From contig NC_083587.1 of the NCBI RefSeq assembly GCF_027579695.1, positions 56,249,738 through 56,313,737 on the forward strand: a stretch of DNA of 64,000 bases, given 5' to 3'. This DNA is from Neoarius graeffei. Lineage: Eukaryota > Chordata > Actinopteri > Siluriformes > Ariidae. The notes beneath the pieces were generated by a model. It was not told the origin of the DNA. It saw only the letters and a program-made list of their open reading frames with translations, and did no database searches. The translations under genes and the position numbers were made by a program. This document shows, piece after piece, positions 1 through 64,000 of the stretch. Every line of letters starts with the position of its first letter. Positions within the stretch are counted from its first letter, which is position 1.

Positions 1-1100
1 AAAACTAGCTGAGCTATTTGTGGTGTATCTGTGCTTAAGGCTTTGGGTTACAGTTCAGAGGGTAATGTGTTCAAATCCCACCACTGCTATGGTTTGGTCC
101 TTGAGCAAGACCCTTCACCATTGTTACTTGCAGAAGCTGTTTGGATCTCTATAGTATAATGTGTTAGAGGATGGATGCTTTTTAAGTGCTACATACTAAA
201 GCACTTAGCGACCCTGCTCTGTGTTTGCGTGTTCTACCACTTCATTGCTGAGCTATTATTGCTCCAAGATGCTTCCATTTCACAATAATAACTCTTACAT
301 TTGACCAGGGCAGAAATTTCCAGAACTAACTTGTGGCAAAGGTGACATTCTGTGTCACAACATTTAAGGTCACTGAGTTCTTCATGCCAGTGTATGCCTA
401 TGGTTTGTCTATTGCATGGCTGTATTTTGATTTTATTTACTTGAACATGAGTTCACCTGAACTCAACAATTCGGAAGGGTGCCCACATACCTTTGGCCAT
501 TTTGTGTATCTGTACTTTACAATGCAGCGACATTACCATATATTTGTTAAAAGCCTGTACACAGTTTATACACTAAGTTCTGCATTTGGGGATATTTTCA
601 GTGTTAATGAATGACTGATGATTCAGACTAGCCTGTGAATAATAAAGTTTTCCAGGTCAGGACAATGAATTGCTCCAGTGGGTTGTAAATTATTGATAGC
701 TAGTATACACTAGGCAGACACTGTATTTGTGCAATGTGTTGTGATCATTGTATTTATCCAAACATGTTGTGAATAGAGGAAACTGTACACATAAAACCAG
801 TACTTGCTGTTTATACATAACCAAAGATCCATTCCTTACTGATATATACCTGTATGTACACACAGTACAACGAATGGGAAATTTCTTATACAGTGTTAAA
901 CTGATATCCTTTGTGGAAAGGCTGAGGGAATGCCTTACATATAGTCATCAAGTTTTCTTTAATAAAGCATCATCAACAACAACAATAAACATAATTGCTA
1001 ACACAAAACATAGCATAATCATGTAGTGATTGCCCATGAACCTTATTTCCTCTGAATGGTGCTCTTCACTATGGGGTGCCAAGTGTCACCGGGCCCATTT
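1..1100. other. AT-rich intergenic stretch with a possible SINE relic
   Basis: No convincing gene. Reading frames are short, low-complexity and without domains. Around 60-120 there is a box-B-like gtgttcaaatccca followed by ccttgagcaagacccttcacc. That wording is shared with the tail of tRNA-derived SINEs elsewhere in this window, for example near 11040, so an old SINE fragment is likely. The rest shows nothing I recognise. Confidence 0.4.
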
Positions 1101-1306
1101 CGTGGACGAAATGCATTTCGTCCATCACAGAATGCATTTCGTCATCACAAAATGCATTTCGTCCATCACAGAATGCATTTCGTCATCACAAAATGCATTT
1201 CGTCCATCACAGAATGCATTTCGTCGGACAAAATGCATTTCTTCCATCACGAAATGCATTTCGTCCATCACAGAATGCATTTCGTCATCACGAAATGCAT
1301 TTCGTG
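1101..1306. repeat. Minisatellite of ATGCAT palindromes, about 20.5-bp period
   Basis: Ten ATGCAT cores lie at 1111, 1132, 1152, 1173, 1193, 1214, 1233, 1254, 1275 and 1295, so spacing is 19-21 bp and mostly alternates 20 and 21. The unit reads roughly aatgcatttcgtc(c)atcaca. Several units contain cgaaatgcatttcg, a perfect 14-bp palindrome. The array opens frames in several registers, but these encode only repeats and are not genes. The mean period is close to two DNA helical turns. Confidence 0.92.
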
Positions 1307-1482
1307 AGGGCTTGCGTTGGTCCTAGGGTTTGGTCATACAGCTGTTTGGAATTGGGTAGTCTACCCGAGTGCTGTATGTCCCGTACAATTGAAACTCTCA
1401 GGCGAGTGGGGGAGGGGATTCCACTCCGAGGCTGCGCATAGTGTGTTAGTGTGAACATGTAGCCTATGGGAAATGAATAGTG

Positions 1483-1560
1483 TATGTTGCCATCCTTGTA
1501 GCCAGTCAGAGTATGTGGCAGGGGATAAAAACTCTGACTGGCTACAAGGACGGCAACATA
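1483..1560. repeat. 30-bp inverted repeat at the left edge of a LINE fragment
   Basis: Arms 1483-1512 and 1531-1560 are reverse complements with one mismatch in 30 positions, separated by 18 bp. The right arm is the first recognisable LINE sequence (frame encoding TLTGYKDGN). The left arm is an inverted copy of it, perhaps made when the LINE was inserted or truncated. The transcript could fold into a strong hairpin. Confidence 0.85.
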
Positions 1561-3975
1561 CTCACAAACCCCACGGACCGTACTCTGCCAGACACACTGA
1601 ACCGCTTCTTTTCTCGCTTCGAATGACAAAACAGGGAGGCCAACATCCACCCAGCACTAACAGGGAAGGATGACCCCTTACAGCTGCATCAACACCAGGT
1701 CAGATCCACCCTGCGGAGAGCCAATGCGAGGAAAGCAGCTGGTCCAGATGGAGTCACTGGCAGGATCCTCAGATACTGCGCAGACCAGCTAGCAGAGGTA
1801 TTTGCAACCATCTTCAACCTATTACTACAACAGTCCACAATCCCCACTTGCTTGAAACCAGCTACCATTATCCCAATACCGAAGAACAGTATAGTGAAGT
1901 GCCTCAGTGATGATCGCCCAGTTGCCCGAACCCCCAACATCACTAAATATTTCGAGAGACTCATCCTCTCTCACATTAAAACGGCCATCCCTGCTGACCT
2001 TGACGAACATCAGTACGCTTATAGAGCGAACAGGTCGACAGAGGATGCAATTATCACAGCTCTCCACACAGTTCTCACACACTTGGATCAGCAAAACACC
2101 TACGTGAGAATGCTGTTTGTGGATTTTAGCTCTGCCTTTAATACAGTTATTCCCCACAGGCTAGTTCAAAAACTGAGTGACATGGGCTTAGACAGTTCAC
2201 TGTGCACTTGGATATTGGATTTCCAAAGTAACAGACCACAGAATGCCAGGATTGGACTTTACACATCATTGTAGGGATGGACTGCCATGCCGTATCCATA
2301 GTAAATTCCCTTTCACTGTACAGTATTGAAAACACCAATCCCTGTACTCAATGCCATGTTCTATCTCCTTGTTGCCCATCCCCCTTCAGGAGAGGCCTAG
2401 CATAAGGCTTGCACATTCCATTCGCATTCCATACACACACTTGCACACACCCTTACACTCACACCTACTCATACACACACTCTCACACAGAAGCGCATAA
2501 ACACATGATTTCCCGCTCACATTTTAACATCCACTCGCCCCTACACTGTAACACTTGCATATAGCTTATTACTTCTGATCACCATTAGTGCCTTAGTTAT
2601 CATCATATACACTACTCATTTTTATTTGTATACATTGTATCACCGTTTATATTGAATTATTCCTTGGCTGCTATTGTTGCTACATCTGATCAGTATTAGT
2701 TTGCTAATTCATGCCAGCTATTTCAATAAATGGTATCTTTGGAATAAACGGTGTCCTGTTTATTGCTACAACATTCACTGAGTGCCAACCCCTGCCAAAC
2801 AAGTATTCTAATTGCCTTCACCCATTTGGTTGTTATATGAATGTTATAGATCTAGAGTAAACATATTACATTAGAGCTACAATACTCAATAAACTATAGC
2901 AACATCACCACAAAGTTATTCCATTGATTTTAATAGTTTAGCTATAAACTATTAGACACTTGAATTAATGGTTAATGAATTTATGAGACTGATCCCTTTT
3001 TACGTGACTGATTTGATAAGCCCATTGCATCTACATGTTCCACTGTTATCTTGAACACAGGCACACCACAAGGGTGTGTCTTCAGCCCCCTTCTCTACTC
3101 CCTCTTCACCCATGACTGTTTCCCCAACCATACCCGTAACACCATTGTCAAATTTGCTGACGATACCACCATAGTGGGAAGGATAACTAACAACAATGAG
3201 TCAGCTGACAGGGAGGATGTTCAGCACTTGACAAAATGGTTGTTCAGACAATAACCGGGACTTAAACACTTCAAAAACTAAGGAAATGATAGTGGACTTT
3301 AGGAGATCGGGCACACTGAACACTCTGCCCTCTGCGTACATGGTGAGGAGGTGGAGACTTTCAAGTTCCTCAGTGTCCACATCTCAGCTGATCTCACCTG
3401 GACCACAAACATTTCTCACCAGGTGGGGAAAGCCCAACAGAGGCTTTACTTCCTTAGGAAGTTAAAGTAAGCTCGCCTCCCTCGCCACCTGCTGATCAAC
3501 TTTTATCGATCAGTAATAGAGAGCCTCCTGACCTACTGTTGTATGGTGTGGTTTTCCAGCTGCACCGCAGAGGACAGGGAGGACCTGCAGCGGGTGGTGA
3601 GGGCAGCAGAGTGCATAATTAACACACCACTACCTCCCCTCAAAGACATTTACGCTGACCAACTACAAAAGAAGGCCAGCTGTATTTTAAAGGACCACAC
3701 TCACCCTGGACATCATCTGTTCTCCCTACTGCTCTCTGGAAGGAGATGCAGACTCATCAGAGCTGCATCAAACAGACTAAAAAACAGTTTCTCCCCTCAA
3801 GCTGTCAGATGTGCAATCCCACCTCCCCTGCCGCAACTCCACCAGTGAGGGGCAACAAACACCCTTCCCCAAGGAAAATGCCTATTTATTGCTTTCATAT
3901 CTATTTATTGTTTCTTTCTGTGTTGTTTTGTTCTTATGTGCCTTTTTAAAAAAAATTAGTTCTATCTTATCTAGT
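1531..3975 (+). pseudogene. Broken CR1/L2/Rex1-group LINE reverse transcriptase, split in two
   Basis: Part one (1531-2274) encodes the linker and first half of a LINE reverse transcriptase. Recognisable pieces are RKAAGPDGV, the IFNL..Q..IPTCLKPATIIPIPK block, QYAYRANRSTEDAI and the catalytic-aspartate motif LFVDFSSAFNTVIP. Part two (3049-3848) resumes with TGTPQGCVFSPLLY, the catalytic FADD motif, and the C-terminal block ending SGRRCRLIRAASNRLKNSFS. Between them lie about 775 bp of unrelated sequence. Frameshifts near 1630 and 3250-3500 and several stops make it non-functional. The endonuclease domain is missing, so the copy is 5'-truncated. It resembles the much better preserved element at 14255-17870. 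Assignment to L2 rather than Rex1 is uncertain. Confidence 0.85.
2275..3048. other. Unidentified interruption inside the LINE
   Basis: AT-rich sequence lies between the two halves of the reverse transcriptase. It has a cacaca-rich patch at 2430-2490. Neither terminal inverted repeats nor a target duplication were found, so its origin is unknown. It could be an old insertion or a recombination product between two LINE copies. Confidence 0.45.
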
Positions 3976-4100
3976 GTGTTGGATTAGCAATAATCCCATG
4001 TTGTGGAAACGTTGTCTTGGGCCCCTCTGGGGTGTCACCAATCCATGTGCAAAGTACACATACTGTATGTGCATCCAGCTGTGTCGATTTGCACAGGTGA

Positions 4101-4132
4101 ACAGACAGACAGACAGGCAGACAGACAGACAG
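4101..4132. repeat. (ACAG)n microsatellite
   Basis: About eight acag/gaca units with one variant unit. It is a simple tetranucleotide repeat. Confidence 0.9.
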
Positions 4133-4346
4133 CCTTCCTTCTTTTAGTAGTATAGATGTACATTACTAGTATAATTATTAAGTTTAGGTTTATTATTACT
4201 TATATTGCACATGTTTCATACAAATATGTTCACATGTGCATTACAATAATTAAATATGCATACAACAATAACATTTAACCCCAAAATTGCTTAAAAGGAA
4301 AACCTAGAACATGACCAAAAATTATTAAAAACATGATAATAACATA

Positions 4347-4703
4347 CAGTGTCTTGCAAAAGTAATCATCCCCCTTGGTGTTTGTCCTGTTTTGTCGCAT
4401 TACATGCTGGAATTAAAATGGATTTTTGGACGGTTAGCACCATTTGATTTCCACAACACGCCTACGGTACCACTTTAAAGCTGCAAATTGTTGTTTTATT
4501 GTGACACAAACAAGAATTAAGATGCACAATAAAAAACAATAATAAAACAACAATGTGCATCTTTAAAGTGGTAGGCATGTTCTGTAAATCAAATGATGCT
4601 AACCCCCCCCACCCCAAAAAAAAAAAATCAGTTTCAATTCTAGCTCATAATGCGACAAAACAGGATGAACACCAAGGGGGATGAATACTTTTGCAAGATG
4701 CTG
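4347..4703. mobile_element. MITE derived from a Tc1-like transposon
   Basis: The element is flanked by TA at 4345-4346 and 4704-4705. It begins cagtgtcttgcaaaagta, ends with the inverted equivalent (ttgcaagatgctg), and consists of little more than two long terminal inverted repeats of about 170 bp. The same termini bound the larger Tc1 copies at 19944-21531 and 56010-57467. This is therefore an internally deleted derivative with no transposase, mobilised in trans by that family. Confidence 0.9.
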
Positions 4704-4742
4704 TAAATTGATAAAACCATCTAAATATAAATATTAATAATG

Positions 4743-4784
4743 AAAAGCCTCTTTAAAAAGATAAGTCTTTTTAAAGAGGCTTTT
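4743..4784. repeat. Perfect 19-bp hairpin
   Basis: Arms 4743-4761 and 4766-4784 are exact reverse complements around a 4-nt loop (taag). The right arm sequence is partly repeated immediately downstream (4792-4830, ctttttaaagaggctttt). No T-tract or gene context suggests a terminator. It looks like the core of a small fold-back repeat. Confidence 0.8.
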
Positions 4785-5235
4785 AAGTAAGCTCTTTTTA
4801 AAGAGGCTTTTAAGAGGCTTATAAGTAATTTCTTAATATCTACAGTTATATAATATTAAAAATATTACACTTATTATTTTTTTTATTTAAATGTGTCTCT
4901 TATGTATATCTGACTGTCCCCCAATCCACATCTGGCTCATCAAGACAGTCTTGTTTGGTTTAGTTTCAAATCCTGGATTTCTTTTTATCCAGAAATGGAT
5001 AATAATTGGCTAACTCTATCTAGTGACCAAGAAAACGTTAGTAATGCTATCATACACTGACAGAAGTGGACTCATACAAGCTCTTGGAAATATGACCCAA
5101 ACATCTTCCGTGTCTCAACCAGACACAATAATACATGGACTGATATGGGAAAACATTCCATGATAGACGATTAATACATGAAAGCATTCAGGCAGTGTAT
5201 ACCAACCTTTTCCTACTCTGTTATTGCATAGCTCA

Positions 5236-5735
5236 AATTTATGTATTATTTAAATAATATTGGCTGATGTTGAGTGGTATATCAGATATATTCCATTCAG
5301 CTAGCATGATACTGAACGAGTTGAAGATGAGTAGCTAAATGGGATATATCTGATATACCACGATAAAAAGCCATTATTATTATTATTATTATTATAATAC
5401 ATTCCTTTCGGGTGTTCAATGCGTCTTTCTCTTTCAAAATTCTCTCAAATTCTTCCATATTTAATGAAGTAAACCTGGCGTCCATGTTTATTTACAAATT
5501 ATCAGTCGCTCTCTAGCGCAGAAGTTTTACATCTCTGACGTTTGATGTCATGTTGTCTTGACAACCATGCAATATCATAAACCATATTCAATGCTCATTC
5601 TCCATTGGGTAGAGTGATGTAATACACGTAGGATAAGCGATATGCTAACAATATTGCATGCTATCAAACCAAATGAATGAAACCCACTAGAAGGGAACAG
5701 AACGCATGTTTTTATTCCATCAAAAAAAGTGTCTT
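5236..5735 (-). mobile_element. Crypton-like (KIAA1958-type) non-autonomous repeat, copy A
   Basis: On the - strand an ATG at 5485 opens MDARFTSLNMEEFERILKEK, then decays within 30 residues. This N-terminus looks like the start of fish KIAA1958-like proteins, which derive from Crypton tyrosine recombinases. Upstream of that ATG lies a promoter-like segment (5490-5735) also present in copies B, C, D and E. The other end is an imperfect palindrome around tatatcagatatattcc. No recombinase domain remains. Family naming rests on the N-terminal wording alone. Confidence 0.6.
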
Positions 5736-5739
5736 GTAT

Positions 5740-6440
5740 GTATAATATTTAAATAATATTGGCCGGTGTTGAGTGGTTTATCAGATATATTCCATTCAGC
5801 TAACATGATACTGAATGAGTCGAAGACAAGTAGCTGAATGAAATATCTGATATACCACAAAAGAAAGCCAGCCAATGTTGTTATTATTACAATACATAGA
5901 CATTCCTTTTGGGTGTTTAACACATCTTTCTCTTTCAAAATTCTCTCCAAATCTTCCGTATTTAACAAAGCAAACCTGGCAGCCATGTTTGTTTACAAAT
6001 TGTCACAGTCGCTCGCTAGAGTGGAAGTTTTATGTCTCCGATGTGTCTCTTTTCCAGTTTTTCGATGTCCGTTGGTATGTTTTTTTCTTGTAAATATGCG
6101 TGAAGAATATCTAATGAAGTTTTGGTAGCCTTTCAGGTGTTCAACGTGTCTTTCTCTTTCCTGGCGAACCAAGAAATGCTTCTCCGCATACGCAGCAGAA
6201 AAGTTTTTCATTGAATATTCGCATCAGCTCTGACGTGTGACATCATGTTGTCTTGACAGCCAAGCAATATCGTAAACCATATTCAACGCTCATTCTCCAT
6301 TGGGTAGAGTGACGTAATATATGTAGGATAAGTGATATGCTAACAATATTGCATGCTATCCAACCAAATGAATGAAACCCCTCTAGAAGGGAATAGAACA
6401 CGTTTTTATTCCATCAAAAAAATGTCCTCTATGTATAATA
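5740..6440 (-). mobile_element. Crypton-like non-autonomous repeat, copy B
   Basis: Same repeat family as copy A. On the - strand an ATG at 5986 opens MAARFALLNTEDLERILKEK and continues about 10 residues before diverging. The palindromic segment spans about 5770-5870 and the upstream promoter-like segment about 6230-6430. A second short block at 6125-6211 (- strand) contains ERERHVEHLKGYQNF, matched in copy E by ERERRLEHLK. This points to extra coding remnants of the parent element. Confidence 0.6.
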
Positions 6441-6635
6441 ATTGTTTTTATTTTATAATAAGGCTGGAACAATCTGTTAAGACACTCATGACTAATGACT
6501 TGCCTTCACAAGATTTTGCAGTGCAGGAAAATGACCTTGCCATGCCATCAAACACTCCAATCAGTAACTTCCTCCTAGCAATTATAGTACCTATCTAAAA
6601 TCAAGTCAAGTCAAGTTTGTTTGTATAGCACTTGT

Positions 6636-6954
6636 TTGTTTCCTCTCTGGGGGTGAGGAGGGGTAACAGGAGGACAGAGGACGGGAAGGAGCAGCAGTAG
6701 CCTAGCCTGACAAAAAGCAATACTGGACGATGTGCAATATAATGTGCAATACCTCTCCTGCTGGACTTTTTTTTACCTCCCATATCTTATTCTTTTTTAT
6801 ATTTGTATATGTAAATACTTAATTTAATTAAATTTATCTAGAAGTTTTCTCTATTTTCTATTCTCTGTTTATCCTGTAATAATGCTGCTGGAATTTTAAT
6901 TTCCCTGAGGGAACCCTCCCAAAGGGATCAGTAAAGTTCTATCTAATCTAATCT
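6636..6954 (+). mobile_element. LINE 3' end nested in another repeat
   Basis: This is a 5'-truncated LINE 3' untranslated region ending aaagttctatctaatctaatctaa, the short tandem tail typical of CR1/L2/Rex1-group elements. It interrupts a reverse-oriented repeat. The final aacttgacttga-type end of that repeat lies at 6598-6635 and the rest at 6955-7411, as the uninterrupted version at 22130-22215 shows. Confidence 0.75.
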
Positions 6955-7411
6955 AACAATAGACATTGTCCCAAAGCAGCTTTACAGAATTTGAATGACT
7001 TAATTTGACCCGCTGTAAGGGCTCTAATGCCGGAGTTGGGGGATCCAGACTTTCCCCTACATAAACTACACTGTTCTCGTTCTCACTGGCCTTCTCTAAA
7101 GCCTGGATACGCGCTTCTAAAACTGCAATCTTCTCCGTCAGAGAGCTAACGAATCTGCACTTTTCACAAATAAAGCGGTCACTAGAGATGGAGGTAGAAT
7201 GACTAAACATCCTGCACTCAGCATACTGAATAAGCTGAAGGTGTGCTATGTTGAAAAGATTCACATAGATCGAAGATCTGTTGAGATTAAAGCAGATCCG
7301 ATGTGGATGGCCTCTGCTTGTGGTCTTTACGCAGGAGGAGAAAAAAGAAAGCTTCTGGTCTTGCCATTCTTCTGAAAGAAAAAAAATGGAAAAAGGAACG
7401 CGAAAGTACAA
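6955..7411 (-). pseudogene. LINE-type ORF1 remnant: C-x-x-C finger plus coiled coil
   Basis: The - strand frame contains FICEKC, then a heptad-like run EKIAVLEARIQALEKASENE, then VGESLDPPTP. This finger-plus-coiled-coil layout is typical of ORF1 proteins of fish retroelements. It runs directly into the repeat 3' end that encodes SNSVK.L.DNVYC, seen again at 22130-22190. No start or full domain is preserved. A hAT or Gypsy origin cannot be excluded. Confidence 0.5.
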
Positions 7412-8040
7412 TAAAAAATGAAGAGGATACTGGAAAATTATTTGTAGAAAAAATTAAAAAAAAGATTAATGATTAACGCCAACACTTGTGGAAAAAAGAC
7501 TCGTCGCAAACAACTCGGAAACCAGGAAGTGCGTAGCACAGAATGCCATATCTAAATCTGGTAAGACCAAGTCGACAAGTCTGCAGCGAGACACAGGATT
7601 CCCATGTGGGTGTTAAAGGAATATAATGAGGTGTTAGCACCTGTACTGATGCACCTCTTTAACTGATATTGTACGCTGGATGCTTTCCTATCCAGTGGAA
7701 AGACTGAGTAGTAGTATCAAAGTAAACTCCACAGTTCCCTTAGGATTTCTGATGGATATCCTTGCTGAGCAGTACAGACAATATAAATGTATGAAGCAAT
7801 TATTAAAAAAAAAAAAGCCCTCCTTGCCTGAGGAAATTGGATCAGCTGGCTTTGTCTGTCTCTGCCACTACAAATGAATTACTTGAACCTTACTTGAACC
7901 GTTACTATTGTTTATGGAACAATAAGTAATTTATACAACCACTGAGTCACACCAAAATAATCAATCATCCTTTTGTTTTCAGGGATTTTAAATTATAAAG
8001 ATGAAGTTTTATTGATGTTGGTTCTTCTTAGTATTGTGAT
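7412..8040. other. No recognisable gene
   Basis: Contains A-tracts and short frames only. I see no domain, RNA gene or terminal repeat. Confidence 0.4.
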
Positions 8041-8600
8041 ATTTAAGAGTTATTCCACAAAATCAAGTCATACATGAGCTGATACACACCTCGTCGACTA
8101 TAACCCACGTACGACGAGATTGAGTAGAATAACTATTTTCTTCTATCCACATTCACTGGATTTTGAGAAACAGAGTCTCATCTCATCTCATTATCTCTAG
8201 CCGCTTTATCCTGTTCTACAGGGTCGCAAGCAAGCTGGAGCCTATCCCAGCTGACTACGTCCGAGAGGCGGGGTACACCCTGGACAAGTCGCCAGGTCAT
8301 CACAGGGCTGACACATAGACACAGACAACCATTCACACTCACATTCACACCTACGGTCAATTTAGAGTCACCAGTTAACCTAACCTGCATGTCTTTGGAC
8401 TGTGGGGGAAACTGGAGTACCCGGAGGAAACCCACGCGGACACAGAGAGAACATGCAAACTCCGCACAGAAAGGCCCTCGCCGGTGACAGCGCTAACCAC
8501 TACACCACCCCGCCCCGAGAAACAGAGTGTTTTTAAAATATTTTTTGCAAATTCAATAAATAAAATCTTTATACAAAACATCTAACAAAATGTTGCCAGG
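8041..8600. mobile_element. Repeat related to the 58410-59835 family, split by a V-SINE
   Basis: Sequence 8045-8176 (gttattccacaaaatcaagt through tatccacattcactggattt) and 8517-8590 (aaattcaataaataaaatc) matches the left end of the element at 58412-58620 nearly word for word. The two parts are separated exactly by the V-SINE at 8177-8516, so the SINE is the younger insertion. Confidence 0.75.
8177..8516 (-). mobile_element. V-SINE, with 12-bp target duplication
   Basis: Reverse-oriented tRNA-derived SINE of the V-SINE (DANA/Mermaid-like) superfamily. The conserved core (tgggtttcctccgggtgctc on its own strand) and the 3' end made of gagat/gatga units are present. Target duplications gagaaacagagt lie at 8165-8176 and 8517-8528, proving retroposition. 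The tRNA-like head is partly degraded (box B region shortened). Confidence 0.93.
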
Positions 8601-8797
8601 TCATCGCAGGACTGAAACATGCAGATAAACATGTCTTTGGACTGTGGGGGAAACCAGAGCCCCTGGAGGAAACCCAAGCAGACATGGGGAGAACATGCAA
8701 ACTCTACACAGAAAGGCCCTCATCAGCCACTGGGCTCAAACCCAGAACCTTCTTGCTGCGAGGCGACAGTGCTAACCACTACACTACTGTACTGCCC
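8594..8797 (-). mobile_element. V-SINE fragment
   Basis: Reverse-oriented head and central core of a V-SINE with most of the 3' half missing. It starts in the ggtcatc..ggactga segment and jumps to the core. Older and more diverged than its neighbour. Confidence 0.8.
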
Positions 8798-9170
8798 CCC
8801 TGAGCTCAATATGCTCAAAATTCCACACAGTTGACTGCTCTCAGGTACAACAACCCCATTCCCATGGGATGTAACCCCCATTGACACCCCTTCTGAAGAA
8901 AACATGTTTCATCAAAATGAGGAAATTTGCAAAATTTGACAAATACAGGTCCCTTCAAAGTCCTTCAGTGCATCAATGATTGATTTGAACAGTTATGGTC
9001 TAGAAGAATAGAGCTGGTTTCCTGCATCACTCATTCTTGATCCACTGTTATTGCAAGAATCATACACCAGACATCCTCTCTTAGACGATAAAGCTGTCAT
9101 TTCACAATTGACTCTAGTCAGGACTTCCACCTCACAAATTTCCACACAATGGCATGTGACTAAGAAAGAA
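8798..9170. other. No recognisable gene
   Basis: Spacer between two SINEs. Short frames only, no domain or repeat termini seen. Confidence 0.4.
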
Positions 9171-9175
9171 AGCAC

Positions 9176-9471
9176 AACTTTATTGTTACACACACACCCA
9201 GAGCAGTGGGCAGCCATGCTAACAGCACCCGGGGAGCAATTGGGAGTTAGGTGCCTCGCTCAAGGGCACCCCAGCCCAAGGCCGTCCCATATTAACCTAA
9301 CCGCATGTCTTTGAACTGTGGGGGAAACCGGAGCACCCAGAGGAAACCCACACTGACATGGGGAGAACATGCAAACTCCACACAGAAAGGCCCTTGCCGG
9401 CTGCTAGGCTCAAACCCAGAACCTTTTTGCTGTGAGCCAACCGTGCTAACCACTACACCACCGTGCCGCCC
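9176..9471 (-). mobile_element. V-SINE, second 3'-tail subfamily
   Basis: Reverse-oriented SINE with the same tRNA-like head and V core as the others but a different 3' tail. Read on its own strand the tail runs ttgagcgaggcacc, gctgcccactgctctggg and ends near a caataaag-like stretch. This tail is shared with 12046-12416 and 36275/38361 and with the V-core-less SINE at 10918, so SINE modules have been exchanged. Confidence 0.85.
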
Positions 9472-10236
9472 GACTAACGTATCTCACTCCGTGTCCTGGG
9501 CAGTCCACCTAAAATGCCGAAAACATTGCTGTCTAGGTAAGTTTTTTTTTTCTCCATGTTTTGATTAAGTTTTTGGATGGTTACATGTATAGCAAAATGG
9601 AATTAAACTGATTCAATTCATATTGTTGTCATGTTCCGTACAGATGGCAGCATACAAAGTTTTTAAATTGTTTAAATGCTCCAATAAAGAATTGGCCAAC
9701 AGAACAAGAAATTTAGTCAACAGAACAATCAGCGATGACTTCCACACTGATATCAGCTGACTGAAAAAAATCATCACAGTGCTCTGGTTTGTCAAAGTCA
9801 ATGCGTGACTTTCGATAATCAGAGACTGACCTGCATGACACTGATAATGAAAGGTGATAATTATTTACAACATTGTTTTTGCAATAGTAGGTTAGGTTAT
9901 AAATGTAGAGGTACAGTAATTGGAAAGAAAGCTTTAAAAGTAATTTTCTCCATTTTTACTTGGGGAGTAAGCAGATCTAATGGGGGCAGCCATGGTCTTG
10001 AAGTGATTAACCAGGAAATTTTGAAATTATGGGGTTATGAAATGTCATAATTATATATTAATACAAGATTTGATGTTCTAGATGAAAAGAATTAAGCGGA
10101 CTTTTGCTTTTAAAAAAAACCAAAACGTTAAAGTTGTAACATCAGTCCGTTGGGCCATTTCCCCAGGTGTGGCCATACTGGATTAGCCAGATACATGGAA
10201 GGATGTATTAGGAGATGAAAATGAGGGTGGTGCTGC

Positions 10237-10443
10237 GTGACGCAGGATTCCACATGTCTTCTTCATTCCATCCTGGATCCAAGATGTTTGTCCGAATGGC
10301 TTCATCAAGTAAAACGAGGAAACTTTACTCCTGGAAAAAGCAGCAAATTGTGCAGTGAGCATTTTACAGAAGATTGTGGATTTGTGGAGGACTCACATAA
10401 AAAAAAAATCACTGGGAAGAAACGAGACACAAGGCAGAAATGA
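10237..10443 (+). pseudogene. THAP zinc-finger remnant
   Basis: The frame contains EWLHQVKRGNFTPGKSSKLC followed by SEHFTEDCGF. That is the second half of a THAP (C2CH) DNA-binding domain: W before the basic stretch, NFTP, and C-S-E-H-F supplying zinc ligands. The first zinc-binding cysteines and a start methionine are not in this frame, and it stops soon after in a basic tail. THAP domains occur in P-element-like transposases and in host THAP proteins; a transposon relic is more likely here. No intact neighbour supports function. Confidence 0.7.
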
Positions 10444-10917
10444 CTACTGAAGCCAGAAGCGATCCCGACTTTGTTTCACCACAAAACACCGACACTGGTA
10501 GCACGATAGCGTACCGTGTCATGCATCAATTGAATGGAAGATAAGCAGGTAAACTTTTTAAAAAAAACAGACAATGAACTAGCCACTAATTAATTGTGAT
10601 TCCTTTTCTAGTACTGCATTGCCGTAATTTTTGTGGAGAAATGCAAACAAATTGACCGAGAAGTCACACTATACCATAATATTATACTATATTCTAGTAT
10701 AGCATGCACTTGTACACCTCCAAAAATGACATCACGCACGATGGACTTATGGCGGCCTCCATGATAAAAAAAAAAATAGTCCCATCTATTTTCATCACTT
10801 TAGCGGTTATATCGTTAAGAACAAATTCAACATGTAGGTGTTTTTTTAATATCAAGGACAGACATAAAGACCGACTTTTAGCTCAATTTCTTTATTTGCG
10901 AGATATTTCCTTTAAGG

Positions 10918-11215
10918 TCAGAGAAGCAGCCTTGTCCCTAAAGGGTCGCTGGTTTGATTCCTGGGACCGGCAGGAAAAATGTGAGGGGAGTTGAGTAAAT
11001 GAAAAGCACTTTCCCTTCCTTCTGTATCATGGCTGAAGTGCCCTTGAGCAAGGCATCTAACCCCCAACTGCTCCGCGGATGCTGTAGTATAGCTGCCCAC
11101 TGCTTTGGGTATGTGTGTGCGCCCATTGCTCACTTGTGTGTGTTCACTGCTTCAGATGGGTTTAATGCAGAGGAGGAATTTCACTGTGCTTGAGTGACCA
11201 AAAGTAAGGCTTCTT
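10918..11215 (+). mobile_element. tRNA-derived SINE without the V core
   Basis: Box-B-like ggtttgattcctggg lies at 10950-10966. The tail matches the second V-SINE subfamily (cccttgagcaaggcatctaa, then gctgcccactgctttggg, then gatgggtttaatgcagagg). It ends in a cttcttcttcttct run. A decayed relative appears near 18955-19060. Confidence 0.75.
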
Positions 11216-11414
11216 CTTCTTCTGGATCTAATCAGAACTGTTTTGGCAGTTGATTGAGATTTAATCATACTTGGAGGACTTCATCATGACTAGTAAGGTA
11301 AATGATGAACAGTGGAAACGGGGAAATCAACGTGCAAGTCGGATATTTTGAATTTGATGGCTTCAATTCAAAAATGAGCTTGATTTCATTTTGAGGAGAA
11401 AAAGACTGCAAATG

Positions 11415-11692
11415 GAGTTTGCATGTTCTCCCCGTGTCTGCGTGGGTTTCCTCCGGGTGCTCCGGTTTCCCCCACAGTCCAAAGACATGCAGGTTAAGCT
11501 AATTGGTGGCTCTAAATTGACCGTAGGTGTGAATGTGAGTGTGAATGATTGTTTCTGTGTGTCAGCCCTGCAATAACCTGGCGACTTGTCCAGGGTGTAC
11601 CCCGCCTCTCGCCCATAGTCAGCTGGGATAGGCTCCAGCTTGCCTGCGACCCTGTAGAACAGGATAAACGGTTATAGATAATGGATGGATGG
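11415..11692 (+). mobile_element. 5'-truncated V-SINE with 13-bp target duplication
   Basis: The head is missing: the copy starts inside the core at gagtttgcatg, continues through the complete 3' half, and ends atggatggatgg. Target duplications aagactgcaaatg lie at 11402-11414 and 11693-11705. The truncation therefore happened during target-primed insertion, not by later deletion. Confidence 0.9.
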
Positions 11693-11919
11693 AAGACTGC
11701 AAATGCACCAGCTGGTCTTATTTAAAAAACAATAACAAACAACAGCTGCCATTGGTAAATGGAATTATGAGGTTTCTGAGCTTGTATCATGTGGTTAATG
11801 TACGTATGGTGCTGTTTTAGGTGGCCATCCTTTCTTCTTCAACAAGCACCCAATTACAAGCCAATGTCCATATATGCTGAGTTTCCAGCAAATGTTCGCA
11901 TGTTTTCCATGATTGTCTT

Positions 11920-11990
11920 GGTTCCATGGTGTAATGGCTAGCACTCTGGACTCTGAATCCAGTGGTCTGAGTTCAAATCTCAGCGGAGCC
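11920..11990 (+). tRNA. tRNA-Gln (anticodon CTG), possibly functional
   Basis: A 71-nt cloverleaf. The anticodon loop ctctgaa gives CTG (reads CAG, glutamine) on a perfect 5-bp stem (ctgga/tccag). The T arm ctgag-ttcaaat-ctcag is also perfectly paired. A- and B-box positions match vertebrate tRNA-Gln. Deviations: the acceptor stem has one A.C mismatch (position 7) and one G.T wobble. No T-run terminator follows closely. No CCA is encoded, as expected for a nuclear gene. It is not a SINE head: no V core follows for 55 bp and the anticodon arm is intact. It could still be an ageing pseudogene. Confidence 0.78.
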
Positions 11991-12045
11991 TATGAATCTG
12001 TTGTTCGCAGCTCTTGAAATAATATATTTCAACTGAAGGCTACTT

Positions 12046-12416
12046 TGGCGGCACGGTTGTGTAGTGGTTAGCATGGTCGCCTCACAGCAAGAAGGTTCTG
12101 GGTTCAAACCCAGCGGCCGGCAAAGGCCTTTCTGTGTGGAGTTTGCATGTTCTCCCTGTGCCTGTGTGGGTTTTCTCCGGGTGCTCCGGTTTCCCCCACA
12201 ATCCAAAGACATGCAGTTAGGTTGACGTGGGGTGGCCTTGGGCTGAGGTGCCTTTGAGCAAGGTACCTATCCCCTGACTGCTCCCCGGGTGCTCTGGTGT
12301 GGCTGCCCACTGCTCTGGGTGTGTGCGTGTGTTTATTGCTTCAGATGGGTTAAATGCAGAGGATGAATTTCACTGTGCTTGAAGTGTGCATGTGACTAAT
12401 AAAGGTTTTTTTTTTT
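12046..12416 (+). mobile_element. V-SINE, second tail subfamily, near full length
   Basis: Begins ggcggcacggttgtgtagtg (A box) with B box gggttcaaacccagc, followed by the V core. The tail is ttgagcaaggtacc, gctgcccactgctctggg, and gtgactaataaagg with a T-run. A clear target duplication was not found. Confidence 0.88.
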
Positions 12417-14256
12417 TACGTGTCTGTATTTTTACCTGGTGTTCTGTGTTCAAAGCAAACCGGTTTAGCAGCCTTGGTTTTTGTAGTCATTTTGCATGTG
12501 GATATATTTGCTTAGCAGGAACAGCTCCTGTTACTTTGTTGAACCTCCCTCTGGTAACTCTCATCAGATGTAGAGATATAGTAGGAACTTCCACTGAAAA
12601 TTGATGGCTTATTATAAATTTCCTTGTAAAGTTGAGATTAGTACTGTACATGCTGACGATCTCTTCTGAATTCAACCCATTGTGGCTTTTCAAAGCCTCA
12701 AGCCTTGTCATATCCCCATACCTATTGAATTTAATGAAACAATGATGACTGTTTTAATATTGCGGTCAAAAGTTATGAAATTTCTCAGCATTTTTTTTTT
12801 TTTTTACAGTAAGCATGGATGTAATTCTGGCAGGGACGGACTGAGACCAAAAAACGGCCCTGGACTTTCCCCCCAAATAGGCCCACTATACTATAGTATA
12901 CTATACTATAGTGCTATAGTAAAGTGCTATAGTGGTATACTGTCTGTCATAACAAAACCCACACCGATGAACTATTTTCATAACATTTTTTTTTTTTGTC
13001 ATAACAAAACCCATTTACAAATTAACAGGTTTTTGGGCTTTTGCTGGGGGTGGTAACTGAAAAACTGCTCCAGGCTGTAACTGTCTGAACTCGGGTGGCT
13101 GAAATATTGGGGCACTGATTCCTCATTCTGGCACTTTCCTGGACTCTCCCTGTCATCTTCTGAGCTGCCACTATCTTCAACCTGAATCAACAAACAGTTG
13201 AAAAGATGAAGTTGGATGCTAATCCTATTGTTGATTATATCTAAACTATGCAATGGCATCTAGGAAAACCCTTCACACTGTGCACTGACATATGCTTGAT
13301 TAACATTTAATAGTATTATTTGGAATGACAGCCTTTAAACCTGTACTTATACCTCAAAATTCTATTTTTAAAAACCAGCCAAAACTTTGGATAGACATAG
13401 CATTTGATACCTAGGCTACAGACAAGAAGAATAAAACAGATTTGGAGGTTTTTCCTAAATCCCAATTACATTTTTAGCCTTTTAGGTCTATTCTGTGTAA
13501 GAATTAGCCTGCTTGACACATTTTATAGTTTTAATATTATGCTGATTTTTTTGGTAGGTAAGCCTGACAAACAGATCTAAAATTAGGCTATTAACAAATT
13601 GCACAATGCAGTGCTGCTGTGATTAGTTATGATACCATTCAACCAATCATCCTTCAAACAACATTTGTAGCCTATTCCACAGACATTCCACCACGCACCA
13701 CGAAAGAGAAGACAAAGATAAATAGTGCCAAAATGGAAAACCCTTCTCCCCCTCAAACTTTTGGTTAATGATAGGCTAGAGCTTTGGTTCTCTTGAACGT
13801 AAAGAGCCTAATCTGCATGAATTATGCAGAGGTGAACATATGAAATCGCGGCCATTTGTGCTTGCCTATCTATTTATAATTGGCTTGCTTGATAGTTACG
13901 TGTTTGTTTTGACAGCAATAAACCACATATTTCTCATCATCACACCGCAAATCCAGCCAATAGAAGATTGGCCTACTATGAGAGGGGTCTATGAGTGGCC
14001 TTTACGTAACCTGTTTTATGCTATGGTTTTATGTCGTTGTCACTTACCGGTACCTCCTCCTCTGGTGAAATTCCCTCAGCTGCCTGCCCCTCATCATGAC
14101 TATCATCATCAGCATGTGGTTGGTCAGGTTGGATGTCCACCTGGTTCTCAGTCTCGCTCGGTGATAACGTGACATGAACGTTACTGCTGCTGCTTGCAGT
14201 TGCACTGCTGCCAAAAAGCTCTGTGAGCTTTCTAAAGCTTTCATAAGTCAAACAAG

Positions 14257-17223
14257 ATGGCGGCGCACGTGGTTGCAGCGGCTTACGGCTCTCCTTTTCA
14301 GTGCTCTTTTTTTTGTTTGTTTTTGTATTTCTTTCTTGCTTGTTTGTGCAACATCAGTTCTGCAAACATCCAGTACACCCGCCAGACACTTTTAGCCATC
14401 GGTGACCAACATCAGGCATCTGTTTCGAGCGACTTTCTCTTCACGCATAACATCCCAGATGACATAGCGAGACCGCCGGGCTCTCTGTGGATTGTTGTCG
14501 GGTCTAGGAGGCAGCACAGATGGAGGAGGGAGAGGAAGCAGAAGCAGGGCTGCAGGTCCAGTGCTACGCTAAGGCTAAGAAAACAACCACACAAGCCACC
14601 TCTACCGAGCCTGTATCTCTCCAATGCCAGATCCCTGGTGCATAAAATGGATGATCTGGAATTACAACTCGCTGGAAATCGCTATGTTGGGGACTGCTGT
14701 GTTTTAATTATCACAGAAACCTGGCTTCATCCAGAAATACCCGATGCTAGCTTGCAGCTAGCAGGCCGCACTCTGCTCCGCTGGGATAGGAATGTGAACT
14801 CCGGTAAGAGCAGAGGGGGAGGGCTCTGTATTTACGTGCATGATAATTAGTGTAACAACGGAACAATTATAGATAAACACTGTTCCCCAGACCTCGAGTA
14901 CATGTCTGTAAGATGCCGGCCTTTTTTTCTACCGAGAGAGCTAACTGTAGTGATTGTCACAGCTGTGTATATTCCACCTGACGCCTGTGTAAACACAGCG
15001 CTCTCTCTCCTGCTGAACACCGTTAACAAACAGCAGCGGGCCCACCCTGACGGTGTTCACATAATTGCAGGAGACTTTAATAAGGCCAACTTGAAGACTG
15101 TACTGCCCAAGTTTTACCAACATGTTAAGTGTTCTACTAGAGGGGAGAACACTCTGGATCATGTTTATTCTAACATCAAGCACGCGTACAGAGCCATACC
15201 CCTCCCCCACCTCGGCCAGTCAGACCATCTTTCCCTCCTGCTCTCCCCAGCCTACACCCCCCTCAGACACAGAGCCAGGCCCACCACAAGGACTATCACA
15301 ACCTGGCCTGACAACACACTCTCCAAACTACAGGACTGCTTTAAACAGACAGATTGGGACTTATTTGAACACCAGGAGCTGGAGACATTCACAGGAACGG
15401 TGCTGGACTATATCAAGTTCTGCATCGGGAATGTGACGGTGGATAAAAACATCCGGGTCTTCCCAAACCAGAAACCCTGGATGACCAGCCAGGTCCGCTC
15501 ACTCCTCAGGGCTCGCGATGCTGCCTTCAGGTCAGATGATAGAGCTCTGTACAGAGCTGGTCGAGCTGATCTGAAAAGAGGAATAAATAAAGCCAAGGCG
15601 GACCACAGGCTGTGCATAGAGTCCCACCTGTCCAGCAACAACACACGGGAGGTGTGGCAGGGCATTCAGGACATCACAAACTTCAGAGACTGTGATGTGC
15701 CAACAGGAGACTGGAGTGCGCTGCTAGCAGAGGAGCTAAATCGCTTCTTTGCTTGCTTTGAAACATCTCAGCAGCACTCATCTGCTCCTGCCCTGCCCCC
15801 ACCACTACACAGTTCCTACACCACTCCTTTCACTGTACAGGAGCACGATGTCAGACGGGTGCTCCTGGCAGTGAACCCGAAGAAAGCTGCCGGCCCAGAT
15901 GGTGTACCTGGTAAGGTGCTCAGAGCGTGCGCCCACCAGCTCGCCCCTACCTTCACCAGGATCTTTAACCTCTCCCTGGCTCAGGCAGTCATCCCGCCCT
16001 GCCTAAAATCTGCAACAATAATCCCAGTGCTGAAGAAGTCTCCCATCACCAGCCTGAATGATTACCGTCCTGTGGTCCTCACCCCTGTAATCATGAAGTG
16101 CTTCGAGAGACTAGTTCTTCAGCACATCAAGGACCACCTCCCCCCAGACTTCGACCCCTACCAGTTCGCATATCGCAGAAACAGATCCACAGAGGACGCC
16201 ATTGCCGTAGCTCTCCACTCTGTGCTAAATCACCTAGAGCAGCAGCAGAGCTACGTCCGCATACTCTTTGTGGATTACAGTTCAGCTTTTAATACAATAA
16301 TCCCAGACATCCTTATTAGAAAACTGGACACTCTCGACCTCCCCCCTCTCACATGTGCCTGGTTAAAGGACTTTCTTACTAACCGGCCCCAGACTGTGAG
16401 ACTTGGCCCCCACTTCTCTTCCACCTGCACGTTGAGCACCGGCTCTCCACAGGGCTGTGTGCTGAGCCCCCTCCTGTACTGCCTCTCCACCCACGACTGT
16501 AGTCCGACCCACAACAACAACAACCTTATCGTCAAGTTTGCTGATGACACCACAGTGGTTGGACTCATCTCAAAGGGAGACGAGGCAGCCTACAGAGAGG
16601 AGGTCCTGAAGTTGGCAGCCTGGTGTTCAGAAAATAACCTTGCTCTGAACACAAAGAAAACCAAAGAGCTCATTATTGACTTCAGGAAGCACAGCACCGA
16701 CCTAGCCCCCCTCTACATCAACAATGTGTATGTGGAGAGGGTCCACACCTTCTGGTTTCTCGGTGTCCTCATCTCCGCCGACATCTCCTGGTCAGCAAGC
16801 ATTACAGCAGTCATTAAGAAGGCTCAGCAGCGGCTACACTTCCTGAGAGTCCTCAGGAAGTACAACTTAAGCTCCAACCTGCTGCTGACCTTCTACCGCT
16901 CATCCATCGAGAGCCTGCTGACGTACTGTTTTACAGTATGGTATGGCAGCTGCACTGCTGTAGACAGGGAGAGGCTCCAGAGGGTAGTTAAGGCAGCACA
17001 GAAGATCATTGGCTGCCCTCTCCCCTCCCTGATGGACATTTACACCTCCCGCTGCCTTAGCAGAGCTAAGAATATTATCAAGGACAGCTCCCACCCTGGC
17101 TTTGATCTATTCGACCTGTTGCCCTCAGGGAGGTGCTACAGGTGCATCAGGACAAAGACAAATCGATTAAAAAACAGCTTCTTTCCAAAAGCCATAACCG
17201 CCCTGAACTCGGATATGCTCTGA
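14257..17223 (+). pseudogene. LINE ORF2 (endonuclease + reverse transcriptase), single premature stop
   Basis: The reading frame runs 989 codons with one interruption, TAG at 14848-14850 (after YVHDN). Domains: APE-type endonuclease (NARSL near residue 122, ITETWL, IAGDFN, and the terminal SDH in LGQSDHLSL); linker with NPKKAAGPDGVPG; reverse transcriptase palm with LFVDYSSAFNTII, SPQGCVLSPLLY and the catalytic FADD at 16537-16548; C-terminal block LLPSGRCYRCI...RLKNSFFPKAI. All visible catalytic motifs are intact. The first ATG is within the YY1-like motif, so the true start may be further in. No separate ORF1 is present. It encodes the machinery of target-primed reverse transcription and could act in trans only if the stop were read through. 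Confidence 0.92.
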
Positions 17224-17339
17224 CTTTATAGTCTATTTATTTTACTATTTTACTAATTTATAATGTGCAGTACTTTATAAGGTGACTCTCTATGCAATAC
17301 TTTTATAATTATGCAATACCACACTCCATAATGTGAAAC

Positions 17340-17580
17340 GCAACACATTCACCTCAGGACTGTGCACCTTACACACAACACATACACCTCAGGACTGTGC
17401 ACCTTACACACAACACATACACCTCAGGACTGTGCACCTTACACACAACACATACACCTCAGGACTGTGCACCTTACACACAACACATTCACTTCAGGAC
17501 TGTGCACCTTACACACAACACATACACCTCAAGTCTGTGTACCTTACACACAGCACATACACCTCAAGTCTGTGCACCTT
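17340..17580. repeat. 35-bp minisatellite in the LINE 3' region
   Basis: About seven copies of a 35-bp unit (ctcaggactgtgcaccttac plus acacaacacatacac) begin at 17353, 17388, 17423, 17458, 17493, 17528 and 17563. Because 35 is not a multiple of three, each frame yields the same peptide in rotation (CTLHTTHT...). These frames are artefacts. Confidence 0.92.
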
Positions 17581-18417
17581 ACCTTACCTTGCAATACTTC
17601 ATAATGTGTAATATTTTATCTTATAATGTGACTCTCTCGTGCAATAATTTATAATGTGACTGTCTCTGTGCAATACTTTATATGTGCAATACCTCACTCC
17701 ATAATGTGTAACACAACACATACACCTCAGACTGTACACCTTACACCCCCTTTTTTTTCCTCCCCCCTTCCTCTCTCTCTCTCTCCACGCTGTTTGCACT
17801 GTTATTGGAGATGCTTTAAATCTCATTGTACATGTGTATAGTGACAATAAAGGCATTCTATTCTATTCTACATTTTGAAGCATCTTCTTCAAGTGACTTT
17901 ACTTTCTTTTGTTTTAACTTTTCCCATCCACCTTTCTCCTTACGTTTTCTGCTTGCCATCTTTCTGTTGACAGACACTAACGTTACTCTTCTTTGTTGGC
18001 TTTTAGGCCTATGGAATAATGATTGACAGATAAATTATTATCTTAGCGCCTCCTGTTGTTAGTTGATAGACTGAAAATTTTGGTTATTGAACAGGGTCGA
18101 CGGCCGTAGACCGGACAGCCGTTCTGGACTTTTCCAGAACACACAGATTGCCAGTCTGCCCCTGAATTCTGGCTATGTTTCATAGATAAAAGCTCAAAGT
18201 CTCAAAGAGAATATATCTCCTTATAGGTACAAGTACACATTTCCAGTCAAGGTTTTTTTTTTTTTAGTTCTGTATCTTTGCATACAAAGATATTATAGTC
18301 TTTCTTTATAAGTGAGGATCCATGGACACTTAAATTTTAAATATGACTTTATACCAAGCTTAACCTCAAAAGTATTATCTTGTAAAGAAAACATTTGATA
18401 CATTTTTTTTTTCAGAT

Positions 18418-18650
18418 ACACTACATTGCTAAAAGTTTGTGAACATGCCATTCCAGATTTAGTTCCCCTTTTACTCTTAATATAACCTCCATTCTTCTGG
18501 GAAGGCTTTCCACTAGATTTTGGAGTGTAGTTGTGGGGATTTGCTCATTCAGCCACAAGAGCAAGAGTATAGTTGAGCACTGATTTTGAGCAAGAGAGCA
18601 TGGCACAAAGTCAGTGTTTTAATTCAAACCAAAGGTGATCAGTGAAGTCA
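18418..18650 (-). mobile_element. Degraded Tc1-like DNA repeat
   Basis: The left end cactacattgctaaaagttt and the following ccattccagatttagttccc through ggaaggctttccactagatt are the inverted counterpart of the right half of the element at 42126-42900. No transposase is left. Confidence 0.6.
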
Positions 18651-19410
18651 CTTTTGACATCAAACCATGATAAACGTCACTGATGCATTGCATCACTGAT
18701 ATTTATCATGCATAAGTTTGGGTGTGTCAGTTCCAGTGAATGGAAATCTCAACATTGCAGCACACAACGATTCTCAACACGTCTGTGGTTCCAAATTTGT
18801 GACAACAATTTGGAAGAGGTGAGCATATGGTATGAAGGACAGGTGTCTGCATAAGGTTGACCATATAGTTTATTTATCCAGTGAAACTGGGAATACTGGG
18901 AGTTGAAATTGCAACCGATCACTAACTTTGGGAACTACCTCTACTCATGGGAAGCCATGGTTAGAGAAGCTGTTTTGGGATCAAAAATTCACTGGTTTGA
19001 TTCCCTAAATGAACATGAATGGCTGAAATGCTCTTGAGCAAGCTATCCAACTGCCAACTATGAAACAAACTTTTTTTTTTTAAGTTCACCTGTACATGAT
19101 CCAACAAAGATATATGATCCTTACTTATTACCCACGATAGTGATGCAGGTTTGTGTTCTCTTGTTACACTCTTGGCTGGCATCATGCTTATTATTTCTGT
19201 GGATCCAGAGCCTATCCCAAGAACACAATACACCTTACAGTTTGTACTGTGTTCTTTGGTGTCCTTTGTAGGGCATCAGGCACACACATTTTTCACACAT
19301 TCATTCACACCTGGGGCAATTTATCACAGATGGTTCACCCACTGTCATGGCTTTGGGAGGTGAAAGGAAACTGGAGCACCTGGAAGAAATACAGTCTGTA
19401 ATCCTGTATC
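18651..19410. other. Spacer with old SINE-like relics
   Basis: 18955-19060 resembles the V-less SINE (ggtttgattccct, then cttgagcaagctatccaac). 19200-19400 is a strongly decayed reverse V-SINE-like segment (gagcctatcccaag, cattcacacctggggcaat, gaaactggagcacctgg). No coding potential was seen. Confidence 0.45.
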
Positions 19411-19423
19411 ATTGTCAGGATCA

Positions 19424-19771
19424 GGGCAGCACGGTGGTGTAGTGGTTAGCGCTGTTGCCTCACAGCAAGAAGGTCCTGGGTTCGAGCCCCGGGGCTGGCG
19501 AGGGCCTTTCTGTGTGGAGTTTGCATGTTGTCTGCATGGGTTTCCTCTGGGTGCTCTGGTTTCCCCCACAGTCCAAAGACATGCAGGTTAGGTTAACTGG
19601 TGACTCTAAATTGACCGTAGGTGTGAATGGTTGTCTATGTGTCAGCCGTGTGATGACCTGGCGACTTGTCCAGGGTGTACCCCGCCTTTTGCCCATAGTC
19701 AGCTGGGATAGGCTCCAGCTTGCCTGCGACCCTGTAGAACAGGATAAAGCGGCTAGAGATAATGAGATGAG
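19424..19771 (+). mobile_element. V-SINE with 13-bp target duplication
   Basis: Full-length copy with A box (tggtgtagtggttagcgc), B box (gggttcgagccccgg), V core and 3' end gataatgagatgag. Target duplications attgtcaggatca lie at 19411-19423 and 19772-19784. It sits inside an older, decayed SINE. Confidence 0.93.
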
Positions 19772-19943
19772 ATTGTCAGGATCAAATCCACGACCCTGGA
19801 GCTGTGAGGTGGCAATGCTACTTATTATTCCACTGTGTCGAAAATTGTTTGGGATTGAAGAATTTACTTGAACACGTGAGCTACAACTTCATGAAGGTAT
19901 CAAGGTTAGCTTCTATCTGACAATCTTAAGTGACGTACACATA

Positions 19944-21531
19944 CAATGTCTTGCGAAAGTATTCACCCCCCTTTGTGTTTGTCCTGCTTTGTCGCATTAC
20001 AAGCTGGAATTAAAATGGATTTTTGGAGAATTATCACCATTTGATTTACACAAAATGCTTATCACTTTAAAGGTGCAAATTGTTGTTTGTGTCACAATAA
20101 AACAATAATTAAGATGAAAAAGCAGAAATCTGGAGTGTGCATAGGTATTTACCCCCCCAAGTCAATACTTTGTAGAGCCACCTTTTGCTGCAATTACAGC
20201 TGCAAGTCTCTTGGGGTATGTCTCGATTAGCTTAGCACATCTAACCACTGGGATGTTTGCCCATTCCTCAAGGCAAAACTGCTCCAACTCCTTCAAGTTA
20301 GATGGGCTGCATTGGTGTACAGCAATCTTCAGGTTATGCCACAGATTCTCAATTGGATTGAGCTCTGGGCTTTGATTAGGCCATTCCAAGGCATTTAAAT
20401 GTTTCCCTTTAAACCACTCCAGTGTAGCTTTAGCAGTATGTTTAAGGTCATTGTCCTGCTGGAACCTTCATCCCAGTCTCAAACCTCTGGTCGACTCAAA
20501 CAGATTTTCCTCCAGAATTGCCCTGTATTTAGTGCCATCCATCTTTCCTTCAATCCTGGTCAGTTTTCCTGTCCCTGCAGATCAAAACTATCCCCACAGC
20601 ATGATGCTGCCACCACCATGCTTCACTGTAGGAATGGTGTTCTGTTTGTGCCACACATGGCATTTCCCATGATGGCCAAAAAGATCAATTTTAGTCTCAT
20701 TTGACCAGAGAATCTTCTTCCATGTGTTTCGGGAGTCTGCCACATGCTGCTGGGCAAACTCCAAACATGTTTTCTTAAGCATTGACTATTTTCTGGCCAC
20801 TCTTCCATAAAGCCCCGCTCTGTGGAGTGTACGGCTTAAAGTAGTCCTGTGGACAGATACTCCCATCTCCACTGGGGATCTTTGCAGCTCCTTCAGTGTT
20901 TTCTTTGGTGTCTTTTTTGCGTCTCTGATTAATGCCCTCCTTGCCCGGTCTGTGAGTTTTGGTGGGCGGCCTTCTCTTGTCAGGTTTGTAGTGGTGCCAT
21001 ATTCTTTCCATTTTGCTCTAATGGATTTAATGGTGCTCTGTGGCATATTCAAAGTTTGGGATATGTTTTATAACCCAACCCTGATCTTATACTTCTCCAC
21101 AACTTTGTCTCTGACCTGTTTGGAGGCTCCTTGGTTTTCATGTTGCTTGCTTAGTAGTGTTGCAGAGTCAGGGTCCTTCCAGAACAGGTTGATTTATACA
21201 GACATCATGTGACTGATCATGTAACCCTTTGATTGCACCCAGGTGGATCTTAATCAACTAATTATGTGACTTATGAAGTGAATTGGTTGGACCAGCTCTT
21301 ATTTAGGGCTTTCATATGAAAAGGGGTGAATACCTATGCACACGCCAGATTTCTGTTTTTTCCTCTTAATTATTGTTTGTGTCACAATAAAACAATTTTC
21401 ACCTTTAAAGTGGTAGGCATGTTGTGTAAATCAAATGGTGCTAACCCTCCAAAAATCCATTTTAATTCCAGCTTATAATGCAACAAAACAGGATGAACGC
21501 CAAGGGGGATTAATACTTTTGCAAGACACTG
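19944..21531 (-). mobile_element. Tc1-like transposon, family with cagtgtcttgcaaaag termini
   Basis: TA at 19942-19943 and 21532-21533 flank long terminal inverted repeats of roughly 170-200 bp (left ccccctttgtgtttgtcctg; right inverted equivalent). The 1.6-kb length is standard for Tc1. The same ends occur on the MITE at 4347-4703 and on the copy at 56010-57467. Confidence 0.92.
20162..21141 (-). pseudogene. Tc1-like transposase, broken
   Basis: A DDE transposase on the - strand. The N-terminal paired-like DNA-binding region (YGTTTNLTREGRPPK; RALIRDAKKTPKKTLKELQR) is followed by the catalytic region ([33 protein letters not shown]) and the C-terminus AAKGGSTKY. Several frameshifts and stops lie near 21050, 20785, 20590 and 20480. 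The first catalytic aspartate is also changed (ILWSNETK instead of WSDETK). It is inactive on both counts. Confidence 0.9.
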
Positions 21532-21599
21532 TAGGAAGAGATTAGCAGTGATGTGGTGACCAGAGACCATGGAATGTCAATGATGTAACTGTTGGTGAT

Positions 21600-22215
21600 G
21601 CGAAGTTGATGGGTATCAAGTGAAACTAATCTCAACTTTCAACCAACACCGATTGTCCCTCTGAGTTACATGTCGTTCTTGGGATCGAGATGCTGACCTC
21701 TTCTGCTCCTCGGACCTGCCTGATCCATCCTGGTGCCCTGTTTCTGGTTGGAGTCTCATCACATCGCTCCTGTGGAGGACGGCCCCATGTGGACAGTTGA
21801 AAGTCACACCTGGAAGACGCTCTGGACACTTACAGTAATGCTTTTATGGCTGAGGACTACAGTTGACTTGCTAACTTTAGGACTGCAGTTGTCATGAACT
21901 GTTTTGCACTCAAGTTTCCATCAATGAAGAGTTTATAACATCAACGAAACTGACTTCATGTTAAAACTGTTAATGTTATAGTCATGTTGTCTGTTGTTGC
22001 CCAAATGAGGATGGGTTCCCTTTTGAGTCTGGTTCCTCTCGAGGTTCCTTCCTTATGTCGTCTGAGGGAGTTTTTCCTTGCCACCGTCGCCACAGGCTTG
22101 CTCATTGGGGATAGATTAGGGATAAAATTAGCTCATGTCTTAAGTCGTTCAAATTCTGTAAAGCCGCTTTGCGACAATGTTTATTGTTAAAAGCGCTATA
22201 CAAATGACTTGACTT
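21600..22215 (+). mobile_element. 3' region of a dispersed retroelement, tail aagcgctatacaaatgactt
   Basis: A non-coding repeat ending gctttgcgacaatgtttatt then a gacttgacttg tail. The same end occurs in reverse at 6598-6635 plus 6955-7000, joined there to an ORF1-like remnant. Such tails are common in fish genomes and probably mark the 3' end of a LINE or its SINE partner. No ORF remains in this copy. Confidence 0.6.
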
Positions 22216-22485
22216 GAGTTGATGATTGAGATAACAACTACTGGGAGTGAAGGATCCTGTTGACTGACACATGACGTCAACACTGAGTTATAAATAAACA
22301 TACAAGAGTGATACCAAGGCAACTAGAGCCTGGAATGTCTACGAACAATCAGCTGTCAGCTACAAAGCAATGGGTGACAAATTAATCACTTTATACGCAT
22401 TCATTCAACGGAATGATATTGAATGAGTGGAAGATGAATAGCTGAATGGAATATATCTGATATACCACAAAAAAGCCATTATTAT

Positions 22486-22837
22486 CTCATTCTCATCTCA
22501 TTATCTCTAGCCGCTTTATCCTGTTCTACAGGGTTGCAGGCAAGCTGGAGCCTGTCCAGCTTGGTACACCCTGGGCAAGTCACCAGGTCATCACAGGGCT
22601 GACACTTAGACAACCATTCACACTCACATTCACACCTACGGTCAATTTAGAGTCACCAGTTTACCTAACCTGCATGTTTTGGACTGTGGGGGAAACCGGA
22701 GCACCCTGAGGAAACCCATACGGTAACGGGGAGAACATGCAAACTCCGCACAGAAAGGCCCTCATCGGCCACGGGGCTTGAACCCGGACCTTCTTGCTGT
22801 GAGGTGACAGCGCTAACCACTACACCACTGTGCTGCC
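22486..22837 (-). mobile_element. V-SINE with 11-bp target duplication
   Basis: Reverse-oriented and slightly truncated in its 3' half. Target duplications gccattattat lie at 22475-22485 and 22838-22848; the right one merges with an (att)n run to about 22860. Confidence 0.9.
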
Positions 22838-22864
22838 GCCATTATTATTATTATTATTATACAT

Positions 22865-23238
22865 GGGCGGCACGGTGGTGTAGTGGTTAGCGCTGTCGCC
22901 TCACAGCAAGAAGGTTCGGATTCGAGCCCCGTGGCCGGCAAGGGCCTTTCTGTGCAGAGTTTGCATGTTCTCCCTGTGTCCGCGTGGGTTTCCTCCGGGT
23001 GCTCCGGTTTCCCCCACAGTCCAAAGACATGCAGGTTAGGTTAACTGGTGACTCTAAATTGACCGTAGGTGTGAAAGCGAGTGTGAATGGTTGTCTGTGT
23101 CTATGTGTCAGCCCTGTGATGACCTGGCGATTTGTCCAGGGTGTACCCCGCCTTTCGCCCGTAGTCAGCTGGGATAGGCTCCAGCTTGCCTGCGACCCTG
23201 TAGAACAGGATAAAGCGGCTAGAGATAATGATATGAAA
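22865..23238 (+). mobile_element. V-SINE, full length
   Basis: Begins ggcggcacggtggtgtagtg and ends gataatgatatgaaatga. It lies next to, and opposite in orientation to, the previous SINE, giving a head-to-head pair that could form a long hairpin. A clear target duplication was not seen. Confidence 0.9.
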
Positions 23239-23729
23239 TGAACCTGACGGCCATGTCTGTTTACAAATTATCACAGTCTCTCTCTCGCTAGCATGGAAGT
23301 TTTACATCATGTTGTCTTGACAACCATGCAACATCGTAAACCATATTCAACGCTCATTCTCCACTGGATCGAGTGACGTAATACATGTCGGATAAGCGAT
23401 ATGCTAACAATATTGCATGCTATCGAACCAAACGAACGAAACCCGCTAGAAGGGAATAGAATAGCTACGTGTTTTTATTCCATCGAAAAAGTGTCTTGTA
23501 TGTATTCAACATCGGCTAGATTCTAGCAAATGAACCAGAAACACTTCCCTCTGAAATTTTTTTTTTTTAATTTAGCCAAACTGCAAAAGTTCATTAAACA
23601 CAGTAGGCTAATTAAAAACATTAAGTATTCATTTAAAAAAAAAGTTAAACATGATTTTTGACATTTTTTTTCTGAAAAAGTGAAAGTTCATATCACTTTC
23701 TTAACAGTGATACTTTATTTCAAATAATT

Positions 23730-23733
<4 letters not shown>

Positions 23734-23773
<40 letters not shown>
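23734..23773. repeat. (TA)n microsatellite, left of an hAT insertion
   Basis: About 19 TA units. It continues at 25775-25812, on the other side of the element 23774-25774, so the hAT landed inside one longer TA array. Confidence 0.9.
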
Positions 23774-23776
<3 letters not shown>

Positions 23777-23956
23777 TGTTGCCACCTGTCCCGGTTTTTC
23801 CTGATTGTCCCGGATTTTCATGGTCTGTCCCGGAAAAAAAAAAAAAAAATCCGGGACACTGAATGTCCCGGTTTTTTGTACATAATGGGCAAAATGTGTA
23901 TTTCAACTTGCGAGCCAGCTGAGAACCAGTTCGTTTTTCCGAGCTCGCCGTGCTAA

Positions 23957-24016
23957 GCGGAGCCACGTCATTACGTCGCTGAATACGTCATTACGTCGCT
24001 GTATACGTCAGTTACG
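23957..24016. repeat. Three 20-bp direct repeats with CRE-like cores
   Basis: acgtcattacgtcgctg occurs twice exactly and once diverged (acgtcagttacggcgct). Each contains TGACG/CGTCA-type half sites. The tract lies at the 5' side of a repeat whose first ATG (24114) opens MADFAFVQLLLLVA and then stops. It may be a transposon promoter. Confidence 0.6.
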
Positions 24017-24420
24017 GCGCTACGTTTGCATAAACCTTGGCGCGAATATCAAAGCAAAAACAACACGGAAGCAGCAGCAGCAGCAACAACAACAGCAATA
24101 ATAATGATGATGGCTGACTTCGCGTTTGTACAGCTGCTGCTTCTCGTCGCTTAAAAATGGCGATCTTTCGCGGTCTTGTTATTGTTGTTGGTCTTAACAA
24201 CTCCGCCCCCCCGCTGACGTAAGCGGTTCTTTCCTCTGGCCCAGCAGAGAGTTGGTACTAGCCTGGAACCGGTTTTTCTGGCCCCAGAGCCAGTTCTTTG
24301 TCGGTGGAAACAGAAAACCCGGTTCCAAACTAAGCACTGGCCCCGAACCAGCCCTGGAACTGCTTTGGTGGAAAAGGGGCAATGGAGGATGCTTGGACTG
24401 ATAAAAGAAACAGACTCTCT

Positions 24421-25086
24421 TGCCGCTTTTCCACTACAAACGCAGCTGAGTCGGGCTGAGCTGTGCCGTGCTGAGTCGAGCTGAGCGGGGCTGTTGGAGT
24501 TGCATTTCGACTACAACCATGCTGAACCATGCTGGCTGGAAGTGGGTGGACACATTGGGTGGAGTTAGCGAAAGTGGGTGGACGTCAGGTGATGTCGTTA
24601 AGCAGCGCAAACAGTGACATCAGTGATCTTTTAAGCGGTAGTCTCACGACCCGAATAGTAAACAATAAACATGGAGGACATGGAGTCGTTAGTGTTGCTG
24701 GTCTTGGTGCTGTGGCTTGTTGTCACCGACAACGCGGACAGATACTGGCAAGAGCGTATAGATGAGGTGAGGCGCATAAGGCTCCAGAAATTCTCGTAAT
24801 TATTCTCCTTCCGGGTTTACGGTGTTTACAGATCCCAGCGTGCTCGTGGGGCGTGTGTGGACATGTGAGGACACTCCTCCTCACCAATCAGTGCACAGGG
24901 GAGTGTCTGCTCACGCCCCCAGCCTCACTCGGCTCGGTTGGGCTCGCTTCAGCCCCACTCCAAAACGGTGCGAGTTTTAGGGGCTAAGCAGGGCTGAAGC
25001 GAGCTGAGTCGTGCTGGTTTTTGGTAGTCGAAACGCGAGCCGTGTCGGGCTGAAGTGAGCTGAAAAAGGGTAGTGGAAAAGGGCCA
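24421..25086 (+). mobile_element. PIF/Harbinger-like non-autonomous element
   Basis: Terminal inverted repeats: left tgccgcttttccactac; right, inverted, tggcccttttccactac. The 3-bp duplication TCT lies at 24418-24420 and 25087-25089; removing the element restores the hAT reading frame (NRLSVAVVKAE). Inside, an ATG at 24671 opens MEDMESLVLLVLVLWLVVTD...RYWQERIDEVRR and stops after about 42 codons. That resembles the leader of HARBI1-like nuclease genes. No nuclease domain is present. Confidence 0.75.
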
Positions 25087-25771
25087 TCTGTTGCAGTGGT
25101 GAAGGCTGAGCTTCAAGTCAGGCTAAACTTTCAGTTGTCCTGTACTGAGTTCAAGACATTCATTGAAAATCAGCCAGGACTCATAGCAGCAGCAAAGAAA
25201 AACACCAAATATAAATGGAAGATTAGGTAAGGTTTTGGCGAATTAAATGAAGTAGTGTAGTACATACTCCTGTATGTGCCCAGTTATATCAGTTACATGT
25301 CCTCCTATGTATTTGTTTAGCCAAGAGCAGCAGAGGCACAGGCAAGCACAAGCAAAGCACACACCACACTCTAAGCAATCAGGTAAGCTGTTGGACACTA
25401 CACCTTACATTGTTACATTCAGGTATTCTTAGATACAATGAAAAATTATTTTTATTCCACATAAGCAAACAAACAGAACTTAATTATGTATTCCCCTTTT
25501 ACCTGTGCCCACTACTGCCCCCAGGTGTCCACAACCAAAAACTGTTGGAAATAAACCAAAATAATGAAGACCTGCTTTATTATGTAAAGCAATTAACTAA
25601 ACAAATAACTAGCAAAAGCGTCATTTTTACTAATTAGAGCAATACAATTTCAGCGTAGAAGGGCGATTTTTGTCTTGGGTTAGATGTGCGAAGGGCGCCG
25701 TTGCTTACAAGCAAAAAGGTCGATTGGATGGTCGAAATGTCCAGGATTTTTGTCAGACACAGGTGGCAACC

Positions 25772-25814
<43 letters not shown>

Positions 25815-25815
<1 letters not shown>

Positions 25816-26865
25816 CCATAACTTTCTCCTGTAAACTTGTTAGCATAAGAGCTAATGATAGCTACTGCTGTTTGTAACAGGTGACATTCCATTCAGACCA
25901 AACTGGAAAATCAGGAAGTAAAGTGACGCTCAAATCCAGGTCTACGTCCTACATAAGTGCACTTCCTAGGGGATGACAAAATGGCGTTCCACACACTATG
26001 TAGTGCTCTGTATATCCAATAGAGACCGAATTGGTATGAAGCCCAGCGTTTAACCGAAACATGACGGCTAATAAAACAGAGCAGAGTGAGTACAAGAGCA
26101 TTTTTCTGATTAAATTAAAAATAATTGTTAAAGTAGTATTATAATGTATAATGAGTGAAATATTTTGCTTTGTGAATATTTACCGGCTATTATGTATTTT
26201 TTAGAGTGTGGTGCCTGGACGCAATGAAGCTCATTTCAGTGTTTGTTTGTTTTTGTTGTTGTTTATATTTTTTAGCTCGTCCAGACTGAGATGAATGTAT
26301 TGCTGTGTCCATTTGTGGTCATAATATTTTCAGGTATGATATGTTTCTGCTCTATTTTTATGTATTTAGTGTGTGAAAGATGGTAATAATCATAACAGGG
26401 TTTGTATAATATATCGTTTTAATGCTTATCGTGATATTGCAATATAATACCAGTCGATAAATCTTATATTGAGCAATAAAATAAGAGAATTTCCAGCCCT
26501 AAGTTACTTTGTGTATGTATGCATACATGGTAATACAATCATCCATCAAAAATATAAAAGAAAAGTGCTGTGTGCAAAAGTTTGTACCCTCTGGTTTCAC
26601 CCGGCCTCCATCCACTTGTCCCTTTAGAGAGATGAATCACTCATTGCAAATCAGTACAAAGTTATTTTAAGCGTTCATTTTGGACTTAACGACAATTGGT
26701 TTCTTCCAGGATGAAGAAAGCCCGCCGCTTTAAGCACTATAAAACGGCTCACGTCTGGCGTTAACGTGCGTCCTGGGTGATCAGATCACAAATGCTTTTT
26801 TACTGTCCACTCGTGATCAGATTGCATACATCATACCGTCTGGAGAATCCTGTCATGCAGACGTC
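25815..26865. other. No recognisable gene
   Basis: AT-rich spacer. 26420-26500 contains tatcg/cgata stretches and ccagccctaa, suggesting the end of another hAT-like repeat, but no partner end was found. Confidence 0.35.
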
Positions 26866-27300
26866 AGGCTTGTCGTACTCGAGTCCAGGACTCGGGGCCT
26901 AATTTTAAAGACTCGTGGCATGACTTGGACTCGGACTCGTACGTTAACTGCATTCGGACTCGTAAATTGGAGACGAGGACTCTGATTTTTTCTTTATTTT
27001 TTGTAACATGCCATAATAATTTGGCATAAGATATTTATATCTACATTAATTTTTGTCCGAATTTTGTACAAGAGTGTCACGCCTTGGCGCGTGCATCAGA
27101 AAGATTCCAGGCGTGCTCCGGACAGCGTGCGCACCAAGTGGACTCGCGCACGCTGTAAACGGTTTCACATAAAGGCAGCAACAGTCACCGTCAAATGGTG
27201 TGGTTGGAGTCTTGTTCTCGGACTTGACTTGAAATTTTCTTTAATGACTTGGACTTGAACACTGGGGACTCGAGGTGTAGTGACTCGACTACAACACTGG
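26866..27300. mobile_element. MITE with gttgtagtcgagtc termini
   Basis: The left end gcttgtcgtactcgagtcc and right end, inverted, ccagtgttgtagtcgagtc form an imperfect terminal inverted repeat. The interior repeats gactcg/cgagtc many times (subterminal repeats) and encodes nothing recognisable. No target duplication was established. Confidence 0.6.
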
Positions 27301-28466
27301 CACACGTTTATGACGTCAACGTTCTGCTGCTTTTATTTTTCAGGCAGAAATATCTGATCTCATGTACCGTTTAGGTGGCACGGTGGTGTCGTGGTCAGCA
27401 CTGTCGCCTCACAGCAAGAAGGTTCTGGGTTCAAGCCAAGTGGCCAACGGGGGCCTTTCTGTGTTGAGTTTGCATGTTCTCTCCTGTCTGTGTGGGTTTC
27501 CTCCGGGTGCTCCGGTTTCCCCTACAGTCCAAAGACATGCAGGTTAGGTTAACTGGTGGCTCTAAATTGACCACGAGTGTGAATGGTTGTTTGTCTCTAC
27601 AGTATGTGTCAGCCCTGCGATGATCTGGCGACTTGTCCAGGGTGTACCCCACCTCTCGCCCATAGTCAGCTGGGATAGGCTCCAGACCACGGGCGATTGC
27701 TCTAAGACAACGAGGGAGGCTCAGCCTCCTCTAAAAATGACGAACATCGTGTAGGATGAATTGCGCTAGGCTTATGTTATAGCCGACCTTATAACATTGC
27801 TATTTCAGATCCAGAATCATAGAAATATATGTGCTCAACCCAACTACAGCGCGAAATCATTCCGTTATAACTTTCCCCAGTTCGCCGAATGTGTGCGAGA
27901 GTTTTTCCCCCTCGTGACAGCGCGATGCAGCCCAGCCTCAGTGGATTGGGAGCTATGTGCTTGTCAATCTCAAAATGCAAGACGATTATTGGACAAATAC
28001 TGCGAAAACACCCGCCCACGGAGTCTCACGGACTCCCAGCCTCAATGGACTTCAACGGCATTTGGGAGCTATGCGCTTTTCAATCTCAAAATGCAAGATG
28101 GTTATTGGACAAATACTGCGAAAACGCCTGCCCACGGACTCCCAGCCTCACATGGGAGGGACATGGCAGTTTCCGCGAGGAGACTGGTGATTGGTGAAAG
28201 CGGCCGGATATTTTCTTTGATTGACAGCTCGTTTCAACTATAGACAGGCAGCGGTACAGTGTTACCAGATTGGGCGATTTTAAGAGCATTTTGGCGGGTT
28301 TTGAACATATTTTGGGCTGGATAACGTCAGCAGTATCTGGCAACATCAGTTCAGTCCCATGCGGATTCGCAAGTGCTGTGGTGTATTGTAAGAGATCAGC
28401 TTACATTTCGATTTCATTCATTATATACGGTTTCTACCAGCTTTTTTAGTTTGTATATATTTTCAT

Positions 28467-29798
28467 CAGGGCTTTGAACCGGTTCAAGGAACGAAAACGA
28501 AAACCGGGAACTTTTTCTATTTCACATGGAACAGAAACGAAACCAGAAACTTTATTATTTTTTATGTTCCGGAACAGAAACGCTTATTAAAAATAATGGT
28601 AACCGGTTAATACCGGTTTTTATTTCGTTCCTCAAAGTTTCCGTAGCCTACAAATAAAAAAGCCATTCTTCTCCTGTGCAAGTTTCTATGACCCGCTGGG
28701 GTTCACTTCCTGTGTGACGTTCGTTGACTGAATGGAGAGAGCGGGAAGGTGGACTACTATCACGTCTCCATTACTGAGTGTCTGAGCAAAGAAGAGCCTG
28801 AACGTTGCAACCTCCCTATTGGCTGTTTGTAAAAATGTATCAATTGTTGCCCTTCCCACGGGAATCATCGCGGGCTCGAGAGACGAGACCTGACGAGTTA
28901 GTTCGTTGGTAGCAGAACAAAATGTCTGGACACAAATCGGGTTTTCAGAAAAGGAAAGAAAATAAACGGAGGGTTGAAAATACAAAAAAGGAGGCAGAAA
29001 ATGCAAAACGAGTTTTAAGGTAGGACAAATGGTTACTTTTCTGAGGCAGCCCGCCGTGGCTGCAGGCTTTCAGTTGTCATTGAATGGTTAGTTTTCTGAG
29101 GCAGCCCGCCGTGGCTGCCTGCAGGCTTATTTATTATAGCCCATTTAGTTAAAATAGTTGATATAAAATGTTTATAGCTATAGTTATGTGATGGTTGTCC
29201 TGATTTAGACTGGTGGTTTTTTTTGGGGGGGGGGGGTTTGCGCGATGTTGCACCCGGGTCCAGATTAGGGCAGAACCGGCCCTGGCTACATTTCAGGTGT
29301 AGTTTGTTTTATGAATGTATGTACTTGCATAGATGTGCACTTGGTCTTCCAATATGGCGCCTAACAAAATCTCGCGGCGCAGTGACGTCATGCGGTAGCC
29401 CTCTATAGGGCCTGACTAGCCTTTGGTAACACACTAAACGAATTCTCTTTCATTTTTGGCACTTTTTCTGTTTGTGTAGATGGGAAGACATACTGAGAAT
29501 CCAAATCGCCAACATTTGAAATAATAATTGTTTTGAATTATTTCTTGTCTTATTTAATGAAGGTTGTAATAGAATTAGCCTACATTTGGCTTAAGCTGGA
29601 TGAGACTGAGACATAACTTTATAGCCATTTGTTAAACAGCTGACAGGGAACGTAATTAACCGTTCCGGGAACGAAATTTTTTTGTTCTAACCGGTTCGGG
29701 AACGTCTATTTAATGGTGGAACCCAAAACCGGAAACGTTAAAATTCCGTTTCTGTTCGGAACGAACCAATAGGAAAAAAATTCTGGTTCAAAGCCCTG
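28467..29798. mobile_element. Nested hAT element with perfect 8-bp target duplication
   Basis: The left end cagggctttgaaccggttc and right end, inverted, cagggctttgaaccagaat are terminal inverted repeats. The 8-bp duplication attttcat lies at 28459-28466 and 29799-29806. A short + strand exon at 28921-29022 encodes MSGHKSGFQKRKENKRRVEN, then KKEAENAKRV, ending in gtag. That basic leader is typical of ZMYM1/hAT transposases. The rest of the transposase is missing. A G-tract (29225-29236) and a 38-bp direct repeat around ctgaggcagcccgccgtgg (29041 and 29095) lie inside. Confidence 0.9.
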
Positions 29799-29929
29799 AT
29801 TTTCATTGTAAATAAAGTGTAAATATAGTGTTGTCAAATTTGCTATCTTAGTTCCAGAAATGTCGTTTATTTGAGTGACTGAACTTGAACTTGAGGGGGC
29901 TAGTCAGCTAGCAAGAAAGCTGCGCACGG

Positions 29930-30130
29930 ATGCCAAGCATTGCTGATTTAATTTTGGCGAAGCCATTTGCCAGTCTTCCTTTCGAGGAAAAAATTAAAAT
30001 TAAAGAGCAGGGTAGACCAACGCCTCAAATTGACTTGGTGAAAAAGGTAGGGAATAATACTCGTTCCTTTCAGCTCTCCTGGTACGAGAAAGTGAATTGG
30101 CTAACAGCAAGTGACCCACATCAACAACAG
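29930..30130 (+). pseudogene. ZMYM1-like hAT transposase N-terminal exon
   Basis: The frame begins ATG at 29930 (MPSIADLILAKPFASLPFEE) and continues with GRPTPQIDLVKK and FQLSWYEKVNWLTAS, then leaves homology and stops at 30131. In the family the next residues lead into a TTF-type zinc finger; here that is gone. A related but more decayed piece lies on the - strand at 52567-52803. Confidence 0.7.
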
Positions 30131-30321
30131 TAAATAGGCTACTTTAGTAATATGTCATTGTTGGGGTTCACCCAGAAAGAGACCCCGATTCCTTCGTGGG
30201 CCACCCTCGGATCCGGGACAAATGATAGAACGATAGAAACAGACAGGGGAACCAGAGAGTTCACATGCCAGTTTATTCGCACAGTCACTTCGTCAAAGAT
30301 GAAAGATTACAAACACCTTTT

Positions 30322-31131
30322 GAGCAATTCCAGCGTTATGGACGTGACACTTGAACTCAAAATGGCAACAAATGACCCAGTGCATGTTTTATTGTCTCCC
30401 AGTATTTAAACAGGTGTTGCATATTTTAAGGCTGTACCATACTGGAGAAGTGATAGAACAAGAACAATTCCCATAGTACATCTAGGACATGCCAGAAAAT
30501 GCCAATAAAAGATGCGTTATGGATGTGACAGAAAAAGTATCACTTTTCTTGGGTGACTGTACATTTTTATCAAACTCTGTGAAATTGTAAACCTAATGTC
30601 GAAATGGAGAGATCCATTTGATAGAGGGGTCCAAGGTGAATTTAAAAAAATCTTTGTTTAAAATATTTTGTATTTCATGCAGAGTTTCGGAAGGAAAAGT
30701 CAGCGTTATGGATGTGACGAAATTCCGTTACGGATGTGACGCGTCTGAAATAGACATGGCATATGTTTAGAAACTCAGCAATTTAACCACCATAACCCTT
30801 TGAAAAACTCTCTAAATATCAGCTAAAACTATCAAAGTTCTTAAATAATATTTAGGATGGCTATTGTTTTGCTGTTTTGTGGATTTTAGCATACATTTCT
30901 GTGGCTTGTGGCAATAATATAGAATTGTACATGATCAAAGTTGATTTTAGCTTGGGTTTTACATTATAAGAAAGAAAGACTGGCAGTGACATATTAGGTT
31001 GGTTACAAATTGGTTCAACTTATTCACATCTGTAAAATACAGGCCTAGGTGATATCTCTGGGAGTGGTTTTGATGTATTACATGTTGCTTTATTTTTGCA
31101 TGGTGAGGTTGACATTTACATGGAATTGCCC
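30322..31131. mobile_element. 810-bp non-autonomous element with GCAATTCCA ends, copy 1
   Basis: Starts gagcaattcca and ends tggaattgccc (inverted match). It is flanked by tttt at 30318-30321 and 31132-31135. It contains four copies of gttatggatgtgac or one-base variants at about 30336, 30515, 30705 and 30729. No coding capacity. Copy 2 is at 37060-37866, and the last 420 bp of the two are almost identical. Confidence 0.82.
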
Positions 31132-32250
31132 TTTTATAACAAATCATAATCTCTCCAAACGGCTATTGTGTCTGTCAAATGTGTGTGTGTTTGTATGTGA
31201 CCTCAGAGAGGGGTGTGTGTATGTGTCTATGGGAGGGTGTGAGTGAGTGACATCATTTTGATATCTGTGTCTATGTGCTAGGTCGGCAAATCACATCTTA
31301 ATTCCATATGTATGTGTGTGTGAATGAAACCTTCAATCATAAGCAAAATAATATTTCAGCAATTTCATTTACGTACGTCAAAGCGTGTGAGATGTTTTTA
31401 CGACAATGTTTTAAACAAAGACTATGTTTGGTCTAACAAAGAAGTGTTCTTCTCCACTGGACGAAGGTCAGGCTACACAGGAACAGTTTAAAATCACTGC
31501 CATAGTATATGCAATAGTCCAAAATAATAAAGGATACTATAAGTAATATATACTATAATATATACTATAAAAATATAATATAAGAGTCTTAACTCTTTGT
31601 TCAGCAATAAGGCTACCATTACATCCAACATTAAAGTGTGTGTGTGGGTCGTTCTGACACTAAAACAGACCTTGGTGGGTCCTTCAGACACTTCTCTGTT
31701 CAAAATACACATTTCATAAACAAAATGTTCCCAAACAATGTCCAGCCGAGACAGAAGGTAATTTTTAACTGAACCTTAAGTTAACTCTTAATTTTGTCAC
31801 CATTTTAATAATAATACTTATAAGAATAATAAGAATAATACTTATATAAACCTAACAGTCATGGATGGACCAAAAATATAGAATCTATTTAAAATGTTTA
31901 TGCTGAGTATATTATGTTGGAATATATGTTTTTCTGGATATGAATTAAACACAGCTACAATTTGGAAGACATTTTTAAACAAAAACACAGCCGAGGTAAA
32001 TTTTTAAACAACATGCCACAATTTTAAAATATAAAATGTTAAAATATACCCCCCCCAAACACCACCACCATGTATATTGGACAGTAGGCTAATGGGCCAA
32101 AAGAACCTGTTATTTCACAGTTTGTGACGCTGCCAACAATCAGCCAGATCAGAGGCAAGAGTATGGGCAAAATTGATGTTTTTTCTTTTAAAATCTGGAA
32201 ATATCGTAACCGACCAGCCTCCCCTGTTTGAAAGACTACCAGCCGCCACT
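31132..32250. other. Non-coding 3' part of the hAT element
   Basis: AT-rich sequence with a tatactataa cluster at 31545-31575 and a short (gt)n at 31637-31647. No domain is visible; it leads into the right terminal repeat at 32210-32251. Confidence 0.5.
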
Positions 32251-32627
32251 GCTCCAGACCCTGCCCAGGATAAGTGGTTACGGATAATGGATGGATGTAC
32301 TGTTTACAGACTGTTTCAAAAGTTTTAATCGCATGGTCTGTTTATGAAACTTATAGACTACATGAATGAGAGGTGTGATGCTGAATGAAGTGATGAAAAG
32401 CAGCTGATTTTGTCTGTCAGTTAGCCGTGGAGTTGTAGAGCGCTCTAAAGTTCAGTATGGCTTATAAACAGACTTGCAGTCAGTGATTACGCATTTTCTG
32501 GATAGGGCAATATCACATTCGATCAGGAGGTCCTTCATTCTGCCATGCAAAAGCAAACTGCAGTATCTGCACATTCTGTGAAATTGAGTTGTGTGTATGA
32601 AGTTTAGGTGCCGTATCTGTTCTATTA

Positions 32628-34231
32628 CAACCCCGATTCCAAAAAAGTTGGGACAAAGTACAAATTGTAAATAAAAACGGAATGCAATAATTTACAAATC
32701 TCAAAAACTGATATTGTATTCACAATAGAACATAGACAACATATCAAATGTCGAAAGTGAGACATTTTGAAATCTCATGCCAAATATTGGCTCATTTGAA
32801 ATTTTATGACAGCAACACATCTCAAAGTTGGGACAGGGGCAATAAGAGGCTGGAAAAGTTAAAGGTACAAAAAAGGAACAGCTGGAGGACCAAATTGCAA
32901 CTCATTAGGTCAATTGGCAATAGGTCATTAACATGACTGGGTATAAAAAGAGCATCTTGGAGTGGCAGCGGCTCTCAGAAGTAAAGATGGGAAGAGGATC
33001 ACCAATCCGCCTAATTCTGCGCCGACAAATAGTGGAGCAATATCAGAAAGGAGTTCGACAGTGTAAAATTGCAAAGAGTTTGAACATATCATCATCTCCA
33101 GTGCATAATATCATCAAAAGATTCAGAGAATCTGGAAGAATGTCTGTGCGTAAGGGTCAAGGCCGGAAAACCATACTGGGTGCCCGTGATCTTCGGGCCC
33201 TTAGACGGCACTACATCACATACAGGCATGCTTCTGTATTGGAAATCACAAAATGGGCTCAGGAATATTTCCAGAGAACATTATCTGTGAACACAATTCA
33301 CCGTGCCATCCGCCGTTGCCAGCTAAAACTCTATAGTTCAAAGAAGAAGCCGTATCTAAACATGATCCAGAAGCGCAGACGTCTTCTCTGGGCCAAGGCT
33401 CATTTAAAATGGACTGTGGCAAAGTGGAAAACTGTTCTGTGGTCAGACGAATCAAAATTTGAAGTTCTTTATGGAAATCAGGGATGCTGTATCATTCGGA
33501 CTAAAGAGGAGAAGGACGACCGGAGTTGTTATCAGCGCTCAGTTCAGAAGCCTGCATCTCTGATGGTATGGGGTTGCATTAGTGCGTGTGGCATGGGCAG
33601 CTTACACATCTGGAAAGACACCATCAATGCTGAAAGTTATATCCAGGTTCTAGAGCAACATATGCTCCCATCCAGACGACGTCTCTTTCAGGGAAGACCT
33701 TGCATTTTCCAACATGACAATGCCAAACCACATACTGCATCAATTACAGCATCATGGCTGCGTAGAAGAAGGGTCCGGGTACTGAACTGGCCAGCCTGCA
33801 GTCCAGATCTTTCACCCATAGAAAACATTTGGCGCATCATAAAATGGAAGATACGACAAAAAAGACCTAAGACAGTTGAACAGCTAGAATCCTACATTAG
33901 ACAAGAATGGGTTAACATTCCTATCCCTAAACTTGAGCAACTTGTCTCCTCAGTCCCCAGACGTTTACAGACTGTTGTAAAGAGAAAAGGGGATGTCTCA
34001 CAGTGGTAAACATGGCCTTGTCCCAACTTTTTTGAGATGTGTTGTTGTCATGAAATTTAAAATCACCCAATTTTTCTCTTTAAATGATACATTTTCTCAG
34101 TTTAAACATTTGATATGTCATCTATGTTCTGTTCTGTATAAAATATGGAATTTTGAAACTTCCACATCATTGCATTCCATTTTTATTTACAATTTGTACT
34201 TTGTCCCAACTTTTTTGGAATCGGGGTCGTG
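32628..34231 (+). mobile_element. Tc1/mariner transposon with intact transposase
   Basis: The left terminus caaccccgattccaaaaaag, preceded by TA (32626-32627), is mirrored on the right (ttttttggaatcggggtcg, followed by tgta). An inner copy of the same motif lies near 32817-32840 (acatctcaaagttgggacag) and, inverted, near 34019-34045, giving the IR/DR architecture with about 190 bp between repeats. The inner left copy lacks four A residues present in the others. The right boundary is uncertain by 2-3 bp. Confidence 0.93.
32933..34009 (+). CDS. Tc1-like transposase, complete open reading frame
   Basis: 358 codons without interruption; an alternative start at ATG 32987 ([20 protein letters not shown]) gives 340 residues, the usual Tc1 length, and is my preferred start. 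Order: paired-like helix-turn-helix pair ([40 protein letters not shown]), a basic nuclear-targeting region, then a DDE core. The catalytic residues are all present: D in [13 protein letters not shown] in [14 protein letters not shown] in [13 protein letters not shown]. The GC-rich linker common to the family is altered ([18 protein letters not shown]). The C-terminus [10 protein letters not shown] is normal. It should bind the terminal repeats and cut/paste at TA. It is the best-preserved transposase here and may be recently active; enzymatic competence is inferred. Confidence 0.93.
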
Positions 34232-34790
34232 TATGTGAAAGCTCTGTGGCTCTACCTTGATCCAGCTTCGAGTTACGAGTGTTCGAAATTTGCAGTAACA
34301 TGTCAAACCAAGGCAAACTGCCACTTATCTCAATTCAGTGATTCTGCAGTTTGCCTTCGCACGGCAGCACTGTTGTCCGAGACACATTTGTATTCACGCT
34401 ACAAACGTGATATGACCATATGCATCCCAGACCACCTGCGTCTTCGAGACCCTGTTCACACCTGTACTGAGCGCTGACCTCTAACGATCTGTGCCGAGTT
34501 TCCCAAAAGCATCGTAGCACAAAGATCATCGTTAATTGGTAGAGCGAGCAGCACAATGAACACACTCTCTCCTAGTTAAGATGTTCTTAGTGTTAAGAGG
34601 CTTTTGGGAAACCCACCACTGATGACCCAAGACGCAGGTTGTGAACGTGACCTGAATGATTTGACGAGGATGAAAATGATATGAATTATATTATATTCTC
34701 TGGTCTTCACGCTTCACTAGATCTCAACCCCGTTTTGAATAGATTTAGAAACGATGTGTTCGACTGCACTAATTTTCTTCCTGAGAAAAG
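34232..34790. other. Spacer containing a small MITE
   Basis: Outside the 117-bp MITE at 34497-34613 no gene or RNA is visible. Confidence 0.4.
34497..34613. mobile_element. Short MITE with gtttcccaaaagc ends
   Basis: Left gagtttcccaaaagcatcgt and right, inverted, ggtttcccaaaagcctctta bracket about 117 bp. It is a common fish miniature element; superfamily unassigned. Confidence 0.65.
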
Positions 34791-35378
34791 CCTTTCTATT
34801 TGGCAGACCCTTTTGCTGTTGGAACAGAAATACCCCACGAAGCATGCAGATTTGTAACACTGGTTAGGAAGACACAGCTCAGGGCATGGTTGATTGTTCT
34901 CCTGAAGGTTCAGAAGGTTGTGAGCTCACATACCAGCATTGCCAAGCTGCCGCTCTTGTGCAAGGCTCTTAACCTGCATTAAGAAAATTGGACTGCGTTC
35001 TTCCTGGATTTCAGCAAGGTCACTGCTGGCACACGGAAAAATAATATATTGGTCAAATGCTATGGTAACATTAAAGATGCGTATGCTTCAAAAATCGGTC
35101 CACCTCTTTCAAATTTGGACCATAATACGATACGACTTATCCCAACTTTTAAATCTGCTCTAAAAAGGAGCAAACCACTTATAAAGACCGTCAGTGTGTG
35201 GCAGGAGGGTAACAAAGAAGAGTTAAATGGTTGTTTCCTGGCCACAGACTGGAATGTCTTTTATGGGGACAATAACATTGATAATATTGCTGAGGCTATC
35301 ACAAGGTATATTCATTTTTGCGTCGATATCGTGGTGGCAAAAAAGACTGTTAAGATATACCCAAACAGTAAGGACTAT

Positions 35379-35758
35379 CTCTCTCTCTCTCTCTCTCATT
35401 ATCTCTAGCCGCTTTATCCTGTTCTACAGGGTCGCAGGCAAGCTGGAGCCTATCCCAGCTGACTACAGGCGAAAGGCGGGGTACACCCTGGACAAGTCGC
35501 CAGGTCATCACAGGGCTGACACATAGACACAGACAACCATTCACATTCACACCTACGGTCAATTTAGAGTCACCAGTTAACCTAACCTGCATGTCTTTGG
35601 ACTGTGGGGGAAACCGGAGCACCCGGAGGAAACCCACGCGGACACGGGGAGAACATGCAAACTCCGCACAGAAAGGCCCTCGCCAGCCACGGGGCTCGAA
35701 CCCGGACCTTCTTGCTGTGAGGCGACAGCGCTAACCACTACACCACCGTGCTGCCCTC
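35379..35758 (-). mobile_element. V-SINE with 11-bp target duplication and (CT)n tail
   Basis: Reverse-oriented, full length. Target duplications gtaaggactat lie at 35368-35378 and 35759-35769, inside the LINE linker. The 3' end carries a (ct)n run (35378-35397) in place of the usual gagat units. Confidence 0.93.
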
Positions 35759-36568
35759 GTAAGGACTATGTTACTCCCGAAATCAAACAGTGCATTCGAT
35801 GAAAGAAACAGGTCTTCAAGAATAACAACACTATAGAACTCAAGGCCATTCAAAAGGACCTTAGGGGGAATATAAGGGAGGCGCGAGAGCAGCACAGCCT
35901 GCGTGTGAGGGAAGCCCTCTCAAATAAGAACTCTAAACAGCTTTGGGATGCAGTTAAAGATAGGACCAACCTAAACTCTAATAAAGGGGGAGTACTGCAT
36001 GTTCTGAATGAATTAGAAAAAGCAAATGAGTTAAATGATTTTTATAGGCGGTTTGACTGTGCTGCAAAGGGGGTGCTGGAAGAATACAACAGTGGATTGA
36101 GTACAATATCATGTGATCTATCTAGCAGAATTGTAATTAACCCAGAAGCTGTGGCCAGGGTATTTGGAGGGTTGCACACACAAAAGGCCATTGGGCCAGA
36201 TGGTATTTCTGCCTTACTCCTTAAAACATTTGCCAGTGAGTTAGCTCCAGCTTGGAGCCCTTTATTTCAACTATGGGCGGCACGGTGGTGTAGTGGTTAG
36301 CACGGTCACCTCACAACAAGAAGGTTCCGGGTTTGAACCCAGCGGCCGGCGAGTTTGCAAGGCAAGTTTATTTATATAGCACATTTCATACACAGTGGCA
36401 GTTCAATGTGCTTTACAGAAGTAAAAGCAGAACAGTGAACAATAGAAAATAAAATTACATAAAATAATTGGGGAAGAAAAATAATAAGAATTAAACAATA
36501 GTAGAAATAAAATAATAAAATGAAATAAAAGTTCAAAAAAGGAATCCGCCTCGAGATTAATTATTATT

Positions 36569-36965
36569 ATGGGTTTAACTCATAAAGCGCGCTCTTCCCG
36601 TGGCTCTTCCACGAGGATCACCAAAAATCGTCCCGCAGACAAAATCTACGAGGATCCAAATAAAATCGTCCCGCAGACAAAATCTACGAGGATCCAAATA
36701 AAATCGTCCCGCAGACAAAATCTACGAGGATCACCAAAAATCGTCCCGCAGACAAAATCTACGAGGATCCAAATAAAATCGTCCCGCAGACAAAATCTAC
36801 GAGGATCACCAAAAATCGTCCCGCAGACAAAATCTACAAGGATCACATAAAGCGCGCTCTTCCCGTGGCTCTTCCATGAGGATCACCAAAAATCGTCCCG
36901 CAGACACAATCTACGAGGATCACCAAATAAAATCGTCCCGCAGACAAAATCTACGAGGATCACAG
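36569..36965. repeat. Two-level minisatellite (37-39-bp units)
   Basis: Eight copies of a unit with cgtcccgcagac and aaaatctacgaggatc begin near 36629, 36667, 36705, 36742, 36780, 36817, 36894 and 36933. They end alternately in acc or caaat. A longer block, agcgcgctcttcccgtggct (36586; 36850), marks a higher-order duplication. Frames open on both strands (IKSSRRQNLRG; DFVCGTIFGDPRR) are periodic artefacts. Confidence 0.9.
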
Positions 36966-37059
36966 TAACAAAGAATTAAAGTAAAAGTAAAATCATTAAA
37001 ATCCAAGATTAAAAAGAAATTAAAATAAAGTAAAGTCATTAAAATCAAAATTAAAAGAA

Positions 37060-37866
37060 GAGCAATTCCAGCGTTATGGATGTGACATTTGGACTCAAAA
37101 TGGCAACAACTGACCTAGTTAATTTTTATTCCTTCCCAGTATTTTAAAATTTGTTGTATATTTTTAAGACCTCTCATATTGGAGAAGTCATGGGAAAAAA
37201 AGAATTCCCATAGTACATTTAGAACTCTAGAAAATGCCAAAAAAGACGTGTTATGGATGTGACGGAAAAAATACCCCATTTCCAGGGTGACTACACATAT
37301 TCACCAAACTCTGTGAAATTGCAAACATAATATCCAAATGCAGGCATGCATTTAATAAAGGAGTCTTAGCTGAAAATAAAAAAAGCCTTTGTTTAAAATA
37401 TTTTCTATTTCAAGCAGAATCTAGGAAGAAAAAATCAGCGTTATGGATGTGACATAATTCCGTTATGGATGTGACGCATCTGAAATAGACATGGCATATG
37501 TTTAGAAAATCAGCAATTTAACCACCATAACCCTTTGAAAAACTCTCTAAATATCAGCTAAAACTATCAAAGTTCTTAAATAATATTTAGGATGGCTATT
37601 GTTTTGCTGTTTTGTGGATTTTAGCATACATTTCTGTGGCTTGTGGCAATAATATAGAATTGTACATGATCAAAGTTGATTTTAGCTTGGGTTTTACATT
37701 ATAAGAAAGAAAGACTGACAGTGACATATTAGGTTGGTTACAAATTGGTTCAACTTATTCACATCTGTAAAATACAGGCCTAGGTGATATCTCTGGGAGT
37801 GGTTTTGATGTATTACATGTTGCTTTATTTTTGCATGGTGAGGTTGACATTTACATGGAATTGCCC
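37060..37866. mobile_element. 807-bp non-autonomous element with GCAATTCCA ends, copy 2
   Basis: Flanked by agaa at 37056-37059 and 37867-37870. Ends gagcaattcca / tggaattgccc. Four gttatggatgtgac motifs lie at 37073, 37250, 37440 and 37462. It is the counterpart of 30322-31131 in an unrelated host repeat, which defines it as an independent mobile unit with 4-bp duplications. Confidence 0.85.
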
Positions 37867-39883
37867 AGAAATTATGTGAAAGGAAATTAATTACTTAGGT
37901 AAAAATTAATCAAGTGAAAGCATCTGAAAACAGCTTTGTCTTGAGCCTGGATTTAAAACTAACAGCAGTAGGAGCATTTTTGATATCATCTGGAAGTTGG
38001 TTCCAAAGCTTAGCAGCATAGCAACTAAAGGCTGCTTCACCACACTTCGTTTTGACAGCTGGTATTACTAGCAAGTTTTTCTCCTGTGATCTTAGAGACC
38101 TAGTTGGTGCATATAATTGAAACATATCCAATAGGTAGCTTTGCATGTTCTCCCCGTGTCTGCATGGGTTTCCTCCGGGTGCTCCAGTTTCCCCCACAGT
38201 CCAAAGATATGCAGTTAGGTTGACGTGAGGTGCCCTTGAGCAAGGTACTGAACCCCTGGCTGCCCACTGCTCTGGATGTGTGCGTGTGTTCGCTGCTTCA
38301 GATGGGTTAAATGCAGAGGATGAATTTCACTGTGCTTGAAGTGTGCATGTGACAAAGAGTTCTTCTTCTTCAACTTTCTGTTGATGCGCAGTATTCCTAA
38401 AGATTGGAAGAGAGCCATTATTATTCCTGTACCCAAGAAACCTTGCCCAAAGGATAACAATGATTTTAGACCTGTTGCCCTAACGTCCATAGTAATGAAG
38501 GCTTTTGGGCGTATAATAGTAGGAAACCTAAAACAAGAGGTGCAGCATCTCTTGGATCCTTATCAGTTTGCCTACCAGAATAGCAGAGGCACTGATGATG
38601 CTTTAAACACCACAACACATTTGATCTTAAAACATCTTGAAAGCTCCCAAGGCCTATGCTAGACTGCCGTTCATGGATTTTAGTTCTGCTTTCAATACGA
38701 TTTTACCCCAGATTCTCTTCAGGAAGCTGGAGTAGATGGAGGTGAACCCCTATTTAATCAAGTGGTATAGGCAGCAACAAGTGAAAGTTAATTCCACCCT
38801 GTCTCACTCACAGGAACTAGATATTGGGGCTCCTCAGGGGTGCGTAAGTTCTCCCATCCTCTTTACATTATATACAAATGACTGTAAGAGTCAACACATC
38901 ATCATTAAGTTTTCAGATGATACAGGTTTACTGAGCCTTCTGTCAGCACAGGCAGACCCTAGGGGGTATCACATAGAGGTCCAGGATATAGTGCTGTGGT
39001 GTGAGGACCACAACCTCATTTTGAATGTGGATACAATGAAAGAGATGGTCTTTGACCCCAGGGGTGTAAGGGATTATAGTCCAGTGCTTATTAATGGACA
39101 GGGAGTCCAACATCAACTCATGTGGAGTCTGTTTGCTCAAAGATCTGTCAAAGGCTGCACTTTTTACGGAGACTCCGGGTCCATGGTGTTGATAAAAGCA
39201 TCATGCTTTTGTTTTATAGAGTAACTATTGAATCTGTCATCTGCTACGGCATCACAACATGGTTTGGAAGCTTGACTGTAAAAGTCAGAACACAGCTCCC
39301 GACTCTTGTCAAGAGGGCAGGGAAAATAATGGGCATAGAGCTCTCATGCTCTTTACAAGAAATTTTTGAGGAGGCAGGGCCTCAAGATTGCTACTGACCC
39401 AACCCATGTTTTAAATAATGAGTTTGAGCTGATGCCCTCTGGTAGGAGGTATAGGCTGCCAACATGCAAGCTAAACAGATACAAATTTTCATTAGTACCT
39501 ACGTCCATGGGCGGCACGGTGGTGTAGTGGTTAGCGCTGTCGCCTCACAGCAAGAAGGTCCGGGTTCGAGCCCCGTGGCCGGCGAGGGCCTTTCTGTGCG
39601 GAGTTTGCATGTTGTCCGCGTGGGTTTCCTCCGGGTGCTCCGGTTTCCCCCACAGTCCAAAGACATGCAGGTTAGGTTAACTGGTGACTCTAAATTGACC
39701 GTAGGTGTGAATGTGAGTGGTTGTCTGTGTCTATGTGTCAGCCCTGTGATGACCTGGCGACTTGTCCAGGGTGTACCCCGCCTTTCGCCCGTAGTCAGCT
39801 GGGATAGGCTCCAGCTTGCCTGCGACCCTGTAGAACAGGATAAAGCGGCTACAGATAATGAGATGAGATGAAAGACCTACCTA

Positions 39884-41139
39884 CACTACCGTTCAAAAGT
39901 TTGGGGTCACTTTGAAATTTCCTTATGAAAGAAAAGCACTGTTCTTTTCAATGAAGATCACTTTAAACTAATCAGAAATCCACTCTATACATTGCTAATG
40001 TGGTAAATGACTATTCTAGCTGCAAATGTCTGGTTTTTGGTGCAATATCTCCATAGGTGTATAGAGGCCCATTTCCAGCAACTCTCACTCCAGTGTTCTA
40101 ATGGTACAATGTGTTTGCTCATTGCCTCAGAAGGCTAATGGATGATTAGAAAACCCTTGTACAATCATGTTAGCACAGCTGAAAACAGTTGAGCTCTTTA
40201 GAGAAGCTATAAAACTGACCTTCCTTTGAGCAGATTGAGGTGGGGTTTACATTAGACCGTATCAGCGGATCATCAGATTAATGTTTTTAAAAACGATTAG
40301 CGTGCACACAGCAACGCCATTACATGAATACGCTAATCACATGACTAATTCGGCACGTAAGTTGAAACGTGTCAGTGCGGCTCATCGCTTCCTCCTCAGC
40401 GGCTGCGCTCCAAATCACTCCGCCCTGAACAGCGAGTGCCCTCTGGAGGGTGCGCACTCCGGCCCTGCGCAGCTCACAGAGCGCGCGAGTGAAGCGCACG
40501 AGCAGTGATTCGGGACTGAGCCGCTGTGTGTGTGATTCCAGTGCATATCGGGCAGCATGCGCAAGTCACTTACCACTTGCAAGTGGAAGGATGGCAAGCC
40601 TAAAGACAATCATAACTACACAATGGGCAGTATTTGCAGTATTTTCATACTTTTATACTCTTTAATGAAAGGTGATACAAGGCGGAAGTCCGCGCCATTT
40701 TTCAGCAGTCACGTCACATGACCAACGCCAGCGAATCAGGAAGGTGGATGTCACAGTGACGTTGTCCAATGACGACACCAGCTAGAGCTCAGCACAGCGT
40801 ATCTGCGTATCCTCAATGTTTACACAGCACCGGAGCTGACACGATCTGGATTGAATACGTGGACCCTGGCGGATTCCCGTTTCCCGGCGTTTCCAGGCGT
40901 TTTAATGTAAACGGACAGTGCATCCGCAAAGAAAACGAGACAGATACGGTCTAATGTAAACTTGGCCTGAGTTTCTGGAGCATCACATTTGTGGGGTCGA
41001 TTAAATGCTCAAAATGGCCAGAAAAATGTCTCGACTATATTTTCTATTCATTTTACAACTTATGGTGGTAAATAAAAGTGTGACTTTTCATGGAAAACAC
41101 AAAATTGTCTGGGTGACCCCAAACTTTTGAACGGTAGTG
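39884..41139. mobile_element. Mariner-type MITE with TA duplication, split by another element
   Basis: Flanked by TA (39882-39883; 41140-41141). Termini cactaccgttcaaaagtttg and its inverse are the well-known fish repeat with ggggtcac next to them. The interior is non-coding; 40240-40967 is foreign. Confidence 0.9.
40240..40967. mobile_element. DNA element with gtttacattagaccgtatc ends
   Basis: The left end gtggggtttacattagacc and right, inverted, ggccaagtttacattagacc are terminal repeats. The flanking tgag (40236-40239; 40968-40971) restores the host MITE when collapsed, so a 4-bp duplication is likely. The interior is GC-rich (40360-40560) and carries no recognisable protein. Superfamily not assigned. 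Confidence 0.78.
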
Positions 41140-41535
41140 TACTGTACAGTACGTCCATCAAATTAATTAATAAGAGATGACAGGAGTAGTTGCAAGGTTT
41201 GAAGTAAGGTAATGGTGCAATCGGCTAATCTCTGTGTAGGAATATGATGACGTATGTTCCTGATAGAGGGCTGTGCAATTTTAGGGCAGTGGTGTAGTAA
41301 TTGTGTATTTATTATAGGATGCGTTTTTGTGGCGTGTGTGTTTTGGGGGGCGGCTGTGCGAAGACTGCCATTAGGCAGTAAGTAGGACTGTATGTTCGAT
41401 GATGTTTTTTGTTGGCGTCTTTTTTGACGTGTATGCTATGTGTGACGCCAGTGCTCTTGTATACTCAAGACATAACTTAAACCCTGAATTGTTTGGATGC
41501 TTTGGATAAAAACATCAGCCAAATAAGGTAAAATG

Positions 41536-42125
41536 AGTGTAAACTCTCGGCAGCATCGTTATACTAACAAGATTTAACAGCTTTCACAAAAAAAAAAAAA
41601 GAAGCAGAAAAGCACAATGTTATAAGAGTCCAGTTTAAATCTGGCTTGTTTGAATTGTACTGCAGTAGTTCGTCAGTTTTTTGAGTGAACGGTACAGTTC
41701 CAAACACGTATCGAATTTCTATCTTGGCCCAAACACCTTAGTAAGATATTTTATGTTGTTTTTCCCCCCTTTAATTTGTCACCTATCTGTCACATTTTGT
41801 ACAATAAAAAAAAAACCGCACCAATACGACTTTGGTTGAACGTTAGACGTAGTTAAAAGATACCGAAAGCTCTTAGTTAGCTTTGTGTGTGTTTAAGACA
41901 GCAATATAAAATGTGCTTAACTAGTTAGACTGCATTTATTTGCTGGGCAAAACCTATTTAAAGCAGAACAGAGATTGTTTTCATCCATGCCATTCATTTC
42001 TGAAGTCAGTATCGCGTCTGTTGGAGAACTTGAAATTTTATGTCATTACACTATCGTTAAAGCATTGCTTTTGTACAACAGACCACTGCATGTAGCCGTT
42101 TCTCAGTGTTAAAAATCAACATACG
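41536..42125. other. No recognisable gene
   Basis: AT-rich with A-tracts at 41588-41600 and 41807-41815. Nothing else is visible. Confidence 0.4.
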
Positions 42126-42900
42126 CGATGGTCAAAAGTATGTGGACACCTGACCATTATACCCATATGTGGCTTTGCAGCAAACCTAGAAGCACTCAGT
42201 TGTACAAGATGCCTGTCTTTGTACGCTCCGGGTAGCGCCCCTGTGCGCAAAGCAGTCTCATCTCATCATCTCTAGCCGCTTTATCCTTCTACAGGGTCGC
42301 AGGCAAGCTGGAGCCTATCCCAGCTGACTACGGGCGAAAGGCGGGGTACACCCTGGACAAGTCGCCAGGTCATCACAGGGCTGACACATAGACACAGACA
42401 ACCATTCACACTCACACCTACGGTCAATTTAGAGTCACCAGTTAACCTAACCTGCATGTCTTTGGACTGTGGGGGAAACCGGAGCACCCGGAGGAAACCC
42501 ACGCGGACACGGGGAGAACATGCAAACTCCGCACAGAAAGGCCCTCGCCGGCCCCGGGGCTCGAACCCAGGACCTTCTTGCTGTGAGGCGACAGCGCTAA
42601 CCACTACACCACCGTGCCACCCCTGCACAAAGCAGTATCCATGACAATATGATTTGTCAAGGCTGTAGTGAAGCACTTAAGTGGCCTCCGGAGCCCTGAT
42701 CTTATCCTTATGGAAACACTTTTGGGATGTATTGAAATGCCGACTGTGTGCCAGGCCTCCTTGCTCGAGTTCACTAATGCCCTTGTGATCGACTGGGCAA
42801 ATCCCCACAGCTACGCTCCAAAATCTGAAAAGCCTTCCCAGAAGAGTCGAGGTGATTTATAACAGTAAAGGGGGATTAAATCTGGAATGAAATGTTCAAA
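42126..42900 (+). mobile_element. Tc1-related DNA repeat, split by a V-SINE and truncated
   Basis: Left part 42126-42256 (gtcaaaagtatgtggacacc; acccatatgtggc). Right part 42637-42900 retains decayed transposase C-terminal wording: a GPPEP...LIL..TLLGCIEMPTVCQAS-like frame where the family has SPDLNP-type sequence; then aatccccacagctacgctcc and gaaaagccttcccagaagag. The right terminus is lost at a junction with a Crypton-like fragment (42890-42985). Confidence 0.7.
42257..42623 (-). mobile_element. V-SINE with 13-bp target duplication
   Basis: Reverse-oriented, nearly full length. Target duplications tgcgcaaagcagt (42244-42256) and tgcacaaagcagt (42624-42636) differ at one base. Confidence 0.93.
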
Positions 42901-43301
42901 AATTCTATCTAGTATATTGTGATACATACAGGACACTTTTTCGATGAAATAAAAACATGTGTTCTATTCCTTTCTATATAGAATAGTTAGGGTTTTTTTT
43001 TTCTCTTTTTTATCAGACATCTAATTTTTGGGTTTGTTTACCTGACATGTTTCGACGTACAACTTCCGTCTTCCTCAGAGTGTCACCGGATGTTAATTGG
43101 TGACGCATCTTTTATCAGCTGCTGTTTCTGAAGGTGTGGCCTTCCTGTCTGGTTTGACAGGTCGGTCACGCCTTATACTGTCTGTTCGTCCCCTGCAAGA
43201 TGTCACTCCAGGTATGGGAGAGCATGTATGCTCCCTTCTGTATCTTCTGTATGCACAGAAGATAACAAACATCAGCGCTGGATCAGGGAGGCCATAGAGA
43301 A

Positions 43302-44018
43302 GCCACAGCAATAATTACAGATCCACAGGACAAAGAACAGGAGGAACAACATATACAGCACGCACTGAAGGCATGTCAATATCCACAATGGGCAATATCC
43401 AAAGGGGTGGAACAGGTTAAGAACAACAAAACACAGAAGAAAGAGAAAAAACAAACTAACAAACAAGAACACAGGGGAGTAGTTACATTACCATACATCA
43501 GGGGAATAACTGAACGCATTCAAAGAGTAATGAGGAAACGCAACATTAACACACCTGTCAAACCACACACAACACTCCGTCAGATCCTGGTTCACCCCAA
43601 AGACAGAATACATCCGGACAACAGATGCAACACCATATATGAGATTCCATGTAAATTATGCAATAAAACATACATTGGGGAGACAGGAAGGAGTTTCAAC
43701 ACAAGAAAACATGAACATAAGAAAGAGTGCGAAAAGGAGACAGCTATAAGACAAACCCGAACAATAAAAGAAAAGGCACAACAGGAAAATTATATGTCAG
43801 CTATAACAGATCACTGTAAAAGGGAAAATCACATTATGGACTGGGGGAATGCCAGAGTCATCCGCACAGAAGATAACAAACATCAGCGCTGGATCAGGGA
43901 GGCCATAGAGATCCGTAAGCGAAGCCCGAGGACCATCAACCGGGATGAGGGAGCATTCATGCTCTCCCATACCTGGAGTGACATCTTGCAGGGGACGAAC
44001 AGACAGTATAAGGCGTGA
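43302..44018 (+). pseudogene. Penelope GIY-YIG endonuclease, C-terminal part of the polyprotein
   Basis: Open for 238 codons to TGA at 44016, but no start ATG: the frame is entered from the rearranged 5' junction. After a linker (EEQHIQHALKACQYPQWAIS and a lysine-rich run) comes LPYIRGITERIQRVMRKRNI, then the nuclease. The GIY-YIG equivalent is TIYEIPCKLCNKTYIGETGR, with catalytic R in GRSFNTRKHEHKK, a later ENYMSAITDHCKRENHIMDW segment and the acidic residue in WIREAIEIRKR. The CKLC pair is the zinc-knuckle-like insertion of this clade. In the family this domain nicks target DNA for retrotransposition. The catalytic motif itself looks intact. Confidence 0.88.
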
Positions 44019-44105
44019 CCGACCTGTCAAACCAGACAGGAAGGCCACGCCTTCAGAAACAGCAGCTGATAAAAGATGCGTCACCAATTAACATCCGGTG
44101 ACACT

Positions 44106-44140
44106 CTGAGGAAGACGGAAGTTGTACGTCGAAACATGTC
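44106..44140 (+). ncRNA. Hammerhead-ribozyme-like core in the Penelope 3' region
   Basis: Core ctgagga (CUGANGA), short stem II gacg/cgtc (44114-44117; 44127-44130) with one unpaired A before it, then GAA, and a minimal stem III ac-at-gt closing before C at 44140. Stem I pairing with the flanks is weak (2 bp certain). The identical 35 nt occurs inverted at 43044-43078. Penelope elements are known to carry such ribozymes; activity of this copy is unproven. Confidence 0.55.
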
Positions 44141-44519
44141 AGGTAAACAAACCCAAAAATTAGATGTCTGATAAAAAAGAGAAAAAAAAAAACTAGCTAT
44201 ATTTAATATAAGACATAATGAACGTAATCGAAAGATATATAGAATAGTCTTTATTGTCCCAAAGGGATATTTGTTTTCACATCAGACAAGTCAATGTTAT
44301 CAGGTTCAGCATTAATCAGATCTTTGTGACTCACATCTCATAAACAAGTACATACATACTGTACATAAACACCATTTACATATACACCTCCACATACTTC
44401 CACATACATATACACATATACTCCTAGCTCCTACATACACCCCCATACTTTCACCAACCCTCCCCATTTACCCAGCTATGCCACCATACATACATTCATT
44501 GCCCCACATACAACACATA

Positions 44520-46140
44520 CAGTTGAAACCGTATATTTACATACACTTTAGGAAAAGACACAATCTTTTTTTTTTTCTCATAGTCAGACATGAAATCAGA
44601 CACTCACTTTAACTTTTTCATGTCTGTCTGAATATTTAAAATTATTTCAATGTACTTAATGCCAAATTAATCAGAGAAGGAGTTTTTTATTCAATATTTT
44701 AATTGCTTTTATCAAATCAGAAGTTTACATACACTTCATCAGTACTTGGTACAATTGCCCTTAAACTGTCTGACTTGGGTCAAACGTTTTGGATAACCTT
44801 CAACAAGCTTTGCACAATACTTGACAGGAATTTTGGCCCATTCCTCTTGACAGAACTGGTATAACTGGGCCATATTTTTTGGCTGCTTTGCATGCACATG
44901 TCGTTTCAGCTCTGCCCACAAATGCTCAATAGGGTTGAGGTCGGGGCTTTGTGATGGCCACTCCAAAACATTGACTTTGTTGTCATCAAGCCATTTTTTG
45001 ACCAGTTTGGCGGTGTGCTTCGGGTCATTGTCCATTTGGAAGACCTATTTGCGGCCAAGCTTTAACTTCCTGGCAGATGCTTTCAGGTGTTGGTTCAGTA
45101 TCTCCACATACTGTTCCTTCTTCATTACTCCATTGATTTTGTGAAGTGCACCAGTACCTCCTGCAGCAAAACAACCCCACAACATGATGCTGCCTCCGCC
45201 ATGTTTCACTGTTGGTATGGTGTTGTTAGGATTGTAAGCGTCTCCTTTTTTTCTCCAAACATATCGTTGTTGATTATGGCCAAACAGCTCAATTTTAGTT
45301 TCATCCGACCACAAGACATGTCTCCAAAAATTGAGATCCTTTCCCCTGTGTTCATTTGCAAACTGTAATCTGGCCTGTTTATGTTTGTGTTGGAGTAATG
45401 GCTTTCTCCTGGCAGAGTGGCCTTTCAGCCCATGTTGGTGCAGAACTCGTTTCACCGTGGACAGTGACACACTCTTACCAGCTTCAGCCATCATCTTCAC
45501 GAGGTCCTTTGCATTCATTCTTGGGTTCTTACGCACAGCACTGACCAGAACCCGCTCATCTCTGGGACTCAGAATCCGTCTCCTTCCTGTGCGGTATGAT
45601 GGCTCGACATTCCCACATTGTTTATACTTTCGTATAATGGTTTGACCTGAAGACCGTGGCACCTTCAGGCTTCTTGAAATTTCCCCCAAAGATGAGCCAG
45701 ACTTGTGCAAGTTAACCATTCTTAGTCTGAAATCTTGATCAATTTCTTTAGATTTACCCATGTTGTGTACAAGGAAGCACTGTGTTTGAGGTGTTCCTTA
45801 AAATACAATCACAGGTGTGTGTCTCAAATTAATTCAAATGTTGCCAATTAACCTATCAGAAGCTTCCAAAGACATGACATCATCATCTGGGCGTTCCTAC
45901 ATTGTTTAAAGGCACACAAACTGCAGTGTATGTAAACTTCTGATTTGATAAAAGCAATTAAAATATTGAATAAAAAACTCCTTCTGTGATTAATTTGGCA
46001 TTAAGTACATTGAAATAATTTTAAATATTCAGACAGACATGAAAAAGTTAAAGTGAGTGTCTGATTTCATGTCTGACTATGAGAAAAAAAAAAAGATTGT
46101 GTCTTTTCCTAAAGTGTATGTAAATATACGGTTTCAACTG
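44520..46140 (-). mobile_element. Sleeping Beauty-like Tc1 transposon
   Basis: TA at 44518-44519 and 46141-46142. The outer terminus cagttgaaaccgtatattta differs from salmonid-type Tc1 ends by a few bases. Inner direct repeats lie at about 44711-44740 (tcagaagtttacatacactt) and inverted at about 45921-45950, giving the IR/DR structure of this family. Both long inverted repeats (about 215 bp) look almost identical, which suggests a young copy. Length 1,621 bp. Confidence 0.95.
44739..45761 (-). pseudogene. Sleeping Beauty-type transposase with one internal stop
   Basis: From ATG 45761 (MGKSKEIDQDFRLRMVNLHK) the frame is 340 codons, the family length, interrupted only by TAG at 45045-45047 (codon 239). 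Family members have tryptophan here, so a single TGG-to-TAG change is the simplest explanation. Paired-like domain: first helix bundle (SGSSLGEISRSLKVPRSS), GRRR hook, and second subdomain (NAKDLVKMMAEAGKSVSLST). Catalytic residues present: D in VLWSDETKIEL, D in [13 protein letters not shown] in [13 protein letters not shown]; glycine-rich strip [19 protein letters not shown]. The truncated product would keep DNA binding but lose two catalytic residues, so it could repress a full-length relative. Confidence 0.95.
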
Positions 46141-46900
46141 TATCTTCACTCATACTCCACCTCCACATTCCCTAATGTCACCATATTCAAGCATTTTTTT
46201 TATACCAAGTATTTTCCCTTCCAGCCCCCTGAGCATATAGCCCCACACTCAGCACCCCCACCCTCCCTCCCTCCACAGTTCAACTCCCTTCCTTTTCCGC
46301 ATGAGGGGTGTATATTTGTCACAAAACTTTGTTTAATGCAGTGATCGCTGAGGAAACAAAACTTTTCTTGAAATGTGCTTTTTTCCAGTCCAGGGCTCTA
46401 TATCTGTGGCCAGATGGAAGAAGGATGAAGAACCGGTTCAGAGGGTGGTCAGGGCTGCTTGCTATTGTGCAGGCTAGACGTGTGATGGCTGTGTCATTTG
46501 CTTCAGTGAGGCTGGGGGTTGGGAGATGTATTATCTTGGATGCTAAATTGGAGATTTTAATAAGCTTGTTCTTGCTGGTGACAGTTAATATATTAAAGAA
46601 ACAGGGGGAGCAATAGAGTAGAAGGGGTTGGATGATGCTCTTGTATAGTAGCAGAAGAAGATGGGGGGCAACAGACAGTGATTTTAGTTTGCGTATGATA
46701 TACAGTCTCTGGTGTGCACGTTTCTGTGTGATGGTAACATGTTCATTGAAGTTTAATTTGTCAATTGTGAGACCAAGGTATTTGAAAGTACTGACCTGTT
46801 CGAATAGTTGACCGTGAATGGAAATATGAGTAAATCCAGAGGGTGGTGTTGATGCATAGATGACCAGTTCTTTTGTTTTGTCGACGTTGAGTTGGAGGTA

Positions 46901-47252
46901 GGGCGGCACGGTGGTGTAGTGGTTAGCGCTGTCGCCTCACAGCAAGAAGGTCCGGGTTCGAGCCCCGTGGCCGGCGAGGGCCTTTCTGTGCGGAGTTTGC
47001 ATGTTGTCCACGTGGGTTTCCTCTGGGTGCTCCGGTTTCCCCCACAGTCCAAAGACATGCAGGTTAGGTTAATTGGTGACTCTAAATTGACCGTAGGTGT
47101 GAATGGTTGTCTGTGTCTATGTGTCAGCCCTGTGATGACCTGGCGACTTGTCCAGGGTGTACCCCGCCTTTCGCCCATAGTCAGCTGGGATAGGCTCCAG
47201 CTTGCCTGCGACCCTGTAGAAGGATAAAGTGGCTAGAGATAATGAGATGAGA
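46901..47252 (+). mobile_element. V-SINE with 13-bp target duplication, inside the LINE ORF
   Basis: Full length. Target duplications tgagttggaggta lie at 46888-46900 and 47253-47265, exact. It splits the LINE reading frame at YLQLN. Confidence 0.95.
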
Positions 47253-47934
47253 TGAGTTGGAGGTAATTGTCAGAGCACCACTGTGCAAAGTCTGTGATGG
47301 ACTGGTGGTAAGCTGTGATGGAGTTATTTTCTGACTAATCTGACAATGGCTGTGTCATCTGCATATTTATAGTAAGTGGTGTTGGGTATTGAGTTTTGGC
47401 AGTCATTTGTGTAAAGTGTGAACAGAAATGGACTGAGAACGCAACCTTGTGGAGCACCCGTGTTGGTAATAATGGTAGATGATGTTGTTGTCCCAATTTT
47501 CACTGTCTGTGGCCTGTTGCTGAGAAAGTTGTAAATCCAATGGATAAGGGGAGGGATGATGTTCAGATGCTGTAATTTCTTGATTAGTTGATGGCGTATT
47601 GAATGCGGAACTGAAGTCAACAAACAGAACTGAGGCAAAATTATGAGGAGTCTGAAGGTGATGAAGGAGAGAGTGGAGAAGGCATGCCACTGCATCCTCT
47701 GTCCCCCTTTTTGGCCTGTATGCAAATTGATATGGATCCAGTTGTATGCTAACGGTTGGTAAGATGAGGTGCAATATGATTTTTTCCATGCATTTCATAA
47801 CTATTGATGTCAATGCAACTGGGCGGAAGTGGTTGGGTTCTGAGGGACGTGGTTTCTTGGGAACAGGTATAATGGTTGAAGTTTTCCAAAGAGTGGGTAT
47901 TATTGCTGTCCTGTAGGATTCTAGCAGGTTTCAT

Positions 47935-48330
47935 TCATTTGGTTCGATAGCATGCAATATTATTAGCATATCGCTTAGCCTACGTGTATTACGTCACTCT
48001 ACCCAATGGAGAATGAGCGTTGAATATGGTTTACGATATTGTATGGTTGTCAAGACAACATGGCGTCACAGACGTAAAACTTCCACACTGTAACAGTTTG
48101 TAAACCAACATGGCCGCCAGGTTTGCTTTGTTAAACACGGAACATTTTGAAAGAGAAAGACGCCTTGAACACCTGAAATGAATGTGTATAAATAATATTG
48201 GCTGGCTTTTATTCATGTTCTATCAGATATATTCCATTCAGCTACTCCTCTTCGACTCGTTCAATATCATGCTAGCTGAATGGAATAGATCTGATATACC
48301 ACTCAACACCAGCCAATATTATTAGCTCAT
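47935..48330 (+). mobile_element. Crypton-like repeat, copy E
   Basis: Here the family reads on the + strand: promoter-like segment 47935-48100 (atattattagcatatcgctt; caagacaacatgg), ATG at 48111 with MAARFALLNTEHFERERRLE, stop after HLK. A palindromic end follows (ccattcagctactcctcttc; ctagctgaatggaata). It joins two features seen separately in copy B (the MAARF start and the EHLK block). Confidence 0.65.
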
Positions 48331-48830
48331 CTGGCTGACAGGTCATGAGTTTATGCCATCATGTGTTGTCCGTCGTCCACATTTCACGAAAATCGCTTCT
48401 TCTCCATCAGTTCTTCATCGATTTTTGTTCTTTTTGGCAGGAAGGTAGATCTGCCTGGGGTGCATATAGCTTCTACCCAAGTTTGCATAATTGTAATTAA
48501 TAATTGCGATATGGAGTAATTAAGCCCTAACGAGCAGTTTCCACACACACATCGCTTTTTCTCCCTCAGTTCTTCACCAATTTTGATTCTTTCTGGCGTG
48601 AAGGTAGGGGTACCCAGGGTGCATATAACTTCTACCCAGATTTAATTTCTCACGGGGCAGGAGTGAGTTACGCCGTCATTGACGGTCTCGTTTAAATAGT
48701 CTCTAAGACCGAGACGATAAAATTCTAGCATTTCGGACCCAACCTTGCACAGGGTCATAAGGGCAAAGAAAGACGTCTGTTTGTTCGGGTGAAGTGAGAG
48801 CAAAATCTAATTTAGAATAGATAAATTTGT
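48331..48830. repeat. Non-coding repeat with an internal 90-bp direct duplication
   Basis: Two diverged copies of a block (cgctt..tctcc.tcagttcttca ... ggtgcatataacttctaccca) begin near 48393 and 48561. It resembles widespread fish DNA repeats of the type also seen at 50060-50218. No ORF. Confidence 0.5.
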
Positions 48831-48844
48831 GATGAAATACAGTA

Positions 48845-49213
48845 GGCGGCACGGTGGTGTAGTGGTTAGCGCTGTCGCCTCACAGCAAGAAGGTCCGGGT
48901 TCGAGCCCCGTGGCCGGCAAGGGCCTTTCTGTGCGGAGCTTGCATGTTCTCCGTGTCTGCGTGGGTTTCCTCCGGGTGCTCCGGTTTCCCCCACAGTCCA
49001 AAGACATGCAGGTTAGGTTAACTGGTGACTCTAAATTGACCGTAGGTGTGAATGTGAGTGTGAATGGTTGTCTGTGTCTATGTGTCAGCCCTGTGATGAC
49101 CTGGCGACTTGTCCAGGGTGTACCCCGCCTTTCGCCTGTAGTCAGCTGGGATAGGCTCCAGCTTGCCTGCGACCCTGTAGGACAGGATAAAGAGGCTAGA
49201 GATAATGAGATGA
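48845..49213 (+). mobile_element. V-SINE with 14-bp target duplication
   Basis: Full length. Target duplications gatgaaatacagta lie at 48831-48844 and 49214-49227, exact. It lies 140 bp upstream of the first immunoglobulin exon. Confidence 0.95.
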
Positions 49214-49355
49214 GATGAAATACAGTACTGTGGATATTAAAACGATGAATAATAACAGCAGGTGCTAGTAATTTATCCAATATTTAAAGTAAATCGATAT
49301 TAAAATGTGTATCAAATTGAAGATATTTTTCTTCTAAATCACTCTTTTTCCTCAG

Positions 49356-49700
49356 CACTTCCTCTGACATCATGTCAGGACCTGGTGCCCATTCAGTTCC
49401 AGAGCTCCCCTGTGCAAGTGGCGACAGGAAAAAATGCTGTGTTTACAGTGCAGACCATCTCCAATATCTTCTCCATCACGTGGCTCGCTCCCAGAGGAGA
49501 CACTCTGGGCCAGTGGATCAACAACCAGGCTGTGATTAATCCGATCGCCCAGTACCTTGACAGAGTTAGCATCAGTGCCACCCAGCTCACGATCCGCAGC
49601 AGCCAACTCAGCGATGCTGGAAACTACACGGTCACTGTAACACCGTTCGCTACCACTGGACTGGCCACCAACTCGCTCTCTGTCGCTTTGCTGGTTTACG
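49356..49700 (+). CDS. Immunoglobulin V-like exon of a CEACAM-like receptor
   Basis: The acceptor (ctctttttcctcag) ends at 49355 and the donor gtaagg begins at 49701. 345 bp, phase 1 at both ends, the rule for immunoglobulin-domain exons. The domain has the V-type layout: strand B NAVFTVQT, core tryptophan in FSITWLA, RVSIS and LTIRSSQLSDAGNYTVTV. Both canonical disulphide cysteines are replaced by valine (FTV; YTV), a feature of CEACAM and HEPACAM N-terminal domains. One cysteine remains near the start (LTSCQ). Predicted role: membrane-distal adhesion domain of a type I surface protein. The leader exon was not found. CEACAM versus HEPACAM-type cannot be settled from this exon alone. Confidence 0.85.
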
Positions 49701-49817
49701 GTAAGGAAATGCTATAAATATGAGCTAATACTAAAATATGATATAATAAAATGTGTTCAGTTTCTTTAGAGCTGAAGAGTTACAAAAAGAAATAAGGTGT
49801 TAAAATGAAACAAAATG

Positions 49818-49999
49818 GGGGGCGTCGTGGCTCAGGTGACTAAGGCGCCATACCATAAATCCGGGGACCCGGGTTTGATTCCGACCTGAGGTCATTTCCC
49901 GATCCCTCCCCGTCTCTCTCTCCCGATCATTTCCTGTCCTGTCTCTACACTGTCCTATCCAATAAAGGTGAAAAAGCCCCCAAAAAAATCTTAAAAAAA
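49818..49999 (+). mobile_element. tRNA-derived SINE of a second family with 16-bp target duplication
   Basis: A box tggctcaggtgactaaggcg, B box gggtttgattccgac, then tctctctcccgatcatttcc, aataaaggtgaaaaagcccc and an A-rich tail. Target duplications (aaaatgaaacaaaatg) lie at 49802-49817 and 50000-50015, exact: a young insertion. Confidence 0.92.
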
Positions 50000-50049
50000 A
50001 AAATGAAACAAAATGATTTTTTAAAAATTATTTATTTATTTTTAATTTT

Positions 50050-50218
50050 TAAATTTTTTTATTATCCCCCGCTGGCTGAAAGGCCCGAAGGGGGATTATG
50101 TTGTGGCGATGTCCGTCCGTCCTGGGAAGGGTGCTCACTTTCTGAAATCAACTCCTCTCACAATTTTTGGAGGAATTTCACGAAACTTGACAGGATTCTT
50201 TCTTGTATATCGGTAATA
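50050..50218 (+). repeat. Fish DNA repeat, left part (continues after the nested element)
   Basis: ccgaagggggattatgttgt and gcgatgtccgtccgtcctgg are typical of a dispersed fish repeat. Its continuation (cggtaatacgcttatttca; ttgccagcgggggatattgt) is at 51100-51119 and 51496-51570, so both the 50219 element and the V-SINE are insertions in it. Confidence 0.65.
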
Positions 50219-51099
50219 TAGCCTAGTAAACTAGACCCACCCGCCTAGCAGCCAAAAATATTTTTTGCCTAGCGAGTGGGTCTAGCCTCGCACCATATAA
50301 ACAAAAACACCCCGGGCATCAAATCGTGCCCGCCAATCACAACGCAAGGTTTTTGTTTGGATTCTTTGGGCGGGCTTTTGTAGGAGTGACGACAAAGCTG
50401 CACTACGCTGGAGAAAGCGCAGCAGGAAAGATGGCTACGGCTAGTGAACAGCGTGCGTTTGACTCCGCTTTGGAATCAGTTTTAGAAGAATTAGACTTGG
50501 AGTTTTCGTTGAAACATGAGCAGGAAGAGGCTCTCCGCTCATTCCTTTTCAAGAAGGACGTTTTCGCTGTTTTGCTGACCGGCTATGGCAAAAGTCTGAT
50601 CTACCAGCTGGCTCCGCTCGTAGCCAAAAGGATGGGCTAGTTTGTGCAGTACGAAGAATTAATAAACAGCTTTGAAACATTACTTTTTGATTGTTTCTTA
50701 TTTTCCCGTTATTTTAAATTTAAGGGAAATTATTTCACCAAACACCACTAAATAAAAACTCTCAAACAGTTTAAGCAAACCCTTGAAAAACACTTGGAAA
50801 AAAATGTGTATGTGGTACAGACTCCAAACTTGTGGTCATTATCTCCAAACTTCTTAATATCTAGAACCTGTTTATTAATTAATACGCATTTTGAAAAATT
50901 ACTTATTTCAAGGCCTCCCCCACTGCTTTCTGTCGCTCTGACTACGTCACAGTCACTGTTGCGCTGATTGGTCAGAGCGTTGGTCTATACGCACAGAGAC
51001 AGTTTGAAAGACAGCGGTTTGTTCCTCCCACCCACTTCGGAAATGTCTACGGATCGAGGCCAGACTAAATATTCACATTTAGTCTGGCTTGCCAGGCTA
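50219..51099 (+). mobile_element. Non-autonomous DNA element carrying a helicase fragment
   Basis: Termini tagcctagtaaactagac (left) and, inverted, tagcctggcaagccagac (right). A 9-bp duplication tcggtaata lies at 50210-50218 and 51100-51108. Each end has a subterminal hairpin: ctagacccac/gtgggtctag (50231-50240; 50276-50285) and gccagactaaat/atttagtctggc (51059-51070; 51077-51088). A 9-bp duplication is typical of Mutator-like elements, which are also known to carry host gene fragments; that assignment is inference. Confidence 0.78.
50431..50640 (+). CDS. RecQ-like helicase N-terminal fragment (motif 0 and Walker A)
   Basis: From ATG 50431 (good context, aagatgg) 69 codons: MATASEQRAFDSALESVLEE, FSLKHEQEEALRSFLFKKDV, then FAVLLTGYGKSLIYQLAPL and stop TAG. 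The Q...AL spacing and GYGKSLIYQL match motifs 0 and I (ATP-binding lysine) of RecQ-type SF2 helicases, where the usual form is LPTGYGKS. Here P is L. Everything after motif I, including DEAH, is absent. An AATAAA lies 20 bp after the stop (50661). It may be a captured gene piece in a transposon or the truncated protein of a helicase-bearing transposon family. Helicase activity is impossible for this fragment. Confidence 0.72.
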   Translation: MATASEQRAFDSALESVLEELDLEFSLKHEQEEALRSFLFKKDVFAVLLTGYGKSLIYQLAPLVAKRMG

Positions 51100-51119
51100 T
51101 CGGTAATACGCTTATTTCA

Positions 51120-51495
51120 TCTCATTTCATCTCATTATCTCTAGCTGCTTTATCCTGTTCTACAGGGTCGCAGGCAAGCTGGAGCCTATCCCAGCTGACT
51201 ATGGGTGAAAGGCGGGGTACGCCCTGGACAAGTCGCCAGGTCATCACAGGGCTGACACATAGACACACAACCATTCACACTCACATTCACACCTACGGTC
51301 AATTTAGAGTCACCAGTTAACCTAACCTGCATGTCTTTGGACTGTGGGGGAAACCGGAGCACCCGGAGGAAACCCACGCGGACACGGGGAGAACATGCAA
51401 ACTCCGCACAGAAAGGCCCTCGCCGGCCACGGGGCTCGAACCCGGACCTTCTTGCTGTGAGGCGACAGCGCTAACCACTACACCACCGTGCCGAC
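51120..51495 (-). mobile_element. V-SINE with 12-bp target duplication
   Basis: Reverse-oriented, full length. Target duplications acgcttatttca lie at 51108-51119 and 51496-51507. Confidence 0.94.
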
Positions 51496-51729
51496 ACGCT
51501 TATTTCAATTTTGTTCAATTCAGTCGCATTTTACCAGAGATATGGCCTAGTTGCCAGCGGGGGATATTGTGCTCTCAGAGCACTCGTGTGTGTTTTTTTT
51601 TTTTTTAACTGTCTTTTTAAGTTTTATTACCTCCCATCTGGAGGGAAACCATCAAAACAACTTTTGAAGTTTGGTTAATATTACACACACCGCTAATCAT
51701 TACACCGTTAGTAACGAAATGTTACAGTC

Positions 51730-52810
51730 CAGTGTCGGCTGGTGGTCTTTGAAATAGTGGAGGCTCAGTTTTAGGTCTACATGATAAAATTGTTCAATTA
51801 TTTGCCAGTTTGTTGTTGTTTATATCTGTATTGTCCTGTGTTCTACTCTGACTCTGCCAAGTAAACTTAAAGGAGGACTGAAGTCATTTTTAAACTTGCT
51901 TTCTTTCTTAATTAACGTGTTCTTCAATTACGTTTTCGGTTTTAGTAACCTTATATCGTGACTCGTATTGGCAACTAATTGCAATTAAATATTATACTTA
52001 TCGGCCTATTCGGTTTTTAGCCGTGTTGAATTTAGTTCGTTTGGTCCACGGCAGGCGTCGCTTATCCACACGATCTTCACGAGACTTGTGCGAGACTTCG
52101 AAACGTCAAGTGTCAGCCAGGTGTCAGTGCCGCCATTTTGAAAACTGTTTTCCAAACGAAATATTGCGCAAAAATGAGTTTAAATGACGATTACTGCCGA
52201 CTTTTTTTCAAACTTTCCCGATTGCTATCAAAACAAACACAACTTCCGGCTTGATTACATCAGCGTTCGAAAGAGGGCGTGCGCGTCTTCTGATAACGTT
52301 GGCAGATGTTGGTCACTTTGATTTCCGCTGTACGTTTTACTTCCGTCCTACGATGTCTTGCGCAGGTCTCAACGAATCTCGTTTACGCCCATTGCTTTGA
52401 CATATGGACTGATATATTACATATATTTCAAACACTCATAACTTGCTATAGCAGCGACAAAATAGCGATCAAAAATACATTCCGATATTTAATAAAATAA
52501 GAGAAATAGAATTTTGATCATAAAAAAATTTTGCCTTCAGTTCTCCTGTAAACATGCACATGAACTTCAGTGTTCATTACTTTTCTCATGCCTTTTGTAT
52601 GCCCTGTCAAAGTTGGCCGAATCTCCAAAACCCGGTTTTGAACAAATAATCCATTCCTGGGATAGTCTCATGAAGAGACGAGACCAACAGGAGATTCTCT
52701 TGGTCAAAGCGCTCCCAGTTAACCAGTTTACTTTGTCATACCAAGACAGCTGAAATGACCGATTGTGTGTCCCTGACTTTTGAATTAAATCCATCTTGGG
52801 CATCAGTCTG
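51730..52810 (-). mobile_element. hAT (ZMYM1-like) relic, antisense
   Basis: 51730 begins cagtgtcggctggtggtctt, matching the inverted 3' terminus of the hAT at 27688-32251. The - strand frame 52803-52567 contains DLIQKSGTHNRSFQLSWYDK and VNWLTGS, then after frame damage KPGFGDSANFDRAYKRHEKS, both in ZMYM1-like transposases. The other terminus and the target duplication were not found. Confidence 0.72.
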
Positions 52811-53479
52811 ACCTGTTGTTTAATTTTGAGCCTTTCCTTTTAAGGAAGAGCATCAGAATCAGGTCAACAACATGAGCAATATTTGCCAGTTTGCAGAGCT
52901 AGACTTCCTCTCCATTGCCTTGCTTAAAATAAACAGCCTTTACTGAATTGAAACGAAAGCAAGTCACAAACTCCTATATTTACAACTTTATTTACAGGGT
53001 ATACAAATGGAAACAGGAACTGTATACTCATCGGAAAAGAGCGAGAATGAGCAGCAGCTCGTCTCACCACTTCACATGACTGACTGAGCTTGAATCCCTC
53101 TAATGGGATGTATCATTTTAAAACACTGTCAGTCAAAAGAGATTTAAGAGTTCCTCCAAGCCCCGCGTCCGGTCCCGCCTTACTGTCTCCATAGACCCCT
53201 AGTGAACCCAGGCGTCGGGAAATTATGTTTTAAAAGCATATTGTCCAGTAAACGTCTAGCTTTGCTGCACTAAGATCAAAGCATATCCTGTTGTGGCATT
53301 CAACTACAGAGATGCTGAGAATCAGTGCGTTTTTGATGGGTTGTGTTTCCATGGGGGGGATCACGTTATCAGGTTTTGACAACCAGCGAGAAATGACTGC
53401 TGAATGAACCAGCCGTAAAGCTGAGCACTTTCTAGCACAAAATATCAATTTGGAGTAAGAGAGTTAAGTAGTGTAAATA

Positions 53480-54600
53480 CATATTTTCACTACTTAATTC
53501 TTCTCCGTGCTCTCACGGAAGGCAGTCGCATTTCTCTGCTCTCCTCTCCTTTTTTTTTTTTTCCTGCTTGTGCTCTTTGTTTCGTCTCGTCTCGTCTGCC
53601 TATACTTTTTTTTTTTGAGAGACTCTCTCCGCATTGAATTTCTAAACTAAAAAAAGCATGGATTTGATAAACTGGTCTCCTAACGAAATTGACACAGTTT
53701 CTGGGTTCGGGGGAACCCACCTGTCCTGCCGGAACGTCTGTGGAGGACATTGGAGATATCTACCTATTCGGAACCATGATTACAGGACTTTTGCTGATTG
53801 GATTAGGCATTGCCCTGGTATATCGAGGAAATCAGACAACGGTGACAGCTGTTCAAAGCCCCACAAAGCTGCCCAATATGATTGAGCGGTGGGCAAAGCT
53901 GTCGGCACTCAGACTGTGGCAGAACTTGAACCACAACATGGTTGTCATCTGGGAGACGCTTTCGGCTTTGCAAGGAATAAGTATTTAGGAGACCAAATGG
54001 AATTCAATTGAACAGAAATGGACAGATATGGATGAGTGGTGTGGACGTATAAAGACTGCGTCTGTTCGAAAGACCAAACAGTCTCTATCTTATCGACATT
54101 CGGTTCCCTGAACAGCACCGGCCTCGATCAAGGCCATTGCTGGGACAACATTTCCCCCAGGTCGTCACTGCTGGGAGACACTCTCGCATTCTTTGCATTC
54201 CTTCCCCAATTTTCCGCGGTCGCCGTTTTTCACCCCCAGTGTGACAAGTGGGTGCGTGACCAGCGCTGTTTGCATGGCTGCAGGAGCGGATGGCTGCTTA
54301 CTTGCGCTGGGTTACCTCTACCTCCTCCCCCCTTTCCCCCCTCAAGTCCCATGTTTTAAAGTGTACTTGTGTTATTGTGTGCTTGTGCGGAGGTTTTTAA
54401 ATGCTCCCACACTGTACTCCTGATAGGAGCATAGTGGGGGGGTGTTCTTTTTTTCCTCATCTTTCCTCATGTTACTACTGTGTTTCTTTTTCTTTTATCC
54501 CTGTCTTCCTGTCCTGTTCCCCCTCTGTAAGGACAGGTTGTTGGTCAGTTTCACTGGTAACAGTGACAATAAAGGGTTCATTCATTCATTCATTCATTCA
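53480..54600 (+). mobile_element. Retroposed unit with an L2-type tail and a small membrane-protein ORF
   Basis: The 3' end gtaacagtgacaataaaggg followed by (ttca)n (54577-54600) is an L2/CR1-group tail. Near the 5' end an ATG at 53658 opens MDLINWSPNEIDTVSGFG; a +1 frame change near 53705 leads into CPAGTSVEDIGDIYLFGTMI and then TGLLLIGLGIALVYRG, a clear transmembrane helix. IERWAKLSALRLWQNLNHNM follows, ending at 53988. No endonuclease or reverse transcriptase is present. It could be a LINE-driven non-autonomous element or an ORF1-only deletion derivative. No family name is recognised. Confidence 0.6.
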
Positions 54601-55142
54601 TATTTAATGGATTAACTTTTTCATAATATTTTACAGGAAGCTGGGCTTCCCTTTTAGTCTTCGAGAAGTCACCTTTGTCACAGTCACATGTCTGTAGTTT
54701 ATCCGAACTCAACAGGAAGCCTTTATGTTTTAAGACTGATGTGAGGCATGCTTTGTGTAAGGACTACAGGAAATCATGAGTGTGCAAAACAATAGCTGGG
54801 TGGAACGAGTGTTTAATTTAGATAAGATTTTATCGTAGTTACTACGCAAATGCTTAAGTTAAAACAACTCATAATGACACAGATGGAGAATAGGAAGATG
54901 ATATTGTATTAAAATATTTTCATGTCGTAGACAATAAACTTTGATTTCACGAGGCTTTTTCTGGGAACAGCGTGAATGAGTAATGTCTTTTTATTTTAAC
55001 TGTTAGGTGCGGTTAATGAATAACAGTTGCCGCTGCACCTCAGGTTTGCTCTGATAGTTCAAGATAGAGAGTGTAAAATACGATGAAGGGAAAAAAAACG
55101 TTAATAATAATCCGAATGATCTTTCCCGATGTTCCTGTGAAG

Positions 55143-55409
55143 TTGCGGTGGGTCCAGTGAGTCTGTTCGTACCCTCTGTGACTATAGAAGGTGGCAACGC
55201 GACCTTAACCTGCAGCTGGACTTCAGGCACCAACACCAGCGTCACGTGGGGTAAAGATAGCACCAATCTTCCCTCAGACTCTCGCTTCTTCATCGATGCT
55301 GGGTCTCTGAATATCAACCCGGTGAACAGGAACGATGCCGGAGAATACAGCTGCACCGTCAGCAACCCCATCAGCAGCCAGACTGCCACAGCAAGCCTCA
55401 CTGTTTACT
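55143..55409 (+). CDS. Immunoglobulin C2-type exon of the CEACAM-like receptor
   Basis: Acceptor ...gttcctgtgaag ends at 55142; donor gtgagt starts at 55410. 267 bp, phase 1-1. The domain has the full disulphide pair (NATLTCSWTSG; AGEYSCTVSN), the core tryptophan (SVTWGKD) and the DAGEYSC signature. Joined to the next exon the junction reads SLTVY-YGPD, wording typical of CEACAM domain borders. Potential N-glycosylation sites: NAT and NTS. Confidence 0.85.
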
Positions 55410-56009
55410 GTGAGTCCGACATGGATCTTTGTATAAGGATACTCAAGACAAAATGGGATATGACCAAAGTAAAGAATTAAGGTGGGCTGTGATACGTGTG
55501 TTCCTAGAACAGCATGTCCCGAGGTATATTTTCCCCCTTATACCGCAGCAATTTGGATTTTTTTTTTAATTAAAAGTGATCACATTGTACATTCTAAAAT
55601 GTACAACACAATTTTCATGAGGTTTCCTAAAACAAAGTTGGGCATCCCAGCGAATTTGCTGTGACTATAGAAACGGTAACGTATTAATATAAACCAAATG
55701 GCTGAACTATTGTCAGAGCTGCTGATAATTAACAGTTATTCACCGAAGGCGAGACAAAGTCGAGGTTGTTATTCACCGAGCCTGAGGCAGATAATTGTTT
55801 TCGTATTTTTCACATATCCCACAATCCGCTGCGCGGCTGGGAACGTCCGGTGGCCAGGCCCAGGCTGCTGATCACGGTACAAAAACCAATATTGGGTGAT
55901 ATAATCACTTTCGATGTTCAAATATCGGATGTTCAAATATTATTACAGGTTTACCTGGTCTTTCAAGATTAATACTGCTCGAAATGATTGCACATTTACA
56001 ATTTGTCAT

Positions 56010-57467
56010 CAATGTCTTGCAAAAGTATTTATCCCCCTTGGTGTTTGTCCTGTTTTGTCGCGTTACAAGCTGGAATTAAAATGGATTTTTGGAGGGTTAG
56101 CACCATTTGATTTACACAACATGTCTACAACTTTAAAGGTGCAGATTTTTTTAAAATTGTGACATGAACAATAAGACCAAGAAACAGAAATCTGGAGTGT
56201 GCATAGGTATTCACCCCCCAAAATCAATACTTTGTAGAGCCACCTTTTGCTGCAATTACAGCCACTGGGATTTTTGCCCATTCCTCAAGACAAAACTGCT
56301 CCAACTCCTTCAAGTTAGATGGGTTGTGTTGGTGTACAGCAATCTTCAAGTTATGCCACAGATTCTCAATTGGGTTGAGGTCTGGGCTTTGATTAGGCCA
56401 TTCCAAGACATTTAAATGTTTCCCTTTAAGCCACTCTGGACAGTGTAGCTTTAGCAGTCTGTTTTGGGTCATTGTCCTGCTGGAACGTGAACCTTCATCC
56501 CAGTCTCAAACCTCCAGAAATGCCCTGTATTTAGTGCCATCCATCTTTCCTTCAGTCCTTACCAGCTTTCCTGTCCCTGCAGATGAAAAGTATCCCCACA
56601 GCATGATGCTGCCACCACCATGCTTCACTGTAGGAATGGTGTTCGAAGGGTTTACGCCACACATGGCATTTCCCATGATGGCCAAAAAGTTAAATTTTAG
56701 TCTCATTTGACCAGAGAATCTTCTTCCATGTGTTTGGCGAGTCTGCCACATGCTGTTGGGCAAACTCCAAACATGTTTTCTTAAGCAATGACTATTTTCT
56801 GGCCACTCTTCCTTAAAGCCTCGCTCTGTGGAGTGTACGGCTTAAAGTGGTTCTATGGACAGATACTCCCATCTCTGCTGTGGACCTTTGCAGCTCCTTC
56901 AGTGTTATCGTTGGTGTCTTTGTTGCATCTCTGATTAATGCCCTCCTTGCCCGGTCTGTTTTGGTGGGCGACCTTCTCTTGTCAGGTTTGTAGTGGTGCC
57001 ATATTCTTTCCATTTTGCTATAATGGGTTTAATGGTGTTCTGTGGTATATTCAAAGTTTGGGATATGTTTTATAACCCAACCCTGATCTATACTTCTCCA
57101 CAACTTTGTCTCTGACCTGTTTGGAGGCTCCTTGGTTCTCATGTTTGCTTAGTAGTGTAGCAGAGTCAGGGTCCTTCCAGAACAGGTTGATTTATACAGA
57201 CATCATGTGACCCTTTGATTGCAGACAGGTGGATCTTAATCAACTAATTATGTGACTTATGAAGTGAATTGATTGGACCAGCTCTTATTAAGGGGGTGAA
57301 TACTTAAGCACACTCCAGATTTCTGTTTTTTTTTCATCTTATTGTTTGTGTCACAATAAAACTTTAAAGTGGTAGGCATGTTGTGTAAATCAAATGGTGC
57401 TAATCCTCCAAAAATGCAACAAAACAGGACAAACACCAAGGGGGATGAATACTTTTGCAAGACACTG
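56010..57467 (-). mobile_element. Tc1-like transposon, same family as 19944-21531
   Basis: The left end caatgtcttgcaaaagtatt follows gtcat (the TA is mutated); the right end has TA at 57468-57469. It has internal deletions relative to the 19944 copy in both the terminal repeat and the coding region. Confidence 0.9.
56224..57142 (-). pseudogene. Tc1-like transposase, deleted and frameshifted
   Basis: Pieces on the - strand: WHHYKPDKRRSPTK, ALIRDATKTPTITLKELQRS, then [37 protein letters not shown] and AAKGGSTKY. The catalytic site near 56700 reads [12 protein letters not shown] in the open frame, so the WSDETK motif is displaced by a frameshift. The segment between EEWAKIPV and AVIAAKGG lacks about 13 residues. 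Confidence 0.88.
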
Positions 57468-57778
57468 TAAATGTACACTTAATGTCGTTGGCCAGAGTTA
57501 TAGTGCTGAGTCGTTGGAGCATGTATTTTGTGTTAAAACTGCAGAGAGTGAAAATGAAAGGACGATAATATAAGTAAAATACAAGACAAAAACTACCATG
57601 GAATTAGTAACTTGACATATAAAAGCAATCTGATAACATCACATTTCAGCTTGCATCCGATATTTGAACATCGAAACTGATTATATCGCCCAGTACTGGT
57701 GTTTGTACCGTGATCAGCAGCCTGTGCCTGGCCGCCGGAAGTTCCCAACCGCGCAGTGGACTGTGGGATGTGTGTAAA

Positions 57779-58071
57779 GCCTAGGTCACAACCGGACGTA
57801 CGATTTTTTGGCCGTGTGATTTTTGGCATTTCCCAAATCGCTGCGTTTTTTTTTTTTTTTCGTGGAGAAAGACGCACGTTGGCCGTAAGTTTGTCTTGCA
57901 ACCTGAAAAAAACGTAAGCGCCCGTAGAGTTTGTTTGACATGACAAAGAACCTCTGCGGCCGGTCTGCGGCTCGAAAATCAGCACGTCACACACGTGCCC
58001 TCCGTGCGTTTCTTGCGTTTTTTGCACGTAGACCGGCCGTAGGAGCACGTACAGCCGGTTGTGACCGAGGC
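57779..58071. mobile_element. MITE with ggtcacaaccgg ends
   Basis: Left gcctaggtcacaaccggacg and right, inverted, gcctcggtcacaaccggctg are terminal repeats; the interior has gccgta/tacggc and cgtagac repeats. No ORF; target duplication unclear. Confidence 0.72.
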
Positions 58072-58239
58072 TTCAGGGGCGAATAAATACACAGGTGATT
58101 TTATTTAAAAAAATTGTATTAAAAAATTGATTTCAAACTTCAGAAGCGTCATGCAAATGTAATAATGGCACAGCACAGACTTGTCACTTATCTACGCCGA
58201 GTCACATAAAATACTTTGTTTTGAAATTGATAAAATAAA

Positions 58240-58362
58240 TCACAAACCTTTGAATAGTTTTAGACCAAACTTTGTAGCATCTTTAGTGCTTTTAGGAACA
58301 GCATTTTCTTTCATCATGTGTAATTCTTCCTCACTCACAGTGACGATGCGATTGCCCGCCAT
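58240..58362 (-). pseudogene. KIAA1958-like (Crypton-derived) N-terminal remnant
   Basis: ATG at 58362 on the - strand opens MAGNRIVTVSEEELHMMKEN, then AVPKSTKDATKFGLKLFKGL and a stop. VSEEE..MKENAVPKSTKDATKFG.KLFK is strongly like the start of fish KIAA1958-like proteins, which descend from Crypton tyrosine recombinases. Only this first segment is present. Confidence 0.7.
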
Positions 58363-58411
58363 TTTGCCAAGTCACTCGAGGTGATGGATCGAGAGATTTA
58401 GACTATTTAAC

Positions 58412-59835
58412 AGTTATTCCACGAAATCGAGTCGTACATGAGCTGATAGCCGAAGGTGTGTGTAGCATTGTGTTGTCTATAAGCCATGTATGATGAGATC
58501 TAATGGAATAATTGTTTTATTCTATCCACATTCACTGGATTTTGAGAAACTGAGCTTTTTTTTTTTTTGCAAATTCGTTAAATAAAAACTTTATACAAAA
58601 CGTCTGACAAAATCATTTCCACATAGAATGTAAACAAACCGGCGAATTTGTGAAAAATTCGATTATAATAATAATAATTCTTGAAAAATAAAAAAAAAGA
58701 TACTTTCCATATTTTGTTTTTGATTTTTTTTAGGGTTTTGTTTTCGAGTCGAGTTTTTATTTCGTCCTCGGTTGGTTCAGCAACACGCTCTGCCATTTTG
58801 TTTTTCTCTGCTCATGGTATATGAGCTGATAGATATGGAATCAATTTTGTGCCAAAATGTTCATACAATACTTTTGAAATATCAAACAAAAACGACAAAT
58901 CAAAATACAAAAAAAGGAAAAAAAAGCCAATTTTTTTAGACTGGCAAACAAATTATTCGTGTAATCGTGCAAAATATCAGTCTATTACTCTTCAGAAACC
59001 TTTTATTTTTGTTCTGCGTCTTTCTCATCTTGTTTGATGTAATTTATTTTGGTTGCGATTCCAGCTTTCTCGTTTGCGCTCCCTGACTTTTTTGCTTGCA
59101 GTTTTGGCACAAACTTGACGTGTGGGCGGGCTGTCCAGGAATGCATTCCCATTGGCTAACTTGTGTTTGACTGACAGCTACGCTCAGCCATTCCCTACTC
59201 GGATTCTGGCGGACTGTTTGATGAGTGACCGATCCATTGACGGTAAACGAGGATGGAGTGGACTTCAGTGGCGACTATGATATTGAATTAATTCAACAAA
59301 GTGTAAATTCAATATCATAGTCGCCACTGAAGTCCACTCGATCCTTGTTTACCGTCAATGGATCGGTCACTCGTCAAACAGTCCGCCAGAATCCGAGTAG
59401 GGAATGGCTGAGCGTAGCTGTCAGTCAAACACAAGTTAGCCAATGGTAATGCATTCCTGGACAGCCCACCCACACGTGAAGTTTGTGCCAAAACTGCAAG
59501 CAAAAAGTCAGGGAGCGCAAACGAGAAAGCTGGAATCGCAACCAAAATAAATTACGTCAAACAAAACTGAGAAAGACGCGGAACAAAAATAAAAGGTTTC
59601 TGAAGAGTAATAGACTGATATTTTGCACGATTACACGAATAATTTGTTTGCCAGTCTAAAAAAATTGACTTCTTTTTTTTGTATCTTGATTTGTCGTTTT
59701 TGTTTGATATTTCAAAAGTATTGTATGAACATTTTGGCACAAAATTGATTCCATAGATAGACCAGTAGTAGAGTAGCCAATCGGAGTGCATGACTGATCA
59801 TATCCGGTGAATGTGGATAGAATAATGTTATTTAT
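58412..59835. mobile_element. Crypton-like element containing a 0.92-kb inverted repeat
   Basis: The left end 58412-58620 equals the repeat at 8045-8590. A - strand ATG at 58796 opens MAERVAEPTEDEIKTRLENK, another KIAA1958-like-looking start. The centre is the palindrome 58835-59754. The right flank 59805-59825 (ggtgaatgtggatagaataa) is the inverse of 58510-58535 (ttattctatccacattcact), so inverted symmetry extends beyond the palindrome with part of one arm deleted. Confidence 0.7.
58835..59754. repeat. Near-perfect inverted repeat, two arms of about 450 bp
   Basis: Left arm 58835-59289, right arm 59306-59754, loop 59290-59305 (16 nt). The arm ends next to the loop (tgatattgaatt / aattcaatatca) and at the outer edge (atggaatcaattttg / caaaattgattccat) match exactly. 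In between only scattered substitutions and a few small indels are seen. Transcripts would form a long double strand; cruciform extrusion is possible. Confidence 0.93.
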
Positions 59836-60138
59836 AATGCTTTTTTGAAAACGCTCATCATAAACTGTATTAGTTTCACGGAGACTAGTTCTGATTGAAG
59901 GCAGCTGACTGAAAAATTTCTTCTGAACTTGACTTTATTAAAAACTTTTGTATTGTTAAAGTTGAACTCGGCTTTCAGAGTACGTTTTTAAAGGAGAGGT
60001 TTTTTTTTTTTTAAAGCAAACCTGTATTTTTATCACAAAAATACATATGCTTTAAATATATAGATATGATATTTTTATCATATTGCACACCTTTAGTGAT
60101 GTTAATAATTAATGTGTATAATGTTGTATCTGCTTTAG

Positions 60139-60423
60139 ATGGTCCGGACACCCCTGAGGTGAAGAGCTCGTCCTCTAACTGTGTTGGTGGTGGAGACGCC
60201 ACCATTGGCCAGACAGTCCAGCTCACCTGTACGTCTGTCTCTCTGCCCCCTGCTCTCTTATCATGGCAGTTCAAAGGTGTGCCCCTGACAACCAGCCAGG
60301 CAAACGGTGGCACGCTGAATTTGCAGATTTTTTCCAACAATCAGAGTGGCCAGTACACATGCTCAGCACGTAACAGCATCACAACCAAAACGTCGCAGCA
60401 GCAGACAACCCTCAATGTTGTGG
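60139..60423 (+). CDS. Immunoglobulin C2-type exon, third domain of the receptor
   Basis: Acceptor tatctgctttag ends at 60138; donor gtgagt starts at 60424. 285 bp, phase 1-1, in frame with the previous exon. Disulphide pair VQLTCTSVS and GQYTCSARN; core tryptophan ALLSWQFKG. An extra cysteine in SSNCVGGGDATIGQ precedes strand B, as in several fish CEACAM-like membrane-proximal domains. NQS is a possible glycosylation site. No transmembrane exon was recognised in the remaining 3.5 kb, so the gene continues to the right. Confidence 0.85.
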
Positions 60424-60883
60424 GTGAGTTTTGGCACTGGATCTTCTAGTGATGCTCATGCTGTTTTATTTATTTATTTGTATTACACGACTTTATTTAA
60501 AGCTGTACTGCCTTTCAGATTTTTCAAGTCTAGGCCATAAAAAGAATTTTCCCCGACATCTATTTATTTTTGCTTAGTGGACTGAAAGCTACTGAATTCG
60601 AATCACAGACTTCCAATTTTATGAGATTTTTAAAACAGAACAATTAATGAATTTCAGGCCACGTGGCCCTAAATTCTCCGCTATTTTTTCCTGCTTCACC
60701 ATGACCCAATACAAGATACTACATTCATGCATCACATGGTGGCCTTTCATCGTTCACACAAGGCATTGTGGGATACAAATTTGAAACAGGAGAGAAAAAT
60801 GGAGGATGTGAGTGTGCGAATGAAACGTGAAAGACCGACGACAGTAACGGAAAGCGAGACGAAAAGACGTTATGTTTTATATA
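60424..60883. other. Intron 3 start with a transposon-like ORF remnant
   Basis: Mostly non-coding. At 60799 an ATG opens MEDVSVRMKRERPTTVTESE, which runs into the Tc1 insertion at 60884 and resumes after 62504 as ERKRRTKLINIGGQ. It resembles a basic leader exon of a DNA transposon or duplicated gene; identity unknown. Confidence 0.4.
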
Positions 60884-62504
60884 CAGTGCCTTGAAAAAGT
60901 ATTCATACCCCTTGAACTTTTTCACATTTTTCCACCTTACAACCACGAACTTTAAAAGTTTTTTTATTGAGATTTTATGTGATAGACCAACACAGAGTAG
61001 CACATAATTGTGAAGTGAAACGAAAATGATAAATGGTCTTCAAAATTTTAAATAAAAATCTGAAAAATGTGATGTGCATTAGTATTCAGCCCCCTGTACT
61101 CTGATACCTCTAAATACAATCCAGTGCAATCAACTGCCTTCAGAACTCATCTAATTAGTTAATAGAGTCCTACTGTGTGTAATTTATTCTCAGCATAAAT
61201 ACACTTCTTCTGTGAAGGCCTCAGTGGTTTGTTAGAGAACACTGAAGAACAAACAGCATCATGAAGACCAAAGAACTCACCAGACAGGTCAGGGATAAAG
61301 TTCTGGAGAAGTTTAAAGCAGGGTTAGGTTATAAAAAAAATATCCCAAGCTCTGAACATCTCAAGAAGCACTGTTCAATCCATCATTCAAAAATGGAAAA
61401 AGTATGGCACAACTGCAAACCTACCAAGACTTGGCCATCCACCTAAACTGACAGAGCGAGCAAGGAGAGCACTGGTCAGAGAAGCAGCCAAGAGGCCCAT
61501 GATCACTCTGGAGGAGCTGCAGAAATCCACAGCTCAGGTGGGAGAATCTGTGCACAGGACAACTATAAGTCGTACACTCCACAAATCTGGCCTTTTTGGA
61601 AGAACGGCAAGAAGAAAGCCATTGTTGAAAGACAGGCATAAGAAGTCCCGTTTGCAGTTTGCCAGAAGCCATGTAGGGGACACAGCAAACATGTGGAAGA
61701 AGGTGCTTTGGTCAGATGAGACCAAAGTTGAACTTTTTGGCCTAAATGCAAAGCGCTATGTGTGGCGGAAAACTAACACTGCTCATCACCCTGCCTACAC
61801 ACACCATCCCCACTGTGAAACATGGTGGTGGCAGCATCATGCTATGGGGATGCTTTTCTTCAGCAGGGACAGGGAAGCTGGTCAGAGTTGATGGGAAGAT
61901 GGATGGAGCTAAATACAGGGCAATCCTGGAAGAAAACCTGTTGGAGGCTGCAAAAGACTTGAGACTGGGAAGGAGATTCACCTTCCAGCAAGACAATGAC
62001 CCTAAACATACAGCCAGAGCTACAATGGAATGGTTTAGGTCAAAGAATATTCATGTGTTAGAATGGCCCAGTCAAAGTCCAGATCTAAATCCCATTGAGC
62101 ATCTGTGGCAAGACTTGAAAATTGCTGTTCACAGACGCTCTCCATCCAATCTGGCTGAGCTTGAGCTATTTTGCAAAGAAGAATGGGCAAAAATTTCAGT
62201 GTCTAGATGTGCAAAGCTGGTAGAGACATACCACAAAAGACTTGCAGCTGTAATTGCAGCAAAAGGTGGCACTACAAAGTATTGACGCAGGGGGGCTGAA
62301 TACTAATGCATATCACATTGTTCAGATTTTTATTTGTTTAAAATTTTGAAGACCATTTATCATTTTCGTTTCACTTCACAATTATGTGCTACTCTGTGTT
62401 GGTCTATCACATAAAATCTCAATAAAAAAACTTTTAAGTTCGTGGCTGTAAGGTGGAAAAATGTGAAAAAGTTCAAGGGGTATGAATACTTTTTCAAGGC
62501 ACTG
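60884..62504 (+). mobile_element. Tc1-like transposon, third family
   Basis: TA at 60882-60883 and 62505-62506. Terminal inverted repeats of about 200 bp start cagtgccttgaaaaagtatt and are almost identical at both ends. Length 1,621 bp. Confidence 0.95.
61261..62285 (+). pseudogene. Tc1-like transposase with two frameshifts
   Basis: ATG at 61261 starts MKTKELTRQVRDKVLEKFKA. A frame change near 61335-61385 shifts into KYGTTANLPRLGHPPKLTER and the second DNA-binding subdomain. Another near 61795 (in the AHHPA/THTIPT region) shifts into [20 protein letters not shown]. All three catalytic residues can be read: D in VLWSDETKVEL, D in [13 protein letters not shown] in [13 protein letters not shown]. 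The C-terminus is AAKGGTTKY. It is otherwise complete, so the loss of function is recent. Confidence 0.93.
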
Positions 62505-64000
62505 TATGAAGGAAAGGAAACGCAGGACCAAACTAATAAATATCGGCGGTCAGCGAGCACCTCGGTGTGATCAGCTGTTCGTTTAGCGACAGAATGATGG
62601 AACTGTCAGTGCACGCTCAAAGGTAAACCTGCGCATGCGCACACACAGACGGACTTCCTCTGTCTGCTCGACTGCGCGAAGCGAGCGATTTCATGCACAT
62701 TATTTGCTTTAATCCCCTCAAATTAAATAACTTCCCAGCCACAGAATGGCCTGATATTTTGCGAGATATTCCAGAAATAAACATGTATCACAATGACCAC
62801 ATTTCAGAGGGAACTAAATTTCACCGATTTTATGAAATCGAAAGGCAGTCGAGCTTTAATACTCGGTTCTGATTGGTCAATTACAGTATTCTACAGTCTG
62901 TTATTTCTGAATAGCAGACCGCTGCTACGAACACTGGTCTGATCATAGACTCTGTCGGGCCACACCCAGTCATATCAGTCCAAAGAAAGAAGTCTGGTAA
63001 TTTCAGTTGCTTTAATAATCAAATTTACAACGTCTGCTCATTTGTGACCCCATGTGGCAAAAAAGCGTTACTCCATCAGAAACGTTTTATAAATATAAGT
63101 TTTAATGTTCATTTTAACATGAGCAATGATGCTAAGTAGACTAATCTTTAGAAGGCTGAAGAGATCACTTTCCTATGGATGCAGTCACAGCTGTAGATTT
63201 TAACGTTTTTTTTTTGTTTGTTTTAGCGGAAGCAATAAAATCGCTTTTAATCTCAATATTTTTTGTCAAATTATTGATTTCTTTAGTAAGTAGCTGTGAA
63301 ATATAAGCAGGTAAATTTATAGATTCGCTCTGGAGTCGTGGTTTATTTCGCTGTACATTATCCCATACTTATTTTTCCTTAAATGCTTGACTGGAGAAGC
63401 ACAGTAAGTGAGTTTATTTTTTTCGCGGTCCGGTTTCCATCAAATCCTGCGCTCTGATTGGCTGGCGAGTGGGTCCGTATCCTACGATATGGACATCTGG
63501 TAACTCGCTCGTTCACAACAACAACAACAAACGTAGTAGCATTCTTTTGTCAACATTTATCTTTTTTTTTTAATAAGATTTATTTATGAGATTATCAAAA
63601 ATCTTATAAATTTTTGCCAGCATTTCTCAGGAGAATAGCATTAATTTTACAGCATGGATAGCGATAACGACAGTGTTCACAGCGAAAGCGAGTTTTACTA
63701 CCCTGAGGAAGAAGAAATAAAAGAAAACATTTCAGGAGAAAGCTAAAAACTGTTGCGAACGCTGAGCAAAAACATGGCTGAATCCTGAATGACTCAGTTT
63801 TGTATAAATAGGGGACTACATAGGTGGCAAAATGTAGTTTTTTTTTTTTTGTTGTTTTTTTTTCCTGCCATGGAAGTGCATTTGTTTACCGAGGAGGAAG
63901 CCATTTGCATTACAGTCATGAATGAGGATTAAAAATGGCGGCTTGCCTTGGCTTGGTTTTCCCTTTCGGGCGCTCTCGTTTTCTGTTAGAATTTGGTAAA
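62505..64000. other. Intron-like sequence with repeat fragments, no exon recognised
   Basis: AT-rich. 62860-62935 and 63440-63520 contain ctgattggt and ctgattggctgg (CCAAT-type) surroundings typical of element promoters here. Apart from the small ORF at 63655 no gene, RNA or receptor exon is seen. Confidence 0.45.
63655..63747 (+). pseudogene. Acidic N-terminal leader of a KIAA1958/Crypton-like protein
   Basis: ATG at 63655 gives MDSDNDSVHSESEFYYPEEE, then EIKENISGES and TAA. After the stop the same frame reads KLLRTLSKNMAES. Acidic DSD...SEFYYPEEE leaders precede Crypton-derived domains in fish proteins, so this is a broken first exon of that type. It is the fifth such start in the window and the least certain. 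Confidence 0.5.

What the first reader, a model, noticed from the sequence alone, without database searches (positions are those of the whole stretch)
58835..59754. 0.92-kb near-perfect palindrome
Two arms of about 450 bp around a 16-nt loop differ at only scattered sites. Inverted repeats this long and close are normally unstable, so it is either very young or actively kept homogeneous by gene conversion. It lies in an intron of a likely transcribed gene, so a long dsRNA hairpin and small RNAs are expected. Symmetry extends into the flanks of a Crypton-like element.
Basis: seen in the sequence. Interest (0 to 1): 0.78.

Follow-up and report, generated by a model that had tools for sequence, protein, structure and literature searches.

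The report
Fold-back transposon in fish-like immunoglobulin-gene intron
The long mirror-image sequence is most likely a non-coding "jumping gene" made of two opposed copies of one transposon end, landed in an intron of a fish-like immunoglobulin-type gene; it is a neat example of a known kind of element, not a new genetic system.

Summary
The palindrome is real: 922 bp at 58834-59755, arms of 456 and 450 bp around a 16-nt loop, 437 of 449 aligned positions identical plus three gap events. It looks like one discrete mobile element. Its ends read TATGG...CCATA and a perfect 6-bp direct repeat GATAGA flanks it. Those are the ends (TAYGG..CCRTA; TA..TA) and duplication length described for IS3EU DNA transposons (passages), a superfamily reported in teleosts. 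Best reading: a non-autonomous, fully palindromic (foldback) IS3EU-type element, moved by a transposase encoded elsewhere. The arm differences are evenly spaced and include five CpG-type transitions spread over both arms, which suits separate decay after insertion rather than recent homogenisation. It lies in an intron between two phase 1-1 Ig-domain exons, so a long hairpin is expected if the gene is transcribed; small RNAs are untested. The claimed flank symmetry is a separate 24-nt motif, also found in a related repeat. The genome-wide copy search did not complete (21 tries), and a 210-kb sample held no copy, so copy number, parent element and empty site remain open.

The parts
58828..58833 (.). 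left target-site duplication GATAGA
   Evidence: identical to 59756-59761
58834..59289 (+). left arm of the palindromic element, beginning TATGGAATCAATTTTGTGCC
58846..58857 (+). TTTGTGCCAAAA motif near the left tip; candidate transposase-binding repeat (inferred)
   Evidence: four exact copies in the window, all inside the element
59102..59113 (-). inverted internal copy of TTTGTGCCAAAA in the left arm (within a 16-of-17 match to the tip)
   Evidence: 2 of 300 Markov-resampled sequences score as high or higher (largest 21 against 15 observed)
59290..59305 (.). 16-nt loop; begins AATTCAA, which is repeated at the start of the right arm
59306..59755 (-). right arm, ending CCATA
59482..59493 (+). 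internal TTTGTGCCAAAA copy in the right arm
59732..59743 (-). TTTGTGCCAAAA motif near the right tip
59756..59761 (.). right target-site duplication GATAGA
55143..55409 (+). upstream Ig-domain exon, phase 1-1, donor GTGAGT (other acceptors at 55158 and 55162 also stay open; choice inferred)
   Evidence: Pfam I-set E 1.7e-14 for 55145-55408
60139..60423 (+). downstream Ig-domain exon, phase 1-1, donor GTGAGT
   Evidence: Pfam Ig_3 E 1.1e-11 for 60138-60422; splice frame

Best explanation
The palindrome is a non-autonomous foldback DNA transposon of IS3EU type. Each arm is the same roughly 450-bp transposon end (terminal repeat plus subterminal sequence), so the element is two ends joined head to head with no recognised coding interior. 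Shown: the TATGG..CCATA termini, the perfect 6-bp duplication, the near-identical arms. Inferred: a transposase encoded elsewhere bound both ends, cut the element out and inserted it here, duplicating GATAGA; the palindrome itself arose earlier, perhaps when a parent element was copied or repaired by snap-back at the AATTCAA micro-repeat at the loop. Since insertion the arms have been drifting apart by ordinary mutation. It sits passively in an intron and, if transcribed, would fold into a near-continuous hairpin of about 444 pairs.
For: Ends and 6-bp repeat match the published IS3EU signature (passages). A scan for TAYGG..CCRTA pairs up to 6 kb apart with at least 13 of 15 matching TIR bases and identical 6-bp flanks finds only this place in 64 kb, and none in 40 Markov-resampled windows (the relaxed scan also finds only this place, with 1 hit in the 40). 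IS3EU is reported in one of four teleost genomes of a table whose column heads I did not see, in yellow catfish and in killifishes. TTTGTGCCAAAA is repeated at tip and interior of each arm, as transposase-binding repeats are in the long TIRs of Galileo (abstract). Predicted hairpin: 444 pairs, longest clean helix 106.
Against: No second copy, no parent element and no transposase were found: the genome search did not answer in 21 tries, and a 210-kb sample of the genome (7,553 of it N) gave no match better than a 16-nt one at E 0.21. The boundary is ambiguous by 2 bp: TAGATA|TGG..CCA|TAGATA fits equally and would not show the TA..TA ends. A 6-bp duplication alone also occurs in other superfamilies (Polinton; hAT6 in a reference title shown; Dada recalled).
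Confidence: 0.8

Rival explanations
1. A foldback or TIR-only element of another DNA-transposon superfamily (Dada, hAT6-like or undescribed) with a 6-bp duplication.
For: The superfamily rests on 5 terminal bases, duplication length and TIR length only; no transposase is linked, and the 2-bp shifted frame gives TGG..CCA ends.
Against: TATGG..CCATA with 6 bp is the stated IS3EU pattern; GingerRoot, whose ends are occasionally TG..CA, is grouped with IS3EU there.
Confidence: 0.13
2. A local inverted duplication (replication-fork snap-back or fold-back repair at this locus) unrelated to transposition, possibly kept alike by gene conversion.
For: Short loop with an AATTCAA micro-repeat at the centre; arms 97% alike over aligned columns; no second copy seen so far.
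Against: Exact 6-bp flanking duplication and superfamily-type termini at the very ends of symmetry; evenly spread differences with CpG-type transitions in both arms.
Confidence: 0.04
3. Assembly artefact (one arm duplicated inverted by a read or assembly error).
For: Palindromes are prone to it (recalled); reads were not available.
Against: Arms differ by 12 substitutions and 3 gap events, and a duplication flanks the outer ends.
Confidence: 0.03

Closest known systems
IS3EU (IS3EU/GingerRoot) DNA transposons, non-autonomous families
   Same: TA..TA / TAYGG..CCRTA ends and 6-bp duplications (PMC12730594 and PMC10045372, passages); reported in teleosts (passages)
   Different: No transposase here; nearly the entire element is inverted repeat, which none of the passages I read describes for IS3EU
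Galileo / Foldback elements of Drosophila
   Same: Very long terminal inverted repeats, copies classed as two TIRs only (PMC4168063, passages), repeated transposase-binding sites inside the TIRs (PMC3688188, abstract)
   Different: Galileo belongs to the P superfamily, with 7- or 8-bp duplications in D. willistoni
Palindromic MITEs (recalled, no call)
   Same: Non-coding, hairpin-forming, flanked by a duplication
   Different: Much longer than usual MITEs; multiplicity not shown here

Membership tests
IS3EU DNA transposon | Termini TAYGG..CCRTA (TA..TA) | tested here: met
   TATGG at 58834, CCATA ending at 59755; definition. Met in one of the two boundary frames that fit; the frame shifted by 2 bp gives TGG..CCA
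IS3EU DNA transposon | 6-bp target-site duplication | tested here: met
   GATAGA on both sides; either boundary frame gives 6 bp
IS3EU DNA transposon | TIR longer than 30 bp (stated for the fungal families) | tested here: met
   first 70 bp of the arms identical
IS3EU DNA transposon | IS3EU transposase in the element or in an autonomous partner with the same ends | tested here: inconclusive
   none recognised in the element: 8 of 26 frames scanned with Pfam, no match at a curated cut-off, one frame searched for homologues, none. A partner could not be sought: the genome search did not complete (21 calls)
IS3EU DNA transposon | Multiple dispersed copies | tested here: inconclusive
   no other copy in the window or in 210 kb sampled from a genome whose contigs C1 to C6 each exceed 100 Mb
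Foldback-type element | Long TIRs making up nearly the whole element | tested here: met
   906 of 922 bp lie in the two arms
Gene-converted palindrome | Arms homogenised, differences rare or clustered | tested here: not met
   15 events spread evenly, 5,623 of 10,000 random placements reach the longest interval; CpG-type transitions inferred in both arms

The most novel reading that the evidence does not exclude
The palindromic IS3EU-type element may carry the parent transposon's promoter in both arms (GGGCGGG and ATTGG boxes, read by eye), so that its own transcript, or that of the Ig gene, forms a long hairpin whose small RNAs silence the parent transposon and tune the host gene.
Probability: 0.06. 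Interest if true: 0.6.

Novelty: new member of a known kind. Interest (0 to 1): 0.3.

Why it matters
It turns a puzzling 'unstable' palindrome into a datable transposon insertion. A TIR-only IS3EU derivative would be a useful case for how foldback elements arise outside the P superfamily, and as an intronic hairpin it is a natural substrate for testing editing or small-RNA production in fish. As a biological kind it is ordinary.

Tried and rejected
Coding content: six-frame reading of the palindrome gave 26 stop-to-stop frames of 30 aa or more, the longest 78 aa. Eight of the 26 were scanned with Pfam at E up to 0.1: six had no match and two had weak matches far below the curated cut-off (Glyco_hydro_72, E 0.057; AAA_11, E 0.067). 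One frame was used in a protein search, with no candidate. A 31-aa frame crosses the loop (59225-59317) and could be a remnant of a parent gene; it had no Pfam match. Rfam at gathering scores: one tRNA match, elsewhere in the window. Public collections: no exact match of a terminal 22-mer in viral contigs, of an internal 28-mer in bacterial and archaeal genome contigs, of a host-repeat motif in viral contigs, and no near match of the whole palindrome among plasmids; these misses are expected for animal DNA. Gene conversion, flank symmetry and local inverted duplication were considered and set aside for the reasons given above.

Literature: searches for foldback, palindromic and fish combinations (9, 1, 9, 0 and 1 papers listed), for GingerRoot (one listed) and for IS3EU (5 listed, 35 papers held the term, 30 listed) showed me no described palindromic IS3EU element in the titles and abstract openings listed. 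Six of the IS3EU papers were looked at by term search, in passages only. This is a statement about those searches alone.

Full report
The window looks like teleost DNA (inference from its repeats and genes): Tc1-type transposons, LINE-type reverse transcriptases, many dispersed repeats and an Ig-superfamily gene. Contigs C1 to C6 of the assembly are 109-131 Mb long, which fits a large vertebrate genome; the species was not identified.

Observation. The inverted repeat is present at 58834-59755. Its arms (58834-59289, 59306-59755) align over 449 columns with 437 identities, 12 substitutions and three gap events of 6, 1 and 1 bases. As RNA it folds at -789 kcal/mol against a mean of -214 (sd 9) for 20 dinucleotide shuffles, with 444 pairs and a longest uninterrupted helix of 106 pairs.

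Boundaries. Symmetry stops exactly at TATGG on the left and CCATA on the right, and immediately outside both ends stands GATAGA. Because of the TA step shared by element end and target, a frame shifted by 2 bp (TAGATA with TGG..CCA) fits as well; both give 6 bp, but only the first shows TA..TA ends. Two papers, of which I saw passages, give IS3EU 6-bp duplications, TIRs over 30 bp and TAYGG..CCRTA ends in rust fungi (PMC12730594), and TA..TA ends with usually 6-bp duplications for complete IS3EU families in general (PMC10045372). IS3EU is listed in teleost genomes: 17,838 copies in one column of a four-teleost table whose column heads the passage did not show (PMC4746887), in yellow catfish (PMC9945428, passage) and in killifishes (PMC12763893, passage). 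I recalled the 6-bp duplication of IS3EU before reading these passages; the reading confirmed it and supplied the terminal motif. A scan of the window for this combination finds this one place only; 40 Markov-resampled windows give 0 strict and 1 relaxed hit.

Anatomy. TTTGTGCCAAAA occurs four times in the window, each time in the element: near each tip and, inverted, about 250 bp further in on each arm. The longer match to the tip (16 of 17) is reached or exceeded in 2 of 300 resampled sequences. Repeated transposase sites inside long TIRs are known in Galileo (PMC3688188, abstract), so these are candidate binding sites, by inference. The inner arm is GC-richer (0.495 for 59100-59289 against 0.269 for 58834-58993) and by eye holds GGGCGGG and ATTGG boxes, which could be a promoter remnant. 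No coding relationship was recognised in the frames tested (8 of 26 with Pfam; one by protein search; frames listed). At the centre, AATTCAA begins the loop and begins the right arm; a snap-back at this micro-repeat is a plausible birth mechanism, not a shown one.

Age and maintenance. Nine of 12 substitutions are transitions; five of these are CpG against TpG or CpA, three with the CpG kept in the right arm and two with it kept in the left. If CpG is the older state, both arms have decayed separately. The 15 difference events are evenly spaced (longest interval 88 columns; 5,623 of 10,000 random placements reach it). This gives no sign of recent conversion. K2P 0.027 between arms would mean a few million years at neutral rates of a few per billion sites per year (rate recalled), and is an upper bound if the element was already imperfect when it landed.

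Setting. Three exons on the + strand encode Ig-like domains: 49356-49700, 55143-55409 and 60139-60423. Each can be read with AG/GT borders and symmetric phase 1-1; other borders also stay open, and I chose those with a GTAAGG or GTGAGT donor. Pfam I-set or Ig_3 matches above the curated cut-off support all three. The palindrome lies in the intron 55410-60138, with a Tc1-like element at about 56010-57469. No transcript evidence was available. Upstream of the palindrome, 58404-58613 resembles 8040-8591 (75% and 81% in two pieces), and another partial copy is in L021, so the element probably landed in or beside an older dispersed repeat. Whether the repeat is Crypton-like was not tested.

What is open. 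Copy number, the parent element and the empty site need the genome search that did not complete (21 calls). The 210-kb sample held no second copy, which is compatible with anything from one to many hundreds of copies in a genome of this size. IS3EU membership therefore rests on termini, duplication length and TIR length; the transposase criterion is open. That it works as a transposase-mobilised foldback element is the firmer claim, itself inferred from one insertion.

Noticed in passing
window 22487-23241: A second near-palindrome: two copies of a dispersed ~370-bp repeat lie head to head (85% alike in inverted comparison).
   Followed up: partly
window 32627-34230: Tc1-like element with ~218-nt inverted ends (80% alike) and a 361-aa open transposase frame with DDE_3; possibly active fairly recently.
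   Followed up: no
window 60881-62507: Tc1-like element with inverted ends 96% alike and transposase-like sequence split over two overlapping frames, downstream of the exon at 60139-60423.
   Followed up: no
window 43266-44018: 250-aa open frame without a Pfam match at E 0.001; from recall it looks like a GIY-YIG endonuclease of a Penelope-like retroelement.
   Followed up: partly
window 23733-23789 and 25759-25815: Two inverted copies of a 57-nt stretch (96%) whose surroundings are dense in self-complementary seeds.
   Followed up: no
window 14236-17223: Long LINE-type open frames, 204 and 790 aa, the second with a reverse transcriptase domain.
   Followed up: no
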